Assembly (NCBI RefSeq): GCF_900170025.1
Contig: NZ_FWEX01000006.1
Location: 1,945,089 to 2,009,088, forward strand
DNA length: 64,000 nucleotides
Source of the DNA: Nitrospira sp. ND1
Lineage (GTDB): Bacteria > Nitrospirota > Nitrospiria > Nitrospirales > Nitrospiraceae
Direction: 5' to 3'
Shown here: one piece after another, positions 1 through 64,000 of the stretch
Position numbering within the stretch: the first letter of the stretch is position 1
How the letters are laid out: each line of letters starts with the position of its first letter
Made by a program: the position numbers and the translations under genes
Notes under the pieces: generated by a model
Told to the model about the DNA's origin: nothing
Seen by the model: the letters and a program-made list of their open reading frames with translations, nothing else
The model's database searches: none

Positions 1-4
1 GAGC

Positions 5-607
5 ATGTTCATGTCATTGACGCGTTTGATGGGGGGAGTCGTGCTGCTTGCGGCCGTGCTGGCTCTGCCAGGCTGTGGCTATAACGACTTGCAAGGTCTT
101 GATGAGGATACCAAGGCGGCTTGGAGTGAAGTGATCAACCAATATCAGCGGCGGGCCGATTTGATTCCGAATCTGGTGAATACGGTGAAGGGATATGCCG
201 CGCATGAGAAAGAGACGCTGGAAAGCGTCGTGCAGGCGCGTGCCAAGGCTACCAGCGTTCAAGTGACGCCGGAGTTGCTCAAGGACGAGGCCGCCTTTAA
301 GAAGTTTCAAGAGGCTCAACAGGGTCTCTCGAGTGCGCTGGGGCGGTTGCTTGCCTTGGCCGAGAATTATCCCAACCTCAAGGCGGATCAAGGGTTCCGC
401 GATCTTCAGAGCCAACTCGAAGGTACTGAGAATCGCATCACCGTGGCACGCAAGCGGTACATCGACAAGGTTGCAGAATTCAACAAGATGGTTCGCTATT
501 TCCCCACCAATCTCACCGCCAAGTTTCTCCTGCATCTGGAGGAGAAGGCCAATTTCACCGTGGCTGACGAAAAGGCGGTGGCCAAGCCACCCGAAGTAAA
601 ACTCTAA
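5..607 (+). CDS. lemA: LemA family lipoprotein
   Basis: The N-terminus is a hydrophobic signal with a lipobox (ALPGC, Cys near residue 24), so the mature protein is probably a lipid-anchored periplasmic-facing helical protein. The core (about residues 30-185) has typical LemA features: an AWSEVINQYQRRADLIPNLVNTV stretch followed by long amphipathic helices. At 200 aa it is full length for the family. A second ATG two codons in (position 11) could be the true start; the sequence before position 5 is outside the window, so the ribosome site cannot be judged. It is followed by two TPM-domain genes, the usual LemA/TPM arrangement. The family has no settled biochemical function. Confidence 0.9.
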   Translation: MFMSLTRLMGGVVLLAAVLALPGCGYNDLQGLDEDTKAAWSEVINQYQRRADLIPNLVNTVKGYAAHEKETLESVVQARAKATSVQVTPELLKDEAAFKKFQEAQQGLSSALGRLLALAENYPNLKADQGFRDLQSQLEGTENRITVARKRYIDKVAEFNKMVRYFPTNLTAKFLLHLEEKANFTVADEKAVAKPPEVKL

Positions 608-638
608 CGACGGTCTCGTAAGTCAGGGAGCGATTGCA

Positions 639-1544
639 ATGCGGCTGATGGGGCGAACGGGGTGGGGGCTCCTCATCGGGTGGCTCTGGCTCACAGGGGT
701 GGCGAGCCTCCCAGCTGCGGCGCTGGATGTGCCACTCCTCAGCGGCCGTATCGTGGATCAGGCGCATGCCCTGCCGCCTGCCGTCGCAGAGCGACTCTCA
801 GCCGATCTGGCGGCGCACGAAGCCAACACGTCCAATCAGGTGGCGGTCCTCATCATTCCATCGTTGGAAGGTGAGCCGCTGTTTGATTTTTCCCATCGTG
901 TCGCGACGGCGTGGAAGTTGGGCCGCAAGGGGACCGACAACGGAGTCCTCCTTCTCGTCTCGATCAAGGATCGAAAAATTCGCATAGAGGTCGGTTACGG
1001 ATTGGAAGGGGTGCTGACGGATGCACGGTCGGCTCAGATTATCCGGAACGAGATTGTACCAAGGTTTCGAGCCGGAGATGTCCCGGCCGGCGTGACGGCC
1101 GGTGTGCAAGCCATCTTGCAAACCATTGAAGGGACCTACCGTGCACCGGAACATCCGACGGCTACTCCTTCTTCGAGCGATGCCTTCGCCACTGCGGCCT
1201 TCGCGGTGATTCTGGGAGTCGTGGTTGGTCTCTTCTTCTCACGCGCTCATCGAGTGCTGGGGCCTGTTGTCGGGGGAGGCCTTTCGTTTCTGGCTGCCCC
1301 ATGGGTGATACCGGCAGTGATGGCCGGGGCCGTGAGCCTGGTTCTGGTCGGCCTGCTGAGTAAGCTGGGGTCAAGCAGCGGATCACGCAGGCGGGGAGAC
1401 GGCAGTGCGTTTGACGGGACCTGGTTCAGCACGCAACAAGGCGGATGGGGGTCCGGTGGTTTCGGGGGGTCGTTCGGAGGATCCGGTGGCTTCTCCGGGG
1501 GCGGAGGCGATTTCGGAGGAGGAGGCGCCAGTGGCGACTGGTAG
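639..1544 (+). CDS. TPM domain membrane protein (YgcG-like)
   Basis: A 301-aa protein with a signal peptide (residues 1-28), a TPM domain at about 35-155 and two membrane segments near 182-240. The C-terminal tail (about 262-301) is very rich in Gly and Ser, the classic YgcG ending. TPM domains act in the periplasm or lumen; some plant members are acid phosphatases, but no activity can be assigned here. The start is supported by GGGAG eight bases upstream. It lies 31 bp after lemA and overlaps the next TPM gene by 14 bp, so the three probably form one transcript and a membrane-associated complex. Confidence 0.88.
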   Translation: MRLMGRTGWGLLIGWLWLTGVASLPAAALDVPLLSGRIVDQAHALPPAVAERLSADLAAHEANTSNQVAVLIIPSLEGEPLFDFSHRVATAWKLGRKGTDNGVLLLVSIKDRKIRIEVGYGLEGVLTDARSAQIIRNEIVPRFRAGDVPAGVTAGVQAILQTIEGTYRAPEHPTATPSSSDAFATAAFAVILGVVVGLFFSRAHRVLGPVVGGGLSFLAAPWVIPAVMAGAVSLVLVGLLSKLGSSSGSRRRGDGSAFDGTWFSTQQGGWGSGGFGGSFGGSGGFSGGGGDFGGGGASGDW

Positions 1545-2193
1545 ACGGCCGACGCTGACAGATGAAGAGCGTGCGCGGGTTGAGGCGGCGGTGGAGGCGG
1601 CCGAGCAACGGACCAGCGCTGAAATTGTGCCGATGATCGTCGGGCGCTCCGGTTTGTATCGTGAGGCGCACCATCGTGCCGGGCTACTGAGTGCGGTACT
1701 CGCCCTGACGGCCCTGCTGACGATCGAAACCACCTGGCTCCCATGGGGGTGGCATGCGGCGAATGCCGTCTGGTTGCTTGGAGTGATCATGCTGGCCTAT
1801 GCCCTCGGTTCCTGGGTCGGGACATGGCCTCCGGTGCTGCGACTCTTCACATCCCGCGAGCGGATGCATCGGAAGGTGCAGTTGCGGGCGAAATTAGCGT
1901 TTGCTCAGCATGGTCTCGCGCAGACTCGTGAGCGAACAGGACTTCTGCTGCTGATCTCCCTACTCGAACGGCAGGTCTCTGTGTTGGCAGACCAATCATT
2001 GCGCGATGGGATCTCGGATGCGCAGTGGCAGGAGGTCGTCGCCGTCGTCGTCGAACGACTGAAGGTCGGTGATCTGGTCGGCGGCCTCTGCTGCGGCATC
2101 GAAGCCAGCGGAACGCTCCTTGCGCGCGCCTGTCCTGCGCGTGACGGCGACAATCCCGATGAGCTGTCGAATCAGGTGATTCAGGACACGTGA
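1531..2193 (+). CDS. TPM domain membrane protein, two TM segments
   Basis: Start is GTG at 1531, directly after a strong GGAGGAGGAGG site that lies inside the Gly-rich end of the previous gene, giving a 14-bp overlap. A longer reading from 1405 would only translate that glycine tail out of frame. The 220-aa product has an N-terminal segment resembling the first part of TPM (LTDEERARVEAAVEAAE, then AEIVPMIV). Two TM helices follow at about 50-96, then the second part of the domain (RTGLLLLISLLERQVSVLAD; VGDLVGGLCCGI). The TPM-type domain is thus interrupted by a membrane hairpin. It is probably translationally coupled to the upstream TPM gene. Function unknown. Confidence 0.82.
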   Translation: MATGRRPTLTDEERARVEAAVEAAEQRTSAEIVPMIVGRSGLYREAHHRAGLLSAVLALTALLTIETTWLPWGWHAANAVWLLGVIMLAYALGSWVGTWPPVLRLFTSRERMHRKVQLRAKLAFAQHGLAQTRERTGLLLLISLLERQVSVLADQSLRDGISDAQWQEVVAVVVERLKVGDLVGGLCCGIEASGTLLARACPARDGDNPDELSNQVIQDT

Positions 2194-2214
2194 TCGCTGG
2201 CTCTTGCCGGACGA

Positions 2215-2243
2215 TGGACGGCTCCGTTCGGTTTCGCTACAAT
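2215..2243 (+). promoter_or_regulatory. Putative sigma70 promoter, leaderless murJ
   Basis: TGGACG (2215-2220), a 17-bp spacer and TACAAT (2238-2243) precede the murJ ATG at 2252 by only 8 bp, so transcription would begin at or next to the start codon. No Shine-Dalgarno sequence is visible. Prediction by eye only. Confidence 0.45.
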
Positions 2244-2251
2244 CCCGATTA

Positions 2252-3880
2252 ATGTCGGATCCCGCCGCCTCCGTTGAACCATCTCGACCAGCTCCGGATG
2301 AAACCCGTTCCGTCGTCAAGGCGGCGGGCCTCATCGGCGTAGCGACCTTTTCCAGCCGCATCCTCGGTTTTGTCCGCGACATGGTGTTAGCGAGACTCTT
2401 TGGCGCGACCCCCGCCGCCGACGCGTTCTTTGTCGCATACCGCATCCCCAATTTATTGCGGGAACTGTTCGCCGAAGGGTCGATGTCCGCCGCCTTCATT
2501 CCGGTCTTTACCGAATATCACACGCTGAAGACCAAGCGGGATGCCTGGGAACTGGCCAGCGCCACCTTCACGACGCTGCTGACAATCGTCACCGCAGTGA
2601 CCCTGCTGGGGATTCTGGCGGCACCGGGGATTGTCTGGCTCCTTGCCCCGGGTTTCCGGGGAAGTCCGGACAAGCTGGCGCTGACGACGCTGTTGACGCA
2701 GATGATGTTTCCCTATCTGATCTTTATCAGCCTGGCGGCCCTGGCGATGGGGATTCTGAACTCACTGCGCGCCTTTGCGGCGCCGGCTTTCTCGCCGGTT
2801 TTTTTCAATATTTTCACCATTGCCTGCATGATGTTCCTCTCGCCCTGGTTGCCGGAGCCCATCATCGGCGTGGCGATCGGCATCGTCGTCGGAGGGGTGG
2901 CGCAATTTGCGATGCAGCTGCCGGGTTTAAAAGGCCGCGGGATGTTGTTCGGTCTGCGGTTTCAGCCCGGTCATCCGGGTGTGAAGCGCATCGGGTGGTT
3001 GATGGTGCCATCGTTGCTGGGGTTGTCGGTGACGCAGATCAATATCACCGTGAGTACAATCCTGGCCTCGTATTTCGCCGGTGGCCCGACCTATTTGTTT
3101 TACGGCATGCGGCTCATTCAGTTTCCGCTCGGCATTTTCGGCGTGGCGCTCGCGACGGCGATTCTTCCGACGCTCTCCGCGCAGGCCGCCCGTGGGGCGC
3201 TTGATGAATTGCGGACAACGATCGGGTTCGGCCTGCGAATGATTTTTTTCATCATTCTTCCGGCGATGTTGGGTCTGATCCTCTTGCGGCACCCGATCGT
3301 GCATCTGGTGTTCGAGCATGGGTCGTTCACCAAAGCCGATACAGTGGCGACGGCGACGGCGCTCCTCTGTTATGCCGTCGGGTTGTGGGCCTTTGCCGGA
3401 GTGCGTATCATCGTCTCCGCGTTTTATTCCCTACAGGATACGAGGACGCCGGCGGTCACTGCGGGGATTGCGGTCGGGGCGAATATTCTGTTGTCCTTGT
3501 GGTTGATGACGCTGCTGGATGCCGCGGGGCTGGCTCTGGCCACGGCACTGGCTTCCATGCTGAATGGGAGTATCCTGGTCGCCGTGTTGCACCGGCGTCT
3601 GGGGCGTGTCGATTGGGGTTCGATTGTATGGTCGGCTTTTCGAGTGCTGGGGGCCTGCATTCCGGTCGCAGTGATGTGCCTCTGGGTCGCGAATGCGTCC
3701 CTGTGGGACCAGGACGGTGCGTGGGTCGTGAAATCCGCAGCCTTGTTTGGTGGAATCGGAGTCAGCGTCATCGGATATCTCGGGGTGCATATTATGCTCG
3801 GCTCGGAGGAATTGGACGTGGTGTTAGGAATGGTGAAGCGGAAATTGGGACGAGTGGCGAAGAAGTTTGGGGCGGCCTGA
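2252..3880 (+). CDS. murJ: Lipid II flippase MurJ (MviN)
   Basis: A 542-aa polytopic membrane protein of the MOP superfamily that flips the peptidoglycan precursor lipid II across the inner membrane. The N-terminal signature is clear: SSRILGFVRDMVLARLFGA followed by AADAFFVAYRIPNLLRELFAEG. About 14 hydrophobic helices follow. The ATG at 2252 gives MSDPAAS and is chosen over an upstream in-frame TTG at 2204, because the extra 16 residues are polar and not MurJ-like. No clear ribosome site is seen; a promoter-like -10 sits 8 bp before the ATG. The gene ends one base before the ogt start codon. Confidence 0.95.
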   Translation: MSDPAASVEPSRPAPDETRSVVKAAGLIGVATFSSRILGFVRDMVLARLFGATPAADAFFVAYRIPNLLRELFAEGSMSAAFIPVFTEYHTLKTKRDAWELASATFTTLLTIVTAVTLLGILAAPGIVWLLAPGFRGSPDKLALTTLLTQMMFPYLIFISLAALAMGILNSLRAFAAPAFSPVFFNIFTIACMMFLSPWLPEPIIGVAIGIVVGGVAQFAMQLPGLKGRGMLFGLRFQPGHPGVKRIGWLMVPSLLGLSVTQINITVSTILASYFAGGPTYLFYGMRLIQFPLGIFGVALATAILPTLSAQAARGALDELRTTIGFGLRMIFFIILPAMLGLILLRHPIVHLVFEHGSFTKADTVATATALLCYAVGLWAFAGVRIIVSAFYSLQDTRTPAVTAGIAVGANILLSLWLMTLLDAAGLALATALASMLNGSILVAVLHRRLGRVDWGSIVWSAFRVLGACIPVAVMCLWVANASLWDQDGAWVVKSAALFGGIGVSVIGYLGVHIMLGSEELDVVLGMVKRKLGRVAKKFGAA

Positions 3881-3881
3881 C

Positions 3882-4385
3882 ATGACGCACGTAATCACGT
3901 TTCAGACCGCTTGGGGCTTGATCAGGATTACGGCTTCCGAGAAGGGCGTGACCTCTATTGATTTGTCGCCGTCGGATCCTGCTGCCCGGCAGCAACCGGC
4001 TGAGGCCGGCGGCGCAGCCGCATCGATCGTGGAAGAGGCGCGCGCGCAGCTTGTGGCCTATATTGCGGGCACGCGTCGCGAGTTTTCTTTTCCGGTGGAT
4101 TGTTCGGCCGGCACGCCGTTTCAGCGGAAAGTCTGGAAGGCGATCACACGGATTCCCTATGGCCGGGTGCGGTCCTATCAATGGGTGGCCATGCGTGTGG
4201 GTGGAAAGCAGTATGCCAGGGCGGTGGGGATGGCGCTCGGGGCCAACCCGGTCCCCATCGTGGTGCCCTGTCACCGGATCATCTCGCACGACGGTTCGCT
4301 AGGTGGATTTTCTTGCGGATTGCCGTTGAAGCGCCGCCTGTTGAGTTTGGAAGGCACGTTGAATCAACTGCGGAATGCTCAGTGA
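3882..4385 (+). CDS. ogt: Methylated-DNA-[protein]-cysteine S-methyltransferase
   Basis: A 167-aa DNA-repair protein that transfers the alkyl group from O6-alkylguanine to its own cysteine. The active-site motif is IVVPCHRII, preceded by the helix-turn-helix region (TPFQRKVWKAITRIPYGRV, then YARAVGMALGANPVP). The N-terminal domain is short and degenerate, as in Ogt-type proteins. ATG at 3882 is preferred to an upstream TTG at 3867 that lies inside murJ. It begins one base after the murJ stop, suggesting co-transcription. Confidence 0.93.
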   Translation: MTHVITFQTAWGLIRITASEKGVTSIDLSPSDPAARQQPAEAGGAAASIVEEARAQLVAYIAGTRREFSFPVDCSAGTPFQRKVWKAITRIPYGRVRSYQWVAMRVGGKQYARAVGMALGANPVPIVVPCHRIISHDGSLGGFSCGLPLKRRLLSLEGTLNQLRNAQ

Positions 4386-4419
4386 TTGTGGCTGGTTGTC
4401 GGTCTGTGAAGGATGATGT

Positions 4420-4890
4420 ATGAAGGTTGTCATTCAACGGGTCACACGCGCGTCAGTTGAAGTGGAAGGCCGGATCATTGGCCGGATCGGCGCAGGTCTC
4501 CTGGTGCTGTTGGGTGTCGCGAAGGGGGATGACGAGCGCGACCTGCTGTATATCGTTGAGAAGCTTCAGACCCTGCGGATTTTTGGCGACGAGCAGGGGA
4601 AGATGAATCGTACGCTCATCGAGGCCGGCGGAGCGCTGTTGCTCGTCTCGCAGTTTACGCTCCTCGGCGATACCAGCAAAGGCCGGCGGCCAGGGTTCGA
4701 CCTAGCTGCCCTACCGGAGGAGGCGCGTACATTGTACGAGCAGGCGGTCGGTCGGCTGCGGGCGGATGGTCTGACGGTGGAAACCGGGCTCTTCGGGGCG
4801 CACATGCAAGTGGAATTGCTGAATGATGGCCCTGTGACGTTCCTGTTGGACAGCCGGCGAGGAGCATCGGCTCCGACTCTCAAGTCTTGA
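4420..4890 (+). CDS. dtd: D-aminoacyl-tRNA deacylase
   Basis: A 156-aa protein matching the usual DTD length. It hydrolyses D-aminoacyl-tRNAs (and glycine mischarged on tRNA-Ala), keeping D-amino acids out of protein. The N-terminus (MKVVIQRVTRASVEV) and both DTD active-site motifs are present: SQFTLLGDT and the cross-subunit NDGPVTFLLDS. It sits 34 bp after ogt on the same strand and its last codons run into the upstream region of the next gene. Confidence 0.95.
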   Translation: MKVVIQRVTRASVEVEGRIIGRIGAGLLVLLGVAKGDDERDLLYIVEKLQTLRIFGDEQGKMNRTLIEAGGALLLVSQFTLLGDTSKGRRPGFDLAALPEEARTLYEQAVGRLRADGLTVETGLFGAHMQVELLNDGPVTFLLDSRRGASAPTLKS

Positions 4891-4988
4891 TCGCGGATGC
4901 CGATAAGGAGTCAGGGAGAAAGTCTGCTTGGGTTGAGCATGGTCTGCTATACTATTTTCAAAGGGCAGGGATTGCCCGGGAGGTCGAG

Positions 4989-5555
4989 ATGGGAAGTCCC
5001 GTTTCTCGCAGCCATCCACTCCGACAGCTCTTCGGAGCGTTGACGGAAAAAAGCTTCACCGAACACCTCGGGTGGCCCGATCTGAATGTCACCGAGTACG
5101 TCTCCAACCTGCTCGTCGAATTCGCTCACACCGACCAACTCTACAAAATCCAGAATACACAGGGCCGCGCCGTCGATTCCGTCGTCGAGATGCTGTTCGA
5201 ATCCGAAGTGCTGTTGGAAGCGCAATCCTTCGAGCGGGAGCGCGAAGTGCACCGCCATATCGGCGACTTTACACTCTTCATGACCGGCCTGTTTCCAGAA
5301 TATCTCCGCCGCCTCAAGAGCGTGGGCCGCATCTACCATAAAGATTTTCTGGTGGATTACGTGAAGACGGGCAAACGCTCGTACGGGTTGGTCGCCGAGT
5401 ACGGCAGCTACGACCCTGAGCAGGATTCCCCGTTGTTCCGGAAGCTGTCGGAAAATTTCGAGCTGTGTGTGACCGGTTTGGGGTTCGTCCGGTCGGACCT
5501 CGATCGTATGCAAGATCCTGCCTGCCGCCGCGTGAAAGATCTCCTGCTGAATTGA
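4989..5555 (+). CDS. Conserved hypothetical protein
   Basis: A 188-aa soluble protein without signal or TM segments that I do not recognise. It is rich in charged helices, with phrases such as FTEHLGWPDLNVTEYVSNLL, EFAHTDQLYKI and RVKDLLLN. ATG at 4989 is chosen because GGGAGG lies seven to twelve bases upstream; an in-frame ATG at 4887 would overlap dtd and add a low-complexity leader. A TATACT -10-like hexamer at 4948-4953 may give it its own promoter, although the -35 is poor. The next gene begins inside its stop codon (TTGA overlap), suggesting translational coupling. Confidence 0.75.
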   Translation: MGSPVSRSHPLRQLFGALTEKSFTEHLGWPDLNVTEYVSNLLVEFAHTDQLYKIQNTQGRAVDSVVEMLFESEVLLEAQSFEREREVHRHIGDFTLFMTGLFPEYLRRLKSVGRIYHKDFLVDYVKTGKRSYGLVAEYGSYDPEQDSPLFRKLSENFELCVTGLGFVRSDLDRMQDPACRRVKDLLLN

Positions 5556-6490
5556 AACCATCACGACCGATCCTGCTCATTCACGGTGGCGCGGGACGCC
5601 GCGCCATGACCGTCGCTCAAGCCGCCTGCGTCGAGACCGCCTTGGCCGAGGGCCACCGACTACTCATGGCCGGAACCCCGGCGCTGTCGGTCGTGGAAGA
5701 AGCCATTCGCCTGCTGGAGGAGTCAGGACTGTTCAATGCGGGGCGAGGCTCGAACCGTCAGCTCGATGGAGTGCGGCGCATGGACGCTTCGATGATGGAA
5801 GGGCGCGATCTGCGGGCAGGGGCTGTGGCCTCCATCGAGGGTATCGTCCATCCCATCACTGCCGCGCGGCTGGTGATGGAAAAAACGGCCCATGTGTTGC
5901 TGGTCGGGCAATCAGCCTCCCGCTTTGCGGACTATTTCGGATTAGAGCGCGCGCCCCGTGCCAAGAGGACAGCAGGGCCACAGCCCAAGGACTTGAGGCC
6001 GCGGGCCGGGCTGAAGCACACGTTGCGCTTGCATCAGGCGATCATGCAGACGGGCCGCCTCCGTGCGCGCAGCTTGGGCAAGGAAACCGTGGGCGCGGTG
6101 GCCTTGGATCTCGACGGAACGGTGGCTGCCGGCGCATCAACCGGCGGGGTGGATGTGATGTTGCCGGGCCGGGTCGGCGATACGCCGTTGATCGGATGCG
6201 GGGTCTATGCCGATAATGAGGCCGGAGCGGTCTCCATGACGGGATTAGGGGAGAGCATCATTCGAGTGGCCGTTGCGAAAGAGATCAGCGATTTATTGGC
6301 GAGCGGCCTGAGTCCGCTGCGGTCGGCAAATCGGGTGCTTCGGAAGGTCGTAGAGCGTATTCACGGCACGGCCGGGGTGTTGGTGCTCTCGCCGGATGGC
6401 CGGTTCGCCATTCGACACAGTACGCCGAACATGGTGGCCGGTGTGATCGGGCGCGACGGCCGCCCGCACGTGAAAGGTCGGTTTGCCTAG
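5552..6490 (+). CDS. Isoaspartyl peptidase/L-asparaginase (Ntn hydrolase)
   Basis: A 312-aa member of the plant-type asparaginase/isoaspartyl dipeptidase family. These proenzymes cut themselves so that a threonine becomes the N-terminal nucleophile, then hydrolyse L-asparagine or beta-aspartyl peptides. Visible motifs are ILLIHGGAG at the N-terminus, FNAGRGS, the nucleophile segment ETVGAVALDLDG (Thr about residue 179) and AGASTGG. The residue before the nucleophile is Glu, where bacterial members usually have Gly. The start is inferred as TTG at 5552 overlapping the previous stop; the longer frame back to 5465 lies wholly inside the upstream gene. Confidence 0.87.
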   Translation: MKPSRPILLIHGGAGRRAMTVAQAACVETALAEGHRLLMAGTPALSVVEEAIRLLEESGLFNAGRGSNRQLDGVRRMDASMMEGRDLRAGAVASIEGIVHPITAARLVMEKTAHVLLVGQSASRFADYFGLERAPRAKRTAGPQPKDLRPRAGLKHTLRLHQAIMQTGRLRARSLGKETVGAVALDLDGTVAAGASTGGVDVMLPGRVGDTPLIGCGVYADNEAGAVSMTGLGESIIRVAVAKEISDLLASGLSPLRSANRVLRKVVERIHGTAGVLVLSPDGRFAIRHSTPNMVAGVIGRDGRPHVKGRFA

Positions 6491-6502
6491 TCGCGCAAGA
6501 GG

Positions 6503-6527
6503 CTGATACAGTGACCAGAGGTATCAG
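6503..6527. repeat. Inverted repeat before VOC gene
   Basis: CTGATAC and GTATCAG are perfect 7-bp arms around an 11-base loop. They end three bases before the ATG at 6531 and include the likely AGAGG ribosome site in the loop. This could be an operator or an mRNA hairpin that hides the ribosome site. Confidence 0.5.
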
Positions 6528-6530
6528 CGT

Positions 6531-6959
6531 ATGCCGGCACTCTTTCACCTCGCATTTCCTGTCCACGATCTCGCCGCAGCCAAGCAATTTTACGTCGAGG
6601 GTCTCGGTTGTGTGCTGGGTCGGGAATCCACCTCCGCCGTCACCTTCGGACTAGCCGGGCACCAGTTGGTCGCCCATCTCTCCACCCAGTCGACAGTGCC
6701 GCAGAAGGGCGTCTATCCGCGTCATTTCGGGCTGGTGTTGACGCAGGAAGAAGAATGGCAGGCGCTGGCCGATCGCGCCAAAGCGAAGGGCCTGACGTTT
6801 TACCAACAGCCCAGGCGGCGGTTTGCCGGTACCCGCATCGAACATCTCACCTTCTTTCTCCAAGATCCCTCCCGGAATCTCCTCGAATTTAAATACTATC
6901 GACACGAGTCGGCGATTTTCGGGGAACGAGACGTAGCGGCAGTCGGGGATGCTGAGTAG
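6531..6959 (+). CDS. VOC family protein (glyoxalase/dioxygenase fold)
   Basis: A 142-aa single vicinal-oxygen-chelate domain with two beta-alpha-beta-beta-beta halves. The first half begins PALFHLAFPVHDLAAAKQFYVEGLGC; the second holds the typical end EHLTFFLQDPSRNLLEFKYY. Candidate metal ligands are His6 and the Glu in NLLEFKYY. The substrate cannot be predicted. A perfect inverted repeat immediately precedes the start codon. Confidence 0.88.
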   Translation: MPALFHLAFPVHDLAAAKQFYVEGLGCVLGRESTSAVTFGLAGHQLVAHLSTQSTVPQKGVYPRHFGLVLTQEEEWQALADRAKAKGLTFYQQPRRRFAGTRIEHLTFFLQDPSRNLLEFKYYRHESAIFGERDVAAVGDAE

Positions 6960-7007
6960 CGAATGCTCTCCGCAGCATCGTGCGGACCGTGCTGGTAAAG
7001 TTATGGT

Positions 7008-7793
7008 TCAGTTTTCAGAAGGGGCGAGGTCGTGCGGCTCCGGTGCCTGTCGGTTCGTCGAGAGTGAGCCGGCTCTGCGTCCGTTGCCCCGTTCCAGCCA
7101 TCGGACGATGTGGTGCTGCCGTCGATTCAAGTAGGCGGTATGGCGGATCGGGTCATACCGGCGCGGGGAGGGAAGAATCGCGGCCAGTAACGCCGCTTCG
7201 TCGATCGTCAGCTCCTTGGCCGATTTCCCGAAATGGTGCCGCGCGGCCGCTTCCGCGCCGAATACGCCCTGCCCCCATTCCGCGACATTCAAATACAATT
7301 CCAAGATCCGTTCCTTCGTCAAATGATGTTCCAGGGAACGGGTGATGAGGGCTTCGCGAGCCTTCCGTAGCAGGGAGCGTTCAGACGAGAGGTACAGATT
7401 CTTCGCCAGCTGCTGGGTGATGGTGCTGCCGCCGCGCTTGAATTCGCCGACTTCCAGGTTGTACAGGGCGGCATCTTTGATGCCTTCCCAATCGAATCCT
7501 TCGTGCGCGAAGAACGAGGCATCTTCGGCGGCGACCACGGCGCGCTGAAGGGCGGGCGCGATTCGAGCCAGAGGGACCCAGGAGAATTTGATGTGCAGAG
7601 GATGGCCTTGTTCCTTGGCCTGAGCCCGCCGGGCTTCCATGACCGCCGTTTCCGTGGGGTGATGTTTGGCCAGGTGCGAGACGTCCGGCAGCGTCACCAG
7701 CCAATACAACGCCAAGGCGGCTGCGGGGAGACCGACCAGGATGGTCGCCCACAACAGCATTCGGCCGAACAGGCTGCCAGTTGACTTGCTCAT
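7008..7793 (-). CDS. mtgA: Monofunctional peptidoglycan transglycosylase
   Basis: A 261-aa GT51 enzyme that polymerises lipid II into glycan strands. An N-terminal TM anchor (about residues 10-35) precedes the GT51 domain, whose motifs are clear: AVVAAEDASFFAHEGFDW with the catalytic Glu, RGGSTITQQLAKNLYL, and ELYLNVAEWGQGVFG. There is no transpeptidase domain, so it is the monofunctional form. ATG at 7793 is chosen; a GTG at 7802 three codons upstream is equally possible since neither has a good ribosome site. It diverges from engB. Confidence 0.94.
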   Translation of the reverse strand: MSKSTGSLFGRMLLWATILVGLPAAALALYWLVTLPDVSHLAKHHPTETAVMEARRAQAKEQGHPLHIKFSWVPLARIAPALQRAVVAAEDASFFAHEGFDWEGIKDAALYNLEVGEFKRGGSTITQQLAKNLYLSSERSLLRKAREALITRSLEHHLTKERILELYLNVAEWGQGVFGAEAAARHHFGKSAKELTIDEAALLAAILPSPRRYDPIRHTAYLNRRQHHIVRWLERGNGRRAGSLSTNRQAPEPHDLAPSEN

Positions 7794-7894
7794 TCCCGAC
7801 ACTCTATCTATGAGGATACGAGGTGTTGCACCGGTCCGGCCCCTGTCCCCGGAGGTGAACGTACATCCCGCACGTCGGTACGCGGTAGATCACC

Positions 7895-8497
7895 ATGAAA
7901 TTACTCAGCGCTGAGTTTATCAAAAGTTCGGTCTCCCCAGAACAGTTTCCTCCCGACCGATTGCCGGAAATCGCGTTTGTCGGCCGATCGAATGTCGGGA
8001 AGTCCTCGTTGATCAATTCCCTGCTTCACCGGAAGAAGCTGGCCAAGGTCAGCAAGACGCCGGGGAAAACACGCGCCGTCAATTTTTTTACGGTCCGCAC
8101 CTCGGATCCGAAGCTCTCCCTGCTGTCGCTGGTCGACCTGCCCGGATACGGTTACGCCAAGGTCTCCAAAACCATGCGGGCGCAATGGGGGCCGATGATC
8201 GAGCAGTATCTCGAACAGCGACAGTCCCTCGGGGCTGTGATTCTGTTGATCGAGGCACGTGTGTGGATGCCGCAGGATGTGATGACGGTACAGTGGGTCC
8301 AGTCTCTGGGGTGCGGCATGATCATCGTCCTGACGAAAGCCGATAAATTGCGGCAAAGCGAGCGGGCGCCCAGCCTCGTTGCCGTGCGAACTGCTTGCGG
8401 ATTGGGGCCCGAGGTGCCGATTGTGCTGTACTCGGCTGAAACGCATGAGGGGCGGGACGCCTTGTGGGGCGAGATTCGTACGCAGTTTAAAACTTGA
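7895..8497 (+). CDS. engB: Ribosome biogenesis GTPase EngB/YsxC
   Basis: A 200-aa TRAFAC-class GTPase needed for 50S subunit maturation. G-motifs are complete: GRSNVGKSSLIN (G1), a Thr in the KTPGKTRAVNFF switch (G2), DLPGYGYAKVSK (G3) and LTKADKL (G4). The single-domain size matches the family. It is transcribed divergently from mtgA and its last 11 bp overlap the 3' end of the convergent SurA-like gene. Confidence 0.96.
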   Translation: MKLLSAEFIKSSVSPEQFPPDRLPEIAFVGRSNVGKSSLINSLLHRKKLAKVSKTPGKTRAVNFFTVRTSDPKLSLLSLVDLPGYGYAKVSKTMRAQWGPMIEQYLEQRQSLGAVILLIEARVWMPQDVMTVQWVQSLGCGMIIVLTKADKLRQSERAPSLVAVRTACGLGPEVPIVLYSAETHEGRDALWGEIRTQFKT

Positions 8498-9521
8498 TCT
8501 CGATGTAGGCTTTGTTTTTGAGATCGGCCATCCAGATCTGGTACTGATCCTCGGTCTTCTGCTGAAACACGAGGGATTGAATTTCGGCCTTCACCTGTTC
8601 AAAAGGCCGAAACTGACGCGGCTTTTTGTCGTCGACCCGCACGATGTGCAGCCCTTCCGCCGTCTCCACAATGCCCGTGATCTGCCCCACATCCACGGAT
8701 GTCAGCGCCTGTTCCAGCGCGGGAATCAACTCGCCTTGTCGAACCAGGCCGAGCCGCCCGCCGCGCGAGGCATCCGCGCCGTCGGAAAAGCGCAGGGCGA
8801 GATCCTCGAACGGTTCACCTTGCTTGAGGGTTGCCAGGAGCGCTTCGGCTCGTCCATGGGCGGCGGAGAGGCCGTCCGGCGTGCGCGGCTTGATCAGGAT
8901 TTGGCTGAGTTGGTATTCCTCGGGGTAGGCAAACCGATCCTGGTGCTCCTGGTAGTACCGTTTCATTTCCGAGTCCGCTACCATAATCAGGCCGCGGACT
9001 TCGCGGTCGACAACTCGCATTAAGGTCAACTGTTCGCGAATACTTCTGGCGGTGTTCGGGTCGGCGCTGTCGATGGCCTCGCCCTGTTTCTTCATCTCTT
9101 CTACTGCCTGCACGACTTCCTGATCGGACACGTCCACACCTTTGTTCCTCGCGGCCTGCAGCTGCAGTTTCCGCTCGATCATTTTCGTGACGCCCATGGC
9201 CTCAGCCGTCTTGAGGCGGCGCTCCAGGTCTTCGCCTTTGTACAGCTTGCGCAGCCGGTCTTGCTCGGGAAGCAGGTCGCGCTTCAATTCGGACAGCATG
9301 ATCAGGTCGGAATTGACGACCGCGACAATGCGATCTTCCAGCTTGGCGGCCTCCGCGTTGGCGATCAGGACGAAGAGTAAGCAGAGGCAGAAAAAGAGCG
9401 CGCCTGTGGTCGTGAGCCCGGTCGTGCTGCGAACGAGTCCTGGGGCAGGCCTGCCCTTCTGGGACAAGAAGAACCGGTAGCCATGGAGGCACGTGTGGGC
9501 GGACAGCGATTGATCGTTCAT
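8487..9521 (-). CDS. SurA-like peptidylprolyl isomerase/chaperone
   Basis: A 344-aa secreted protein. A TM or signal segment at about residues 40-58 (GALFFCLCLLFVLIANAEA) precedes the SurA_N helical region (LEDRIVAVVNSDLIMLSEL). One parvulin domain follows (YQLSQILIKPRT, ... FEDLALRFSDGADASRGGRLGLVRQGELIPALE). E. coli SurA has two parvulin domains; only one is present here. The role is folding of outer-membrane proteins in the periplasm. The N-terminal extension of about 38 residues before the signal is unusual, so a later start is possible. A TACAAT -10-like hexamer lies 11 bp before this start. It is the last gene of the mfd cluster. Confidence 0.86.
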   Translation of the reverse strand: MNDQSLSAHTCLHGYRFFLSQKGRPAPGLVRSTTGLTTTGALFFCLCLLFVLIANAEAAKLEDRIVAVVNSDLIMLSELKRDLLPEQDRLRKLYKGEDLERRLKTAEAMGVTKMIERKLQLQAARNKGVDVSDQEVVQAVEEMKKQGEAIDSADPNTARSIREQLTLMRVVDREVRGLIMVADSEMKRYYQEHQDRFAYPEEYQLSQILIKPRTPDGLSAAHGRAEALLATLKQGEPFEDLALRFSDGADASRGGRLGLVRQGELIPALEQALTSVDVGQITGIVETAEGLHIVRVDDKKPRQFRPFEQVKAEIQSLVFQQKTEDQYQIWMADLKNKAYIEIKF

Positions 9522-9630
9522 AGGGTTGCTGGATTGTACACAATCGAGGCTTCAGAAAGGGAGCGCTCTGGAGATGAAAAACGCGGACGGGTGAAGACGG
9601 AGAGTATGCAGGAGGGGAGTGCGCGGGCGG

Positions 9631-10545
9631 TTACGGGCGCGCTGGTTCATCGGTCACGTAACGAGCTGCGTCGGCCAGGCGGATCGTGGCACCGGTGCGA
9701 AGTTCGGCAAACACGTCGTCCAGCCGTTTCCGGCGCTTCTCGGCCAACAGTTCCTGGCGGAGTCGTTCGCGGGTGGCCTGGTCTGCCTGCAGAATTTCCG
9801 GCTCCAGGGGGCTGACCTTCACGAGGTAATAGCCCTGCGCGGTCTTGATCGGATCACTGATGACCCCGGGGTGCAGAGAAGGAATCAACGCATCGAGTTC
9901 CGGTTCCAGCAGGCCTTTTTTATACGGGCCCAGATCGCCGCCCTTGGCGCGGCTGCGTTCATCGATCGAATACCGCAGCGCGAATCGCGTGAAATTACCG
10001 CCGGCTTCGACCTGCCGTTTGAGGTCCTTGGCCGCATAGACGTTCGGCAGCAGCATAATCGACACTTGCACCTTGGGATTGGCCAGGAGCTGATTGGCGT
10101 GTTTCCCCAGATAGGCGTCCAGTTCCTCTTTGCTGACTTCGACCTTGGTCTTAATCCGGTCTTTGAGCAACTCATCCAGAATCAGCTGCTCGCGGTAGCG
10201 CAGGGTCTTTTCGCGAATCTCATCGGACTGATCCAAACCCTGCTTGCGCGCTTCCTGCATCAGCAGTTCGCGCATGATCAATTCATCCAAAAAACGGCGT
10301 TTCCCGCCTTCCTTTTCGTAGCGCGCGCGCGTGGCCTGCGACAGGTCTTCCCAGCGGATGTCGAATTCGGATTGAGTAATGGATCGGCCGTTGATCATCG
10401 CGATCACCGGCTCTTCCTGCGGTGGTTCGGTGCAGGCGGCCAACGACCCGAGCGCGCAGAGACCCAGCGCGGCGCTGGTCAATCGTGTCTGCCAGGATGA
10501 AATCTGTCGTGTGCGCGGTGGCGTCATGCGGTCGGGGCGGAGCAT
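9631..10545 (-). CDS. Parvulin-type peptidylprolyl isomerase lipoprotein
   Basis: A 304-aa lipoprotein. The signal ends in a lipobox (SLAAC, Cys near residue 38). It is followed by a SurA_N-like region (VIAMINGRSITQSEFDIRWEDL) and a PpiC domain containing FTRFALRYSIDERSRAKGGDLGPYKKGLLEPELD. It probably assists folding of exported proteins at the periplasmic membrane face. It starts 12 bp after the mfd stop and precedes a second isomerase, so mfd and the two isomerases look like one operon. ATG at 10527 (MTPPRTR) is an alternative start that still includes the whole signal. Confidence 0.87.
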   Translation of the reverse strand: MLRPDRMTPPRTRQISSWQTRLTSAALGLCALGSLAACTEPPQEEPVIAMINGRSITQSEFDIRWEDLSQATRARYEKEGGKRRFLDELIMRELLMQEARKQGLDQSDEIREKTLRYREQLILDELLKDRIKTKVEVSKEELDAYLGKHANQLLANPKVQVSIMLLPNVYAAKDLKRQVEAGGNFTRFALRYSIDERSRAKGGDLGPYKKGLLEPELDALIPSLHPGVISDPIKTAQGYYLVKVSPLEPEILQADQATRERLRQELLAEKRRKRLDDVFAELRTGATIRLADAARYVTDEPARP

Positions 10546-10557
10546 CCTCTACGAAGG

Positions 10558-13500
10558 TCAGGTCGAGGCCGTGCGTGGCCCTTGATTGTTGGTACCACAG
10601 ACGTGGAGGGTTTGCAAGGTTGCGTTGAGTTCTGGAAAGACCAAACTCCAGTCTTCATGCGGTATCTGGAGTTCAAAAGACAGCGGCGACAGAAACCGTA
10701 GTCGTTTCTTGTATCGGTCCATCAGGGCTTGCACGGCGGTTTCGGAGACCGTGGCCTTGGGATCGAAGGTGATCACGACCGCATGCGGTTGCTCGACCAC
10801 AGAGCTCAGCCGGAGTTGCTTGGCCAGCAGCCGGATTTGCATGAGCTCGAACAGACGCTCGACCGGATCGGGCGGATGCCCGTAGCGGTCCTCGATTTCT
10901 CCGTGCATCAGCGCAAGGTCGCCGAGTTGTCCGCAGGAAGACAGTCGTTTGTAGAGCGACAGGCGCTGGTGGCTGTCGGCCACATAGTCTTCTGGAATAT
11001 AGGCGGAGACGCTGAGACGCAGCGTGGGATCCGGTTCTTCCTCCACCACCTGGCCCTTCAGGCGTTGGACCGCCTGTTCCACCATTTGCAGGTAGAGATC
11101 GAGCCCGACGGCGGCAATATGGCCCGATTGCTGTTTGCCGAGCAGATTCCCAGCACCGCGAATTTCAAGATCCGCTGCGGCGATGCGGAAGCCCGATCCC
11201 AATTCGGTAAACTGTTGGATGGCGGTCAGCCGCTTCTGGGCATCTTCCGAGAGGTTGCCTTCATCCGGCACCAGGAAGTAGGCGTAGGCCTGTTCGCCGC
11301 CCCGCCCGACTCGGCCGCGGAGTTGATAGAGCTGGGCGAGTCCGAACGTGTCGGCGCGATTCACGATGATGGTGTTGGCGGTCGGCACGTCGATGCCCGA
11401 TTGGATAATGGCGGAGGCAATGAGGATATCCGCTTCCCGGTGGAAGAATTTCAGCATCACAGCTTCCAGCGGTTTCGAGTCCATCTGGCCATGGGCCATG
11501 ACGATGCGGGCTTCCGGCACCAGTTCCTGGAGCCAGGCGCCCATCCGCTCCATGGTCTCCACCCGATTGTGGACAAAGTAGGTTTGTCCGCCTCGACCGA
11601 GTTCGCGAAGAATCGCCTCACGGATCGCTTTTTCACTGAAGCGGAGGACTTGAGTGCGGATCGCCAGTCGTCCCGACGGGGGCGTATCGATGATCGAGAG
11701 GTCGCGCACACTCGCCATAGTCATTTGTAATGTGCGTGGGATCGGCGTCGCCGTCAGGGTCAACACATCGACCTGGGTGCGCAGTTGTTTCAACCGTTCC
11801 TTATGTTTCACACCGAACCATTGCTCCTCGTCGATGATGACAAGGCCGAGGTTACGGAACTTCACGTCTTTTTGGAGCAGCCGGTGGGTGCCGATGAGGA
11901 CATCGACCAGGCCGGCTTCCGTATCTTTGACGATCGCTTTCGTGTCCTTTGGAGATTGAAATCGTGACAGCAGGGCGACGCGGGTCGGAAAGGGCGCAAA
12001 CCGTTCGGCGAAGTTATCGTAATGCTGGTGTGCGAGCAGCGTGGTCGGCACCAGCACGGCCACCTGTCGATTTTCCTCGACGGCCTTGAACGCGGCTCGC
12101 ATCGCCACTTCGGTCTTGCCGTAGCCCACGTCGCCGCACACGAGGCGATCCATGGGCTTGGTCGAGGCCAGGTCGTTGGCAATGTCTTCGATTGCTTTGC
12201 GCTGATCCGGCGTTTCTTCGTATTCGAAGGCCGCTTCAAACTCGTGGTAGAGCATGCTGTCTTTACCGTACGAGGTGCGATGAACCAGCTCGCGGTTGGC
12301 GTAAAGATCGACGAGCTCGTGCGCCATTTCTTCGATGTCTTTTTTAACCCGCGCGGTCGTCTTGGCCCAACTGGTGCCGCCCAGGCGGTCCAGGCGGGGT
12401 ACGTGGGCATCCGCTCCCGCGTATCGTTGGACCTGGCTGAGCCGATCGAGCGGGACATAAAGCTTGTCGGTTCCGGCGAATTCCAGCACCAGAAAGTCGC
12501 TGTCGAAGTCCTGCACCGAGAGCCGACGCAGCCCCTGATACTTCGCGATGCCGTATTGCATGTGCACGACGTAGTCGCCGATGTTCAGATCTTCCAGCGA
12601 GGAGAGGAAGGTGGCGGCTTTGCTCTTGGGCTGCGGTTTGTGCCGGGCGCCCTTCGCGAAGAGCTCTTCTTCGGTCAGGACCACCAGTCGCAGATCGGGA
12701 GAAAGAAAACCAGCCGAGACTTCGCCGTTCAAGACTGAAAACGGCGCCTTTTGCGCGCCGCCGGCCGAGAGCGCCGAGGGCTTCCATTCCACAGCCGGTC
12801 GGTCGTGTTCGCCAAATAACGCCAGCAGGCGTCCGACTTGGCCTTGGCTGCGGGCCACCAGGACGACGGGTCCGCCTTCGCGCAAGCGATCAAGCATCTC
12901 CAGCGTATGGCTGAACGCGGTGCCGCGTTGGCCCAGTCCCACGCTGGCGGGGGTTTGAGCCGGGCAGGTCAGGACCGGGTCCCAGCTCGCGTCCGGTGCG
13001 GTGACCGGCTCAAGCGCGAGCGTGGCGTAGCCTTGGGTCGAGGCGAGAATCTGGTCCCAAGTGAGGTACAGGTTGTCCGGTGTCGGGTAGGGATTCGGAT
13101 CTGTGCGATCTTCGTGACGCAGGAATCCTTCTTCGATAGCCTGCCAACATTCCTCCGTGTGAGCTTTCAGCGTGCCGGGTTGATCCAGGACGAGCACCGG
13201 CGGCTGAGGGAAATAGTCGAGGAGGCTGTCCATGGTCCCGTAGACCGATGGGGCATGCCATTCGGCGTCGGCGGCCAGGGGCGCGAGGGCATCGGGCGCG
13301 TCCTCGGGGCGAATCAATTCGCGGGCCGGCAGCACCCAGGCCTGTTTGATCTTGTCGGTCGATTTTTGTGTGGCCGGATCGAAGAAGCGGATCGACTCGA
13401 TCGTGTCGCCGAGAAACTCCACCCGTAGGGGGTCGGCATAGGCGGTCGAATAGATATCGACGATCCCGCCGCGAATGCTGAACTCACCGGGAATTTCTAC

Positions 13501-14031
13501 CACCGATCCCTTCCGGTAGCCCAACCGCAACAGGCTGGAGACGAGCACTTCCCGCTCCAGGGAACCATTCGGTTGAAACTGCAAAATCGCGTCGGTGAAA
13601 ACCAGCGCCGGCAGCACCCGCTGCGTTAAGGCCGGGATGGAGGTGAAGAGCACCGTGCGCGCCGTGGTGCAGAGGCGGTTGAGCGTCTGCATGCGGCGGG
13701 CCACCAGATCGATGTGGGGGACCGTCGATTCATAGGGCAGCGTCTCCCATTTCGGGAACAGCGCCAGGTCGTCTCCGGACTGTCCGCAGAGCGTTCTAAA
13801 GAACAGCGTATCGCGATAGAGGCGCTCTGCCTCGTCATCGTTTTTGGCGACGATCAGCCAGGAACGGTCGGCCAGGGGCTGAGACGGCAGGCTGTGCGTG
13901 AGGAGCGCCAAGCCGAAGCCGGCGGTCGAGCCATGCAACCCCATGAGGCAGGGCTTGCCTGAGCCACTGCGAAGGGCTTCTCGCGCCGGCGCGAGCCACT
14001 GAGTCAGATGTAAGGGGATCAGGGGAGGCAC
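10558..14031 (-). CDS. mfd: Transcription-repair coupling factor Mfd
   Basis: An 1157-aa SF2 translocase that removes stalled RNA polymerase and recruits UvrA. All Mfd parts are seen in order: an N-terminal UvrB-homology region; the RNA-polymerase interaction domain (IGDYVVHMQYGIAKYQGL and the strand after it); helicase motifs GDVGYGKTEVAMRAAF (Walker A), DEEQWFGVKHKE (DEEQ box), TLTATPIPRTL and QLRGRVGRGGEQAYAYF; and a C-terminal TRCF domain. The start is GTG with AAGGA five bases upstream. A palindromic repeat (14042-14167) ends 10 bp before this start codon. Confidence 0.97.
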   Translation of the reverse strand: MPPLIPLHLTQWLAPAREALRSGSGKPCLMGLHGSTAGFGLALLTHSLPSQPLADRSWLIVAKNDDEAERLYRDTLFFRTLCGQSGDDLALFPKWETLPYESTVPHIDLVARRMQTLNRLCTTARTVLFTSIPALTQRVLPALVFTDAILQFQPNGSLEREVLVSSLLRLGYRKGSVVEIPGEFSIRGGIVDIYSTAYADPLRVEFLGDTIESIRFFDPATQKSTDKIKQAWVLPARELIRPEDAPDALAPLAADAEWHAPSVYGTMDSLLDYFPQPPVLVLDQPGTLKAHTEECWQAIEEGFLRHEDRTDPNPYPTPDNLYLTWDQILASTQGYATLALEPVTAPDASWDPVLTCPAQTPASVGLGQRGTAFSHTLEMLDRLREGGPVVLVARSQGQVGRLLALFGEHDRPAVEWKPSALSAGGAQKAPFSVLNGEVSAGFLSPDLRLVVLTEEELFAKGARHKPQPKSKAATFLSSLEDLNIGDYVVHMQYGIAKYQGLRRLSVQDFDSDFLVLEFAGTDKLYVPLDRLSQVQRYAGADAHVPRLDRLGGTSWAKTTARVKKDIEEMAHELVDLYANRELVHRTSYGKDSMLYHEFEAAFEYEETPDQRKAIEDIANDLASTKPMDRLVCGDVGYGKTEVAMRAAFKAVEENRQVAVLVPTTLLAHQHYDNFAERFAPFPTRVALLSRFQSPKDTKAIVKDTEAGLVDVLIGTHRLLQKDVKFRNLGLVIIDEEQWFGVKHKERLKQLRTQVDVLTLTATPIPRTLQMTMASVRDLSIIDTPPSGRLAIRTQVLRFSEKAIREAILRELGRGGQTYFVHNRVETMERMGAWLQELVPEARIVMAHGQMDSKPLEAVMLKFFHREADILIASAIIQSGIDVPTANTIIVNRADTFGLAQLYQLRGRVGRGGEQAYAYFLVPDEGNLSEDAQKRLTAIQQFTELGSGFRIAAADLEIRGAGNLLGKQQSGHIAAVGLDLYLQMVEQAVQRLKGQVVEEEPDPTLRLSVSAYIPEDYVADSHQRLSLYKRLSSCGQLGDLALMHGEIEDRYGHPPDPVERLFELMQIRLLAKQLRLSSVVEQPHAVVITFDPKATVSETAVQALMDRYKKRLRFLSPLSFELQIPHEDWSLVFPELNATLQTLHVCGTNNQGPRTAST

Positions 14032-14041
14032 AATATCCTTA

Positions 14042-14167
14042 GCAGGATGGTGAAAAAGTCGGCCAGCTTCGTTCTCGCATCGCGCAGAGGCTCAACGTAC
14101 AGCACAGAGTACGCTTCGCCTCTTTGCTCGCTGCGGCCTCGCTGGACGAATTTTTTGACCATCCTGC
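14042..14167 (-). repeat. Palindromic repeat element, copy A (before mfd)
   Basis: A 126-bp imperfect palindrome bounded by perfect 10-bp arms, GCAGGATGGT and ACCATCCTGC. Each arm is flanked by A- or T-runs. Internal nested arms pair GAGGC with GCCTC and CGTAC with GTACG. It shares arms and internal blocks (CGTTCTCGCATCGC, GCTGCGGCCT) with copies at 30973, 44561 and 55170. On the minus strand it reads in the same orientation as copies C and D and ends 10 bp before the mfd GTG. Confidence 0.85.
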
Positions 14168-14208
14168 ATTTTTTGATTGTTCTGACAACTGAAGTTCATC
14201 AGCGGTCT

Positions 14209-14691
14209 TTACGCTGTCGTGGAGCGAATACGTTGCACCAGGGTGGTCGTCGACACTCCGGGAACGAGTGGAATGGTCTGGACGCGGCCGCCGCGGGCCT
14301 CGACCGTCTCCCGTCCCACAATCCGGTCAACGGACCAATCTCCACCTTTGACGAGAATATCCGGCTGGAGGGTTGCGATGAGGGCGCCGGGGTCCGGTTC
14401 CGAAAAGGTCACCACATAGTCTACGCAGGCCAGTGCAGCCAGAACCTCGGCTCGCTGGGCATCGGGCACAATGGGACGATCGGTGCCTTTGTTCAGGGCG
14501 CGCACGGACTCGTCGGAATTCACGCCGACCACCAGCACATCACCCAGATTGCGAGCCGCTTGCAGGTAGCGGATATGGCCGATGTGCATCAGGTCGAAGC
14601 AGCCGTTTGTGAAGACGATGCGTTGTCCCTGCCGACGGCGCTCTTCCAGTCGTGAGGCAAGTTCTTGTCGCGTGGTGACTTTGGTGTGCAT
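14209..14691 (-). CDS. rfaE2: D-glycero-beta-D-manno-heptose 1-phosphate adenylyltransferase
   Basis: A 160-aa nucleotidyltransferase equal to the C-terminal half of HldE, without the kinase domain. It forms ADP-heptose for the LPS inner core. Signature: FTNGCFDLMHIGHIRYLQAARNLGD (HxGH), VGVNSDESVRALNKG, ILVKGGDW and VPGVSTTTLVQRI. The separate kinase is not in this window, while gmhA is 3 kb upstream on the same strand. A partial copy of the palindromic repeat lies 30 bp upstream and a full copy lies downstream. Confidence 0.94.
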   Translation of the reverse strand: MHTKVTTRQELASRLEERRRQGQRIVFTNGCFDLMHIGHIRYLQAARNLGDVLVVGVNSDESVRALNKGTDRPIVPDAQRAEVLAALACVDYVVTFSEPDPGALIATLQPDILVKGGDWSVDRIVGRETVEARGGRVQTIPLVPGVSTTTLVQRIRSTTA

Positions 14692-14720
14692 CGTGGTCTC
14701 GCCTGCGAAAAACTCATCTT

Positions 14721-14745
14721 AACAGGATGTGGAAAAAGTCTGCCA
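14721..14745 (-). repeat. Partial palindromic repeat, copy E (before rfaE2)
   Basis: Only one terminal arm is recognisable (ACAGGATGTGGAAAAAGTCT on the plus strand), matching the right-hand end of copies A, C and D read on the minus strand. The rest is absent or decayed into the dinB 3' end. It lies 30 bp upstream of the rfaE2 start codon, in the same orientation as the other gene-proximal copies. Confidence 0.5.
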
Positions 14746-14781
14746 CCACGAATCCACGACGGCCTTACCGCAATCCGGTGG

Positions 14782-15975
14782 TCAGTTTTCCGTGCGACGT
14801 CCCCGCTTCTTTGGGCTGTCCCCGCCCTGTGGAAGTCCTCCCAGTCGAACCACGCCGGTGCCGTGTTGCTGGATCAACCGGTCGAGTATGGCGACCGCGT
14901 CGCGCTGCCGCCGGTCGAACAAGGGTTCAGGAGCAGGAACCAGATCCGACAGCCCGAGGCCCACCAGGCGATAGCGCGATCGCGGCTGCAGCAGTTCGGC
15001 GAGGGCGAGGCGGATGTCCGGCCACATATCCGGATCGTAGTTCACCGGTGACGAGAACTTCCGTTGCCGCGTGGTGATGCGAAAGTGCGAATCCTTCAGC
15101 TTCACGGTGAATGACCCGGCGGCCAGACCCTCCAGCCGGAGATCGTGCGTTAACGTTTCGAGAAATCCGTGGATGATCGGTTCCAGCAAGGCCGGATCGT
15201 TGGTGTCTTCGTCGAAGGTGGTCTCATGGCTCATACTCTTGGCCTCGCGATCGGCCACCACGGGATCGGAGTCGTGGCCGCGAGCGAGTGATTGAAACGC
15301 CGCCAGCCGCGAGCCAAGCAGGCGGATGAGGGATTGTTCGAAGCGGGGTTCGAGCAGATCGCCGACGGTGTGAATGCCCAGGCGCTCGATGGCTTCAGTG
15401 GATTTGGGACCCATGCCCGGCAAGGAGCGAATCGGCAGCGGGGCGAGGAACGCCGCTTCCGAGCCCGGTTCAATCACGGCGAGCCCGTCGGGCTTATGCG
15501 CATCGGCGGCGATCTTGGCGACGGTCTTGCCGGACGCCAGGGCAATGGTGCAGGTCAGGCCCGTGACGCGGGTAATGTCGATTTTGAGCGCCTGCCCCAA
15601 CTCACGCGGATCGGGATGCCGCGTTTGCAATCGGGTCGTATCCGCGTAAAACTCATCGATACTTGTCCACTCGGTTTCCGGGAAAAACCGGTCGGTGATG
15701 TCCTGAAGCTGGCGGTGCAAACGCGTGTATAGCGGCCGGTCAGGCGGTACGAGAACGAGCTGAGGGCAGAGCCGCATGGCCTGAATGGTCGGCATCGCCG
15801 ATCGCACCCCGAAGCGACGCACCTCATAACTCGCCGCTGCCACAATGCCGCGAGGCGGAGGCCCGCCCACGGCAACCGGTTTGCCTGCCAGCGACGGATC
15901 AGCGAGAACGGCTGCCGACGCAAACATGGCGTCGATGTCGCCGAAGAGAATTTGTCGGGGCCATCGTCCGGACAT
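14782..15975 (-). CDS. dinB: DNA polymerase IV (DinB)
   Basis: A 397-aa Y-family translesion polymerase. Catalytic acidic residues are present in FGDIDAMFAS and TSIDEFYAD, with RRFGVRSAMPT in the fingers/palm and a helix-hairpin-helix RSLPGMGPKSTEAIERLGI in the thumb. The second residue of the normally FF pair, the steric-gate position, is Phe. The first is Met, and the usual VE after it is AA, which is atypical. The start is ATG at 15975, 7 bp after the upstream gene's stop; a longer frame back to 16176 only overlaps that gene. No SOS box was recognised. Confidence 0.93.
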   Translation of the reverse strand: MSGRWPRQILFGDIDAMFASAAVLADPSLAGKPVAVGGPPPRGIVAAASYEVRRFGVRSAMPTIQAMRLCPQLVLVPPDRPLYTRLHRQLQDITDRFFPETEWTSIDEFYADTTRLQTRHPDPRELGQALKIDITRVTGLTCTIALASGKTVAKIAADAHKPDGLAVIEPGSEAAFLAPLPIRSLPGMGPKSTEAIERLGIHTVGDLLEPRFEQSLIRLLGSRLAAFQSLARGHDSDPVVADREAKSMSHETTFDEDTNDPALLEPIIHGFLETLTHDLRLEGLAAGSFTVKLKDSHFRITTRQRKFSSPVNYDPDMWPDIRLALAELLQPRSRYRLVGLGLSDLVPAPEPLFDRRQRDAVAILDRLIQQHGTGVVRLGGLPQGGDSPKKRGRRTEN

Positions 15976-15982
15976 CGATGTC

Positions 15983-16603
15983 CTACACGGGGGTGAAGGG
16001 AAAGCCGAGCTGAGGACCTGCGGCAGATGTGTGGGCCGGTTCCGCTGTAGAGGCGGGTACCACGGCAGGCAGTTCGCGGAGCGGCCCCCGACAGGCGCCG
16101 CAGAAGTGGCGTCTCGGTTGAATAGTCCGGCGTTGTCGTTGATAGAGGCAGCCGCAGTGCTGGCAACGCCAGGCATATTTGGCCAAGGCAGCCACTTCTT
16201 TTCCCAGCGAGTGATAGATCGTGATGCCCAGGCCGTCGCGATTCATCTGGTCCATCATGCGACGAAAATCGGCACCATGATTCGGGCGACGCTTCAAGAT
16301 ATCGTACTGCCACTGGTGAATCATTTCGTGCGCCAGGGTCATGACGGTTTCGTGGCTCGGCTCCGGATTGTTGGGTTTGAGCAGCACCGCCGACAGTCTG
16401 ATGCAGCGCCGTCTGGTTGGTGCCTCGGTGGTGCGCGTGAGTGGTTGTCGGGGTCCGATCCGGCAGACAAACATCCCGGCTGAGGAGGTCAGTCGGCGGC
16501 TCCATTCAATGGGAATCGGGGGTAAGGTGCCCTGAAAATAGCGGCGATTGAGGTCGGTCCAGATTGTGAGCAGCGGTTCCGGAGAGGGTGACATGGCACT
16601 CAC
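15983..16603 (-). CDS. SprT-like zinc metalloprotease
   Basis: A 206-aa protein with the SprT active site HEMIHQWQYD (HExxH) and a third His ligand likely in PNHGADFRRMM. A zinc ribbon follows (WRCQHCGCLYQRQRR ... FCGACRGPL). Relatives include bacterial SprT and eukaryotic Spartan, which degrades DNA-protein crosslinks. Its direct linkage to the translesion polymerase dinB (7 bp gap) fits a DNA-damage role, but this is inference. Start is GTG at 16603 or ATG at 16594; neither has a strong ribosome site. Confidence 0.85.
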   Translation of the reverse strand: MSAMSPSPEPLLTIWTDLNRRYFQGTLPPIPIEWSRRLTSSAGMFVCRIGPRQPLTRTTEAPTRRRCIRLSAVLLKPNNPEPSHETVMTLAHEMIHQWQYDILKRRPNHGADFRRMMDQMNRDGLGITIYHSLGKEVAALAKYAWRCQHCGCLYQRQRRTIQPRRHFCGACRGPLRELPAVVPASTAEPAHTSAAGPQLGFPFTPV

Positions 16604-16651
16604 AACATGATCGTGATGTTGAATAGTCGAGCGAAAGCTGAATGGCCAGAG

Positions 16652-17683
16652 TCAGCGGCCGGACAATTCTTCAATGACTGCGGCGGCCAACAGCGGCACC
16701 ATGATCTCGTGATGGCCGGTCAATGCGTATCCCTTGCCGCCTTTCTGGGTTGGGCGGCGCACGACATTGGTCATGGGGCGATAATGCGTGAGGAAATCCA
16801 TATTGACCGTGGTGATGTTCGTCAACGGATGACCAAGGTTGCGTCCGAGCGAGACGGCTTTCAGGAAGACCTCCGGCAGGATCACGGCCGACCCCAGATT
16901 GAGATAGACCCCGCCTTCCATTTCGGAGACAACCGCTGCCAGGCGGCGAAAATCGAGCAGCGAACCCGCCCCGATCGCGGCGCCGTCGGCTGACGGATGC
17001 ATGTGAATGATGTCGGTCCCCACAGCCACGTGCACGGTGACGGGAAGGCCCAGCCGGAAGCCGGTGGCCAGCAGGCTGGTGGCGCGATGCGGAAACAGTT
17101 GTTTCCGTCGATGAATATAACTGCCGAGCGATTCGCCGAGCCCCTGGCCTTCTTTCATGCCCAGGGTGATCGCTTCATTGAGCATGCGGCCGGTTTCTTC
17201 CGCCATGCCGAATCGGCCGGAGTCGATCTCCGCGTCCACTTCCTCGGACGTGTGCCCCATAAACGCGAGTTCGAAGTCGTGGATGATCACGGCTCCGTTC
17301 ATGGCGAGAGCGGTGACGATGCCGCGTTCCATCAGATCGACAAGGAGCGGGCCGAGCCCGACTTTCACCACATGGGCGCCCATGCCGACGATCACCGGCT
17401 TGCCGTTGCGATGGGCTTTGGCAATGGCCTTCGCGACTTCGCGCAACGTCTTGACCGCCAGGATATCGGGGAGCGAATCGAGAAACCGGGCGAACGAGCG
17501 ACCCTTGGTCCAGACCTTGGCAAAGTTGGAGACCTGCACCTTGCTGTGTCGGCGCTGGAGCGGATAGGTCTTCAGGCGCGACGCATCGATCGGCCGGATG
17601 ATCGCGGGGGGCGTCGATGCTGCAGTGGGGCGCTTACGCCGGGTTGGCAAGAACGTGATCCTCAATGAGTTCGCAGAGCACAT
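16652..17683 (-). CDS. Conserved Gly-rich protein in the heptose cluster
   Basis: A 343-aa soluble protein that I do not recognise. Conserved-looking blocks include RNGKPVIVGMGAHVVKVGLG, IVTALAMNGAVIIHDFELAF, GTDIIHMHPSADGAAIGAG and EGGVYLNLGSAVILPEVFLKAV, which suggest an alpha/beta nucleotide- or sugar-binding fold. It lies between gmhA and the sprT-dinB-rfaE2 run, so a role in sugar-phosphate metabolism is possible but unproven. The ATG at 17683 lies 50 bp inside the gmhA gene. Only TTG codons are available as later starts before the conserved region (RLKTYPLQRRHSKVQV). Confidence 0.75.
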   Translation of the reverse strand: MCSANSLRITFLPTRRKRPTAASTPPAIIRPIDASRLKTYPLQRRHSKVQVSNFAKVWTKGRSFARFLDSLPDILAVKTLREVAKAIAKAHRNGKPVIVGMGAHVVKVGLGPLLVDLMERGIVTALAMNGAVIIHDFELAFMGHTSEEVDAEIDSGRFGMAEETGRMLNEAITLGMKEGQGLGESLGSYIHRRKQLFPHRATSLLATGFRLGLPVTVHVAVGTDIIHMHPSADGAAIGAGSLLDFRRLAAVVSEMEGGVYLNLGSAVILPEVFLKAVSLGRNLGHPLTNITTVNMDFLTHYRPMTNVVRRPTQKGGKGYALTGHHEIMVPLLAAAVIEELSGR

Positions 17684-18212
17684 GGCCCAGGGTGATGTGA
17701 CTTTCCTGAATGCGGGCGGTCAGCGTGGAAGGCACGACGAAGGCGTAGTCCACCATGCCGGCCAGTTTGCCGCCGGTTCCGCCGGTCCAGGCGATCGTGG
17801 TGAGGCCCAGGGCTTTGGCCGCCTCGACCCCTTTCAACACGTTGGGGGAGTTGCCGCTGGTGCTGATCGCAATCGCCACATCTCCACGCTGCCCGTGTGC
17901 CTGAACCTGACGGGCGAACAGCTCCTCGAAGCCGTAGTCGTTGGCGATGCAGGTGATGGCGGCAATATCCGTGGCGAGGGCAATGGCCGGCAACGGGGCA
18001 CGTTCGCGCTTATAGCGGCCGACAAACTCGGCGGCGATGTGCGCGGCATCGGTGGAGCTGCCGCCGTTGCCGAAGAGCAAGACTTTATGTCCGGCCTGAA
18101 ACGCGCCGCCGATGAGCTGTGCGACCTGTACGATTCGGTCGGCATGGTCCCGCGCGAAGCGCCGCTTGATCTCGGCGCTGTCGTCGAAGGCCTTGATGGC
18201 AAATTCTTTCAT
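17634..18212 (-). CDS. gmhA: Sedoheptulose 7-phosphate isomerase GmhA
   Basis: A 192-aa SIS-domain protein that catalyses the first step of ADP-heptose synthesis (sedoheptulose-7-P to heptose-7-P). Characteristic stretches are LLFGNGGSSTDAAHIAAEFVGRY, ISTSGNSPNVLKGVEAAKALG and the C-terminal IQESHITLGHVLCELIE, with Glu and His residues at the usual zinc-ligand positions. Length matches the family. It overlaps the downstream gene by 50 bp, suggesting coupled translation. Confidence 0.95.
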   Translation of the reverse strand: MKEFAIKAFDDSAEIKRRFARDHADRIVQVAQLIGGAFQAGHKVLLFGNGGSSTDAAHIAAEFVGRYKRERAPLPAIALATDIAAITCIANDYGFEELFARQVQAHGQRGDVAIAISTSGNSPNVLKGVEAAKALGLTTIAWTGGTGGKLAGMVDYAFVVPSTLTARIQESHITLGHVLCELIEDHVLANPA

Positions 18213-18266
18213 CGTCCGGAATTGTAGGGAAGCCCCGAGTCACTGTCAAACGACCGCAGACGTCTT

Positions 18267-19220
18267 TTACTTTCCCGGAGATGTGGGCGAAGACCGTTTC
18301 GTGATCATGTTCATCGCCAGCGTCAGCATCGACCCGACATCCGAGACGTTGGCGGGGAGCACGAGGGTGTTGCTGGCTTTGGCCAGTTCCCCGAACTTGG
18401 TGATGTACTGCTCGGCGACGCGCAGCTGCACGGCTTCGTAGCCGCCCGGAATTTGCGTGGATTCGGCGACTTTGCGGAGTCCGTCTGCCGTGGCGCCGGC
18501 GATGGCCATAATCGCGGAGGCTGCGCCCTCGGCCTCGTTGATCTGCTGCTGTTTCTTCGCCTCGGAGGCCTTGATGACCTGCTGCTTCTCGCCTTCCGCC
18601 TGGTTGATGGCGGCGTCGCGTTCGCCCTCGGAGGTCAGAATCACCGCGCGTTTTTCCCGTTCGGCCCGCATTTGTTTTTCCATCGCGGCCAGCACGTCTT
18701 TCGGCGGCGTGATGTTCTTGATCTCGTACCGCAGCACCTTCACGCCCCAGGGTTCCGTCGCCTTGTCCAGCTCATTCACAACCTGGCTGTTGATATTGGT
18801 GCGCTCTTCGAAGGTGCGGTCGAGTTCGATTTTGCCGATCTCGCTCCGGAGGGCGGTCTGAGCCAGCTGCGTGATCGCAAAGCGATAGTCGCTGATGCCG
18901 TAGGAGGCTCGCTGCGGATCCAGCACCTTGGAATAGAGAATGCCGTCGACGCCGACCTGTACGTTGTCGCGCGTGATGCAGATCTGTTCGGGAATATCGA
19001 TGGCGGTTTCTTTCAGCGAGTGTTTGTACTGCACACTGTCGAGGAACGGCCACAGGATGTGGAACCCCGCGCCGAGTGTCCGTGAGTACCGGCCCAGCCG
19101 CTCGACGACGTAGGCGCTCTGTTGCGGCACGACACGCGCGGTTTTCGAGATGACGAGCAGGACGAGGCCTGCAAGAAAAATGACAACCCAGAGTCCGCCT
19201 GGCATTCCGCTATCCTCCAT
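18267..19220 (-). CDS. qmcA: SPFH/band 7 membrane protein (QmcA/paraslipin type)
   Basis: A 317-aa protein with one N-terminal TM helix (residues 7-25) and an SPFH domain (VVPQQSAYVVERLGRYSRTLGAGFHILWPF). A long Ala/Glu/Gln-rich coiled coil (about 185-245) precedes a conserved end (EQYITKFGELAKASNTLVLP). Such proteins oligomerise into membrane microdomain scaffolds. It follows nfeD by 12 bp on the same strand; stomatin-NfeD pairs are a well known conserved operon. Confidence 0.92.
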   Translation of the reverse strand: MEDSGMPGGLWVVIFLAGLVLLVISKTARVVPQQSAYVVERLGRYSRTLGAGFHILWPFLDSVQYKHSLKETAIDIPEQICITRDNVQVGVDGILYSKVLDPQRASYGISDYRFAITQLAQTALRSEIGKIELDRTFEERTNINSQVVNELDKATEPWGVKVLRYEIKNITPPKDVLAAMEKQMRAEREKRAVILTSEGERDAAINQAEGEKQQVIKASEAKKQQQINEAEGAASAIMAIAGATADGLRKVAESTQIPGGYEAVQLRVAEQYITKFGELAKASNTLVLPANVSDVGSMLTLAMNMITKRSSPTSPGK

Positions 19221-19232
19221 GATGGTGCGACC

Positions 19233-19667
19233 TCATTCAGGTTTGATCCACAGGGTGATGCCGTCTACGCGATCCACGAGGCTGCGTTGTCCTTTGAGCA
19301 GCGGCTTGTCGCCGGCGTTGTGCGCATTCCAGGTGCTGCCCCGGCATTCCGCCTTGCCCGTGGCGCCGGGAGGAAGGTCGTCCAGGACGATGGCGGTTTC
19401 GCCGCCCATGGTATCGACCGATGAGACGTTGCCCCGGTCGGCCGTCATGAGACGGCGGAGCGGGGGACGAAGGATGACGAGGGAAGCGACCGAGAAGACC
19501 GAAAACAGGAGCCAGGACATCCATTCACTGTGAATCATGCCCAGGCCGACCAGCGCGCCGACAACCAGCGCCCCGATACCGAAGAACAACATGTAAAACC
19601 CGCCGGGTGTGACGATTTCGCTGCCGAGCAGAAACAGTCCCAGAAAGGCCCAGAGCCACCAGGTCAT
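19233..19667 (-). CDS. nfeD: NfeD family membrane protein
   Basis: A 144-aa short NfeD without the protease domain. Two hydrophobic segments (residues 1-42) and a third near 50-68 precede a soluble OB-fold beta-barrel domain (GETAIVLDDLPPGATGKAECRGSTWNAHN). It probably partners the adjacent SPFH protein. It carries its own near-consensus promoter upstream and the start has GAGGAGGTGCG directly before it. Confidence 0.88.
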   Translation of the reverse strand: MTWWLWAFLGLFLLGSEIVTPGGFYMLFFGIGALVVGALVGLGMIHSEWMSWLLFSVFSVASLVILRPPLRRLMTADRGNVSSVDTMGGETAIVLDDLPPGATGKAECRGSTWNAHNAGDKPLLKGQRSLVDRVDGITLWIKPE

Positions 19668-19719
19668 CGCACCTCCTCAGCCGTCACGGGCAGCGGGGTT
19701 GTCTCGTGATTCACGCGGA

Positions 19720-19748
19720 AGTCTATGCGTCTTTCCCGGGACCGTCAA
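19720..19748 (-). promoter_or_regulatory. Putative sigma70 promoter for nfeD-qmcA
   Basis: On the minus strand: TTGACG (19748-19743), 17-bp spacer, TAGACT (19725-19720). It lies about 53 bp upstream of the nfeD start and is divergent to the promoter of the CARF gene. Confidence 0.55.
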
Positions 19749-19772
19749 GAACTGTGAGGAAAGCGTCGTTCG

Positions 19773-19801
19773 TTGAAGCAGCCGGAGTGCAGTGGTATAG
19801 T
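19773..19801 (+). promoter_or_regulatory. Putative promoter of CARF gene (leaderless)
   Basis: TTGAAG (19773-19778), a 17-bp spacer and TATAGT (19796-19801) end 8 bp before the ATG at 19810. Transcription would start at or within two bases of the start codon. No Shine-Dalgarno sequence is present. Confidence 0.55.
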
Positions 19802-19809
19802 CCGCGGTC

Positions 19810-21066
19810 ATGCCTGCGGATACTCCTGTCAAAGCGCTCATCCTCGCCTTCACCGACGCGCCGTCGCTCGCCGCGTATGTGATCAACCGGCTGCAGCCGG
19901 AATTGCTCTGCTTTTTCGTGCCGGAATCGGCGAAGACGCTGGTTGAGGAGGCGGTGCAACCGCTCGTACAGCAGATGCCGAAGCGCTGGGACTGGGTGGT
20001 GACGCCCGATCCGGCCGATGTCATTGCCTGTCATCAGGCCCTGTCACGATCTATTCACGACCTCTTTCGAAATTGGGCCGTGCAGGTGGGCGAGGTGGTG
20101 GTCGATTTGACCGGAGCGACTCCCGCCATGGCCGCGGCGCTGGCGACGGTGAGCCAACCCTGGACGTCGCGAGTCATCAGTCTGGTCGATGCGGAGGGCC
20201 GCGAAGAGGGTGAGGCGATCGCGATCGGCGGGTTGGCCAAGTATTGGCTGCAAGGCAATCCCTGGGATGAGTCGGCGGTCGTGGTGCGCCGTGAGGCCAG
20301 CGACGCCTTTAATCATGGTTCATTCAGGGCCGCAGCCACCCTGTTTCATACGCTGGAAGCTCGCGTGAGCGGGGGACAGAAACCCCTGTATCGTGCCTTG
20401 GGCGAATTGGCGTTGGGGTACGGGTTGTGGGAGCAGTTTCACTACCGCCAGGCATGGGACAAGCTGAAGACCTCGTTGAAGGCGCTCGATATGGCGTCGC
20501 TCTGGGGCGGGCCGCCGGGGTTAAAGGCGCTCCTGCCGTTCATTAAAGCCAATAACGGATTTTTGGAAAAGCTGGTACTGGATCCCGCCGACGTGAAGGA
20601 AGGGGTAGTGCTCGATCTGCTCGCGCATGCCCATCGTCGTGCCCACGTGGACCATGACCATGAGCGGGCCATGGTGGCGCTCGTGCGCGCAATGGAAGCC
20701 TGCGCCCAGCGGCAACTGTTCAAACAGTACAAGATCAAGACCTGGGATGTGCAGCCGGAGCAATTGCCTGACGCGATGCGCGACACCTGCCGCACCTGTT
20801 ACCTCGATGATGTGGACGGGAAGTATAAGCTCCCATTGCAAAGCCAGTTCCGGGCCCTGGCCGGTCTTGGCGATCAAATGGGGCAGGCCTTTCTTCGCGA
20901 TTGGCCCAAGATGAAGCCGCTGCTCGACGCCGCCAACCATGCGGTGTTGGGCCACGGGTTTGAGGCCATCAAATCCGAGCGGGTGCAGCAACTGTCCGAT
21001 GTGGTCATGAAACTCACGGGCGTGAACGAGTCCTCGTTGCCGAAGTTTCCGGTTCTCAATCTCTAG
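19810..21066 (+). CDS. Orphan CARF/Csm6-like protein (TIGR02710-like)
   Basis: A 418-aa protein whose layout matches the TIGR02710 CRISPR-associated group. An N-terminal Rossmann-like CARF domain (about 8-150) has the loop VVDLTGATPAMAAA (residues 97-110), where CARF proteins carry the ligand-binding DxTGGTK-type motif. A middle helical part includes LLAHAHRRAHVDHDHERAMVALVRAME, followed by a C-terminal HEPN-like segment ending ANHAVLGHGFEAI. In active Csm6/Csx1 relatives this end reads RN-x5-H; here Arg is Ala375 while His382 stays, so RNase activity may be lost. CARF domains bind cyclic oligoadenylates. No CRISPR array or cas gene is in the window. Transcription appears leaderless. Confidence 0.65.
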   Translation: MPADTPVKALILAFTDAPSLAAYVINRLQPELLCFFVPESAKTLVEEAVQPLVQQMPKRWDWVVTPDPADVIACHQALSRSIHDLFRNWAVQVGEVVVDLTGATPAMAAALATVSQPWTSRVISLVDAEGREEGEAIAIGGLAKYWLQGNPWDESAVVVRREASDAFNHGSFRAAATLFHTLEARVSGGQKPLYRALGELALGYGLWEQFHYRQAWDKLKTSLKALDMASLWGGPPGLKALLPFIKANNGFLEKLVLDPADVKEGVVLDLLAHAHRRAHVDHDHERAMVALVRAMEACAQRQLFKQYKIKTWDVQPEQLPDAMRDTCRTCYLDDVDGKYKLPLQSQFRALAGLGDQMGQAFLRDWPKMKPLLDAANHAVLGHGFEAIKSERVQQLSDVVMKLTGVNESSLPKFPVLNL

Positions 21067-21072
21067 CCGACG

Positions 21073-21474
21073 ATGGAGATTCGCATTTACTACGAGGACA
21101 CCGATTGCGGCGGGGTGGTGTACTACGCCAACTATCTGAAGTATTTCGAGCGGGCGAGGACGCAGTATCTCGAAGAGCGAGGCCTCTCGGTTGCAGAGTT
21201 ACGGGACGGCGGGACGCAGTTTATGGTCGTGCATGCAGAACTGGACTATCGGTCACCTGCCCGCTATGGTGACACCTTAACCATCGACACGAACCTCGCG
21301 GCGGTGGGCCAGGCTTCTCTCACCTTTGCCCATGTCATGAGAGAACGGACGAGCGGGCGCGTGGTGGTCGAAGGCTCGGCCAAGTTGGTGACGGTGGATG
21401 ACAACTTGAAAGTAAAGCGACTCGACAAACCCACCTTGGCTGCGTTACAAGGACCTCCAGAGACGAGGAGCTAA
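21073..21474 (+). CDS. YbgC-type acyl-CoA thioesterase
   Basis: A 133-aa hotdog-fold thioesterase. The 4-hydroxybenzoyl-CoA thioesterase signature YYEDTDCGGVVYYANYLKYFERART contains the catalytic Asp. YbgC proteins associate with the Tol-Pal envelope system in proteobacteria, but no tol gene is visible here. It starts 6 bp after the CARF gene and its stop overlaps the next start by one base. Confidence 0.92.
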   Translation: MEIRIYYEDTDCGGVVYYANYLKYFERARTQYLEERGLSVAELRDGGTQFMVVHAELDYRSPARYGDTLTIDTNLAAVGQASLTFAHVMRERTSGRVVVEGSAKLVTVDDNLKVKRLDKPTLAALQGPPETRS

Positions 21475-21587
21475 TGGACAAACTCGGTACATGGCTGGCG
21501 GTGACGGGCGTGGCGATCGGTTTCGTCGTCCTCGCCTGGTTGCTCTTTTCCGATAATCCCGCCGACAAGAAAAAGAAGAAACCGTAA
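21474..21587 (+). CDS. Small single-TM membrane protein (37 aa)
   Basis: A 37-aa open frame whose ATG shares its A with the preceding TAA stop. A GAGGAG ribosome site lies 4-5 bases upstream, inside the end of the thioesterase gene. It encodes one hydrophobic helix (residues 6-24, WLAVTGVAIGFVVLAWLLF) followed by a polar DNPAD and a Lys-rich tail (KKKKKP), the expected topology of a small inner-membrane protein with a cytoplasmic basic end. Function unknown. Confidence 0.7.
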   Translation: MDKLGTWLAVTGVAIGFVVLAWLLFSDNPADKKKKKP

Positions 21588-21738
21588 GCCCTCCTCGCCT
21601 CTCCTCCCGCAAAGGCATGTTCCCACCGTTGTTGCAGCGCCTATTCCCTATCTCATGGGCGGAATGACGACGCGTTGAGCAACGAACGTAATTTCCACCA
21701 ACGTTCGGACGTTGCGTCCATCAACCGGAGCCATTGAC

Positions 21739-22977
21739 TCAAGGCTGGGCTGCGATCTGGGGCGGGTGGAGCAGACTGTCGAGGGCAGTATTCACCAGCG
21801 TCGCTACGATGCGGTGGCCGCGTTCATCCGGATGGGCGAGGTCGAGGTAGAGACTCGCGTCCTGGGCGAGGACCTGACCCGCTTCGACGACGACAGCGCC
21901 ATGCCGGCGGGCAACGGCTCGCACGATGTCGTTGTATTCACTGTCGAGGCGGAGCGGCCTCCCGCCGTGGGTCAGTTTCCAGGCGGGGAGGGTGAGGCTC
22001 GCCGTGATCGTCGCTTCTTCTGACGCCCCGCGCTGTTCCAGGACTACGGCGAGGTATTTCCTGGCGAGATCCGAGAACCAGTTGTCCATGTTCACGGCAA
22101 TCCGCAGTTCCGCTTCGGCCTGTGCCTGCCGTCCGGCATTCAGGTGGGCGATGCCTGCCCGCAGATGTTCGGAGTGAGCCGGATTATCCTGAAATGCAAC
22201 GAAGACCAGCGGCACGTGCCGTTCCTGGCAGAATCGTGCGATGCGCTCAAGATTCTGCCGATACTGGTCTGGCGAGACCCGGGTCGGCGCTGTTCTTGCG
22301 TCAACGGTCGTGCTGCCGTCGCCGCTTCGTTTCATGAGGTGTAATCTGATCAGCAGGTGCTGGAGGCCTCGGTACAGATAGATCTTCTCTCTGAAGTCCA
22401 TCCGATGCAGCAGTGCCTCCCGCTCGAATTTTTCGTGGCTGTCGGTGGCCGCTTCCGAGGGCACCACTCGACGATCGTTGAAACTGAACGAGGCGATGAC
22501 GACATCCGGGCGGACGCGGTCGAAATATTTGAGCAGTGCCGTATACCCCTGGAAAGAGCTGTATCCGCTTACGCCCAGGTTGATCACGTCGGCATCCGGG
22601 CGCAGATCGTCCAGCACTTCCGGGTACGCATTACGGGTCGGCACACCCCACCCGAAGGTATTGGAGTCGCCGATCGCAAGGATACGCTTGTGGGTCGTAT
22701 CGCCGATCTGTGCCGTATCGACGGCGAAGAGCCCCTGCGCATCGAATTCACGCAGGTATCGAGCGGGCTCATGCCGATGCATCTCTCCCGCAACGAGCCC
22801 CTTGAAGTGCGGGCGACGTTCCCACCCCAAATCCGGCGTGTATCGATACCAGTCAGGCTGCTCCGGGGCCAGATCGGCCTGCGCCGTCAGCAGGGCTCGC
22901 GATACCCCTTCAAGGACCAGTAAGCCGGTCAGTGTGAGCGCCACGCCGATCAGGGCTGCGGTCAGACGAGACTTCAT
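21739..22977 (-). CDS. SGNH/GDSL-like hydrolase with internal TPR-like helices
   Basis: A 412-aa protein with an N-terminal TM anchor (residues 7-28) and an extracytoplasmic SGNH hydrolase fold. Motifs: ILAIGDSNTFGWGV (block I Ser), NLGVSGYSS (Gly), SFSFNDRR (Asn) and DLAHPDERGH (Asp/His). Between blocks III and V is an inserted helical pair (AGIAHLNAGRQAQAEAELRIAVNMDNWFSDLA) resembling a TPR repeat. The substrate is unknown; related membrane SGNH proteins handle acylated polysaccharide. Start ATG at 22977 has GGAG ten bases upstream; the frame extends to 23127 without such support. Confidence 0.82.
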   Translation of the reverse strand: MKSRLTAALIGVALTLTGLLVLEGVSRALLTAQADLAPEQPDWYRYTPDLGWERRPHFKGLVAGEMHRHEPARYLREFDAQGLFAVDTAQIGDTTHKRILAIGDSNTFGWGVPTRNAYPEVLDDLRPDADVINLGVSGYSSFQGYTALLKYFDRVRPDVVIASFSFNDRRVVPSEAATDSHEKFEREALLHRMDFREKIYLYRGLQHLLIRLHLMKRSGDGSTTVDARTAPTRVSPDQYRQNLERIARFCQERHVPLVFVAFQDNPAHSEHLRAGIAHLNAGRQAQAEAELRIAVNMDNWFSDLARKYLAVVLEQRGASEEATITASLTLPAWKLTHGGRPLRLDSEYNDIVRAVARRHGAVVVEAGQVLAQDASLYLDLAHPDERGHRIVATLVNTALDSLLHPPQIAAQP

Positions 22978-23098
22978 GCACAGACTCCGATCGTTGCGGC
23001 GTTCCTCCAAGTCACAGCGCCCTCGGGCGGAACGTCGGGGCGGAACCAGGAGGGAAAGAGTTTCGGGCCCGGTCAGTGAGCGACCGATGCCGTGACTT

Positions 23099-23127
23099 AG
23101 TATTGAGGAAGAGATCCGACTTGCCAA
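23099..23127 (-). promoter_or_regulatory. Putative sigma70 promoter for the SGNH gene
   Basis: On the minus strand: TTGGCA (23127-23122), 17-bp spacer, AATACT (23104-23099). The predicted leader to the ATG at 22977 is about 115 nt. The remainder of the 290-bp gap 22978-23268 shows nothing else apart from the palindrome at 23239-23272. Confidence 0.4.
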
Positions 23128-23238
23128 GCAAAGCGTAAAGTTTTGCAGGGGCGGGGACGGGCGGGTGGTTTATCCCAATCTGAGTGGAGGGACCCTCCCC
23201 ATGGAAGGTTGAAAGAAGGCAATGGCCCGCTGTTCCCG

Positions 23239-23272
23239 CTAGCCCGGACTATTCATGAATAATCGGGGCTAG
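23239..23272. repeat. CTAG-bounded palindrome with ATTCATGAAT core
   Basis: CTAGCCC and GGGCTAG arms enclose a perfect palindromic centre ATTCATGAAT. The right-hand CTA supplies the stop codon (TAG on the minus strand) of the lipoprotein gene at 23269. A related half-element lies at the phosphofructokinase stop codon (35309-35330). Confidence 0.65.
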
Positions 23273-23940
23273 GGAGGCGCGGTGAGATCGGTCTCGATCC
23301 AGGTGATGTAAAACAGGGCCGTGTACTGATCGTAGTGTGTACGACCGATGATCGTGGCGGACGATCCTTTGTATGCGCCGGTGAGATTGTCGAAGACATC
23401 GAGGTGGAATCTGGCATAGCCGCTTTGGGCCTGAAGCTTATACAGCGTCAGCTCAGGAAGGGCAAAGGGAACGACCACGCTTTGGATGGGCGGCATGCCG
23501 ACAAACGTCAGGCCCTGCATGGTGCCGAGCGCTTCGATGGCCACACGGACGAGGTAGGCAGGATGATCGTCGCGTTTGCGAATACGATAGCCCATCCGGC
23601 CGAGCGCCACCGCGACCGTATCCCGGACGAACAGGAAATCCACGGTGGGATCCTGCACCGTGCCGGAGGTTTGGTCACGCATGTTTAATCGCCCGCGATC
23701 GATGTAAAACCCGCTGACTTCCAGATGCAGATCGGCCTGCGCCGGAAGCGTCAGTGTGAGATTCGTCAAGGCTTGATCCACGGCTCCTGTCAGCAGCAGT
23801 TGCTCCACCGCCGTCCGCGGCGTACGCGAAATCTCCTGCTCGATGGCACAGCCGGCACAGAACAGTGAGAGGGCAAGCCACGTGCCTGTGATTCGCCATT
23901 GGCGGCAACCAGTCCTGTCTTGGAATAATCGAACGGTCAT
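23269..23940 (-). CDS. Hypothetical lipoprotein
   Basis: A 223-aa lipoprotein I do not recognise. The signal peptide ends in a lipobox-like FCAGC (Cys about residue 30). The mature part has beta-rich stretches (ADLHLEVSGFYIDRG; PPIQSVVVPFALPELTLYKLQ; ARFHLDVFDNLTGAYKGSSATIIGRTHYDQYT) and probably faces the periplasm. Start ATG at 23940 has AGGA upstream; the open frame to 24075 overlaps the neighbouring gene's end. It follows a GDSL esterase gene by 67 bp on the same strand. Confidence 0.72.
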   Translation of the reverse strand: MTVRLFQDRTGCRQWRITGTWLALSLFCAGCAIEQEISRTPRTAVEQLLLTGAVDQALTNLTLTLPAQADLHLEVSGFYIDRGRLNMRDQTSGTVQDPTVDFLFVRDTVAVALGRMGYRIRKRDDHPAYLVRVAIEALGTMQGLTFVGMPPIQSVVVPFALPELTLYKLQAQSGYARFHLDVFDNLTGAYKGSSATIIGRTHYDQYTALFYITWIETDLTAPP

Positions 23941-24007
23941 GTCATGAATCCTAGCGCGCCGGTGCTGTTCCAGCCGGATGAGATAGTGCCCCTGCACCGA
24001 CCTGTTT

Positions 24008-24748
24008 TCATTCGCCCAGCAATGTTTTAACCAGGTCTTCCATGCCCTCGGCCCATAGGCGGTACCCGCGTTCATTGGGGTGCAAGGCGTCCGGCATGAC
24101 CTCCTCGGAGAGGCGTCCTGCCTTGTCGAGGAAACGCGGGCCCAGGTCGAGGAAAAACACGTGGCGCTGGTCGGCGAAGGCCCGCAATCGTTCGTTGACG
24201 GCCTGGTTCACGCGACGCAGTTGGTCGTTGGCGGACTGGCCTCTGGGAAACACCGCCAATAACAAGATTTTGGTTTGCGGCAAGCGAGTGCGTAACGTAG
24301 TCAGAATCGCATGGACTCCGGCAGCGGTTTCTTCCGGGGGATCCTCGCGCCTGGTCGCGTTATTCGTTCCGATCATCACGATCGCCAGTTTGGGAGTGAT
24401 GCCGTCGATTTCACCATGTTGGAGCCGCCAAAGGACGTTGTCGGTCTGATCGCTGTTAAATCCCAGGTTCACCGCCTGACGGCGTCCGTAAAAGGTATCC
24501 CAGACCCGGCGGCCATCCTCTTCCCATCCCTGCGTGATGGAATCTCCGATGAACAACAGATCGACAGGTCCTTGCTGAATGCGGGCCACGGCGCGCGCAT
24601 GACGCGCAGACCACCAGGATGCGGTCTGTGGGGCAGGAATCGTGGCCTTGATCTGTTCGGCGGAGACTGAGGCGGGCCAGATGGAGAGGAAGGCAAACCC
24701 AAGCAAGAAGGGGAGAAAAGACAGGACAAGGGATGGGCGACGGCGCAT
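24008..24748 (-). CDS. Secreted SGNH/GDSL hydrolase (PAF-acetylhydrolase type)
   Basis: A 246-aa exported protein. Signal peptide (1-30, ending VSAEQ), then LLFIGDSITQGWEEDG (nucleophile Ser), GRRQAVNLGFNSDQTDNVLWRL, IVMIGTNNA (Gly/Asn) and PDALHPNERGYRLWAEGM (Asp/His). This resembles the catalytic subunit of brain PAF acetylhydrolase and bacterial carbohydrate esterases, so removal of acetyl groups from glycans or lipids is likely. Start supported by GGAGGGTCC directly upstream. Confidence 0.9.
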   Translation of the reverse strand: MRRRPSLVLSFLPFLLGFAFLSIWPASVSAEQIKATIPAPQTASWWSARHARAVARIQQGPVDLLFIGDSITQGWEEDGRRVWDTFYGRRQAVNLGFNSDQTDNVLWRLQHGEIDGITPKLAIVMIGTNNATRREDPPEETAAGVHAILTTLRTRLPQTKILLLAVFPRGQSANDQLRRVNQAVNERLRAFADQRHVFFLDLGPRFLDKAGRLSEEVMPDALHPNERGYRLWAEGMEDLVKTLLGE

Positions 24749-24893
24749 ACGGACCCTCCAGCGATGATCTGTGATTCTTATCGCACGAATTGCGTCAGAT
24801 CAAGCCTGTGCGCTCGCGCCGAGGGCCGGTGGTGCACACACATCTCACGCGAGGTCATCGGTTAGGTCAAGGCCTCACTGCAGGCTCTCTGCG

Positions 24894-25574
24894 TCATCCG
24901 TGGCAACAGCCCTCGTGGCCGGTTGTCGATTTTATGGAGGAGGCCGGTTGCGCGTCCAACGCGACGGACGGAACCCCATCTTCCGCCTCCGGCGTGAGGA
25001 CGAGTGTCTTGAGGCGCGCCCAGGGAAAAGCCGTGCCCGGATCGCTACGCCGGGCCGGGTCCAGCTTCGCGTGCGAGACGACATGTTTCAGGTTGGGATA
25101 TTTGGCCCAGCAATAGCGCACGATCTGCGCGGTGGCGTGGATTTGCCAGTCGGAAAATCGATCGCTGCCGGCCTGACGGTTGACCACCTCGATCCCGAGC
25201 GACCAGTGGTTGACCTTGTCGGCGCCGTCGTTGATGCTCGGGTGTGAACAGGAATTCCTGACGTGCCAGGCAGCCCTGGCCTCCGGGGCACAGGCCCAGA
25301 CCAATTGCCCATGCTGCGGCTCATCTTCATCCGGCAGCAGCCAGTGAAACGACGCCTTGCCTTCCTTCATCACGGAGACGGCTCCGGCCGAACTCGAACC
25401 GGCGGTCGCATGAATGACCAGCGCTTTGATGCCTAAGATGGCGTCGAAGATGCGGCTCGACGTGCTGGTTTCCCAATAGGCTTGAATGCCGGGGTACCAG
25501 ACTTCGTTGAGCATCACATCGGATGGGCGCCCTCGTTGCGGCAGGTTGAATTGATAGGTGGAGGGATTGGGCAT
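24894..25574 (-). CDS. N-acetylmuramoyl-L-alanine amidase (Amidase_2)
   Basis: A 226-aa amidase_2/PGRP-type domain: ALVIHATAG (zinc His), ASFHWLLPDE, AWHVRNS, SLGIEVVNRQ and VVSHAKLDPARRSDPG (zinc His and catalytic region). It would cleave the bond between MurNAc and the stem peptide. No signal peptide is seen, which is more like phage or cytosolic/accessory amidases than a housekeeping cell-division enzyme. The ribosome site GGAGGAACCACC precedes the ATG. Confidence 0.87.
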   Translation of the reverse strand: MPNPSTYQFNLPQRGRPSDVMLNEVWYPGIQAYWETSTSSRIFDAILGIKALVIHATAGSSSAGAVSVMKEGKASFHWLLPDEDEPQHGQLVWACAPEARAAWHVRNSCSHPSINDGADKVNHWSLGIEVVNRQAGSDRFSDWQIHATAQIVRYCWAKYPNLKHVVSHAKLDPARRSDPGTAFPWARLKTLVLTPEAEDGVPSVALDAQPASSIKSTTGHEGCCHG

Positions 25575-25605
25575 GGTGGTTCCTCCGTTGGACTCCTCCC
25601 GAGTC

Positions 25606-25776
25606 TCACACCTCTGAGACTGAACCCTTGCGCAGCCTCAGCACGAGGTGGTGGCGAGAGAAAGCAAATGGGACTGATCCTCCGTTGCCGTGGATCTCTT
25701 CACGACACGGCTCGGCAATGCGTATAGCATAAACGGAGAGAACTGTAAGGAGTCCGACAACGTTTTGTTTCATCAT
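25606..25776 (-). CDS. Possible coupled small ORF (56 aa)
   Basis: An open frame whose ATG overlaps the stop of the upstream membrane-protein gene as TGATG, the usual geometry for translational coupling. The peptide starts with a short hydrophobic stretch (NVVGLLTVLSVYAIRIA) and then is polar. There is no recognised homology and no independent ribosome site, so it may be fortuitous. Confidence 0.25.
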   Translation of the reverse strand: MMKQNVVGLLTVLSVYAIRIAEPCREEIHGNGGSVPFAFSRHHLVLRLRKGSVSEV

Positions 25777-26366
25777 CATTCGCCGGCGTCGGTCACCAAA
25801 CGACGATCTGAGAGCGTGAGTATCATTCTGACGACGAGTCCGGCCAGGCTGACGTAGAAGCCGAAGGTGAGCCACAGCTTGATGATCGTCGCACAGTTGG
25901 AAATCCGGACCCACAGGCTCTGAATACGACCCTCAGTCGAGGGGAGGTAATGGCGGAGCTGCACCAGTTGAATGAGGTGTTCCGTCCAGTCGGCCGTCAG
26001 TATCATCGCAAGCGGCGCTGCGATCCATGCGGGGTGGAACGGGTGCCCCAACGTCGCCCAGACCCACCAGAGACTGCCTGCGAGTGTTCCTCCATGCGCG
26101 ACCGGAAACAGGAAGTCGAGGGTCAGGTGCTTCTCCGCTGCCCAGTGGCCTACGAACGTGAGCCAGTTCCGGTATTCCGCAACGGCGATTGTTTTATATC
26201 GGAACCAGCGCCGGTTCATCGGCTCGGGTGTGTCTTGTGTCCCGCCGATCGGCTGACGGATCGCGGCAGCGCGCCCGGTCGCATGAGACGGGAGATGGTC
26301 GCCGCCGAACAGAACTGCGACCGGGAAGCCAGGAGTGAGGAGAGCGTTGAGTGTCACAGATGCCAT
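25776..26366 (-). CDS. Hypothetical membrane protein
   Basis: A 196-aa protein I do not recognise, with an N-terminal hydrophobic segment, then TM helices near 85-100 (FLFPVAHGGTLAGSLWWVWATLG), 110-125 (AWIAAPLAMILTADWTEHL) and 160-183 (IIKLWLTFGFYVSLAGLVVRMILTL). Charged residues lie outside these, a sensible topology, which supports it over opposing frames. GGAG is 11 bases before the ATG. Two tandem GTATC-N6-GATAC palindromes lie about 145-180 bp upstream. Confidence 0.6.
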   Translation of the reverse strand: MASVTLNALLTPGFPVAVLFGGDHLPSHATGRAAAIRQPIGGTQDTPEPMNRRWFRYKTIAVAEYRNWLTFVGHWAAEKHLTLDFLFPVAHGGTLAGSLWWVWATLGHPFHPAWIAAPLAMILTADWTEHLIQLVQLRHYLPSTEGRIQSLWVRISNCATIIKLWLTFGFYVSLAGLVVRMILTLSDRRLVTDAGE

Positions 26367-26509
26367 GATGTGAAGCTCCAGTCTCTACTATTTCAATGAG
26401 CAAAACCGATGCCGGGGTGTGATGAGAAGAGCCGCATTGAGGGATACCGATTCTGAGCGGGATAAGCGAAGCCGCAAAGTGGAAAGGTCTGTGCGGGGTA
26501 CGCAGATCG

Positions 26510-26547
26510 GTATCAGAAGGGATACTCTGTCGTATCAAAAGGGATAC
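26510..26547. promoter_or_regulatory. Tandem GTATC-N6-GATAC palindromes
   Basis: Two copies of GTATC-(A/G)-rich six-base spacer-GATAC occur at 26510-26525 and 26532-26547, exactly 22 bp apart (two helical turns on the same DNA face). Further GGGATA half-sites lie at about 26440-26465. This looks like an operator for the minus-strand gene starting at 26366. Confidence 0.45.
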
Positions 26548-26620
26548 GGCGTCGGAAAAAAGAGGTGGGAGAGTGAATCGATTCGGGTCCGGATCGGCAA
26601 GAGAGGTCGAGAGTTTCAGA

Positions 26621-27064
26621 TCAGTCCAGCGGGCGGCGGTAAAACTCTAACGGCGGAGCGAGGTTGCTTTCGAACGACAAGCTTTCGCCGTCCAGGCGGT
26701 ACCGGGTCGAGGCTTCAAATGCCCTGATAAACGAGGCTTCAAACTCCATATGCCGGGGCTCGCAGGCCATACGGGTGGTGATGCCTCGAAAGACCTTCAC
26801 CTCTCCCCTGCGGGGCCCGAAGACGATGGCTGCACTATAACGATTGCAGCCGGCATGGCCCGACACTCGTCCATCCTTGAACGAGAGGATCACGGGTTCT
26901 CCGTCGTCGCCATAGGGAACCGAACGATCACCCCAATGTGTCAGCTCCCATCGATTGTTTTCGGCGCGTCGAGTCATGTCCTCCGGTGAAGGCGACGAGA
27001 CGCAGGATGCCAGTAGCAGTGCGGCACACATTGCGAGCGAAATATGAAAGAAGTGTGTTGGCAT
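26621..27064 (-). CDS. META/HslJ-domain lipoprotein
   Basis: A 147-aa lipoprotein with lipobox LLASC (Cys21). The mature domain follows the META/HslJ pattern: RWELTHWGD at its start, VILSFKDGRVSGHAGCNRYSA in the middle, TRMACEPRHMEFEASFIRAFE with the conserved Cys and Glu, then a final strand pair. E. coli HslJ is linked to novobiocin and heat-shock response; the role here is unknown. GGAGGA lies eight bases before the start. Confidence 0.83.
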   Translation of the reverse strand: MPTHFFHISLAMCAALLLASCVSSPSPEDMTRRAENNRWELTHWGDRSVPYGDDGEPVILSFKDGRVSGHAGCNRYSAAIVFGPRRGEVKVFRGITTRMACEPRHMEFEASFIRAFEASTRYRLDGESLSFESNLAPPLEFYRRPLD

Positions 27065-27165
27065 GCGGCGGTCCTCCAGTCAAAAATTCCTGAATGATGA
27101 GTTCGTCGGGAGATGAGATGACGGCCGTTCGTGATCCGCGTCGATGATGCTCGTACAGCAGCGGC

Positions 27166-27540
27166 CTAGGACTGAGTGCCGCGGGTATCAGTGAACGTCA
27201 ATCGGTTTCCAAAGGGGTCGGTCACCGACATGTCATGACTGTCCCATGGGGTCAGGTCGATGGTCGGCCGGGCGTATCGATACTGTTTCGCCGCAAGTTG
27301 CCGCTGGAAGGCGTCCAGACCGGTCGTTTCGATCCGCATGGCCGCCCCGGGACTGCAGTCGCCATGATGCTCGGACAGATGCAGAATGCAGCGATCTTTC
27401 GAGATCTGCATGTAGAGCGGCAAGTGCGCTTCAAAGCGATGCTCCCAATCCAGTCTGAAGCCCAAGAAATCGAGATAGAATTCCTTCGCCTTCGCTTCGT
27501 CGAAGATGCGGAGGATGGGGATAGGTGTTCCCAGTTGCAT
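27166..27540 (-). CDS. Glyoxalase/bleomycin-resistance-type VOC protein
   Basis: A 124-aa VOC domain similar to bleomycin-resistance-like proteins: PILRIFDEAKAKEFYLDFLGF, ILHLSEHHGDCSPGAAMRIE and DMSVTDPFGNRLTFTD. The Glu of the last strand that often ligates metal is not obvious (NRLTF), so a binding rather than catalytic role is possible. Length matches family members. Confidence 0.85.
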   Translation of the reverse strand: MQLGTPIPILRIFDEAKAKEFYLDFLGFRLDWEHRFEAHLPLYMQISKDRCILHLSEHHGDCSPGAAMRIETTGLDAFQRQLAAKQYRYARPTIDLTPWDSHDMSVTDPFGNRLTFTDTRGTQS

Positions 27541-27675
27541 CGAAGCGGATTGTACGATGAGCTCGAATCGTTTGTCATGACGAAGGGCAGATAATCCGAC
27601 AATCGATCGTTATTGAGTGAGGGTCGTCGCAAGACGGATGAGCGGTGATACTCGAAACGAAGGAGGAGGGTCTTC

Positions 27676-28230
27676 TCACACAGGCGAGTGAAGACGATAC
27701 AGCACATGTCGGCGCAGCCAGGATTCGACGGGCAGCTGAGGATGGTCGAACTCGCAGTCGAGCCGCATGCCGAGACGTTCCAGCACCGCACGCGACTTCA
27801 GGTTGGCGATGGCGGTGAAGGCGACGAGCTCTTTCAGATGGAGTTGCTGGAAGCCAAACGCGATGGCCGATTGCGCGGCCTCCGTGGCATAGCCCAGGCC
27901 CCAGTATGGTTTGGCCAGGCGCCATCCCACTTCCACGCAGGGAGAGAACGGGAGCTTGTCGGAGGGAACATGTAGTCCGACGAAGCCGATGAATCGCCCT
28001 GACACCCGTTCCTCAACCGCCCAGAAACCCCAGCCAAGTTCGTCGATCAGTCGCAACACCCGTTGGGCAAACGCGTCGCTCTGCTCTCTGGACCAAGGCG
28101 CCGGATAATAACGCATGACATCGGCGTCAGAACTCATCAGAGCGAATGGCTCAAGGTCGGATGTTTGCCACTGCCTGAGTGTAAGGCGGGGAGTGTGGAG
28201 TTTAGTGGAGGAGAGTATGGCAGCGTTCAC
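27676..28230 (-). CDS. GNAT N-acetyltransferase (RimJ/RimL type)
   Basis: A 184-aa GNAT protein: LHTPRLTLRQWQTSDLEPFALMSSD at the start, GFVGLHV, VEVGWRLAKPYWGLGYATEAAQSAI (acetyl-CoA P-loop) and SRAVLERLGMRLDCEFDHP. This is the usual single-domain acetyltransferase that modifies ribosomal N-termini or small molecules; the target is not predictable. Start is GTG at 28230, with no good ribosome site. Confidence 0.9.
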   Translation of the reverse strand: MNAAILSSTKLHTPRLTLRQWQTSDLEPFALMSSDADVMRYYPAPWSREQSDAFAQRVLRLIDELGWGFWAVEERVSGRFIGFVGLHVPSDKLPFSPCVEVGWRLAKPYWGLGYATEAAQSAIAFGFQQLHLKELVAFTAIANLKSRAVLERLGMRLDCEFDHPQLPVESWLRRHVLYRLHSPV

Positions 28231-28331
28231 GTTAAAGTTAGGTGAAATGAGGGCAGTCTAGGCAACGCGAACGAGCCTCGGGAGGCGCTACTGGAAAGCC
28301 ATGCTTGATTGCAAGACCTGCCCCCTATTTG

Positions 28332-28841
28332 TTACATACGTGCCTCTCGGAATGCCGCCGCTTGTTGCGGTGCAAGTTCGAGGCATGCTGAGAGAATCGT
28401 CAATGCATGCCTAAGAAAGGCTTCAGTGCGGTGCTTCGATTCATGAACGTCGTTGTTGTACTTACCGCCATGGAGGAGATTGTTTCGAACGCAGCGCACC
28501 ATGCGCAATAGAAATTCAATCTCCGATTCATTGTTGGGATGAACTGGTGTTTCCCATGCAATCCCATGACTGTTAAGCACCTGTTGGTCCGGAGGCGAAT
28601 CATTAAAGCAGGCACATGCTTGTAGGAGGCCATCTTTCGCGGTGGAGTTGAAAATCTTTCGAAGAGAAGCAGCAAATCTGTCCCAATCTGGCTCTGCTTT
28701 CGGCCAATCGGGAGGTTTTACAGGCCGCCGTTTATAGTAACCGGTAGCCTTAAGAGCATATTCAAAACGAGAAAATGTTAGGAAGAACTCCAGCAGCAAT
28801 TCCTTGCTTACAGTAGTTTCTCCGAAAGGTTCTTCTTGCAT
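28332..28841 (-). CDS. HEPN-domain protein, partner of TIR-like gene
   Basis: A 169-aa all-helical protein. Near its C-terminus it carries VRCVRNNLLHGGKYNN, with R119-N-N-L-L-H124, the HEPN RNase motif (R-x4-H) followed by Gly as in many HEPN toxins. ATG at 28841 has AAGG eight bases upstream; in-frame ATG at 28967 would begin 12 bp after the TIR-like stop, so the N-terminus is uncertain. Base composition is visibly lower in GC than the neighbours, a sign of transfer. With the upstream TIR-like gene it forms a two-gene unit; a defence role is inferred. Confidence 0.65.
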   Translation of the reverse strand: MQEEPFGETTVSKELLLEFFLTFSRFEYALKATGYYKRRPVKPPDWPKAEPDWDRFAASLRKIFNSTAKDGLLQACACFNDSPPDQQVLNSHGIAWETPVHPNNESEIEFLLRMVRCVRNNLLHGGKYNNDVHESKHRTEAFLRHALTILSACLELAPQQAAAFREARM

Positions 28842-28979
28842 GCGAAGCCTTGTTGGAACAGATGCATGATGCTGTGCGACATCGGAGGAAATTACGAGGC
28901 CAGAATTCAGGGGCCGGCCCTTTCTTTCTGGGTTCACCAGCGGACACAAGCCCGCCCGCGGCAACATGTTGGTATGCAG

Positions 28980-29627
28980 CTATTGAGCACCGAAGAATTT
29001 TCCACCCAAAGCGAACGCACCGGCAAGAAGCGTCGCCAAAGCAACGAGGACGCTCCACAATTGAGTTGGTTTCAAGCCGCCGATTATTTCGGCGACTGTA
29101 AGGTCCGAAGCCGTCTTGGACGGAAATACCTTTTTCGACGTCTGGGCCATCTTCTGCTTCCAGCTGGCTAGAACACCGCTGAACTCGGTGGAATGCAATG
29201 CCGAGGCTTCCAGTTGTACCCATTGCACGTACCAGTCGTATCCACGTTCGAGCAGTCCTTCGCTTTTTAGGCCAGCTTCGACCACAACCATGAGCGGGAG
29301 ACCACGGGCGTAGGTCATGGCGGCCTCGATCTGATTCCACGGGGTGGGCAGCTTGACATCTGTGAGTGTGATCTCCTTCGGCCCTCCACGCTTTTCTGTG
29401 CCCGAAGCAAAGTGTGAGCGTTCGAGGGCTATGACCAATGTCCCTGAGCACTTGTCCAGCAGCTCGGTAACGGTCTTTAGCGGCGCGTCAGCGCTGAAGG
29501 TATTTCTTCCGACCGTATGTGGAATCATCCCTTCGCTCCGGAGTCTGTCCTCAACGGCGCGGACGAAGGCTTCCTGTCGCTCTGTGGCGGTGCCCCCGAC
29601 ACTAACGAAGACGTTTAGTTCATTCAT
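28980..29627 (-). CDS. TIR-like protein with C-terminal TM helix
   Basis: A 215-aa protein. An N-terminal TIR-like domain (about 1-140) has VFVSVGG for the first strand, then LRSEGMIPHTVGR. Region 96-115 (PWNQIEAAMTYARGLPLMVV) has Glu101 at the site of the catalytic NADase Glu of TIR enzymes. A linker is followed by one TM helix (189-209, QLWSVLVALATLLAGAFALGG). TIR plus TM resembles membrane-attached immune effectors that deplete NAD, but the family match is by eye and a nucleoside-deoxyribosyltransferase-like fold is an alternative. It has its own promoter and precedes the HEPN gene. Confidence 0.65.
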   Translation of the reverse strand: MNELNVFVSVGGTATERQEAFVRAVEDRLRSEGMIPHTVGRNTFSADAPLKTVTELLDKCSGTLVIALERSHFASGTEKRGGPKEITLTDVKLPTPWNQIEAAMTYARGLPLMVVVEAGLKSEGLLERGYDWYVQWVQLEASALHSTEFSGVLASWKQKMAQTSKKVFPSKTASDLTVAEIIGGLKPTQLWSVLVALATLLAGAFALGGKFFGAQ

Positions 29628-29743
29628 GGCTCGACATTCCGCATGACAGATGCACGACTATGAGGTAGCTTCCAACAGTAACATTCGTGCCGGTGGCCCA
29701 TTGATGGCGAGACCCGGATCTCTGGCGCACCGAAGTCGCTGAC

Positions 29744-29772
29744 ACTATCCTCACTTCAATAAACTCTGTCAA
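29744..29772 (-). promoter_or_regulatory. Near-consensus promoter for TIR-like/HEPN unit
   Basis: On the minus strand: TTGACA (29772-29767), 17-bp spacer, GATAGT (29749-29744). The predicted leader is about 110 nt to the ATG at 29627. Apart from this the 235-bp gap 29628-29862 shows no gene. Confidence 0.6.
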
Positions 29773-29862
29773 GAATTACCCGTAGGAGGACACTGTTAGT
29801 CATCCAACCTATGTCCCTATTGTGCTGCAGGCCTGTTCGGCTCCAACCGTGCTGCTCTAGGC

Positions 29863-30492
29863 CTATCCCCTCCGTCCAAATCCCTCCCCCGTCATCACCT
29901 CGGCCACGTTCTGGCCGTTCACGAAGACATCGGCCAGGGTCCGGCCGTAGACATCGCGGCCATGGGGGACGATGTTGATCGTTCCTTCCTGCATCAGTTG
30001 CTCCAATCGCAATGCAGCTTCTCGCCCGCCTGCTTCCGACAACTCAGGCGCGTTGTACCCGCGAATGCGGATGCGATCTGTTCCGTAGCGAATCGTATCG
30101 CCATCGACGGTGCGGACTTGCCAGGGTTCTACGGTTCGTTCGAAGCTTCCCATCGACAGCGCGTGACGCGGAAGGGACCGAAGCCCACGGCTATGAGAAC
30201 GCGACTTTTTTGCGAAGGGATTCTTGTGCGGGCGCGGTCCCCGCTCATGCTGTCCACGTCGATACCGTGGCGTCTGATGTTGCGGCAGCGGCTGACGTTC
30301 CTCGGGTTTCAACCCCCAACAGTCGTTACAGTGAAACGGCCCAGGGTCGTTGGTGGCGGCCGGCGTATAGGTATGCAGGGTGGACCGACTTTCTTCCACG
30401 GCAGCGACGACTGGCGGGGCGGGCGACGCGACGAAGAAGAGCAGCGTGAACCGGCTGAGCAGGCGGGAAACACGTTCGTTTCTGTGCAGCAT
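29863..30492 (-). CDS. Thermonuclease (SNase-like) family protein
   Basis: A 209-aa exported protein. Signal peptide (residues 1-33, ending VVAAVEES), a basic low-complexity linker (residues 60-115, rich in His, Arg, Pro and Lys), then an SNase OB-fold (VRTVDGDTIRYGTDRIRIRGYNAPEL ... RDVYGRTLADVFVNGQNVAEVMTGEGF). Catalytic Arg, Glu and Arg positions of staphylococcal nuclease are matched by RIRG, APE and RDVYGR. It likely degrades extracellular or periplasmic nucleic acid. Start ATG at 30492 has GGAGGA 10 bases upstream. Confidence 0.9.
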   Translation of the reverse strand: MLHRNERVSRLLSRFTLLFFVASPAPPVVAAVEESRSTLHTYTPAATNDPGPFHCNDCWGLKPEERQPLPQHQTPRYRRGQHERGPRPHKNPFAKKSRSHSRGLRSLPRHALSMGSFERTVEPWQVRTVDGDTIRYGTDRIRIRGYNAPELSEAGGREAALRLEQLMQEGTINIVPHGRDVYGRTLADVFVNGQNVAEVMTGEGFGRRG

Positions 30493-30650
30493 GGAAAGAT
30501 GTCCTCCGAATGTTCGGGGTCGGACAAAGCACGCTCTGTGCCATGCGACGATCATTGATGGCTGCGGTTGACAAGCCGAAAAACCGCGTGCTCAAATGCC
30601 TTCCGTTGAAGAGCGCATGGCCGATGGCCAATAGCGAATAGTTGAGACTT

Positions 30651-30679
30651 TTGATTTTTCCGGAGCTCGTACCATAAGC
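30651..30679 (+). promoter_or_regulatory. Possible promoter upstream of 77-aa gene
   Basis: TTGATT (30651-30656) and CATAAG (30673-30678) are 16 bp apart, about 60 bp before the start codon at 30738. The match is only moderate. Confidence 0.3.
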
Positions 30680-30737
30680 CATATGCTATGTGCTCTTAAT
30701 CTTTAAGACCGTACGAACTACTACAGGAGAGCCGCTC

Positions 30738-30971
30738 ATGGATATGTTTGGAAAAGTGGGGCTGGTCGAGGTGCCGATCTTGATCGCTCCGGATCAAAAG
30801 GCCTGGATGGATCGCATGATCAAGGAAGGCAAGATTGCGATTCCTCCCGGCGGGACGCTGGAAAAAGGCTCGCTCTATTCGATGTTTGTCCGCATGCTCC
30901 TGCACAACGCGATGGAAGAACAGAAGCGGCAGGAAGCGTTGGAGATGGACGACGAGGACGACGACGAATAG
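30738..30971 (+). CDS. Conserved hypothetical small protein (77 aa)
   Basis: A 77-aa acidic soluble protein I do not recognise. A start-proximal hydrophobic strand (VGLVEVPILIAPDQKAW) leads to a helical part and an Asp/Glu tail (EALEMDDEDDDE). Start ATG at 30738 has AGGAGA seven bases upstream, better than the ATG at 30690. Its stop lies one base before copy B of the palindromic repeat. Confidence 0.7.
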   Translation: MDMFGKVGLVEVPILIAPDQKAWMDRMIKEGKIAIPPGGTLEKGSLYSMFVRMLLHNAMEEQKRQEALEMDDEDDDE

Positions 30972-30972
30972 C

Positions 30973-31144
30973 TCAGGATGCTGAAAACGGTCCCCAGCAT
31001 CGTTCTCGCATCCCTCGGCCCCTCAACGTACCGCCCATGGGACAAGAGCCTGCCTCGGCTGGCTCGGGGTGGGTGGGTAAGACTGTCACGCCTCGGGGCC
31101 TCGTTCGCTGCGGCCTTGCTGGGAAACCGTTTTGAGCATCCTGA
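30973..31144 (-). repeat. Palindromic repeat element, copy B
   Basis: A 172-bp member of the repeat family with end arms TCAGGATGCT and AGCATCCTGA. Shared internal blocks are CGTTCTCGCATC, CTCAACGTAC and GCTGCGGCCTTGCTGG. About 45 bp of extra G-rich sequence expands its centre. Unlike copies A, C and D it lies between two gene ends (after the 77-aa gene, beyond the 3' end of hemL), so it may act as a bidirectional terminator-like fold. Confidence 0.75.
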
Positions 31145-31195
31145 AGTCGTGCGGTGAATTCGATGGGAATGAATCGCGATCTGTATCTGAATGGA

Positions 31196-31227
31196 TGCAT
31201 TTCGTATCGGTTTCGATACGAAATGCA
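31196..31227. repeat. Perfect 14-bp hairpin downstream of hemL
   Basis: TGCATTTCGTATCG and CGATACGAAATGCA are perfect arms around a four-base GTTT loop, between hemL and copy B. No long T-run follows, so it may be a factor-assisted terminator, an RNA-stability hairpin or a protein site. Confidence 0.6.
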
Positions 31228-31249
31228 GGATTCGCGAACGACGCTTCAC

Positions 31250-31274
31250 GAGCGCCGGGCAACGCCCGGCGCTC
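31250..31274 (-). terminator. GC-rich hairpin after hemL stop
   Basis: GAGCGCCGGGC and GCCCGGCGCTC are perfect 11-bp arms with an AAC loop, ending 10 bp past the hemL stop codon. The strong stem and position suggest transcription termination, although a T-tract is missing. Confidence 0.55.
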
Positions 31275-31283
31275 CATGCCGGG

Positions 31284-32567
31284 TCAGAGGTTCTTGAACG
31301 CAGCTTGAGCGGCGCTGATCGTGCGGTCGATGTCTTTGGGCGTATGGGCCACCGACATGAACGCGGCCTCGAACTGTGACGGGGCCAGGTAAATTCCGGC
31401 GTCCAGCATCTGGTGAAAGAACTTCGCGTAGGCCTTCGTGTCGGCTTTCTTGGCTGATGCCCAATCCGTGACCGACCCCTGAGTGAAGAACGCACACATC
31501 ATCGAACTGACGCGGGTTTGCGTGAGCGGAACCCCGGCCTTTCGCGCGGCATTCCCCACTCCCTCCGAGAGGGCCACCGAACGCTGTTCGAGCTGTTCGT
31601 AGGTGCCTGGTTTCTTGAGGCGCTTCAGCGTTTCGATGCCGGCCGTGACGGCCAGCGGATTCCCTGACAACGTGCCGGCCTGATAGACCGGTCCGGACGG
31701 GGCAATCATCTTCATGATGTCCTTCGCGCCGCCGTAGGCGCCCACCGGAAGTCCTCCACCGATAATTTTCCCCAGGATCGTCAGATCAGGCTTGATGTCG
31801 TACAGCGTCTGCGCGCCGCCGTATTGCACGCGGAATCCCGAAATGACTTCGTCAAAAATCAGCAACATGCCATGGGCATCGGTCAGCTTGCGCAAGGCGT
31901 GCAAGAACTCTGGAGAGGGCGGAATCACACCCATGTTTCCGGCGATCGGTTCGACAATGACGCAGGCAAGCTGACGGTAGTGCTTCTTGATCAGTTTTTC
32001 CGTGGTGGCCAGGTCGTTATAGGGCGCGGTTAATGTGTGTTTGGTGAAGTCTTCCGGCACACCGGGGCAGTCGGGAATGCCAAGTGTGGTGAGACCTGAC
32101 CCTGCCTTGGCCAGCAGGTAGTCGCTGTGGCCGTGATAACACCCTTCGAATTTCAGGATGCCGTCGCGTTTCGTGTAGGCGCGGGCGACTCGAATGGCAC
32201 TCATGACCGCTTCGGTTCCAGAACTCACCAGCCGCACCATCTCCATAGACGGCAGGGCCTCGCGAATCATCGTGGCCAGTTGAATTTCCAACTCGGTTGG
32301 CGCGCCATAGCTGGTACCGTTTCCGGCGGCCTGTTGAATGGCCTTGGTGACGGTCGCCGGCGCATGGCCGAGAATCATCGGTCCCCAGGACAGGACGTAG
32401 TCGATGTAGCTGTTCCCGTCGACGTCGTAGAGCCGTGAGCCTTTGGCGCGTGCCATGAACCGAGGTTGCCCGCCCACCGAGCGAAAGGCCCGAACGGGGC
32501 TGTTCACTCCGCCGGGAATGATGAGTTGCGCGTCTGCGAAGAGTTGTTCCGATCGTTGTGTTTTCAT
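31284..32567 (-). CDS. hemL: Glutamate-1-semialdehyde 2,1-aminomutase
   Basis: A 427-aa class III PLP aminotransferase that turns glutamate-1-semialdehyde into 5-aminolevulinate in tetrapyrrole synthesis. Signatures: SRLYDVDGNSYIDYVLSWGP, VSSGTEAVMSAIRVARA, the PLP contact DEVISGFRV and the Schiff-base lysine in TILGKIIGGGLPVGAYGG. Length is typical. It stands alone here; hairpins lie downstream and a weak promoter upstream. Confidence 0.97.
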   Translation of the reverse strand: MKTQRSEQLFADAQLIIPGGVNSPVRAFRSVGGQPRFMARAKGSRLYDVDGNSYIDYVLSWGPMILGHAPATVTKAIQQAAGNGTSYGAPTELEIQLATMIREALPSMEMVRLVSSGTEAVMSAIRVARAYTKRDGILKFEGCYHGHSDYLLAKAGSGLTTLGIPDCPGVPEDFTKHTLTAPYNDLATTEKLIKKHYRQLACVIVEPIAGNMGVIPPSPEFLHALRKLTDAHGMLLIFDEVISGFRVQYGGAQTLYDIKPDLTILGKIIGGGLPVGAYGGAKDIMKMIAPSGPVYQAGTLSGNPLAVTAGIETLKRLKKPGTYEQLEQRSVALSEGVGNAARKAGVPLTQTRVSSMMCAFFTQGSVTDWASAKKADTKAYAKFFHQMLDAGIYLAPSQFEAAFMSVAHTPKDIDRTISAAQAAFKNL

Positions 32568-32601
32568 GGGCCTCTTTCATCGAGCCGTGAGTTGGGGCGC
32601 C

Positions 32602-32631
32602 AACCTACCACGGGAAAATAAAAACGGTCAA
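32602..32631 (-). promoter_or_regulatory. Possible promoter for hemL
   Basis: On the minus strand TTGACC (32631-32626), 18-bp spacer and TAGGTT (32607-32602), about 35 bp before the hemL start. The -10 is a weak match. Confidence 0.35.
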
Positions 32632-32832
32632 TTGTGGACAGTCTTCTGTGAGTCGGCACCGGTGGCTCTACTCATCCACGATTCGATACAGCCGATTATC
32701 CGAATAGATACACCCACGATGATTCGTAGCGGTATAAGGCAATGTTAGCACAGAGAAACAAGGAGTTAGAGACCGCCGACCATATGGCGCAAGTCTTGCT
32801 GAGTCTTGGGTATCACTGCGTAGGAGAACACG

Positions 32833-33063
32833 ATGAAAGTAATCTGTTCCTGGTGCCAGAGCGAAGGCCGACCGGGGTTGGTGCGAGAAAAGGCTCCGTT
32901 GGCTGATCTGCGCGAGACCCACGGAATCTGCTCCGATCACTTTCAGCAAATGGCGGTCGGTCGGGATCCGCTGATCCCCGAATATGATGAAGGCTCGCTG
33001 CCGCGCCATGAATCTGTCGTCATCCGTCGAAGCGATCTGGCCGCCGTGGCCTGTTATGAATGA
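32833..33063 (+). CDS. Small CxxC/CxxH protein, paralogue 1
   Basis: A 76-aa protein starting MKVICSWCQSEGRPGLVREK, then ETHGICSDHFQQM. The CxxC plus CxxH arrangement suggests one bound zinc ion. A second gene 240 bp downstream encodes the same framework, so they are tandem paralogues. GGAG lies eight bases before the ATG. No function is known to me. Confidence 0.72.
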   Translation: MKVICSWCQSEGRPGLVREKAPLADLRETHGICSDHFQQMAVGRDPLIPEYDEGSLPRHESVVIRRSDLAAVACYE

Positions 33064-33304
33064 GCAAGCGTGTGCTTGGATGCGACCGTCCCACCGTCAT
33101 CGCTCTTGGATTCCCCAACGAGAACGACAAAAAACGTCAATCACTGCCGGAATGCCACGCTATTGACGGCCTCAACGGACAAGCCTGATTGGCTCACGCG
33201 AACGATCCTGCTGAAAACATTGAATACTTCTTGGCCGATGCCCGCTGGTGCGACTCTTGCGCCCCCAACGTGGATGGTCGCATCGCAACGAACGGAGTGA
33301 AGTG

Positions 33305-33547
33305 GTGAAAGTGCTCTGTGCCTGGTGTGTACGAGACGGGAAGCCGGCGTTTCTGCGGGAGAAATTCCCGTTGGAGGATCCCAGTGAAACGCATGGGCTC
33401 TGTGGGGACCATTTCACCTCGCTCAGTGCGAGTGTGGGGAAAATCGTCACACCGAGAGTCTGGATGCTCTCACGCATGCACGACCTCTCCTGGGGACTGA
33501 CGCGGTGGGCCCAACGGATGATGGGGCGGTTCTTCTCTCTCTGCTAG
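33305..33547 (+). CDS. Small CxxC/CxxH protein, paralogue 2
   Basis: An 80-aa protein beginning at GTG 33305 (or 33302): VKVLCAWCVRDGKPAFLREK, then ETHGLCGDHFTSL, matching the previous small gene at all putative metal ligands. The C-terminus diverges (MHDLSWGLTRWAQRMMGRFFSLC) and could form an amphipathic or membrane-binding helix. GGAG is seven bases upstream of the GTG. The 240-bp gap before it holds nothing recognisable. Confidence 0.7.
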   Translation: MKVLCAWCVRDGKPAFLREKFPLEDPSETHGLCGDHFTSLSASVGKIVTPRVWMLSRMHDLSWGLTRWAQRMMGRFFSLC

Positions 33548-33560
33548 CGCGGAAGGGCCA

Positions 33561-33586
33561 CCCGGCACCCTGAAATGAGTGCCGGG
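33561..33586. terminator. Hairpin between convergent genes
   Basis: CCCGGCAC and GTGCCGGG are perfect 8-bp arms with a 10-base loop, between the 3' ends of the small CxxH gene and the DUF937 gene, so it can serve both strands. Confidence 0.5.
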
Positions 33587-33595
33587 AATCGAGTC

Positions 33596-34003
33596 CTACC
33601 CGAGTTTTCCTCGCAAGAGATTCAATCCCTGTTCAATCAATGTGGCGTCCGGCATCTTGCCGTCCGGGGTCAGCTGATCGATGAGCCCGGGAAGCAGATT
33701 GGCCAGTTGGCTCCCGGCTGCTTCAGAGCTCAATCCCGCTTGAGATGCCAGTTGCTTCAGGAGGTCGCCGCCAAGGCCCTGCTGGATCTGCTCCGCCGAG
33801 ACCGGGAGGTTCTTTCCTGTACTGACCCAGGAATTGACGATATCTCCCAGGCCGTTCTTCTGAAACGCCTGCACGAGTCCATTCAGCCCCCCGAGGGAAC
33901 TGTTCTGCCCTAGCAGGTTCACTACGGCCTGCATCAGAGGGCTCTTATCGCCGCCGCCCATCATGCCGGCTGCCGCCTGTCCGAGTTGATCGAGAAGTCC
34001 CAT
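33596..34003 (-). CDS. YidB-like DUF937 protein
   Basis: A 135-aa protein: MGLLDQLGQAAAGMMGGG, then NLLGQNSSLGGLNGLVQAFQKNGLGDIVNSWVSTGKN, then helices ending IEQGLNLLRGKLG. This is the YidB/DUF937 pattern of Gly/Leu/Gln-rich helices. The function is unknown. GGAGGTTACG precedes the start codon. Confidence 0.85.
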   Translation of the reverse strand: MGLLDQLGQAAAGMMGGGDKSPLMQAVVNLLGQNSSLGGLNGLVQAFQKNGLGDIVNSWVSTGKNLPVSAEQIQQGLGGDLLKQLASQAGLSSEAAGSQLANLLPGLIDQLTPDGKMPDATLIEQGLNLLRGKLG

Positions 34004-34039
34004 CGTAACCTCCTGGCGTAAGTGGATTGAGTCGATTGT

Positions 34040-34579
34040 CTACCGCGGGGGCTTTTTTTTTGTGCCCTTGGCCGGTCCGGACTTCAGTGGTTTGCGCTCC
34101 ATGGCCAACGGCGGCGCGAACCAATTGTGGCGGCTCCGTTTATGGCGATCCGAGACAGCCAGCACGGCGTGGAACGGCAGCCCGTCTCCCGTCGCCTCGT
34201 CGGATTCTTTCAGGCTCCAGGCTTCACCGGCTTCGCTCAAGATCTCAACGAAGGTTTCAAAGTCGTCTTCTTCGTCGGGTTTCGTCAGTACTTGATCCGC
34301 ATCCGTCACCACCACGAGATAGCCCTTGGCCGGAAGCCAGTCCAGATCGGCCAAACATTCTTCGAGGGCATCCCAGTTGTGGCCGAAGTAGTCCGGAAAC
34401 GAGAAGACCCGGCTGAATTCATCCAGCAGGCCCGCTTTCGTTTTACATTTCTTGCCGGCGACGGTTTTGGTGACGAAGTGCGCGGGGACGGAGAGAATTT
34501 TATCGAGCGCCTCTCCTTCGGCATGCACCAGGAGATGCGCCCAGGGTTTCTTGATCGATTGGAGGGCAATGAGCGACAT
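34040..34579 (-). CDS. Barstar-family RNase inhibitor
   Basis: A 179-aa protein whose middle (about residues 42-115) matches barstar: KTKAGLLDEFSRVFSFPDYFGHNWDALEECLADLDWLP, including the helix with Asp/Asn that plugs the barnase active site. A basic Lys/Pro-rich tail follows. It starts 6 bp after the stop of a barnase-like RNase gene, with GAGGAGAC before the ATG. The pair is thus a secreted RNase and its cytoplasmic inhibitor. Confidence 0.85.
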   Translation of the reverse strand: MSLIALQSIKKPWAHLLVHAEGEALDKILSVPAHFVTKTVAGKKCKTKAGLLDEFSRVFSFPDYFGHNWDALEECLADLDWLPAKGYLVVVTDADQVLTKPDEEDDFETFVEILSEAGEAWSLKESDEATGDGLPFHAVLAVSDRHKRSRHNWFAPPLAMERKPLKSGPAKGTKKKPPR

Positions 34580-34585
34580 GTCTCC

Positions 34586-35050
34586 TCAATTCATCGGAAC
34601 AAATGTCCGGTAGTGGTCGGCAGTGTAATAGGCCTTGCCGGTGCGTTGGTCGATGACGATCCGTTCAGCGCCTCGATTCTTCCCCGGCACCTTGGGGTGC
34701 ACATCGTACTCGCGATAGCGCCCGCGCGGCAGTACGCGTTCACGATTCTGAAAGGTGCGTCCTCCGATATAGCCCGGCGGCGGATCGCCATGCCGCGTTT
34801 CAATAGCGCTCAGCGTCTCTCGCGCAGTGAGCGGTATGGATGCCTGGTCGCTGCGCGTGGTGGTCCGGGGTCCGGCGCGCACGGAACCGTTCTGTGTCTG
34901 CGGCGTCTGATCAGGAGCCGGTGTGAGGATCGGGGTCGGCGCATCGAGGAGTGTCTGGCCCGGTTCTGCCGCGAAGGAGACGCCCAGGGAGAGAGCGACT
35001 GTGGCGCAGAGCCAAAGAAGAAGCCGTGTGATGCGTCGAATGGACATCAT
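34586..35050 (-). CDS. Secreted barnase-like guanyl RNase
   Basis: A 154-aa protein with signal peptide (about residues 1-28, ending SFAAE), a Pro/Thr-rich linker, and a C-terminal N1/T1-barnase domain (about 73-154). Catalytic residues are recognisable: Glu114 in RYREYDV, Arg130 in AERIVID and His146 in ADHYRTF. It should cut RNA after guanine. Start is ATG 35050 (a TTG at 35059 is also in frame). The barstar gene follows immediately, so the two are translated together. Confidence 0.85.
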   Translation of the reverse strand: MMSIRRITRLLLWLCATVALSLGVSFAAEPGQTLLDAPTPILTPAPDQTPQTQNGSVRAGPRTTTRSDQASIPLTARETLSAIETRHGDPPPGYIGGRTFQNRERVLPRGRYREYDVHPKVPGKNRGAERIVIDQRTGKAYYTADHYRTFVPMN

Positions 35051-35308
35051 GATTCGCAACCGGTGGCATCAACAGGACGACCCTAACATGTCACATGGGA
35101 GGGGTCAACGTGCTACGCCGTCCGATCCTCTCGTCCGGCGGGGCTTTTCTCGTTCGGCCTCCTCGATGGGCTGCTATGGATGGCGATATCAAGAACCGGC
35201 CGGCTCACCAACTCGCCGGCGCGCACAGACGTGGCGCGATTTATTCATCGCGCCGTGCGCCCTGCGAGAAGCCCCGGCGGGTTTCAGTCTCGAACGCCTC
35301 GCAACGGC

Positions 35309-35330
35309 ATTCATGAATCATCCGAGCTAG
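35309..35330. repeat. Half-copy of ATTCATGAAT/CTAG palindrome
   Basis: ATTCATGAATCATCCGAGCTAG matches the right half of the element at 23239-23272 at 18 of 22 bases. As in that copy, its CTA provides the TAG stop codon of the minus-strand gene (here the phosphofructokinase fusion). The other half is missing. Confidence 0.5.
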
Positions 35331-37666
35331 ACCCTGTCGGGGGCCAACTCCGTCCCGTGCATGCGGGTGAACAACTCCCAGTCGAACGGTTTGGGCGCGA
35401 CGGCATGGAGAGGAATCGTTTCGAGCCGGTTGGAATCGTGGTACGCGACCATGCAGCCGACGATCGTGTCCGGTTGTTCGACAAGCCGGCGGACGGTTTC
35501 GTAGGCGAGATGCTGCGCGATCATTTTGTCTTCCGGTGTCGGGGGGGCGCCCCTGAGCGTATGCCCCAGGATCGTCGCCTTCGTGGCCGTGGCCAATGCA
35601 TAGTGGCCGGACTTCTCCCGACGTTGCGGCCAGGTTGCGATGGTGTTGGCCACATAGTCGACCAGCCCATGGACACCGCCTTCCCGGTGGTGCCGGTGGG
35701 GAGTTCGCTCTGCCACGACAAAGATGTGGCTCTTGTTGGGCACACCCAGGGTACGCTTCAACGTGCCCAGGACAATTTCTTCAATGTAGGCATCGGGGTC
35801 GGGGTGTTCATTCACGAGGATCCCTTCCGCCCGGGCCTGATAGGCGCAGGCTAATGCCAGATGGCCGGACCCCGCTCCCATGACCTCCACGAAAAAGATG
35901 CTGCCCATGGCCGCGCTGGTCGCCTTGAGGGATTCAATGGATTGATTGGCCAGCGCGATGGCCGAATGAAACCCCAGGGAAGTCGTGCCGGCGATGTTGT
36001 TGTCGATGGTGCCGGGAATGCCGACGACCTGCACCCCGTAGGTCTCGTGAATCGCCCGGGCGCCCCGCAGGCTGCCGTCGCCTCCCAGCACCACGAGCGC
36101 CGAGTCTGCGAGATAAGGCGCAAGAGACCGCATGGCGGCGCGTTGGACCTCCTCGTCTTTGAAATCTTCGAAACGGCTGCTGCCGATGGGGCTGCTGGCA
36201 TGGCTGCCCATGCCGCGTGTGTCTTCTTCCGTGACGGGATCGATCCAGTTGTTCGCCAATCCGAGGAAACCGTGCCGGACGAAAAAGACCTCCAGGCCGA
36301 AGCGGTTTCCGGTCACGCGCAATTCTTTCAACGCCGCTCCGCCGCCGCCGAAATCCCCGCCCGACACGAGTGCCAGCAGGCGCTTGATGCGTTGAGGCTT
36401 GAGTGTGACGCGCTGGCTCCGCTCCCGCTCGACCGTCACCCAGGCTTCGCGGGCGACCCGTTCACTTTCAATCAGGCCGACGGCCGTGGAGTAGCCGGAG
36501 AGTTTGCCGTTCTCCAGCGTGAGGAGGACGACATTGTCCTGTCCCTCCTTGTATTCGCCGAATTCGGAAAACGCTTCGCGGAACGGACGAGGGTCCAGAT
36601 AGATACGCAGTGCGCGCAGGGTCGAACTGTGGGTATAGAGGCAGAGCACTTCTCCGGGATGGGCACGGCCCAGCCGATGCAGGCCATCGATCACATCGAT
36701 ATAGAGGTCGAAGAACGAATGTCCTCCGGGATAACTATAGAAGGGATGTTTAATGAGCCGCTTGGCGGTCTTGGCATCGACGCCGAAGGCCTGCGCGGCA
36801 GCGTCGATCTCCGCCTGCTTTTCCATGCCGGTCACCCAGCCGAAATCCTGCGACTCCAACGTGGCTTCGATATGGGGATGGACGGCATCCGCACGGTCCG
36901 GAATCAGCGCCCTCGTGATGCGCCGGCACAGTTGTTCCGTGTTCGGACTATGGCTGATGAGGTGAAGGAACGTGCGCGGATCGAGATAGTTGCGCAATTG
37001 CAGATAACCCAATTGTTGTCCGACCACGCCCACCATGCGAGCCAGCGCCGCGCCGACGGCTTCCGCCCTGGGTATCCCGCGATCGGCATCCAGGACATTG
37101 GCCAGCCGCCGGCCCACTCGATGGGTCTTGCTCTCTACTTCCGAGACGCCATGGCGCATCGTGAGAAACAGCGTGCGGTCGCCGAGGTCGCGGGGAAGCA
37201 GCCAGAACCGGTCATCACCCAGATCCAGCACAATGCGGCCCTCGGCCAACTGTGGGGTCAACTGAGCGCGCGGCACGATGGCGACCGGGCGGCGATGCGC
37301 AGGCTTCTGCGTGGCGCCGATCGGCGCGCGATACAATGGGGCGAGTTCACCGCGAGCCAGGAGCCAGTTCCAGGCGGCAAAGAACACGAGTGGGTCGCCT
37401 CCGCACGCGTCGGTACTGACGGCCTGGCGTGCCGTGCGATAGGCCTCGGCGCTGTGCAGACCGGCCTGCGCCTGCTGGATGAAGGTTCTGATCCGGCCGA
37501 TCGCTTCTTCGGCGCGCGGTAGCCGGTCGGCAGCGGGCGGCGGGGGAGGCGGCAGCACGAACCTGCCGCTCGAGGTGCGTTGCGCGAGGACCTCTCCGTA
37601 GGTCAGCAAGCCTTGCATCGTGACAAAGTCCAACTGATCGGTTGACTGGCTGTCCGAAGCGCTCAT
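35327..37666 (-). CDS. Histidine phosphatase-phosphofructokinase fusion
   Basis: A 779-aa two-domain protein. Residues about 120-400 form a histidine-phosphatase domain: LTMRHGVSE with His172, YPGGHSFFDLY and CLYTHSSTLRAL with His346. Residues about 428-779 form a PfkA-type 6-phosphofructokinase: LVSGGDFGGGGAALKE, VVLGGDGSLRGA (ATP-type GGDG), GIPGTIDNNIAGT and VEVMGAGSGHLAL. Several usual catalytic residues differ: the second Asp of TIDND is Asn, the Arg of the MGR motif is Ala, and PGMN is GGGGA. It is thus a natural sugar-phosphate kinase/phosphatase fusion of uncertain activity. GAGG precedes the ATG. The following plus-strand gene is pyk. Confidence 0.85.
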   Translation of the reverse strand: MSASDSQSTDQLDFVTMQGLLTYGEVLAQRTSSGRFVLPPPPPPAADRLPRAEEAIGRIRTFIQQAQAGLHSAEAYRTARQAVSTDACGGDPLVFFAAWNWLLARGELAPLYRAPIGATQKPAHRRPVAIVPRAQLTPQLAEGRIVLDLGDDRFWLLPRDLGDRTLFLTMRHGVSEVESKTHRVGRRLANVLDADRGIPRAEAVGAALARMVGVVGQQLGYLQLRNYLDPRTFLHLISHSPNTEQLCRRITRALIPDRADAVHPHIEATLESQDFGWVTGMEKQAEIDAAAQAFGVDAKTAKRLIKHPFYSYPGGHSFFDLYIDVIDGLHRLGRAHPGEVLCLYTHSSTLRALRIYLDPRPFREAFSEFGEYKEGQDNVVLLTLENGKLSGYSTAVGLIESERVAREAWVTVERERSQRVTLKPQRIKRLLALVSGGDFGGGGAALKELRVTGNRFGLEVFFVRHGFLGLANNWIDPVTEEDTRGMGSHASSPIGSSRFEDFKDEEVQRAAMRSLAPYLADSALVVLGGDGSLRGARAIHETYGVQVVGIPGTIDNNIAGTTSLGFHSAIALANQSIESLKATSAAMGSIFFVEVMGAGSGHLALACAYQARAEGILVNEHPDPDAYIEEIVLGTLKRTLGVPNKSHIFVVAERTPHRHHREGGVHGLVDYVANTIATWPQRREKSGHYALATATKATILGHTLRGAPPTPEDKMIAQHLAYETVRRLVEQPDTIVGCMVAYHDSNRLETIPLHAVAPKPFDWELFTRMHGTELAPDRV

Positions 37667-37748
37667 GCGTAGCCTCGTGTGCTGGTTCGTAAGTAAATTT
37701 TAATGAGACTGAGCGTGGTTCATCACCGAAAAGTATATGGATGTTCTT

Positions 37749-37777
37749 TTGCGGCATGGTGACGGGTTTGTTAGAAT
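37749..37777 (+). promoter_or_regulatory. Putative sigma70 promoter for pyk operon
   Basis: TTGCGG (37749-37754), 17-bp spacer, TAGAAT (37772-37777). The predicted leader to the pyk start at 37875 is about 90 nt. Confidence 0.6.
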
Positions 37778-37874
37778 GACCCGTTGCCGACCGAATCACG
37801 GATGCATCGAGCCTCACCGTTCACGTACAAGATGGTGTGCCGGGCCAATCTTGTCAAGGCAGAAGAACAGCGCC

Positions 37875-39326
37875 ATGCGAAAAGCGAAAATCGTCTGCAC
37901 CATCGGTCCGGCGAGCGATGGCGCCGTCGTGCTCGACCAGCTCATTCGAAGCGGCATGGATGCGGCCCGTTTGAATTTTTCCCACGGCACGCACGACTCG
38001 CATGGGCGGGCGATCAAGACGATTCGCGACACGGCCGATCGTCACGGGGTGGCGATTGCGATCATTCAGGATCTGCAGGGACCGCGCATTCGCGTCGGCG
38101 AAATCGACGGCGTGCTGGAGCTCATCGCCGGTCGGCGAGTTCGGCTGAGGACGATGTTCTTACGATCCGGCGGGCAGATCGGTGCCAGGACGGTGATCGC
38201 CGCGGGTACGGTGCAGGATATCCCTGTCACCTATCAGGCGCTGACCAGGGACATTCGGCCCGGGGCCAAAATACTGATCGACGATGGACTGGTGGAATTG
38301 ACGGCGGATCGAATCGTCGATGGTGCGGTAGAGTGTACCGTGGTGGCAGGCGGACGTGTGACGTCTCATAAGGGGATGAATCTGCCCGGCACGGTCGTGA
38401 GCGCTCCGACCCTGACGGAGAAAGACCGGGAAGATTTGCGTTTCGGCGTGGCGCAGGGCGTGGACTATATCGCGTTATCCTTTGTCCGTGGAGCGCAGGA
38501 CATCATGGCCGCCAAGGAATTGATTGCCGAATGCGGCGGCGACGTGCCGGTGATCGCCAAGATCGAGCGGCAGGAGGCCGTCACGGACCTGGAGGCCATT
38601 CTCGTTCACGCCGACGGGGTCATGGTGGCGCGCGGAGATTTGGGCGTTGAGCTCGGCCCGGAAGCCGTGCCGGTGCTGCAGAAGCGCATCATCGCGACGG
38701 CGAATCGCCAACGACGGCTGGTGATTACCGCGACGCAGATGCTCGAGTCCATGACACAACATTTGCGGCCGACCAGGGCGGAAGCGTCGGATGTGGCCAA
38801 TGCCGTGTTCGATGGCACCGATGCCGTGATGCTCTCCGCGGAAACGGCCGTCGGCCATTACCCGGTGGAAGTCGTGCAGGTGATGGATCGGATCATACGG
38901 GCGGCCGAAGTCGAAACGGGGCCCTGTTTTGTCCGTCGCTCGCAGGGCGAGCAGGGACAGGATTCTATTCCGGAGGCCATCTCGCTCTCGGCCTACTCGG
39001 CTGCCGCGACGATCGGCGCGAGTGCGATTGTCGCCTTCAGTGAACGGGGAACGACGGCCCGGCTGGTCTCCAAGCAACGTCCGGTTGCGCCGATTATCGG
39101 GTTGACGCCGTTCGAGACGGTCCGCCGGCAGATGGCGTTGTATTGGGGGGTGCTTCCCCACACCGTGCCACAGATTCCGACGACCGATGAGCGGGTCAAC
39201 GAGGCTGAGCGGCGCTTGAAGGCCGAGGGTTTGGCACGGAGCGGACAACGCATCGTCATTTTGTCCGGCACCAGAATCGGGCAACCGGGCGGGACGAATC
39301 TAATGAAATTGCATGAGGTGGCTTAG
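37875..39326 (+). CDS. pyk: Pyruvate kinase
   Basis: A 483-aa glycolytic enzyme converting PEP and ADP to pyruvate and ATP. Motifs: KIVCTIGPASDG, MDAARLNFSHGTHDSH, IQDLQGPRIRVG, VIAKIERQEAV (active-site Lys/Glu), VARGDLGVELG, ATQMLESM and AEASDVANAVFDGTDAVMLSAETA. The C-terminal allosteric domain is complete. Start ATG 37875 (MRKAKIV) is chosen; the upstream open frame contains no kinase sequence. Its stop lies four bases before the next start codon, and four more genes follow tightly. Confidence 0.96.
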   Translation: MRKAKIVCTIGPASDGAVVLDQLIRSGMDAARLNFSHGTHDSHGRAIKTIRDTADRHGVAIAIIQDLQGPRIRVGEIDGVLELIAGRRVRLRTMFLRSGGQIGARTVIAAGTVQDIPVTYQALTRDIRPGAKILIDDGLVELTADRIVDGAVECTVVAGGRVTSHKGMNLPGTVVSAPTLTEKDREDLRFGVAQGVDYIALSFVRGAQDIMAAKELIAECGGDVPVIAKIERQEAVTDLEAILVHADGVMVARGDLGVELGPEAVPVLQKRIIATANRQRRLVITATQMLESMTQHLRPTRAEASDVANAVFDGTDAVMLSAETAVGHYPVEVVQVMDRIIRAAEVETGPCFVRRSQGEQGQDSIPEAISLSAYSAAATIGASAIVAFSERGTTARLVSKQRPVAPIIGLTPFETVRRQMALYWGVLPHTVPQIPTTDERVNEAERRLKAEGLARSGQRIVILSGTRIGQPGGTNLMKLHEVA

Positions 39327-39330
39327 TCGC

Positions 39331-39894
39331 ATGAACAGTCCACGACGCAGCGTGCTCATCACGTTCATAGCGGCGGTTCTTCTGTTGCCGGCCTCTGTGA
39401 CTCCGGGCCTGGCTCAAACCAATGCGGTGTCGCATTCTCCGGCGAAGGTGGTGGAGAAATACTTTTCCCTCGACAACAAGGGGGTGCGGCTCGATGCCGG
39501 TTCCTTCGAGGCGGTGGCGGGCCTCGTGGATTGGAAGGAAGAGCCGGCCTGGGGCAAAGTCATCGTCATCAAAGGCTTTTCGGTGCCGGATGATTTTCGC
39601 CAGTGGGAGATTGTGAACAGGTTGGAGGTATTGGTGCCGGTGGAGTTTCATGTGCTGGGCGTCATGTACTTGGATACGGCCGGCTTCGTACCGGAACCGG
39701 GCACGGAGCAGGTGCGTGTCCGCGTGAAGGTGCAGGGGGCACGATGGAAAATCATGGAGCCGATTCTCCCGCCCCATGTCGGCCAGAAGCGGATGCTGAA
39801 TGTGGTCCGGCAGGCCATGCTGGAAGAGAAGGACGGAGTGCGCCATGAGTCGTTGGCGGCCTTGCAGGCCGAGTTGCGAAAGGCACGAGAATGA
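39331..39894 (+). CDS. Hypothetical exported protein
   Basis: A 187-aa protein I do not recognise. A signal peptide (about residues 1-29, ending PGLAQ) precedes a beta-rich domain (VVEKYFSLDNKGVRLDAG, VIVIKGFSVPDDFRQWEIV, VRVRVKVQGARWKIMEPILPP) reminiscent of NTF2/SnoaL-like extracytoplasmic domains, which is tentative. ATG at 39331 has GAGGTG ten bases upstream; ATG at 39313 lies inside pyk. It overlaps the HAD gene by four bases (ATGA). Confidence 0.7.
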   Translation: MNSPRRSVLITFIAAVLLLPASVTPGLAQTNAVSHSPAKVVEKYFSLDNKGVRLDAGSFEAVAGLVDWKEEPAWGKVIVIKGFSVPDDFRQWEIVNRLEVLVPVEFHVLGVMYLDTAGFVPEPGTEQVRVRVKVQGARWKIMEPILPPHVGQKRMLNVVRQAMLEEKDGVRHESLAALQAELRKARE

Positions 39895-40541
39895 CGAAGA
39901 AGGCTGAAATCGATTTGCTGATTTTCGACCTCGACGGCACCTTGATCGAGTCGAAATGGGATATCGCCGACAGCGTCAATTTGACGTTGCGCGATCTGGG
40001 TGTGCCGGAGCGCCCGCAGGAAGAAATTTTCGGATTCGTCGGCGACGGCGTGAAGAAGCTCTTGCGGCTGGCGGTCGGCGAAGGCAACAAGGACTTGTAC
40101 GATGAAGCGCTTCGGGTCTTTCGCGGACATTATCTGGAACATTGCCTGGATCGCACCTCGTTTTATCCGGGGATCGACCAGGTCCTCACCCATTTCTCCG
40201 CCAAGCCCAAGGCCGTGGCGACCAATAAGGCGATCGAATATACCCACGTGATTTTGAAGGGCCTCGGCCCGCAACACTTTGTCTATGTGGTCGGCGGCGA
40301 CAACGGGTTCGGTCTCAAGCCAGAGCCCGGCATGCTGGTGCATGTGATGGAACAACTCGGAGTCGAGAAGGACCGTACGGTGCTGGTCGGCGACAGCACC
40401 AACGACATCAACGGCGGTCACAATGCAGGCATCCGGGTCTGTGCGGTGGGGTATGGCATGGGCAACCGCCAGAAGATGGCCGCCTGTCAGCCCGATTGGT
40501 TTATTGAACGACCGGAGGAACTGATGGAGCTTTTCATATGA
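39891..40541 (+). CDS. HAD-family phosphatase (phosphoglycolate phosphatase type)
   Basis: A 216-aa HAD subfamily IA hydrolase: LLIFDLDGTLIES (nucleophile Asp), a helical cap, KAVATNKA (motif II), GLKPEPGMLVHVMEQLG (motif III Lys) and VLVGDSTNDINGGHNAG (motif IV). It best resembles phosphoglycolate phosphatase (Gph), which would salvage 2-phosphoglycolate, but HAD substrate calls are unreliable. It overlaps both neighbours (ATGA upstream; ATG inside the TGA region downstream), so translation is coupled. Confidence 0.87.
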   Translation: MTKKAEIDLLIFDLDGTLIESKWDIADSVNLTLRDLGVPERPQEEIFGFVGDGVKKLLRLAVGEGNKDLYDEALRVFRGHYLEHCLDRTSFYPGIDQVLTHFSAKPKAVATNKAIEYTHVILKGLGPQHFVYVVGGDNGFGLKPEPGMLVHVMEQLGVEKDRTVLVGDSTNDINGGHNAGIRVCAVGYGMGNRQKMAACQPDWFIERPEELMELFI

Positions 40542-42109
40542 TGAGCATCACAGGGGCGAGAACAATGGGTGCGCTTATCCTGGCCGGATTGCTTGCGGCA
40601 GCCGTGCCGGGTCAGGCCGGGTCCCCGAGCCTGGCCGACCGGGTCATCGAGCACAAGCTTGCCAACGGGATGACCGTCTTGATGGTGGAACGGCATCAGG
40701 CCCCGATCGTCAGCGTCAACATGACGTTCGGAGTCGGCGGTGTGAATGAGCAGGTCGGCCAGACCGGCCTGGCGCATCTGTACGAACATATGGCGTTCAA
40801 GGGCACCCGGACGGTCGGCACGCGGGATTACGAGCGGGAGCAAGCCGTCTTGGACGATTTGGCTATGGTCGGGACCGAGCTTGACCGGCGGGAACGTGAA
40901 GAGGCGGCCCGCGCGCAAATGGAGGGCAAGACCCCGGTTCCCTCCGAGGCGGTCCAGCAACTACAGCGGCGCTTCAAAGAGTTGCAGGAGAAGGCGGGGG
41001 AGTATGTGGTGGGCAACGAGATGGCGCTGCTCTATCAGCGCCACGGCGGCGTGGGTCTCAATGCTTCGACCGGCAAAGACATCACCCGCTACGTCATCAG
41101 TTTGCCGGCCAACCGGCTGCCGCTCTGGGCGGCGCTGGAGTCGGACCGCATGGCGCATCCCGTCCTGCGAGAATTTTATAAGGAGCGGGGCGTGGTCATG
41201 GAGGAGCGGCGGCTCCGGACCGACGACAGTCCGAACGGCCTGCTCTATGAAACGTTCACCTCCACCGCGTTCCAGGCGCATCAATACGGTGTGCCGACCA
41301 TCGGCTGGGGATCGGACATCCTGTCCCTCACGCCGGCGGCGACAGAGGCTTTCTTCAAGACCTATTACGGACCGAACAACGCGACGGTGGCGATTGTCGG
41401 GGACATCAATCCGAAAGAAGTCATTGCGTTGATCGAGCAGACCTTCGGGAAAATTCCGGCCGCGCCTCCCGTTCCATCCCTGGTGACGGAGGAACCTCCG
41501 CAACGGGGTGAGCGACGCGTCGAAATCGAATTCGATGCCGAGCCCGCGTTGGCGATCGGCTACCACAAGCCCACCATCGGCCATCCCGACGATTTCGTAT
41601 TCGACGTGATCGACGAAGTGTTGACCGAAGGCGTGACCTCCCGGCTTTACAGCACACTCGTGCGCGATAAGCGGCTGGCGGCTTCGGTATTGTCCGATAC
41701 GAATTATCCCGGCGTCCGCGCCCCGAACCTCTTCGTGATCGCGGCGACCCCGCTCGCGCCCCATAGCGTGACGGAAGTGGAAACCGCGATTTACGAGGAG
41801 CTCGACCGGTTGAAGACCGAGCCGATTTCGGCCAAGGAGTTCGAGCGGGTGCTCAATGGACTCGATGCGGATCTGGTGCGATCCCTGCGTTCGAACAGCG
41901 GCCTCGCCTCGCAGTTGGCCTTTTATCAGACTGTGGCCGGTACCTGGCGGTATGTGCTGAACGCGCGTGACCGGATCGCGGCGGTGACCCCGGCCGATGT
42001 GCAGCGGGTGGCTGCCCAGTATTTGACGAAGCCGAACCGGACGGTCGGTGTCCTGGTCAAGAAGGCGCAAGACAAGAAAATGGCGGCTGCGGGTGAGGTG
42101 GCCCGATGA
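40538..42109 (+). CDS. M16 zinc peptidase, active subunit
   Basis: A 523-aa exported pitrilysin-family protease. Signal peptide (about residues 1-28, ending GQAGS). The inverted zinc motif H80-L-Y-E83-H84 lies in TGLAHLYEHMAFKGT and the distal Glu in LWAALESDRM (about residue 201). The gap between them is longer than the usual spacing because of a charged coiled-coil insert (about residues 108-165). The second domain (peptidase M16_C) is complete. A sister gene without the zinc site follows, overlapping by a few bases if the far-upstream start is used. Confidence 0.92.
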   Translation: MMSITGARTMGALILAGLLAAAVPGQAGSPSLADRVIEHKLANGMTVLMVERHQAPIVSVNMTFGVGGVNEQVGQTGLAHLYEHMAFKGTRTVGTRDYEREQAVLDDLAMVGTELDRREREEAARAQMEGKTPVPSEAVQQLQRRFKELQEKAGEYVVGNEMALLYQRHGGVGLNASTGKDITRYVISLPANRLPLWAALESDRMAHPVLREFYKERGVVMEERRLRTDDSPNGLLYETFTSTAFQAHQYGVPTIGWGSDILSLTPAATEAFFKTYYGPNNATVAIVGDINPKEVIALIEQTFGKIPAAPPVPSLVTEEPPQRGERRVEIEFDAEPALAIGYHKPTIGHPDDFVFDVIDEVLTEGVTSRLYSTLVRDKRLAASVLSDTNYPGVRAPNLFVIAATPLAPHSVTEVETAIYEELDRLKTEPISAKEFERVLNGLDADLVRSLRSNSGLASQLAFYQTVAGTWRYVLNARDRIAAVTPADVQRVAAQYLTKPNRTVGVLVKKAQDKKMAAAGEVAR

Positions 42110-42165
42110 CCTGCGTGATTCGTGAAGCGTCTCTCGTGAAACGTGAAGATGGCGGAGGACGTCGA

Positions 42166-43614
42166 ATGAGAACAGACAGAGGATGGGTGTCGGTCCTGGC
42201 GATGGTCTTCATGATCGTCCTGCAGGCGACGGTAGGATTGGCGGCGGACCTGACGTCGAATGATCCTCGCACGATGCGGTTCCCGACGGTGGAATTTAAT
42301 CCGCCGGATGCGGAGCGTGTGGTGCTGGAAAACGGCATGGTGGTCTATCTGCTCGAAGATCACGAACTCCCGCTGGTGACGATCAATGTCACGCTGAGAA
42401 CCGGGAGCTGGCTGGATCCGGCGGACAAGGTTGGACTGGCCGGTATGACCGGGGCGGTGATGCGCACGGGCGGCTCGACCGGAATGTCGCCCGATGAGGT
42501 CGATGAAGAGCTCGAACAATTAGCCGCTTCGATGTCCATCGGATTTGCGAAAGAATCCGGTTCGGCGTCTCTCGATGTGCTGAAGAAAGATCTGAAGCGC
42601 GGGTTGCAGATCTTCGCCGATCTGTTGCGTCGGCCGGCGTTCGAGCAGGGCCGGGTGGAGTTAGCGAAATTGCAGGCGTTGGAAGGCATCAGGCGGCGGC
42701 AGGACAGTCCCGGCTCGATCGTCGGGCGGGAGTTTGCCAAGCTGCTCTACGGCCCGACCCATCCGAGTGCCCGTGAAACCTCCGTTCGTTCGATCGATGC
42801 GATCACCCGTGAAGATCTGGTGGCGTTTCATCAACGGACCGTTCATCCCAACGGCATCATCCTCGGCGTGACCGGCGACTTCGAGAAGGCCGACATGGTG
42901 GCCCTGTTGCGCGCCGCCTTCGGCGATTGGGCCAAGGGCGACGTGCCCGCCGTCACGATTCCCGCTGTGTCCGAGACCGATGCCAAGACCGGTCTCGTAC
43001 GGTTCGTGAACAAGGACACGTCGCAAACGCACCTGCGGGTGGGACATCTGACCATCAAGGAGACCGATCCAGACTACGTCGCGGTCGCGATCGCCAACGA
43101 CATTCTGGGCGGCAGTTCGTTCCGCAGCCGGCTCTTCAACGACGTGCGCACGAAACGCGGCCTGGCCTATTCCGTCGGCAGCGGTCTGCGGGCCAGTGTG
43201 TACGATGAAGGTGTCTGGCTGATGCGCGCCGAAACGAAGCTGTCTTCGACTCAGGAGGTGGTGAATCGTTTCGTGGCCAACATGGAGCGGATGCGCAATG
43301 AGCCGGTGACCGACACCGAACTGGAAGAAGCGAAGGAAGCCTATGTGAACTCGTTCGTGTTTTCCTTCACCAGCGCGTCGAGCATTGTGGGGCGTTTGAT
43401 GGATCTTGAATATGACGGGCTGCCGAAAGATTGGCTGCAGCAGATTCGCGACAGGGTGGTGAAGCTGACGAAGGAGGATATTCAGCGGGCGGCGAAGGCC
43501 CATTTTAATCCCGAGCGGCTGCGGATTCTGGCCGTCGGGTCCGGTGAGGCCCTGTCGAAAGTGCTGGCCAGTTTCGGTGAGGTGAAGGAAATTACGCTGG
43601 TCCCGGAAAGTTAA
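42166..43614 (+). CDS. M16 peptidase-like protein, non-catalytic partner
   Basis: A 482-aa M16-family protein with signal peptide (residues 1-27) in which the HxxEH site is missing: the equivalent stretch reads KVGLAGMTGAVMRTGG. The fold otherwise is typical (VVLENGMVVYLLEDHELPLVTINVTLRTGSW; NDILGGSSFRSRLFNDVRTKRGLAYSVGS; FVFSFTSASSIVGRLM). It likely pairs with the preceding active subunit, like the alpha/beta subunits of processing peptidase. Start ATG 42166 has GGAGGA eight bases upstream; the open frame begins at 42106, overlapping the first gene's stop. Confidence 0.9.
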   Translation: MRTDRGWVSVLAMVFMIVLQATVGLAADLTSNDPRTMRFPTVEFNPPDAERVVLENGMVVYLLEDHELPLVTINVTLRTGSWLDPADKVGLAGMTGAVMRTGGSTGMSPDEVDEELEQLAASMSIGFAKESGSASLDVLKKDLKRGLQIFADLLRRPAFEQGRVELAKLQALEGIRRRQDSPGSIVGREFAKLLYGPTHPSARETSVRSIDAITREDLVAFHQRTVHPNGIILGVTGDFEKADMVALLRAAFGDWAKGDVPAVTIPAVSETDAKTGLVRFVNKDTSQTHLRVGHLTIKETDPDYVAVAIANDILGGSSFRSRLFNDVRTKRGLAYSVGSGLRASVYDEGVWLMRAETKLSSTQEVVNRFVANMERMRNEPVTDTELEEAKEAYVNSFVFSFTSASSIVGRLMDLEYDGLPKDWLQQIRDRVVKLTKEDIQRAAKAHFNPERLRILAVGSGEALSKVLASFGEVKEITLVPES

Positions 43615-43647
43615 ACGCGTTCGTGGGTTCTTAGGCCGGAGACTCCT

Positions 43648-44484
43648 ATGCCTCTTGAAGACGAACTCGGCGATATTCTGAAGAAGGCTCGCAACGGTCA
43701 GCAGCGGTCGATGGCTGATGTGGCGCGTGCGAGTGGCTTGTCTGAAGTCGAAGTGAGTGAGCTGGAACGGGGGCAATCGCCACGGAGTCGCGAACAGGTC
43801 CAGGCTGTTGCCCGGGCGCTTGGACTGAGAACGGAACCGCTGACACAGGTGGTGGACGGTTGGACTCCTGAGGCCTTGCCTTCCTCGGTGCCACATGTGG
43901 AGACCGTGTTTGGGTCGATCGGCGGGTATGAGGTCAAGGGCTACGTCGTTCATGATCGCGGAGAAGCCGTCGTCGTCGATACGGCCTACAATGCGAGCGG
44001 GATGTTGGCGCTGTTGGCCCAGCGGAAGCTTCGGTTGCGGGCCATCTGTCTGACGCACGGTCACTCCGATCATGCCGAGGGCATTGAGGCAATCCTCAGG
44101 GCATACCCGGTGCCGGTCTACCTTGGCCCTGACGATTTCGATCTCTTGAGCTGGCGGCCATCGCCGCAGGTGTTGCATGTGCCGCAGGGAGGCGAGACGC
44201 TGCCGGTCGGCGGGCTGACGATCCGGTTCATGCCCACACCGGGCCATACACCGGGCGGGGTCTGTTACCGTCTTGAGCAGGCCGGTGCCCCGATCTGTTT
44301 TGTGGGGGATACGCTGTTTGCCGGCTCCATCGGCCGCTCCAATCCAGCCGGGCTCTATGAGACCCATCTGGAATCGGTCCGCAAGCAGGTGTTGACGCTG
44401 GCTCCCGACACAAGGCTTTTCCCGGGACATGGACCGGCTACTACGGTTCGTGAAGAGTTACTCCACAACCCGTTCTACTCCTAG
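43648..44484 (+). CDS. HTH-MBL fusion hydrolase
   Basis: A 278-aa protein with an N-terminal Xre-type helix-turn-helix (residues about 4-65: LGDILKKARNGQQRSMADVARASGLSEVEVSELERGQ). A metallo-beta-lactamase domain follows, with LTHGHSDHAEG (HxHxDH), TPGHTPGG, CFVGDTLFAG and LFPGHGPATT. The metal-binding set matches glyoxalase II/persulfide-type hydrolases. The HTH implies DNA binding or a regulatory use of the domain. It lies 33 bp after the M16 pair and a palindromic repeat follows. Confidence 0.88.
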   Translation: MPLEDELGDILKKARNGQQRSMADVARASGLSEVEVSELERGQSPRSREQVQAVARALGLRTEPLTQVVDGWTPEALPSSVPHVETVFGSIGGYEVKGYVVHDRGEAVVVDTAYNASGMLALLAQRKLRLRAICLTHGHSDHAEGIEAILRAYPVPVYLGPDDFDLLSWRPSPQVLHVPQGGETLPVGGLTIRFMPTPGHTPGGVCYRLEQAGAPICFVGDTLFAGSIGRSNPAGLYETHLESVRKQVLTLAPDTRLFPGHGPATTVREELLHNPFYS

Positions 44485-44560
44485 CAGGGTGCGGAACAAC
44501 TCGATTGTTGCGCAAGACGTTATGATCAACTCGTGCGTCGTGTCGGTATCAGAATCACCC

Positions 44561-44685
44561 GCAGGATGCGCAAAAAGGCCGTCCAGCAAGGCCGCAGCGA
44601 GCGAAGGGGCGAATCGTACTCGTGCAGTACGGTGAATCGCTTCGCGATGCGAGAACGCCGCCGGCGGTCTTTTTCCGCATCCTGC
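44561..44685 (+). repeat. Palindromic repeat element, copy C (before M50 gene)
   Basis: A 125-bp copy with end arms GCAGGATGCG and CGCATCCTGC, A5/T5 runs and internal blocks TCCAGCAAGGCCGCAGCGAG and GATGCGAGAACG. It ends 18 bp before the site-2 protease ATG. Just upstream (44484-44500) GCAGGGTGCGGAACAAC may be a decayed inverted end of another copy. Confidence 0.85.
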
Positions 44686-44703
44686 TAGGACTGGAGGCCG
44701 GGC

Positions 44704-45663
44704 ATGAACCGTGACGACTCGTCGGAGCAGCCGCGGTCTCCGGACGAACCGATTCCCCTTTCGTCCGACGAGAGCGACGAGGACGAATGGGAGGAGGAAC
44801 GTCCGCAGTTCTCTGCATGGATGCTTCCGGCGCTCCTGTTCCTGCTTACCGTCTTTACCGTCCTCTGGGCCGGGGCCTACCAAACCAACACCAATCCACT
44901 CGTCGGCCCGTGGAACTTCCTGGTCGATGATCCCGGCTCGTTATGGCGGGGGATTCCATTTGCCGCCACCCTGCTGGGCATCCTGGTGACGCATGAGCTG
45001 GGTCACTATGTGTTGTCGCGCATCCATGGCGTGCCGACATCGCTGCCGCTCTTCGTGCCGGGGTTGCCGCATTTCGTCGGCACGTTCGGCGCCATTATCC
45101 GCATGCGGGCGCCTTTGACGGATCGCCGGGCACTGTTCGATATCGGCGTGGCGGGGCCAATCGCCGGGTTTGTGGTGGCGGTGATCGCGCTGGTGGTGGG
45201 CCTTCGGCTCTCGACGGTGGTGCCGATTCAAACCAGTTATGGCATGCATCTCGGCGAGCCGCTCCTCCTTCAGTTTGCGTCGTGGGTGGTGATCGGCCCG
45301 CTCGCTCCCACCGCGGATGTGATCCTTCACCCGATTGGGTTTGCCGCCTGGTTCGGGCTCTTTATCACCTCGCTCAACCTGCTTCCGATCGGTCAGCTCG
45401 ACGGGGGACATGTGGCCTATGCGTTATTAGGAGATCGGCAACGCAGCGTGGCGGTCGCCCTCGTGCCGATCCTCATGGTCTTCGGCTGGTTGGGCTGGAA
45501 GGGTTGGTTCTTGTGGGTGGGGCTTGCCGGCATGATGGGACTGGCCCATCCACCGGTGCAGAATCCCCATCGTGAACTAGGGGGAATCCGTGTACTGGTG
45601 GGTTGGATTGCCCTGGCGATCTTTGTGCTGACCTTCTCCTGGGAGCCGTTTATTTTGCGGTAG
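44704..45663 (+). CDS. Site-2-type membrane metalloprotease (M50)
   Basis: A 319-aa polytopic protein. The acidic cytoplasmic N-terminus (residues 1-35, rich in Asp/Glu/Ser) is followed by about six TM helices. Zinc site: VTHELGHYVLSRIHG (HExxH) and the third-ligand motif NLLPIGQLDGGH. IGVAGPIAGFVV is the usual M50 GPxAG motif. It probably cuts proteins in the membrane (regulated intramembrane proteolysis). The 3-base gap to the next gene, which carries another HExxH, suggests they function together. Copy C of the repeat ends 18 bp before its start. Confidence 0.9.
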   Translation: MNRDDSSEQPRSPDEPIPLSSDESDEDEWEEERPQFSAWMLPALLFLLTVFTVLWAGAYQTNTNPLVGPWNFLVDDPGSLWRGIPFAATLLGILVTHELGHYVLSRIHGVPTSLPLFVPGLPHFVGTFGAIIRMRAPLTDRRALFDIGVAGPIAGFVVAVIALVVGLRLSTVVPIQTSYGMHLGEPLLLQFASWVVIGPLAPTADVILHPIGFAAWFGLFITSLNLLPIGQLDGGHVAYALLGDRQRSVAVALVPILMVFGWLGWKGWFLWVGLAGMMGLAHPPVQNPHRELGGIRVLVGWIALAIFVLTFSWEPFILR

Positions 45664-45666
45664 CCG

Positions 45667-46395
45667 ATGCAGTGTCTAAAGTGCGGATGGGAACAGGGCG
45701 ACGAACAGGTTGAGTGTGCTCGATGCGGAGTGACTTTCGCGAAGCTCGCCCACGCGCCACGGCCCGTTCCCGCCACCAGACCGCGCCCACCGGTTCAGGA
45801 CTCAACCTGGTTCAGACTCGCCGAGGACCGGCTGCTCACGACGGAGGAGTCCGTCAATCCGTTCCACTTCGCCGGGCGGGTTCTGGCGTTTCTCGTGCTT
45901 GTCCTGTGGGGCTGGCGCTTCATGACCACGCCGCTCGAGACGAATTACACGGGCGAATCGTTGTTGCATTTGGTCAATCTACCGTTTCATGAAGCGGGCC
46001 ATCTGCTCTTCATGCCCTTCGGGCGATTCATGACCATCCTCGGCGGCAGTCTGGGACAGATCCTCATGCCGCTGGTGTGTCTGGGCACCTTTCTCCTCAA
46101 GACCCGCGATCCGTTCGGTGGATCAGTCGCCCTGTGGTGGACGGCCGAAAACTTCATGGACGTCGCGCCCTACATCAACGATGCTCGCGCGATGGACCTC
46201 CTGTTGCTCGGCGGGTTCACCGGCAAGGAAGTCGATGCGCACGACTGGAACAATCTCCTCACCATGCTCGGCTGGTTGCAGTATGACCATGGTCTGGCGA
46301 AGCTGTCGTACGGCATGGGGACGGTGTTGATGCTGCTTGCGCTCGCCTGGGGCGCGATGCTCCTGCATCGACAATACCGACGACTGGACTGGTAA
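45667..46395 (+). CDS. Zinc-ribbon membrane protein with HEAGH motif
   Basis: A 242-aa membrane protein. A cytoplasmic zinc ribbon at the N-terminus (MQCLKCGWEQGDEQVECARCG, two CxxC) is followed by a Pro-rich linker and about four TM segments. Between the first two, FHEAGHLLFMPFGRFMTILGG holds a HExxH zinc site like M50B peptidases. The third ligand might be Asp in NFMDVAPYINDARAMD, which is uncertain. It lies 3 bp downstream of the M50 gene. It may be a membrane protease or a pseudo-protease partner. Confidence 0.75.
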   Translation: MQCLKCGWEQGDEQVECARCGVTFAKLAHAPRPVPATRPRPPVQDSTWFRLAEDRLLTTEESVNPFHFAGRVLAFLVLVLWGWRFMTTPLETNYTGESLLHLVNLPFHEAGHLLFMPFGRFMTILGGSLGQILMPLVCLGTFLLKTRDPFGGSVALWWTAENFMDVAPYINDARAMDLLLLGGFTGKEVDAHDWNNLLTMLGWLQYDHGLAKLSYGMGTVLMLLALAWGAMLLHRQYRRLDW

Positions 46396-46457
46396 CCGCC
46401 TTCGACTCATCTGGCTCTCCTTGAAAAGACCCGGCACATCGGGCACACTGCCGGACT

Positions 46458-46940
46458 ATGCGTACCTTGGCGTCGCTCTGCCGCATCGCTGCTGTTCCGA
46501 TCTTGCTTGGCGTCGGCCTCATGGCCGGTCAGGTCCATGCCGACGAGGGCGCGTCGCGGTTCGTCTTGATGCTGGACGGCGAAGCGGTGAAAGATTCGGC
46601 GAGCGGGCTGGTGTGGGAGCGCGAACCGGATTACCTGTTTGACGTATGGGATCGCTCGGTCGCCCGATGCCCCACGAAAACCGTCGGCGGGCAGCAGGGC
46701 TGGCGTGCCCCAAGTATCGACGAAATCAAAACGCTGGTCGATCCCGATCAGCAGGATCCTTCGTTGCCCGCGGGTCATCCATTTCGCAATATCCGGTCCG
46801 GCATCTACTGGACGGCCACACCCCACCCCAAGGACGACATCGTGGCCTGGCAGCAAAGTTTCTTCTCCGGCCAGGCCGTGACCGATCAGAAATCCGGCAT
46901 GCGCCGTCTCTGGTGTGTGCTGGGAGACGCGCGCAAGTAA
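46458..46940 (+). CDS. Secreted Lcl-domain (DUF1566) protein
   Basis: A 160-aa exported protein. A signal peptide (about 1-28, ending VHADE) precedes a DUF1566/Lcl C-terminal domain: KDSASGLVWERE, GWRAPSIDEIKTLVD, GIYWTATPHP and the closing MRRLWCVLGD. Lcl domains occur in secreted collagen-like and adhesin proteins; here it stands alone. The role is unknown. Confidence 0.83.
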   Translation: MRTLASLCRIAAVPILLGVGLMAGQVHADEGASRFVLMLDGEAVKDSASGLVWEREPDYLFDVWDRSVARCPTKTVGGQQGWRAPSIDEIKTLVDPDQQDPSLPAGHPFRNIRSGIYWTATPHPKDDIVAWQQSFFSGQAVTDQKSGMRRLWCVLGDARK

Positions 46941-47113
46941 CGCCTTGCCGACTCTTCTCACGCCCCTCCACAAGCTGTCATAGTTCTCCGCACATATTCC
47001 TACAGACGGAGTGCCCGCGAGCAGTGGCGCAGCGTTCGACTGTCGTGCGCAAGTTGCGTCGAACGACGGAAGGTGATACATGAGTAAATAAGACGACGGG
47101 TTTCTTCCGTACT

Positions 47114-47141
47114 TTGACAAATGCAAGAGCTGACGTATCTC
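47114..47141 (+). promoter_or_regulatory. Putative promoter of hydrogenase-like operon
   Basis: TTGACA (47114-47119), 16-bp spacer and TATCTC (47136-47141), about 50 bp before the hyfB-like start. The rest of the 252-bp gap 46941-47192 shows no gene or clear repeat. Confidence 0.5.
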
Positions 47142-47192
47142 TTGAGTAAGTGGTGAGCATCGCGATGCTGCGCGTGAGTCGAGGGTAGTGTC

Positions 47193-49220
47193 GTGATGAC
47201 CGCCCTCCTGAGCGTTCTTCTCGTCTGGTACCTTCTGGGGGGGCTGCTGCCCCTCTGCACAACACGTCCCCATCTTCAGAATCTTTTTGCCCATGGCTGT
47301 GCGGCTGCCGCGGGTGTCGTCGGTATTGTGCTGGGTGTTGCGGGGCTCCTCTCAACGGCTCCTCTGACTCTCTCGCTTGCGTCCAACATTCCCCATCTGA
47401 CCTTCGCAATCCGTCTGGACCCGCTGGCAGCGTTTTTTGTCCTGACCATCTCGCTGGTGGGGGTGGCGGCGTCCATCTACGCGTCCGGCTACGTCGAGGA
47501 GTTTTCGGGCCGGGTCTCGGTAGGATTGTTGGGCTCCCTCCTCAACGGGTTTTTGCTCTCCATGACCCTGGTGGTCCTGGCCGACAACGGGTTCTTCTTC
47601 CTGATCCTCTGGGAAGTCATGTCCCTGCTGTCCTATGTGCTGGTTGTGACGGAGCACGAGAAGCCCGGCGTCCGCGAGGCCGGGTTGTTCTATCTCATCA
47701 TGACGCACGTCGGCACCGCGTTCATCATCCTCACGTTGTTGATCTTTTCCCAGGAAACCGGTTCATTCTCCTTCGAGGCGTTTCGCCACCCCGACCAGCA
47801 ACTTCCTGAGGGCTTGCGATCGATCGCGTTCTTCACGGCCTTGATCGGATTCGGCGCGAAGGCCGGCATCGTCCCGCTACATGTGTGGCTGCCCTACGCG
47901 CATCCCGCCGCCCCGTCCCACATCTCGGCCCTGATGTCGGGGGTCATGATCAAGACCGCCATCTACGGGTTGATCCGGGTGTACTTCGATTTCATGGGCG
48001 GGGTATTCCCCTGGTGGTGGGGCTTCACGTTGTTGGTCGCCGGTACGGTGTCGGCGCTCCTGGGTGTCATGTATGCCTTGATGGAACATGACCTGAAGGG
48101 CCTGCTGGCGTTTCATAGTGTGGAAAACATCGGCATCATTCTGCTGGGAATCGGCGCAGGGATGATCTTCCACACCTATGGCTTGCATGAACTGGCTGCC
48201 CTCGGATTGCTGGCGGGCCTGTACCACACTATTAACCACGCGGCGTTCAAGGCGCTGTTGTTTCTGGGCGCCGGAGCGTTGCAGTTCTCCACCCATACGA
48301 GACACATCGAGGAGTACGGCGGCTTGCTCCGGCGCATGCCCTGGACGGGCGCCTTTTTCCTGATCGGCGCCGTCTCCATTGCCGCGCTTCCGCCCACCAA
48401 CGGTTTCGTCAGCGAGTGGCTGGTCTTTCAGAGTTTGTTTCTCAGCTTCCAACTGCCGACCCTGTTTCTCAAGTTGATGTTGCCGATTGCCGCCGCGATG
48501 TTGGCTTTGACGGGCGCGCTGGCGCTGGCTTGTTTTGCGAAGGCTTTCGGGATGTCGTTTCTGGCGCAGCCGCGCAGCGCCCATGCCCGCCATGCGACGG
48601 AAGTCCCCTGGTCGATGCGGGTTGGGATGGGCTTTTTAGCAGGGCTCTGCATTGTGCTGGGGCTGGCGCCCATGCTGGTCGTTCCGTTGCTGGATCGGGT
48701 CACGGTTCCATTGACCGGTGCGGCCATCAGTTCACAGGTGCTGGCGCTCGACGGCTGGGTGGTGGCGCCGGTGACGGTGGAGTTTTCGAGCATCTCGACG
48801 CCGGTGCTCGCCATGCTCTTGGTCGGGGCGGGGGCGTTGGGGTTGCTGATTGCCCGACTCTGCGGGAAGGGGCTGCGCGCGCGCTATTACAAGACCTGGG
48901 GCTGCGGGCTGAATCTGACGCCTCGCATGGAATACACCGCGACCGGCTTCGCGCAACCGATCAAGCAGGTCTTCGAAACCATCTACCAGCCGACGGTGAA
49001 GCTGGAACAGGAGTTTCTGGAGCAATCGAAGTACTTCATCAAACATCAGCGTTTCGAGTCGCACATTGAACCGGTCTTCGAGAAATACCTCTATTGGCCG
49101 GTGGTGACATTGCTGCTGGCGACAGCCGACCGGCTGCGCATCATTCAGGCCGGCAGTCTCCATCTGTATCTCACCTACATTTTCGTGACGCTGGTGCTGT
49201 TGTTGTTATGGGCGGGGTAG
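47193..49220 (+). CDS. hyfB: HyfB-like proton-pumping subunit (NuoL/Mrp family)
   Basis: A 675-aa polytopic antiporter-like subunit with about 15-16 TM helices. Typical residues: LWEVMSLLSYVLVVTEHEKPGVREAG (proton-channel Glu), GFGAKAGIVPLHVWLPYAHPAAPSHISALMSGVMIKTAIYG (essential Lys and His) and HTINHAAFKALLFLGAGAL. The C-terminal region after 560 (GLRARYYKTWGCGLNLTPRMEYTATGFA) is the HyfB/HycC-type tail. It likely pumps H+ or Na+. It is the first gene of a six-gene operon; start ATG 47193 has GAGGG upstream. Confidence 0.9.
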   Translation: MMTALLSVLLVWYLLGGLLPLCTTRPHLQNLFAHGCAAAAGVVGIVLGVAGLLSTAPLTLSLASNIPHLTFAIRLDPLAAFFVLTISLVGVAASIYASGYVEEFSGRVSVGLLGSLLNGFLLSMTLVVLADNGFFFLILWEVMSLLSYVLVVTEHEKPGVREAGLFYLIMTHVGTAFIILTLLIFSQETGSFSFEAFRHPDQQLPEGLRSIAFFTALIGFGAKAGIVPLHVWLPYAHPAAPSHISALMSGVMIKTAIYGLIRVYFDFMGGVFPWWWGFTLLVAGTVSALLGVMYALMEHDLKGLLAFHSVENIGIILLGIGAGMIFHTYGLHELAALGLLAGLYHTINHAAFKALLFLGAGALQFSTHTRHIEEYGGLLRRMPWTGAFFLIGAVSIAALPPTNGFVSEWLVFQSLFLSFQLPTLFLKLMLPIAAAMLALTGALALACFAKAFGMSFLAQPRSAHARHATEVPWSMRVGMGFLAGLCIVLGLAPMLVVPLLDRVTVPLTGAAISSQVLALDGWVVAPVTVEFSSISTPVLAMLLVGAGALGLLIARLCGKGLRARYYKTWGCGLNLTPRMEYTATGFAQPIKQVFETIYQPTVKLEQEFLEQSKYFIKHQRFESHIEPVFEKYLYWPVVTLLLATADRLRIIQAGSLHLYLTYIFVTLVLLLLWAG

Positions 49221-49284
49221 GGAGAGCCGGCGGGATGTGTGTATGTGTCGTGCCCGGTCGTTCGATCATTGAGTGACGGGAGCT

Positions 49285-50241
49285 ATGCAGTCGATCATCC
49301 ACATCGTACTGGTCGTCGTTCAGCTTGCGCTGTTGTTGACCCTCTCTCCGTTTGTCGTCGGCCTGATCCGAAAGGTCAAGGCACGTCTACAGTGCCGCCG
49401 CGGGGCGAGTCTCTTTCAGCCCTACGCCGATCTGGCCAAGCTGTTCCGGAAGCAGCCCGTCATCTCTTCGACGACCTCCTGGATTTTTACCGCGGCGCCG
49501 TACATTGTCTTTGCCTCGACCGTAGCGGCGGGGTTGTTGATGCCGGTATTCGTCTCTCACACACCGCTCAATTTTGCCGGGAACATCATTGCGCTCGTCT
49601 ATCTGCTGGCGTTGGGGACGTTCTTTCTGATCCTGGCGGGGCTCGATGCAGGATCGGCGTTCGGAGGGATGGGCAGCAGCCGCGAGGCGATTGTCGCGAC
49701 GCTGGCCGAGCCGGCCATGATGTTGTCTATCCTTTCCATTGCGCTGACCGCCGGCTCCACGAATTTGAGCACCATCGTGCATCAGTCCGCGTTGATGGAA
49801 GGGGTCGTCGTGGCCCCACCTGCGCATTTGATGGCGCTGGCCGCTCTGTTCATCGTGACGCTGGCGGAAACCGGCCGTGTCCCGGTGGACAATCCTGCGA
49901 CGCACCTGGAATTGACGATGATCCACGAGGCCATGCTGCTCGAGTACTCCGGGCGGTACCTGGCGTTGATGGAATGGGCGGCCGGGATCAAGTTGCTGGT
50001 GTTCATGACCTTGATCGTGAATGTCTTTGCACCCTGGGGTATCGCCACGAGTCTGGCGCCGTCAGCCATCGCCGTCGGTCTCCTGGTGTATCTCGGAAAG
50101 GTGGCTGCGCTGGCTCTTGTGATCGGTGTGATCGAATCGATGTTCGCGAAGCTGCGATTGTTCCGGGTGCCCGAAATGCTGGGCGCGGCGTTCATTCTGT
50201 CGCTGCTCGCGCTGGTCTTCTTCTATACGTTGAAAGGGTAA
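49285..50241 (+). CDS. hyfC: HyfC/HycD-like membrane anchor subunit (NuoH family)
   Basis: A 318-aa membrane protein corresponding to complex I NuoH, which links the soluble arm to the membrane arm. GLIRKVKARLQCRRGASLFQPYADLAKLF is the usual loop, GMGSSREAIVATLAEPAMM and AETGRVPVDNPATHLELTMIHEAMLLEYSG carry the conserved acidic loop. Eight TM segments are visible. ATG 49285 is chosen; the open frame begins at a GTG 12 bases earlier. It is 64 bp after hyfB and 4 bp before hyfE. Confidence 0.92.
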   Translation: MQSIIHIVLVVVQLALLLTLSPFVVGLIRKVKARLQCRRGASLFQPYADLAKLFRKQPVISSTTSWIFTAAPYIVFASTVAAGLLMPVFVSHTPLNFAGNIIALVYLLALGTFFLILAGLDAGSAFGGMGSSREAIVATLAEPAMMLSILSIALTAGSTNLSTIVHQSALMEGVVVAPPAHLMALAALFIVTLAETGRVPVDNPATHLELTMIHEAMLLEYSGRYLALMEWAAGIKLLVFMTLIVNVFAPWGIATSLAPSAIAVGLLVYLGKVAALALVIGVIESMFAKLRLFRVPEMLGAAFILSLLALVFFYTLKG

Positions 50242-50245
50242 TGCG

Positions 50246-50911
50246 GTGCCGGCTTCCACCCAATTGGGCTCTCAACTCGTCGATCTCTGCTCGGTCCTGC
50301 TGCTGCTCTGTTGTTTTGCCATCGTGGCGCAGCGTCGATTGTCGGCCTGTGTGGATCTGTTTGCGCTGCAGTCCGCGTTTCTGGCGGCGACTGCCGCGCT
50401 CGTTGCGTTTCTGACCGGACATAAGCACATTTATTTCGCGGCGGCCCTGACGATCGTCATCAAAGTGATCGTGCTGCCTCGCATTCTCCGGAAGGTCATC
50501 GAGCGTCTGAATGTCTCCCGTGAGCTGGGGATGAACATCAACATTCCGGCGGGCCTGCTGATCTGCGGCGCGTTGGTGATCATCGCCTTCTTTATCACGC
50601 AGCCCATCATTCCGCTCGGCTACCTGCTGACGCGCGATTCTCTGGCCATTGCGCTGGCCATTATTCTGATCGGATTTTTCACCATGATTGCCCGGCAGAA
50701 GGCGATCACGCAGATGGTCGGCTTTCTAGTCATGGAGAACGGAGTGTTCCTGGGAGCCACGGCGGCCGCGTACGGCATGCCGCTTATCGTTGAATTGGGC
50801 GTCTTCTTCGATGTGTTGGTGGCCGGGTTGATTGTCGGCATTTACACGCATCGGCTGCAGGATACGTTCGATAGCGTAGACACCAGCACGCTGACGGTGC
50901 TGAAGGAATGA
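50246..50911 (+). CDS. hyfE: HyfE-like membrane subunit (NuoK-related)
   Basis: A 221-aa membrane protein with seven or so TM helices. The N-terminal half (CVDLFALQSAFLAATAALVAF) and later VGFLVMENGVFLGATAAAYG are HyfE features; the latter carries the NuoK-type Glu in a TM helix. HyfE is typical of Hyf-type rather than Hyc-type complexes. Start is GTG 50246 with AAAGGG upstream, 4 bp after the hyfC stop. Confidence 0.88.
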   Translation: MPASTQLGSQLVDLCSVLLLLCCFAIVAQRRLSACVDLFALQSAFLAATAALVAFLTGHKHIYFAAALTIVIKVIVLPRILRKVIERLNVSRELGMNINIPAGLLICGALVIIAFFITQPIIPLGYLLTRDSLAIALAIILIGFFTMIARQKAITQMVGFLVMENGVFLGATAAAYGMPLIVELGVFFDVLVAGLIVGIYTHRLQDTFDSVDTSTLTVLKE

Positions 50912-50948
50912 GTCGGTCGATGACGCATGGCCGGCGAGTAGGTGCTGT

Positions 50949-52481
50949 ATGTGGTCGGTGATCGTCCTGCTGACGGGGCCGGTACTCGCCGGTCTGCTCA
51001 GCCTGGTAATCCACCGCGCCCGGGTCCTGCACGTCGTGAACTTTTCGACGATGCTGGCGTTGGCCGTTGCCGAGACGGCGCTGACGAGGCAGATGCTGGC
51101 CGAGGGATCGGTGACGACATTGGGCGGCTTTGTCTACGTGGATGCGCTCTCGGACTTTATTCTGGTGATCATCACGGCCATCGGCTTGTCCTGTTCGCTC
51201 TACATGTGGTCCTACATGGACGATCGGGTCGCCCGGGGCATCATCGCGCCGAAGCGTCTCGGTCACTTCTTTTTTCTCTTCCATATGTTCCTGTTTGCGA
51301 TGGTCGCCGCGACGGTAGCGAACAGCCTCGGCGTGCAGTGGGTGGCGTTGGAGGGGACCACCCTCGCGACGACCTTCTTGATCGCATTTTTCCGCAGGCG
51401 GGAATCCCTCGAAGCCGGTTGGAAATATCTGATCCTCTGTTCGGTGGGCATCGCCCTCGCGCTCTTCGGCGTGGTGCTCACCTATTACTCCTCTGTGCGG
51501 GTCCTTGGCGATGCGAGCTCGGCGCTCAATATGACCGCGCTGATCGGCGTGGCCAACCAATTGGACCCCAATGTGCTCAAGCTGGCGTTTATTTTCATGC
51601 TCGTCGGTTATGGCACGAAAGTGGGCCTGGTTCCCATGCATACCTGGTTGCCCGATGCCTACAGCGAAGCGCCGGCGCCGATTGCGGCGATGTTGGCCGG
51701 GGTGTTGGAGACGGTGGCGGTCTATACCGTGTTGCGCAGCAAGGCGCTGGTGGACCAGGCGCTTCCTCCGGAGTTCACCGGCAATCTGCTGCTCACCTTC
51801 GGGCTGCTCTCGTTCATCGTGGCCTCTCTATTCATCCTGATTCAGCACAACTACAAGCGGCTGTTTGCCTATTCGAGTATCGAACATATGGGGCTGGCGA
51901 TGATCGGCTTCGGAGTCGGCGGGATGATCGGCACCTTCGGCGGCCTCTTTCACTTGCTCAATCACGCCGTGGCCAAAGCGCTGGCCTTTTTTGTCGCGGG
52001 CAATATCCATCGGCGATTCGACACTCTGGAAATCGACGGGGTGCGAGGGCTGGCGCGTGCGCAGCCGATTACCGCCGTGGCGATTCTGGTGGCCGGTTGT
52101 GCCCTGGTCGGGTTGCCGCCCTTTTCACCCTTTGCCAGTGAACTGCTGATCGTCTCGGCGGTGGCTGCGCAGGATTTTGCCTCCGATACGATGCATGTCG
52201 GACGGTTTGTGACGATGACGATCTCGGATGAGATGCGCAGCCTCGGCATCGTCGCGCTGTTTCTGTTTTTTGCCGTGGTGTTGTTCGGCGGGTTTATGTT
52301 TCGCGTCGGGGCCATGGTGTGGGGCACTCCCCCGGCCGGTATCGCTCAGGGAGAGTCGTGGACCGCCGGCCATGTGTCGCTGATGATCATGATCGTCGCG
52401 TTGTTGGGGCTTGGATTCGTTCTTCCTGATCCGATTCAGACGCTGCTGACCAGGGCCGTCAACGTGATTGTGGTGAGGTGA
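50949..52481 (+). CDS. hyfF: HyfF-like proton-pumping subunit (NuoN/L family)
   Basis: A 510-aa antiporter-like subunit, the second pump of the complex. Motifs: WVALEGTTLATTFLIAFF (channel Glu), MLVGYGTKVGLVPMHTWLPDAYSEAPAPIAAMLAGVLETVAVY (Lys/His) and FHLLNHAVAKALAFFVAGNI (broken-helix Lys). About 14 TM helices. Hyf of E. coli has three such subunits (B, D, F); no hyfD is seen here. It is 37 bp after hyfE and 4 bp before the large-subunit gene. Confidence 0.9.
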   Translation: MWSVIVLLTGPVLAGLLSLVIHRARVLHVVNFSTMLALAVAETALTRQMLAEGSVTTLGGFVYVDALSDFILVIITAIGLSCSLYMWSYMDDRVARGIIAPKRLGHFFFLFHMFLFAMVAATVANSLGVQWVALEGTTLATTFLIAFFRRRESLEAGWKYLILCSVGIALALFGVVLTYYSSVRVLGDASSALNMTALIGVANQLDPNVLKLAFIFMLVGYGTKVGLVPMHTWLPDAYSEAPAPIAAMLAGVLETVAVYTVLRSKALVDQALPPEFTGNLLLTFGLLSFIVASLFILIQHNYKRLFAYSSIEHMGLAMIGFGVGGMIGTFGGLFHLLNHAVAKALAFFVAGNIHRRFDTLEIDGVRGLARAQPITAVAILVAGCALVGLPPFSPFASELLIVSAVAAQDFASDTMHVGRFVTMTISDEMRSLGIVALFLFFAVVLFGGFMFRVGAMVWGTPPAGIAQGESWTAGHVSLMIMIVALLGLGFVLPDPIQTLLTRAVNVIVVR

Positions 52482-52485
52482 CCGT

Positions 52486-54078
52486 ATGATCGACGCACGT
52501 CCGGCGGTCGAGCAGATGCAAGCGGCATTTCCGCAGGCCCTGATCGAGGTGTGCGCCGTGCACGGCATCCCGATGCTCAGGCTGAAGAAGCAAGATCTGC
52601 CGACGGTCGCCCATTTTCTGCACACGAATCCGAATCTGCGAGGATCGCTGTCGCTGCTCTGGGCGGTCGATCATCGCCCTCGCGAAGCGCGCTACGAACT
52701 CTGCTATCTCTTCACGTTGGCGGAACGCAAAGACTGGCTGCTGCTCGCGGCGGATCTCCATGGCGATGAGCGTGAATTTCCATCGATCACTCCTCACCTT
52801 CATGCGGCGAAATGGTACGAGCGGGAGATCCGGGATCTGTTCGGACTGATTCCGGTCGGCCATCCCGATCTGCGTCGACTCGTTCGTCATGAACATTGGC
52901 CGAAGGGGTCCCACCCGCTGAAAAAAGATTTTCCCTGGGATCGGGTGTTAGGACGGGTGCAAGGGGAGTATGCTTTCCGGAAAATTCACGGTGAGGGGGT
53001 CTTCGAGGTTCCCGTCGGTCCCATCCATGCGGGCATCATTGAACCGGGCCATTTCCGATTTTCGGTGGCCGGCGAGCCCATCATGCAGCTCGAAGTGCGC
53101 CATTTCTGGAAACATCGCGGCGTTGAGAAATTGTTTGAGCAGCAGCGGTTGACCGAAGCGGTACCGTTGTCCGAACGAGTCTCCGGCGATACGAGCGTCG
53201 GCCATAGCCTGGCCTATTGCCAGGCCGTCGAGACCTTGCAGGGCGTGGAGGTCTCGCCCCGTGCCCGATATCTGCGCACGCTGTTTCTGGAGTTGGAGCG
53301 GTTGCACAACCACATCGGCGATGTGGGGGCCATCTGCAATGACACAGCCTATGCCCTGGCCCATGCCCACTGCGGCCGGATGAAAGAGCAGCTCATGCAG
53401 CTCAACGATCGCCTGACCGGGTCGCGGTTTCTGCGTGGCGTCAATTGCGTCGGCGGCGTGGCGCTCGATCTATCCGGCCTGCAGCTCGCGCAGGTGGAGG
53501 TGGAGCTGAATGCCCTTGAGGATGATTTTTCGGCCATTGAAAAGATTGTGTTTGCGAACGCGTCGCTCACGGAACGGCTGGAGAACACCGGCATCCTTAC
53601 GGAAGGGATCGCCTGGGATCATGCGGTGATTGGTGTGGTAGGCCGGGCCTCCGGTATCGATCGAGATCTGCGTCGCGATCGGCCCTTTGCCGCGTACGAC
53701 GTGCTGCAGCCGAAGGTCGCCCTCTACCGCTATGGTGATGTGCGCGCCAGGATGCGGGTGCGCCTGGATGAGATCCATGAGTCGATCCGTCTCATTCGCG
53801 AGGTCCGCCGCGGTCTCCCACTGGGCCGGCTCGTGACCCGGCCGATGCACGAAGCACAGCCGGGTGTATGGGCGCTGTCGGCGGTCGAAGGATGGCGAGG
53901 CGAGATTCTGTATGTCGTCATGGCCGGGGACGCAGGTCGGATTCACCGCTGCAAAGTGCGCGATCCGTCCTTTGTGAATTGGCCGGCAATCCAATGGGCG
54001 GCGCTCGGCAATATCGTGCCGGACTTTCCGTTGATCAATAAGAGTTTCAATTTATCTTACGCTGGGAACGATCTCTAG
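52486..54078 (+). CDS. hyfG: HyfG-like large subunit lacking NiFe ligands
   Basis: A 530-aa fusion of a NuoC-like N-terminal domain (about 1-150, WYEREIRDLFGLIPVGHPDLRRLVRHEHWPKGSHPLKKDF) and a NuoD/hydrogenase large-subunit domain. In group 4 hydrogenases nickel is held by CxxC in ERVCGICS and by DPCxxC at the end. Here the first reads ERVSGDTSVGH (Ser233, Thr236) and the end reads NKSFNLSYAGNDL without cysteine. It cannot bind a NiFe centre and is not a hydrogenase. It resembles Ehr-type (hydrogenase-related) or complex I-like subunits; quinone or ferredoxin-linked electron transfer is inferred. Confidence 0.93.
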   Translation: MIDARPAVEQMQAAFPQALIEVCAVHGIPMLRLKKQDLPTVAHFLHTNPNLRGSLSLLWAVDHRPREARYELCYLFTLAERKDWLLLAADLHGDEREFPSITPHLHAAKWYEREIRDLFGLIPVGHPDLRRLVRHEHWPKGSHPLKKDFPWDRVLGRVQGEYAFRKIHGEGVFEVPVGPIHAGIIEPGHFRFSVAGEPIMQLEVRHFWKHRGVEKLFEQQRLTEAVPLSERVSGDTSVGHSLAYCQAVETLQGVEVSPRARYLRTLFLELERLHNHIGDVGAICNDTAYALAHAHCGRMKEQLMQLNDRLTGSRFLRGVNCVGGVALDLSGLQLAQVEVELNALEDDFSAIEKIVFANASLTERLENTGILTEGIAWDHAVIGVVGRASGIDRDLRRDRPFAAYDVLQPKVALYRYGDVRARMRVRLDEIHESIRLIREVRRGLPLGRLVTRPMHEAQPGVWALSAVEGWRGEILYVVMAGDAGRIHRCKVRDPSFVNWPAIQWAALGNIVPDFPLINKSFNLSYAGNDL

Positions 54079-54130
54079 CAATGGTCGATTAAATTACTGA
54101 CTCGCTGATTACGTTCCCGAGGGAAGAGCC

Positions 54131-54652
54131 ATGTTTCGAATCCTCAAAAAAAGTCTTCAGACCGGTGTCGTCACGGGGCACCATCCTGCTGGAGCCGCAC
54201 CTTCGGAGCCGGTCAGCCAGGACGCCATCGAAAAGGCCAAGCCGTTCCGGCGCTCGATGACGATCCGTGAAGTCGATACGGGTTCCTGTAACGCCTGCGA
54301 GATGGAAATGAATGCGCTGGCCAATCCGGTCTATGACGTGGAGCGGTTCGGGGTTCATATTGCGGCGTCCCCCCGCCATGCCGATGCCCTGGTCGTGACG
54401 GGGCCGGTGACCGTCAATATGGAGCGTGCGTTGAAAGATGTCTACAAGGCGACAGCCGATCCTAAGATCGTCATCGCGTTAGGAGACTGTGCGGTGAATT
54501 GCGGCCTGTTCAAGGGAAGTTATGCGGTGACGGGGCCGGTGGATCGGCATATCCCCGTCGATGTGCGTATCTCCGGTTGCCCCCCACGCCCGGCCGAGAT
54601 CCTGGCGGTGCTGGGAGCGTTACGTAAAAATAAGGCGGATTCAGATCAGTAG
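54131..54652 (+). CDS. hyfI: HyfI-like small subunit with [4Fe-4S] site (NuoB family)
   Basis: A 173-aa electron-transfer subunit. The N-terminus MFRILKKSLQTGVVTG is like HycG/HyfI. All four cluster ligands are present: DTGSCNACEMEM (CxxC), GDCAVNCG and SGCPPRPAEIL. Thus the [4Fe-4S] cluster next to the lost NiFe site is retained, as in complex I (N2). It is the last gene of the operon; no ferredoxin-like HyfA/HyfH gene or maturation genes are in the window. Confidence 0.93.
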   Translation: MFRILKKSLQTGVVTGHHPAGAAPSEPVSQDAIEKAKPFRRSMTIREVDTGSCNACEMEMNALANPVYDVERFGVHIAASPRHADALVVTGPVTVNMERALKDVYKATADPKIVIALGDCAVNCGLFKGSYAVTGPVDRHIPVDVRISGCPPRPAEILAVLGALRKNKADSDQ

Positions 54653-54859
54653 CGCCCGGAGACAGTCACGCCTCTCCCGTTCATCCAACACATCTTTTCG
54701 ACCTGCTCAATAGACGGTCACACGTTCGCCTACATCCCTTCTTCAGCGCCGCCCTCGCGAGTGGATGTGTTTCGACTCTTCCGTCATCTGAAGCGATCCG
54801 CCCCAATTGCGTGAACAGCTGTCCGGGAAGATCTTTTCAGGAAATCCATTTTCTTAGCC

Positions 54860-54877
54860 TTTTTACACCGTTTTTAC
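54860..54877 (+). promoter_or_regulatory. KdpE-like box upstream of kdp operon
   Basis: TTTTTAC at 54860-54866 and again at 54871-54877 form an 11-bp-spaced direct repeat, the geometry of OmpR-class operators and close to the E. coli KdpE site. It lies in the 360-bp gap 54653-55012, about 135 bp before the first small kdp ORF. Nothing else was recognised in this gap. Confidence 0.55.
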
Positions 54878-55012
54878 TTTCTGCGCGTTACCTTGAGTAT
54901 GGAGTGGAAGAGAAGAGGCGTGAAGAGATGTGGCCGGTTGGCGACCGCTTGGATAGGTGTTTCGGGCGAAGCGCGCCACACTAAGTTTTACGTCCCGGTA
55001 AGGAGCATGTAC

Positions 55013-55093
55013 ATGGACCTCATCTACCTGACGATCGCCGCGGTATTTTTTCTGTTGTCCGGCTGGCTCATCTCGGCGTTGGACCGTCTCTAA
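55013..55093 (+). CDS. Small membrane peptide at kdp operon head (26 aa)
   Basis: A 26-aa peptide (MDLIYLTIAAVFFLLSGW, then LISALDRL) made almost entirely of one TM helix. The ribosome site AAGGAG is seven bases upstream. Similar tiny hydrophobic proteins precede kdpF in other bacterial kdp operons as far as I recall; its role is not known to me. The longer frame from 54893 has no such support. A 125-bp palindromic repeat separates it from kdpF. Confidence 0.65.
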   Translation: MDLIYLTIAAVFFLLSGWLISALDRL

Positions 55094-55169
55094 CAGCCTA
55101 CGGAAAAACTTTGTTGTCACACGTGAAATTCATTGCTCCGGAGAGGCAGTCTAATAGAACAGCATCACC

Positions 55170-55294
55170 GCAGGATGCTCAAAAAGGCTGTCCAGCAAGG
55201 CCCCAGCGAATGAAGGTCCGAGGCGTACCCTTGGGGTACGTTGAGGGTCTGAATGATGCGAGAACGAAGCTGGCGGGCTTTCTCGGAATCCTGC
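55170..55294 (+). repeat. Palindromic repeat element, copy D (inside kdp operon)
   Basis: A 125-bp copy with arms GCAGGATGCT and GGAATCCTGC, shared blocks TCCAGCAAGGCC and GATGCGAGAACGAAGCTGGC, and central CGTAC/GTACG arms. It lies between the 26-aa peptide and kdpF, ending 17 bp before the kdpF ATG, in the same orientation to the gene as copies A and C. Confidence 0.85.
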
Positions 55295-55311
55295 TCTAGG
55301 GGGGTGTGGTC

Positions 55312-55401
55312 ATGAATGCGATGTACGCGCTCGGTGCAGTGTTGTCACTGGGGTTGTTGGCGTACCTCATGATCGCGCTGCTGAAGGCGGAGTGGTTCTG
55401 A
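55312..55401 (+). CDS. kdpF: Kdp complex stabilising subunit KdpF
   Basis: A 29-aa single-TM peptide ([14 protein letters not shown], then [15 protein letters not shown]). The C-terminal [12 protein letters not shown] is the KdpF signature and the length matches. KdpF stabilises the KdpABC pump. GGGGGGTG lies upstream of the ATG. The stop codon shares its A with the kdpA start (TGATG). Confidence 0.88.
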
Positions 55402-57206
55402 TGACTGTCAACGGGTTGGCTCAAATCGGACTCTTCTTTTTCGTCCTGGTAGCGTTGGTCAAGCCGCTGGGTTGGTACATGGCACGCGTCTATACGGGCC
55501 AAGCCTGCGGAATGGACCGGGTGATGGGACCCTTCGAACGCCTGATTTATCGTGTCTGCGGCGTGCGTGCAACCGAGGAGATGGATTGGAAGACCTATGC
55601 CGTGGCCATGTTGTTGTTCAATGTCACGGGGTTGGTCGCGCTCTATGCGTTGCAGCGACTGCAGGGATATCTGCCGCTGAACCCGGCTGGTTTCGGGGCG
55701 GTGGCTCCCGACCTCGCCTTCAACACCGCTTCGAGCTTCATCACGAATACGAACTGGCAGGCCTATGCCGGTGAGTCGACGCTCAGTTCTCTCACGCAAA
55801 TGCTCGGCCTGACGGTCCAAAACTTCGTCTCTGCCGCCACGGGCATGGCCATCCTGGTCGCCCTCATTCGCGGGTTAACCGCTCAAACGGCAGCCACCAT
55901 CGGCAATTTCTGGGTCGATCTGACCCGCAGCACGCTGTACATCTTACTACCGCTGTCAGCCGTTCTCGCGCTGCTTCTCGTCTCGCAAGGGACGGTCCAG
56001 ACCTTCGGGTCTTCTCATCACACCACGCTTCTTCAGTCCGTGACCTATGAGAAGCCGATAGTCGATGCCGCAGGGCAGCCGGTGTTGGACGAGAAGGGCG
56101 CTGCCAGGACCGAATCAACAGCAGGGACTGAACAAACCTTGGCCGTCGGTCCGGTTGCGTCACAAGTGGCCATCAAGCACCTCGGAACAAACGGTGGCGG
56201 ATTTTTTAATGCCAATGCCGCTCATCCCTATGAAAACCCGACGCCGCTGACCGATTTCATGCTGATCCTGGCTGAAACCGTGATTGCCGCTGCTCTGACC
56301 TACACGTTCGGAACAATGGTTGGCGACACCAGGCAGGGCTGGGCGATTCTCGCTGCGATGCTGAGCGTGCTGGCCCTCTTCGTTCTGGTGGCCTACTGGG
56401 CGGAGTCGGCAGGAAATCCGCGCCTGGCTATGCTGGGCGTCGAGCAGACCGCCGGGAGTGCGCAATCCGGCGGCAACATGGAAGGGAAGGAAGTTCGTTT
56501 CGGGGTCGCCCGTTCGGCGCTCTTTGCCACCGTGACGACGGCCACATCCACCGGAGCGGTGAATGCCATGCACGATTCATTCACGCCACTTGGCGGGTTG
56601 GTGCCGCTGTTCATGATGCAATTCGGCGAAGTGATTTTGGGAGGGGTCGGCTCTGGCCTCTACGGCATGCTGGTCTTCGCGATCATCGCGGTGTTCATTG
56701 CCGGCCTGATGGTAGGCCGGACCCCGGAGTATCTGGGGAAAAAGATCGAAACGTATGAAATGAAGATGGCATCCCTGCTGATCCTCATCATGCCCATCAT
56801 CGTCCTCGGGTTCACGGCAGTGGCGGTCGTGACGGAGTCCGGCACGTCGTCCATTCTCAATCCCGGCGCGCATGGTTTCAGCGAAATTCTCTATGCCTAT
56901 ACGTCTCAGGGTAACAACAACGGCAGCGCCTTCGGGGGATTGAACGCCAATACGCCGTTCTACAACCTGACCGGTGCTCTGGCGATGCTGGTCTCCAGAT
57001 TTTTGTTGGCGATCCCGACACTGGCACTCGCCGGATCGCTGGCGCGTAAAACGATCGTGCCGGCCGGCCCGGGTACGCTTCCGACTCACCGGCCGCTCTT
57101 TGTGGGATTGCTGGTCGGGGTGGTGATCATGTTCGGTGCCCTGACCTTCGTTCCGGCCCTGGCGTTGGGGCCGGTGGCGGAACATCTACTGATGGTTGCC
57201 CGTTAG
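55401..57206 (+). CDS. kdpA: Potassium-transporting ATPase subunit KdpA
   Basis: A 601-aa K+-channel-like subunit of the high-affinity KdpFABC pump. The selectivity filter segments are visible: [52 protein letters not shown] and [16 protein letters not shown]. About ten TM helices. The start is ATG 55401, overlapping kdpF; the in-frame GTG nine bases upstream lies inside kdpF. KdpA carries K+ across the membrane while KdpB hydrolyses ATP. Confidence 0.97.
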
Positions 57207-57229
57207 CCCGAATGAGCGGAGGGAGTCAC

Positions 57230-59341
57230 GTGACGACATCGACGAAAGCCAGACCGCTCTTCGATCCGCCGCTTGTTCGCCAGGCCATGCTGGATGCGCT
57301 GCGAAAGCTCGATCCTCGCGTTCAGGTCCGCAATCCGGTCATGTTCGTCGTCTTCGTGGGGAGCCTCTTCACGTCGCTCCTGTTCCTCCAGGCATTGTTC
57401 GGGACAGGGGAGGCGCCGACCTGGTTCATCCTCGCCATCTCGCTGTGGCTCTGGTTCACCGTGCTCTTCGCCAACTTTTCCGAAGCGATCGCCGAAGGGA
57501 GAGGCAAGGCTCAAGCCGATTCTCTCCGGAGGGCTCGGACAGAATTGACTGCCAAGCGATTTGGAAAACCGACTTCCGGAGAAGACTATCTGGCGGTGCC
57601 CGCCGCCATCGGCAAACCCGGCGAGGTCTATTGCCTCGTTCCGGCCAGTTTTCTCAAAAAAGGCGACATCGTACTGGTGGAGGCGGGCGATGACATTCCC
57701 AGCGATGGAGATGTGATCGAGGGGATTGCATCCGTCAACGAAAGTGCGATTACAGGCGAGAGCGCGCCGGTGATTCGTGAGTCCGGTGACCGGAGCGCCG
57801 TCACCGGCGGCACGCGGGTGCTGTCCGATTGGCTCGTGGTGCGGATCACCGCCAGCGCCGGTGAAACCTTCCTCGACCGAATGATCGCCATGGTTGAGGG
57901 CGCCAGGCGCCAGAAGACACCGAATGAAATCGCACTCACTATTCTGTTGTCAGCTCTCACCGTCGTCTTCTTGCTGGCGACCGTGACCGTGCTGCCGTTT
58001 TCTCTCTACTCCGCGCATGCCATGGGAGAGGGGGTGCCCATCACGGTGACGGTCCTGGTGGCCCTGCTGGTCTGCCTCATACCGACGACGATCGGCGCGC
58101 TCTTATCCGCGATCGGCATCGCGGGTATGGACCGCATGATCCAGGCGAACGTGATCGCCATGTCGGGGAAAGCCGTCGAAGCGGCCGGTGATGTGGATGT
58201 GCTGCTCCTCGACAAAACGGGGACGATTACGCTGGGGAACCGGCAAGCCACCGCATTTATTTCAGCCGAAGGAGTGCAGGAAAGATCTGTCGCCGATGCG
58301 GCCCAATTGGCATCCCTTGCGGATGAAACGCCTGAGGGCCGTAGCATCGTGATTCTGGCGAAGGAGCGCTATGGACTCAGAGGGCGCGACATCCATGCGA
58401 TGGGGGCCACCTTCCTGCCGTTCACGGCGCACACGCGAATGAGCGGCGTCGACTTTGACGGTCGACAGATCAGGAAGGGTGCGGCGGAAGCCATTGAAGA
58501 CTACGTGACCCAACTCGGGGGGGCGTTTCCGCCGGCCGTGCGAAATGCGGTCGAGACGATTGCCACGCAAGGTGGCACTCCTCTGGTCGTGGCCGAAGGC
58601 AAGTCGGTACTTGGGGTGATCCATTTGAAAGACGTGGTCAAGGGGGGCATCAAGGAACGGTTTGCCGAATTGCGCCGCATGGGCATCAAAACGATGATGA
58701 TTACGGGCGACAACCAAAAAACGGCTGCCGCGATCGCCGCAGAGGCCGGCGTGGACGATTTTCTCGCACAGGCCACTCCCGAAGCGAAATTGAAACTCAT
58801 CCGTGATCTTCAGGCAGGAGGCCGACTCGTGGCCATGACGGGCGACGGCACCAATGACGCGCCGGCGTTGGCGCAGGCGGATGTGGCCGTGGCCATGAAT
58901 ACCGGCACCCAGGCCGCCAAAGAAGCGGGCAATCTCGTCGATCTGGACTCCAATCCCACCAAATTGATCGAGATCGTCGAAATCGGCAAACAGCTACTCA
59001 TGACGCGCGGCGCGCTCACGACCTTCAGTATCGCTAACGATATCGCGAAGTATTTTGCGATCATTCCGGCGGCGTTTGCCGGCACCTATCCGGCCCTGGG
59101 CGCGTTGAATGTCATGGGACTGGCGACGCCGGAAAGCGCCGTACTGTCGGCCGTGATTTTCAACGCCCTGGTCATCATCGCGCTGATTCCGCTCGCGCTT
59201 CGGGGAGTCAAGTTCCGGCCGATCGAAGCCTCCTTGCTGCTGCGCCGCAATGTGCTGGTGTACGGACTGGGAGGGATCGTTGCCCCGTTCATTGGAATAA
59301 AGCTGATAGACCTGGTCCTGGTCGCCCTGGGATTGGTCTGA
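57230..59341 (+). CDS. kdpB: Potassium-transporting ATPase subunit KdpB
   Basis: A 703-aa P-type ATPase subunit. The phosphorylated Asp is in [13 protein letters not shown] (about residue 328), with [12 protein letters not shown] in the actuator domain, [14 protein letters not shown] and [22 protein letters not shown] in the P domain. GTG 57230 is chosen as start because GGAGGGAG lies six bases before it; ATG 57212 is the in-frame alternative. ATP hydrolysis here powers K+ uptake through KdpA. Confidence 0.97.
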
Positions 59342-59351
59342 GGAGATCACA

Positions 59352-59933
59352 ATGGTCGTTCAACTTCGATCCGCGCTGATGATGTTTTTCATTCTGACGA
59401 TCCTGACCGGCGTGGCCTATCCGCTGGCCGTGACAGCAATCGCGCAGCTGCTGTTCCCCCATCAGGCCAATGGGAGTCTGATCTCTAAAGACGGCAAGCC
59501 GATCGGTTCTACGCTGATCGGCCAACCCTTCGACGATCCCAAGTATTTCTGGGGACGCCCTTCCGCGACCGCTCCCTTCCCCTACAATGCGGCGGCCTCA
59601 TCCGGTTCGAATCTGGGCCCTACCAATCCCGCGCTGATAGAGACGGTCAAAATGAGGGTGGCTGCGTTGAAAGCCGCGGATCCCGGCAATGACACACCGG
59701 TTCCGGTCGATCTCGTGACCGCCTCAGGTAGCGGTCTCGACCCACATATCAGCCCCGCTTCGGCCGAATACCAAGTACGCCGGGTTGCTCGTGCACGGGG
59801 GAGGGAGGAAGCATTCGTCCGGACGTTGGTGAGTCAGCATACCGAAGGACGTCAGCTGGGGATGCTTGGTGAACGCCGGGTCAATGTGCTGGCGTTGAAC
59901 CTTGCATTGGATGCGACCGACCCTCCTCGTTGA
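59352..59933 (+). CDS. kdpC: Potassium-transporting ATPase subunit KdpC
   Basis: A 193-aa subunit with one N-terminal TM helix (about 8-30) and a periplasmic domain: [48 protein letters not shown] and [27 protein letters not shown]. KdpC stabilises the pump and may help K+ binding. The GAGGAG site precedes the ATG. A strong promoter for kdpD overlaps its last codons. Confidence 0.96.
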
Positions 59934-59958
59934 CGCTTTTACGTCTGTCTTTTAGAAT
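59930..59958 (+). promoter_or_regulatory. Near-consensus promoter for kdpDE
   Basis: TTGACG (59930-59935, overlapping the kdpC stop), 17-bp spacer, TAGAAT (59953-59958). The predicted leader to the kdpD ATG at 60019 is about 54 nt. It would give the sensor genes a KdpE-independent basal supply. Confidence 0.65.
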
Positions 59959-60018
59959 TCGCTCTGCCAATCTTGTGTCATCTCGCATCCATCATCAGAT
60001 TCCTTTGTCAGGAGTGCC

Positions 60019-62727
60019 ATGGAGAACCAGCGTCCGGACCCCGATGCCTTGCTGAGGCGCGTGCAGGCTGAAGAGGCCGAACAGGTGCGCGGCAAGTTGA
60101 AGGTGTTTTTCGGCGCGACTGCAGGGGTTGGGAAGACCTATGCCATGTTGCAAGCGGCACATGAGCAGCAACGCGACGGCATCGATGTGATGATCGGGTG
60201 GGTTGAGACTCACGGCCGGGCCGAAACGGAAGCCCTGGTTCAGGGGTTGCCGGTTCTTCCATCCCGGGAAGTGGTATATGGAGGCTCCAGGCTCCGTGAT
60301 TTCGATCTGGACGCAGCCCTGTCGCGCCGGCCGCAGCTTTTGCTAATGGATGAACTGGCGCATACGAATGCCCCTGGGTCCAGGCATCCCAAGCGGTGGC
60401 AGGATGTGAGGGAACTCCTGCAGGCCGGTATCCACGTCTATACTACCGTCAACGTGCAGCATATCGAAGGCCTCAATGACGCCGTGGCCCAAATTACCGG
60501 TATTCGCGTGAGCGAAACCGTGCCGGATTCCATTCTCGAACAAGCTGACGACGTCGAATTGGTGGATCTTCCCCCGGACGATCTCCTGCAACGGCTCAAG
60601 GACGGCAAGGTCTATCTGCCGGACCAGGCGCAGCATGCCATCAAACACTTCTTTCGGAAAGGCAACTTGATCGCGTTGCGTGAGATGGCTCTGCGTCGGA
60701 CGGCTGAGCGAGTCGATCAACAAATGGAAGTGTATCGCCGGGACCATGCGGTCGTCGGCACCTGGCCGGCAGCGGAAACCATCCTGGTCTGCGTGAATCT
60801 AAAATCCCGCGGGCCGATGTTGGTTCGCGCGGCCAGAAAGATGGCTACGGGCCTCCATGCCAGGTGGATCGCGGTCTATGTGGAAACGTCCATACATCTG
60901 CGGTTGACTGAGCAGGAGCGGAGCCAAGGTGTCGACACCCTGCGGTTGGCCGAGCGTATGGGCGCAGAGACAGTGACGTTGACCGGGGATGACGTGAGTG
61001 CGCAGCTGTTGGCGTATGCCCGGAGCCGCAATGTCACTAAAATCATTGTCGGAAAACCATTGCGCTCGCGCTGGAAGGAATGGCTGTTCGGTTCGGTGGT
61101 GGACGACCTCGTTCGCGGGAGCGGAGATATCGATATCTACGTCATGACCGGTGAAGCGGGGACCGGTCAACCTCTCGTGACCGGATTACTTCAACGGACC
61201 AGTGAGCGCCGGAACTACGGCTACGCCTCGGCGTTGGTGATGGCCTGCACGGCGCTGAGTGGGGTGATGGCTCCATACTTCGGGCAGGCCAATCTGATTA
61301 TGGTGTATCTGTTCGGGGTGGTGGTCATTGCCACCAGATGGGGACGAGGTCCTTCGGCGCTGGCGTCATTGATGAGCGTCGCGGCCTTCGATTTCTTTTT
61401 CATTCCCCCTTACTATTCATTCGCCGTTTCCGATGTGCAATATCTGCTGACATTTGCGGTCATGCTCGTGGTCGCGCTGCTGACCAGCGGGCTTGCGTCT
61501 CACAAGAGCCGGCAGGCCGAGTCGGCCTTGATTCGTGAACAACGAACTGCCGCGCTCTACGCCATGAGTAGAGAATTGATCACTCAGCGTGAAGTGAACA
61601 AGCTGGCTTCTGTCGCGTCCCGTCATATCCACGACGTGTTCCATTGCCAGGTGGCGGTGTTTCTGCCCGATCGAGACGGGCGGGTGCATCTCCATCGAGG
61701 CGATGCGCTCCACTTTGACCTCGATCCGAAAGAAGCCGGCATCTCGCAATGGGTCTTCGACCATAAAGAATCTGCTGGTCATGGCACGAATACCCTTTCC
61801 GGATCGGATTCGCTCTATCTGCCATTGTTAGGATCTCATGGGGCGGTTGGTGTCCTGGCGGTGCGATCGTCGCGACCCGCCGAATTACTGGCTCCGGAGC
61901 AGCTACATCTTCTCGAGACCTTTGCGAATCAGATGGCGTTGGCGTTGGAACGTGCGCGCCTGGCGGAAGAAACACAAGAAGCCCACGTGCAGACTGAAAC
62001 GGAGCGCATGCGAAACGCTGTGCTGAGCTCAGTGTCCCATGATCTCAGGACGCCGCTTGCCACGATTGTCGGAGCGAGCAGCGCGATACTGAACACGACC
62101 CGGCCCCTGTCGATTGAGAGTCAACACGAACTGGTCCGGTCCATCAGCGATGAGGCTGGTCGTCTGGATCGGTTGCTGAAGAACCTTCTCGATATGACCA
62201 AATTGGAGGCGGGTGCCATGCAGCTGCGAAAGGAATGGCATGCGCTGGAGGAAGTGGTCGGTACGGCGTTGGCTCGAGTGAAATCGCGCATCGCTACACA
62301 TCCGGTGTCGACAACGTTCCCGGACAGTCTCCCTCTGGTGCTCGTGGATGGCGTCTTGATCGAACAAGTGCTGATCAATTTATTGGAAAATGCTGCGAAA
62401 TATTCTCCTCCGGCCTCCCCCATCGATGTGACGGCCTCGGTGAAGGAAGGGATGATCGTGACGGAAGTCGCGGATCGAGGGCCCGGTATTCCGCGAGGGG
62501 AAGAGCGGAGGATCTTCGAAAAGTTTTATCAACTCCATCCCGATCGGGAAGGTGGCGTCGGGCTGGGACTGACGATTTGCCGAGGGATTATCGAATCCCA
62601 TGGCGGGCGCATTTGGGTGGAAGCCCGCTCCGGCGGCGGATCGAGCTTCTGCTTCACGCTTCCGACAGAGCACAATCAGCCGACGGTCGAACCGGAACAG
62701 AACGGGCATGACCGCGCAGTCACCTAG
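60019..62727 (+). CDS. kdpD: Sensor histidine kinase KdpD
   Basis: A 902-aa K+/turgor sensor. N-terminal KdpD domain with a Walker A site (GATAGVGKTYAM, about residues 31-42) and LLMDELAHTNAPGSRHPKRWQDV, then a USP-like domain (about 250-375), four TM helices (about 400-500) and a GAF-like domain (about 520-655). The histidine kinase core follows: SSVSHDLRTPLATIVG with His674, NLLENAAKYSPP (N box) and DRGPGIPRG/GLGLTICRGIIESHGG (G boxes). It phosphorylates KdpE. AGGAG is six bases before the start. Confidence 0.97.
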   Translation: MENQRPDPDALLRRVQAEEAEQVRGKLKVFFGATAGVGKTYAMLQAAHEQQRDGIDVMIGWVETHGRAETEALVQGLPVLPSREVVYGGSRLRDFDLDAALSRRPQLLLMDELAHTNAPGSRHPKRWQDVRELLQAGIHVYTTVNVQHIEGLNDAVAQITGIRVSETVPDSILEQADDVELVDLPPDDLLQRLKDGKVYLPDQAQHAIKHFFRKGNLIALREMALRRTAERVDQQMEVYRRDHAVVGTWPAAETILVCVNLKSRGPMLVRAARKMATGLHARWIAVYVETSIHLRLTEQERSQGVDTLRLAERMGAETVTLTGDDVSAQLLAYARSRNVTKIIVGKPLRSRWKEWLFGSVVDDLVRGSGDIDIYVMTGEAGTGQPLVTGLLQRTSERRNYGYASALVMACTALSGVMAPYFGQANLIMVYLFGVVVIATRWGRGPSALASLMSVAAFDFFFIPPYYSFAVSDVQYLLTFAVMLVVALLTSGLASHKSRQAESALIREQRTAALYAMSRELITQREVNKLASVASRHIHDVFHCQVAVFLPDRDGRVHLHRGDALHFDLDPKEAGISQWVFDHKESAGHGTNTLSGSDSLYLPLLGSHGAVGVLAVRSSRPAELLAPEQLHLLETFANQMALALERARLAEETQEAHVQTETERMRNAVLSSVSHDLRTPLATIVGASSAILNTTRPLSIESQHELVRSISDEAGRLDRLLKNLLDMTKLEAGAMQLRKEWHALEEVVGTALARVKSRIATHPVSTTFPDSLPLVLVDGVLIEQVLINLLENAAKYSPPASPIDVTASVKEGMIVTEVADRGPGIPRGEERRIFEKFYQLHPDREGGVGLGLTICRGIIESHGGRIWVEARSGGGSSFCFTLPTEHNQPTVEPEQNGHDRAVT

Positions 62728-62740
62728 GATCTGTTTGCAC

Positions 62741-63448
62741 ATGTCATCGACGCGGAGCCATGACGTGACCGTGCTGCTCATCGAAGATGAGGCGGAGATC
62801 AGGCGGTTCCTTCGCTCAACTTTGCCGGCTCATGGCTATCGGCTGTACGAAGCGACCACCGGCGCGGATGGACTGGCGCAGGCCTCCGCTCGCAATCCCG
62901 ACATTATTCTGCTCGATCTCGGTCTTCCCGATATGAACGGCACCGCAGTGATTGAGAAAATCCGCGCCTGGTCGAACATGCCGATCATCGTGCTTTCCGC
63001 ACGAGACCAGGAACAGGTCAAGGTGCAAGCCTTCGATCTTGGTGCCGATGACTACGTCACGAAACCGTTTGGCGTGGATGAATTGCTGGCCCGCATGCGC
63101 GCGGCTCTTAGGCATGCGACTCGCCCGGTTGGAGACGGGGTGGACGCGAGCTGTACGTTCGGCGATGTGACCGTCGATTTAGGGCGAAGACAAGTGTTTG
63201 TCTCGGGGGCGGAGATCCACCTCACGCCGATTGAATACAAGTTGCTGACGACGCTCGTGCGGTATGCCGGGAAGGTGGTGACGCATCGTCAGTTGCTCAA
63301 AGAAGTGTGGGGTCCCCTTCATGTAGACGAGGGACACTATTTGCGTGTGTATATGCGTCAATTGAGGAATAAGATCGAAGCCGATCCCGCTCAGCCGCGC
63401 CATTTAGTGACGGAATTGGGTGTCGGATATCGTCTCCGAACAGAATGA
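62741..63448 (+). CDS. kdpE: Response regulator KdpE (OmpR family)
   Basis: A 235-aa two-domain regulator. The receiver domain has VLLIEDEAEIRRFL, the phospho-acceptor Asp in IILLDLGLPDMNG, LSARDQ and the conserved Lys in DDYVTKPFG. The C-terminal winged helix (FGDVTVDLGRRQVFV ... LTPIEYKLLTTLVRYAGKVVTHRQLLKEVWG ... YMRQLRNKIEADP) binds DNA at direct repeats. ATG 62741 has AGGA 11 bases upstream; ATG 62708, overlapping kdpD, is also possible. Confidence 0.96.
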   Translation: MSSTRSHDVTVLLIEDEAEIRRFLRSTLPAHGYRLYEATTGADGLAQASARNPDIILLDLGLPDMNGTAVIEKIRAWSNMPIIVLSARDQEQVKVQAFDLGADDYVTKPFGVDELLARMRAALRHATRPVGDGVDASCTFGDVTVDLGRRQVFVSGAEIHLTPIEYKLLTTLVRYAGKVVTHRQLLKEVWGPLHVDEGHYLRVYMRQLRNKIEADPAQPRHLVTELGVGYRLRTE

Positions 63449-63462
63449 GAGCTCCAACGGAC

Positions 63463-63480
63463 TTTTACAGATTCTTTACG
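63463..63480 (+). promoter_or_regulatory. Second KdpE-like box, upstream of beta-barrel gene
   Basis: TTTTACAGATTC and TTTACG form two T-rich half-sites spaced about 11 bp, resembling the box at 54860-54877. It lies 15 bp after the kdpE stop and about 83 bp before the next start codon. Confidence 0.4.
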
Positions 63481-63562
63481 CCTCCATGTTCGCTTTTAAT
63501 CCTGTTTTGATGCGACATCACCTAATGTCTATGCCGTGAGAAGGTGGAGCGATGAGTGTCAG

Positions 63563-64000
63563 ATGAAACCTGCTTTGCTGTTGCATAACGATGTCGGCTC
63601 AGCCATGGAGACTGCTCCTGCCGGTTTTTTGCGCCGACTCTGGTGGGTACTTCTCCTCTGTACGTTGGTCGTACCGGCGCATGCCGGTGAAATCAGCATC
63701 GCACCCGATCCGATTCCGGCAACCGGCACTGACCTCTGGCATTACGGGGCCTACCTTGATGTCGGCTACGTCGTGAATCCAAACTTTCCAGAGAATCACC
63801 TCTGGCGGAATCGTGCGACGGCGGCGCGGCACAATGAGTTTGCTCCCAATATGGCCCTGGCCTATGTTCGGAAAGACGCGACTGAATCATCGCGTTGGGG
63901 CATGGAACTCGGTGTGCAAGGCGGCTACGACTCCGAACGCTTTGCGTTTTTACAGGGTGAGCGTGAAGTCGGCGGGGCCGATACGCTTCGGCACATCCAT
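63563..64000 (+). CDS. Outer-membrane beta-barrel protein, partial
   Basis: An open reading frame running off the window end (146 codons seen). The signal peptide core WWVLLLCTLVVPAHAGE is followed by WHYGAYLDVGYVVNPNFPENHLWRNRATAARHNEFAPNMALAYVRKD and SSRWGMELGVQGGYDSERF, alternating strands typical of the OmpL-like/BBP2 porin group. ATG 63605 is an alternative start directly at the signal peptide. The KdpE-like box upstream suggests K+-linked regulation and a role as an outer-membrane pore; both are inferred. Confidence 0.65.
   Translation, partial: MKPALLLHNDVGSAMETAPAGFLRRLWWVLLLCTLVVPAHAGEISIAPDPIPATGTDLWHYGAYLDVGYVVNPNFPENHLWRNRATAARHNEFAPNMALAYVRKDATESSRWGMELGVQGGYDSERFAFLQGEREVGGADTLRHIH

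Follow-up and report, generated by a model that had tools for sequence, protein, structure and literature searches.

A Csm6-derived protein of Nitrospira with both functional sites altered and a likely housekeeping role outside CRISPR

The 64-kb stretch of the Nitrospira sp. ND1 genome analysed here (the window) encodes a protein which, judged from its alignment, is of Csm6 family descent, yet lacks both defining sites of this family, the Lys of the G-T-K loop in the CARF domain and the Arg of the R-X4-6-H motif in the HEPN domain. Likely, it is a domesticated, doubly inactivated Csm6 that was exapted as a non-CRISPR housekeeping protein. With less assurance we lean to a fuller version: an ancillary effector of type III systems was fully domesticated into the core genome of the nitrite-oxidising Nitrospirales, dropped sensor and RNase along a single ancestral branch, and gained, next to a thioesterase gene, a new conserved surface with a housekeeping function, which might be the binding of RNA, of a protein or of a new ligand. 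The detail that it acts as an RNA or protein scaffold is, taken alone, perhaps correct but somewhat more doubtful.

Family, fold and the two altered sites

The limits of the open reading frame were confirmed exactly (Table 1). Its product scores 129.7 bits against the TIGR02710 profile (cut-off 83.9), 71.2 bits against the Csm6 HEPN domain PF09670 (cut-off 27) and 43.7 bits against the Csm6 6H domain PF22205 (cut-off 27.6). The PADLOC model PDLC01812, 'CARF1--CARF_HEPN', matches it end to end (1-418) with 826.8 bits. Both the fold search and the AlphaFold2 model of the monomer (pLDDT 83.7, pTM 0.61; low confidence at residues 310-340 and 380-390) reveal a Rossmann-fold CARF domain, then 6H and HEPN. 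The closest PDB structure to the model is Thermus Csm6 (Foldseek E 5e-13; VIA Z 20.8 over 380 residues with an rmsd of 11.8, which is spread along the entire chain). Taken by themselves, the CARF part superposes on Can2 (rmsd 2.6, 125 residues) and the 6H-HEPN part on S. epidermidis Csm6 (rmsd 4.4, 223 residues), both by VIA. Stand-alone ring nucleases and other CARF proteins score below Csm6 in the fold searches, a ranking that excludes nothing. From the profile matches and the structural fits it follows that the predicted protein descends from the Csm6 group and has the layout CARF-6H-HEPN. The homology proposed in the initial annotation is thereby confirmed, and neither of the outcomes that could have spoken against the proposal, a missing CARF match or an active Arg at another place in the motif, was obtained. 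The protein is the single TIGR02710 match in its genome; the best named relative among those listed, from Candidatus Nitrospira defluvii, shares 98% identity.

Table 1. Features of the gene and its surroundings, in window positions
Feature	Position	Strand	Basis or remark
Pseudo-Csm6, CARF-6H-HEPN protein, 418 aa	19810..21066	+	ORF; TIGR02710, Pfam and PADLOC profiles; predicted structure
CARF domain, about residues 6-153	19825..20268	+	VIA matches, e.g., 8q41_A, Z 14.8, rmsd 2.6 over 125 residues
Degenerate CARF loop DLTGATPAMAAA, residues 99-110	20104..20139	+	Pro105 (20122-20124) in place of the cOA-binding Lys
Csm6 6H domain, residues 160-248	20287..20553	+	PF22205; richest in newly invariant positions
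HEPN domain, residues 267-403	20608..21018	+	PF09670
Broken HEPN motif A375-NHAVLG-H382-G383	20932..20958	+	Alignment; R-X4-6-H without Arg
Promoter-like TTGAAG-17-TATAGT, TG before the -10	19773..19801	+	Ends 8 nt before ATG; predicted leaderless mRNA
YbgC/FadM-type acyl-CoA thioesterase, predicted operon partner	21073..21474	+	TIGR00051, 97.2 bits (cut-off 68.7)
37-aa peptide, one hydrophobic stretch, lysine-rich tail	21474..21587	+	Start overlaps the thioesterase stop (TAATG)
NfeD-like gene, divergent, not in all relatives	19233..19667	-	PF01957
SPFH/band-7 gene	18267..19220	-	PF01145
SIS-domain gene	17634..18212	-	PF13580

Functional residues have been probed in Thermus Csm6. According to PMC10897365, K137A eliminates all cA4 binding and RNase activity, T59A/S60A eliminates ring cleavage and RNase activity, and R415A, N416A or H422A abolishes RNase activity. 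In the alignment, K137 corresponds to P105, R415 to A375 and S60 to residue 17. The CARF loop DLTGATPAMAAA, initially taken as sound, is a degenerate version of D-x-T-G-G-T-K-x-M with Pro105 for Lys. The HEPN motif reads A375-NHAVLG-H382, with Ala375 in place of the Arg, as had been stated.

Orthologues were defined by a score of at least 540 bits against a profile built from 18 clade members (A1), with no motif criterion; ORFs below 330 aa (among them the contig-edge fragments L034, L036-L039 and L041) and identical ORFs were left out of the counts. In the 108 distinct orthologues, which include two frameshifted loci and one alignment gap at several CARF positions, the column of the HEPN Arg is occupied by Ala (103), Val (2), Ser (2) or Thr (1) and that of the CARF Lys by Pro (88), Ala (12), Ser (4), Thr (2) or Val (2); Arg and Lys, respectively, are found in 0/108. 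A further 19 orthologue rows (16 new sequences and three repeats of counted ones; two rows are from family f3) have Ala at the HEPN column in 19/19 and Lys at the CARF column in 0/19. The comparison set, 25 other TIGR02710-type rows of which genomes from the same phylum supplied 19 and named plasmids six, was cleared of a truncated orthologue (L040). It has the CARF Lys in 24/25 and the HEPN Arg in 24/25, two deviating plasmid rows being retained: one with Thr for Lys (L178), the other, from a Rhodothermus plasmid, without aligned Arg and His (L180). By this count the HEPN defect is lineage-wide, a point that the initial annotation had raised for checking. Sensing of cyclic oligoadenylates (cOA) appears equally doubtful as RNA cutting, since the residue that binds cA4 in Thermus is Pro105 here and Lys is found in no orthologue row. 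The earlier suggestion that the protein may sense cOA from a distant type III system is also at odds with its genome, which has no Cas10 match and just this one TIGR02710 gene.

Residue 17, the equivalent of S60, is Ser or Thr in 22/25 other rows versus 1/108 orthologues, and the T81 position is Ser in 10/108. The equivalents of S60, T81 and K137 are altered in most or all orthologues; ring nucleases elsewhere use other residues. Much of the loop surrounding the lost Lys is retained in the clade (D99, T/S101, T104, M107), and family f2 displays the variants T-M-A-T-S, S-R-A-T-P and T-S-A-S-P. The CARF pocket may bind another ligand. The 'mobile loop' of the Thermus enzyme (Y167, R172, R173, E179) was kept out of the evidence because the alignment is uncertain in this region. 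In the HEPN domain, Asn376 (N416) is retained in 72/108 and His382 (H422) in 99/108 orthologues, and through these two residues the old HEPN face may still be of some use. A substitute for the missing Arg near the motif was considered and rejected: K388 and R391 are newly near-invariant, but some f2 members have Q, Y, N, G or A instead of His382 (the one R in this column stems from the frameshifted L028). Clade-wide HEPN chemistry via this His is therefore unlikely. In single lineages, substitute chemistry may exist.

Origin, retention and constraint

In a 75-row tree, the 50 inactive rows sampled all fall to the same side of one branch (SH-aLRT 100). The stem of the inactive clade is long, 1.41 changes per column, and the clade adjoins, again with support 100, four proteins of family f19 whose motifs are intact. 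The tree was built by a quick method, with SH-aLRT only and no outgroup, and its deeper order is unsure because several intact rows have long branches; the coded families were placed in the Nitrospirales by way of named loci. This topology suggests that both sites were inactivated once, before the clade within the Nitrospirales radiated.

Family f19 belongs to the same phylum. Five of its 10 genomes, and three of the four good ones, contain the gene, and its homologues retain a TGGTK/TCGTK loop and RN-x5-H. At L071 the intact-motif gene sits between NAD kinase and rho. A scan of L071-L074 and L076 disclosed no CRISPR-like array, Cas10 is matched above cut-off in 4/5 carriers, and a -10-like element directly precedes the ATG in both f19 upstreams looked at. 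With a solitary intact-motif Csm6-like gene and Cas10 elsewhere in the genome, L071 and L072 are candidates for type III signalling in trans.

Among 117 order genomes, taken in one draw, 101 have the orthologue: 56/57 in f1, the family of the window, 43/48 in f2, 2/8 in f3 and 0/4 in f40. The gene is not essential across the whole order, as it is absent from 1/57, 5/48, 6/8 and 4/4, respectively. One genome without it (G133) lacks the SIS neighbour too; in two others (G242, G282) neither the CARF gene nor the thioesterase adjoins SIS. Whole-gene dN/dS against eight relatives is 0.03-0.11, the mark of purifying selection. Pseudogene decay was set aside because of this ratio and the conservation described below, despite frameshifts at L024 (also G018) and L028, which are either real or assembly errors. 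Near-universal and usually single-copy retention suggests that the protein was taken over for an everyday job. An orthologue labelled 'uncultured Nitrosospira' (L019, CAADGK010000056.1) falls inside the Nitrospiraceae part of the tree and probably derives from a mislabelled Nitrospira MAG.

Cas10 yielded matches in 11 of the same 117 genomes, eight above cut-off and six with Cas10-sized frames of 857-1028 aa (G312, G268, G177, G216, G197, G125); the remaining matches were judged non-Cas10 from their scores and frame lengths. The inactive orthologue is present in all six as well. Four of them (G268, G216, G125, G312) have, in addition, a second TIGR02710 copy of the intact type; such second genes in Cas10-bearing genomes of the order are L195:7876-9162, L077, L082 and L084. 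The intact copies share 28-29% (L077, L081, L082) or 24% (L084) identity with the window protein, and most carriers have no second TIGR02710 copy. In the window's own genome (G000), a search for Cas10 (PF22335) gave no match, and a type III partner within this genome was rejected on this ground. Cas1, which is found in 44/117 order genomes including this one, lies on contig 6 at 362 kb, about 1.6 Mb from the window, and no direct repeats with CRISPR spacing were found in the 64 kb. By these searches, which covered Cas10 and Cas1 in the whole genome and repeats in the window, the locus is the orphan that it was first said to be.

Another source of cyclic nucleotides has been considered. The same genome has, on contig 6 at 1543818-1548666 (L188, L189, L192), two SMODS (CD-NTase) cyclase domains scoring 87.8 and 34.5 bits, which mark a probable CBASS-type locus about 0.4 Mb from the window. 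SMODS cyclases occur in only 12/117 order genomes, and a CBASS messenger as the ligand that explains the conservation was rejected for this reason, although the window's genome has such a cyclase.

Constraint is unevenly spread over the protein. Mean entropy within the clade is 1.35 for CARF, the most variable domain, 0.97 for 6H and 0.98 for HEPN; the intact rows yield 2.23, 2.49 and 2.09, with CARF not at the extreme. When proteins were compared in pairs, CARF was the part with the lowest similarity in each of three clade pairs. It was the most alike part in the intact pairs L071/L073, L071/L074, L078/L079 and L078/L080, not so in L077/L082 and L083/L168. The shift of constraint rests on such pairs, because by entropy CARF is not the best-conserved domain of the intact set. 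Across the clade, 87 positions are near-invariant (at least 61 of 63 non-redundant rows), and 60 of them are new, i.e., common to at most 12 of the 25 intact rows. Newly invariant are 27 of 106 residues in 6H, 19 of 144 in HEPN and 10 of 121 in CARF. This new set is enriched in Lys/Arg (13/60 versus 44/418, p 0.005, the p-values assuming independence of positions) and holds 8 of the 11 Trp; enrichment of Asp/Glu was not seen (9/60, p 0.39). Trp tends to be conserved in proteins generally; the Lys/Arg signal is no more than suggestive, and as a pointer to RNA binding it is weak evidence.

The locus and its predicted promoter

The thioesterase gene starts 6 nt past the stop codon of the CARF gene, and the gene of the 37-aa peptide overlaps the thioesterase stop, which agrees with the shared strand and spacing reported initially. 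The thioesterase is found downstream on the same strand in 77/81 relatives with enough downstream flank, the SIS gene divergently upstream in 70/81 with enough upstream flank, and the SPFH gene within 3.5 kb upstream in 42/81. The thioesterase follows the last CARF codon at a distance of at most 34 nt in 31/77 and of 381-558 nt in 21/77. In N. defluvii the gap contains a 118-aa ORF (L002:11311-11667), which we presume to resemble the four-helix S23/IVP type. That the thioesterase is linked to the CARF protein is a guess from the neighbourhood only.

Upstream stretches of relatives come exclusively from matches that start with residue 1; seven from f2 and f3 were inspected by eye. A -10-like TANNNT stands just before the start codon in 94/94 of them, and a search for Shine-Dalgarno-like motifs in the same 94 found none. 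After removal of duplicates, the -10-like element is seen in 89/89, ending 7-10 nt before the start codon, with TATANT in 87/89, a preceding TG in 81/89 and a -35-like hexamer (at least 4 of 6) in 67/89. In control upstreams TATANT is absent: thioesterase 0/88, SIS 0/61, SPFH 0/21, NfeD 0/56, ArgZ-like 0/35 and sprT 0/12. Since TATANT recurs in the relatives and is missing from these control genes of the locus, the CARF gene is predicted to have its own conserved, leaderless promoter. The apparently leaderless arrangement described in the initial annotation can stand as a prediction, because the same arrangement recurs in relatives. The looser TANNNT directly precedes the start codon of the SIS gene (window position 18212) in 61/61 upstreams; leaderless transcripts may be common here.

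Proposed history, alternatives and known systems

The ancestor would have been a CARF-HEPN ribonuclease, probably a stand-alone gene on the chromosome that answered a type III system in trans. Because f19 combines a solitary intact gene, no array seen and Cas10 in 4/5 carriers, we infer the following order of events: a stand-alone Csm6 with Cas10 in trans, loss of Cas10 in an ancestor of the Nitrospirales clade, and then loss of both sites. The cOA-binding Lys, the residues that help to place and cleave the ring and the catalytic Arg of HEPN would have been lost once. The fold would have been retained and the gene fixed as a near-universal, usually single-copy one with its own leaderless promoter, ahead of the thioesterase. 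The protein would most likely work without a cOA ligand and without catalysis; it would be made constitutively and presumably be a homodimer like Csm6. At a guess, it serves a housekeeping process in which RNA or another protein is bound by its newly invariant 6H-HEPN surface, rich in Lys, Arg and Trp. Recruitment to another role, one of the options first offered, is supported.

The main rival of this domesticated, inactive Csm6 is a retuned sensor: the remodelled CARF pocket would have a different nucleotide or metabolite as its ligand, and the HEPN half, itself dead, would relay the signal to a partner, perhaps the thioesterase, and not cut RNA. We consider it unlikely, if worth keeping in mind. 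The CARF fold and part of its loop (D99, T/S101, T104, M107) are conserved, and Asp at residue 17 in the ring-placing region (71/108) and Pro105 (88/108) are new preferences and not random drift. CARF, however, is the most variable domain of the clade and is poor in new invariants compared with 6H, and its loop varies freely in the sister family f2. Much less probable is a silent receptor or sink, which would still sense the cyclic oligoadenylates of type III systems and not cut RNA. Csm6 homology and the Cas10-sized frames in six order genomes would agree with it, but the cA4-binding Lys is missing from all 108 and all 19 orthologue rows, the window's genome has no Cas10 match, and a Cas10-sized frame in 6/117 genomes compares with the gene in 101/117.

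Two more ideas strike us as very improbable. The inactive protein might be a dominant-negative or buffering partner of an intact Csm6, mixed dimers limiting self-damage. The intact-type copy in four of the six Cas10-bearing genomes fits this idea, whereas most carriers are without a second copy and the intact copies are distant (24-29% identity). It might also be a functionless, decaying relic of a lost type III system, as the loss of both sites, the lack of Cas10 in most genomes and the two frameshifted loci could imply; the low dN/dS already contradicts this, and the 87 near-invariant positions in 63 rows and the conserved locus and promoter motif argue against it.

CARF-HEPN proteins are almost automatically interpreted as defence effectors. 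For the Nitrospira gene, annotation as 'CRISPR-associated signal protein' is to be expected, because NCBIfam and PADLOC models score it above or far above their thresholds; it is probably wrong. If the domesticated form is real, it would be a clear exaptation of an immune effector: a Csm6 stripped of sensor and effector in a single episode and afterwards retained as a conserved core gene. Nitrospira, important nitrite oxidisers, would have a new core gene. The individual steps can be tested, since there are genomes with the intact f19 homologue, others with only the inactive form and others again with the two together.

In the open-access literature, no description of an inactive Nitrospira Csm6, of its lost sites or of its core-gene status was found; the 2020 CARF classification tables (gkaa635) may list the protein. 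In PMC3710099, CARF nucleases are recorded as stand-alone genes and interpreted as nucleases, and RNA binding is proposed for HEPN families that lack the catalytic motif, MtlR among them. As there described, MtlR shares the motif-less HEPN with the window protein but is not a CARF protein. PADLOC has already catalogued a closely similar protein, which PDLC01812 matches over its full length; it is listed, however, as a CARF-HEPN defence protein, and the model is silent on the lost sites.

The TIGR02710/PF09670 proteins of plasmids (Thermus pTT27, Synechocystis, Rubrobacter, Thermomicrobium) belong to the family whose cut-off the window protein exceeds. They differ in having R-x-H in HEPN, a G-T-K loop (G-T-T in Rubrobacter) and adjoining cas genes. 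The gene with G-T-T, on a Rubrobacter radiotolerans plasmid (L178), lies between an annotated cas7d (type I-D) and cas6. On a Rhodothermus marinus plasmid (L180:1671-3203), a TIGR02710 protein with an intact CARF loop has no Arg and His in the aligned HEPN; independent loss or misalignment is possible.

The f19 homologue (L071-L074) is found in the adjoining clade and likewise has no CRISPR-like array in view and a -10-like element before the ATG, but both of its motifs are intact and Cas10 is present above cut-off in 4/5 carriers. Thermus thermophilus Csm6 (5FSH, 8JBB, 8JBC, 8JH1), the best PDB match by structure and sequence, has the same order of CARF, helical linker and HEPN. In contrast to it, the window protein has the equivalents of K137, S60 and R415 altered and is encoded outside any type III operon.
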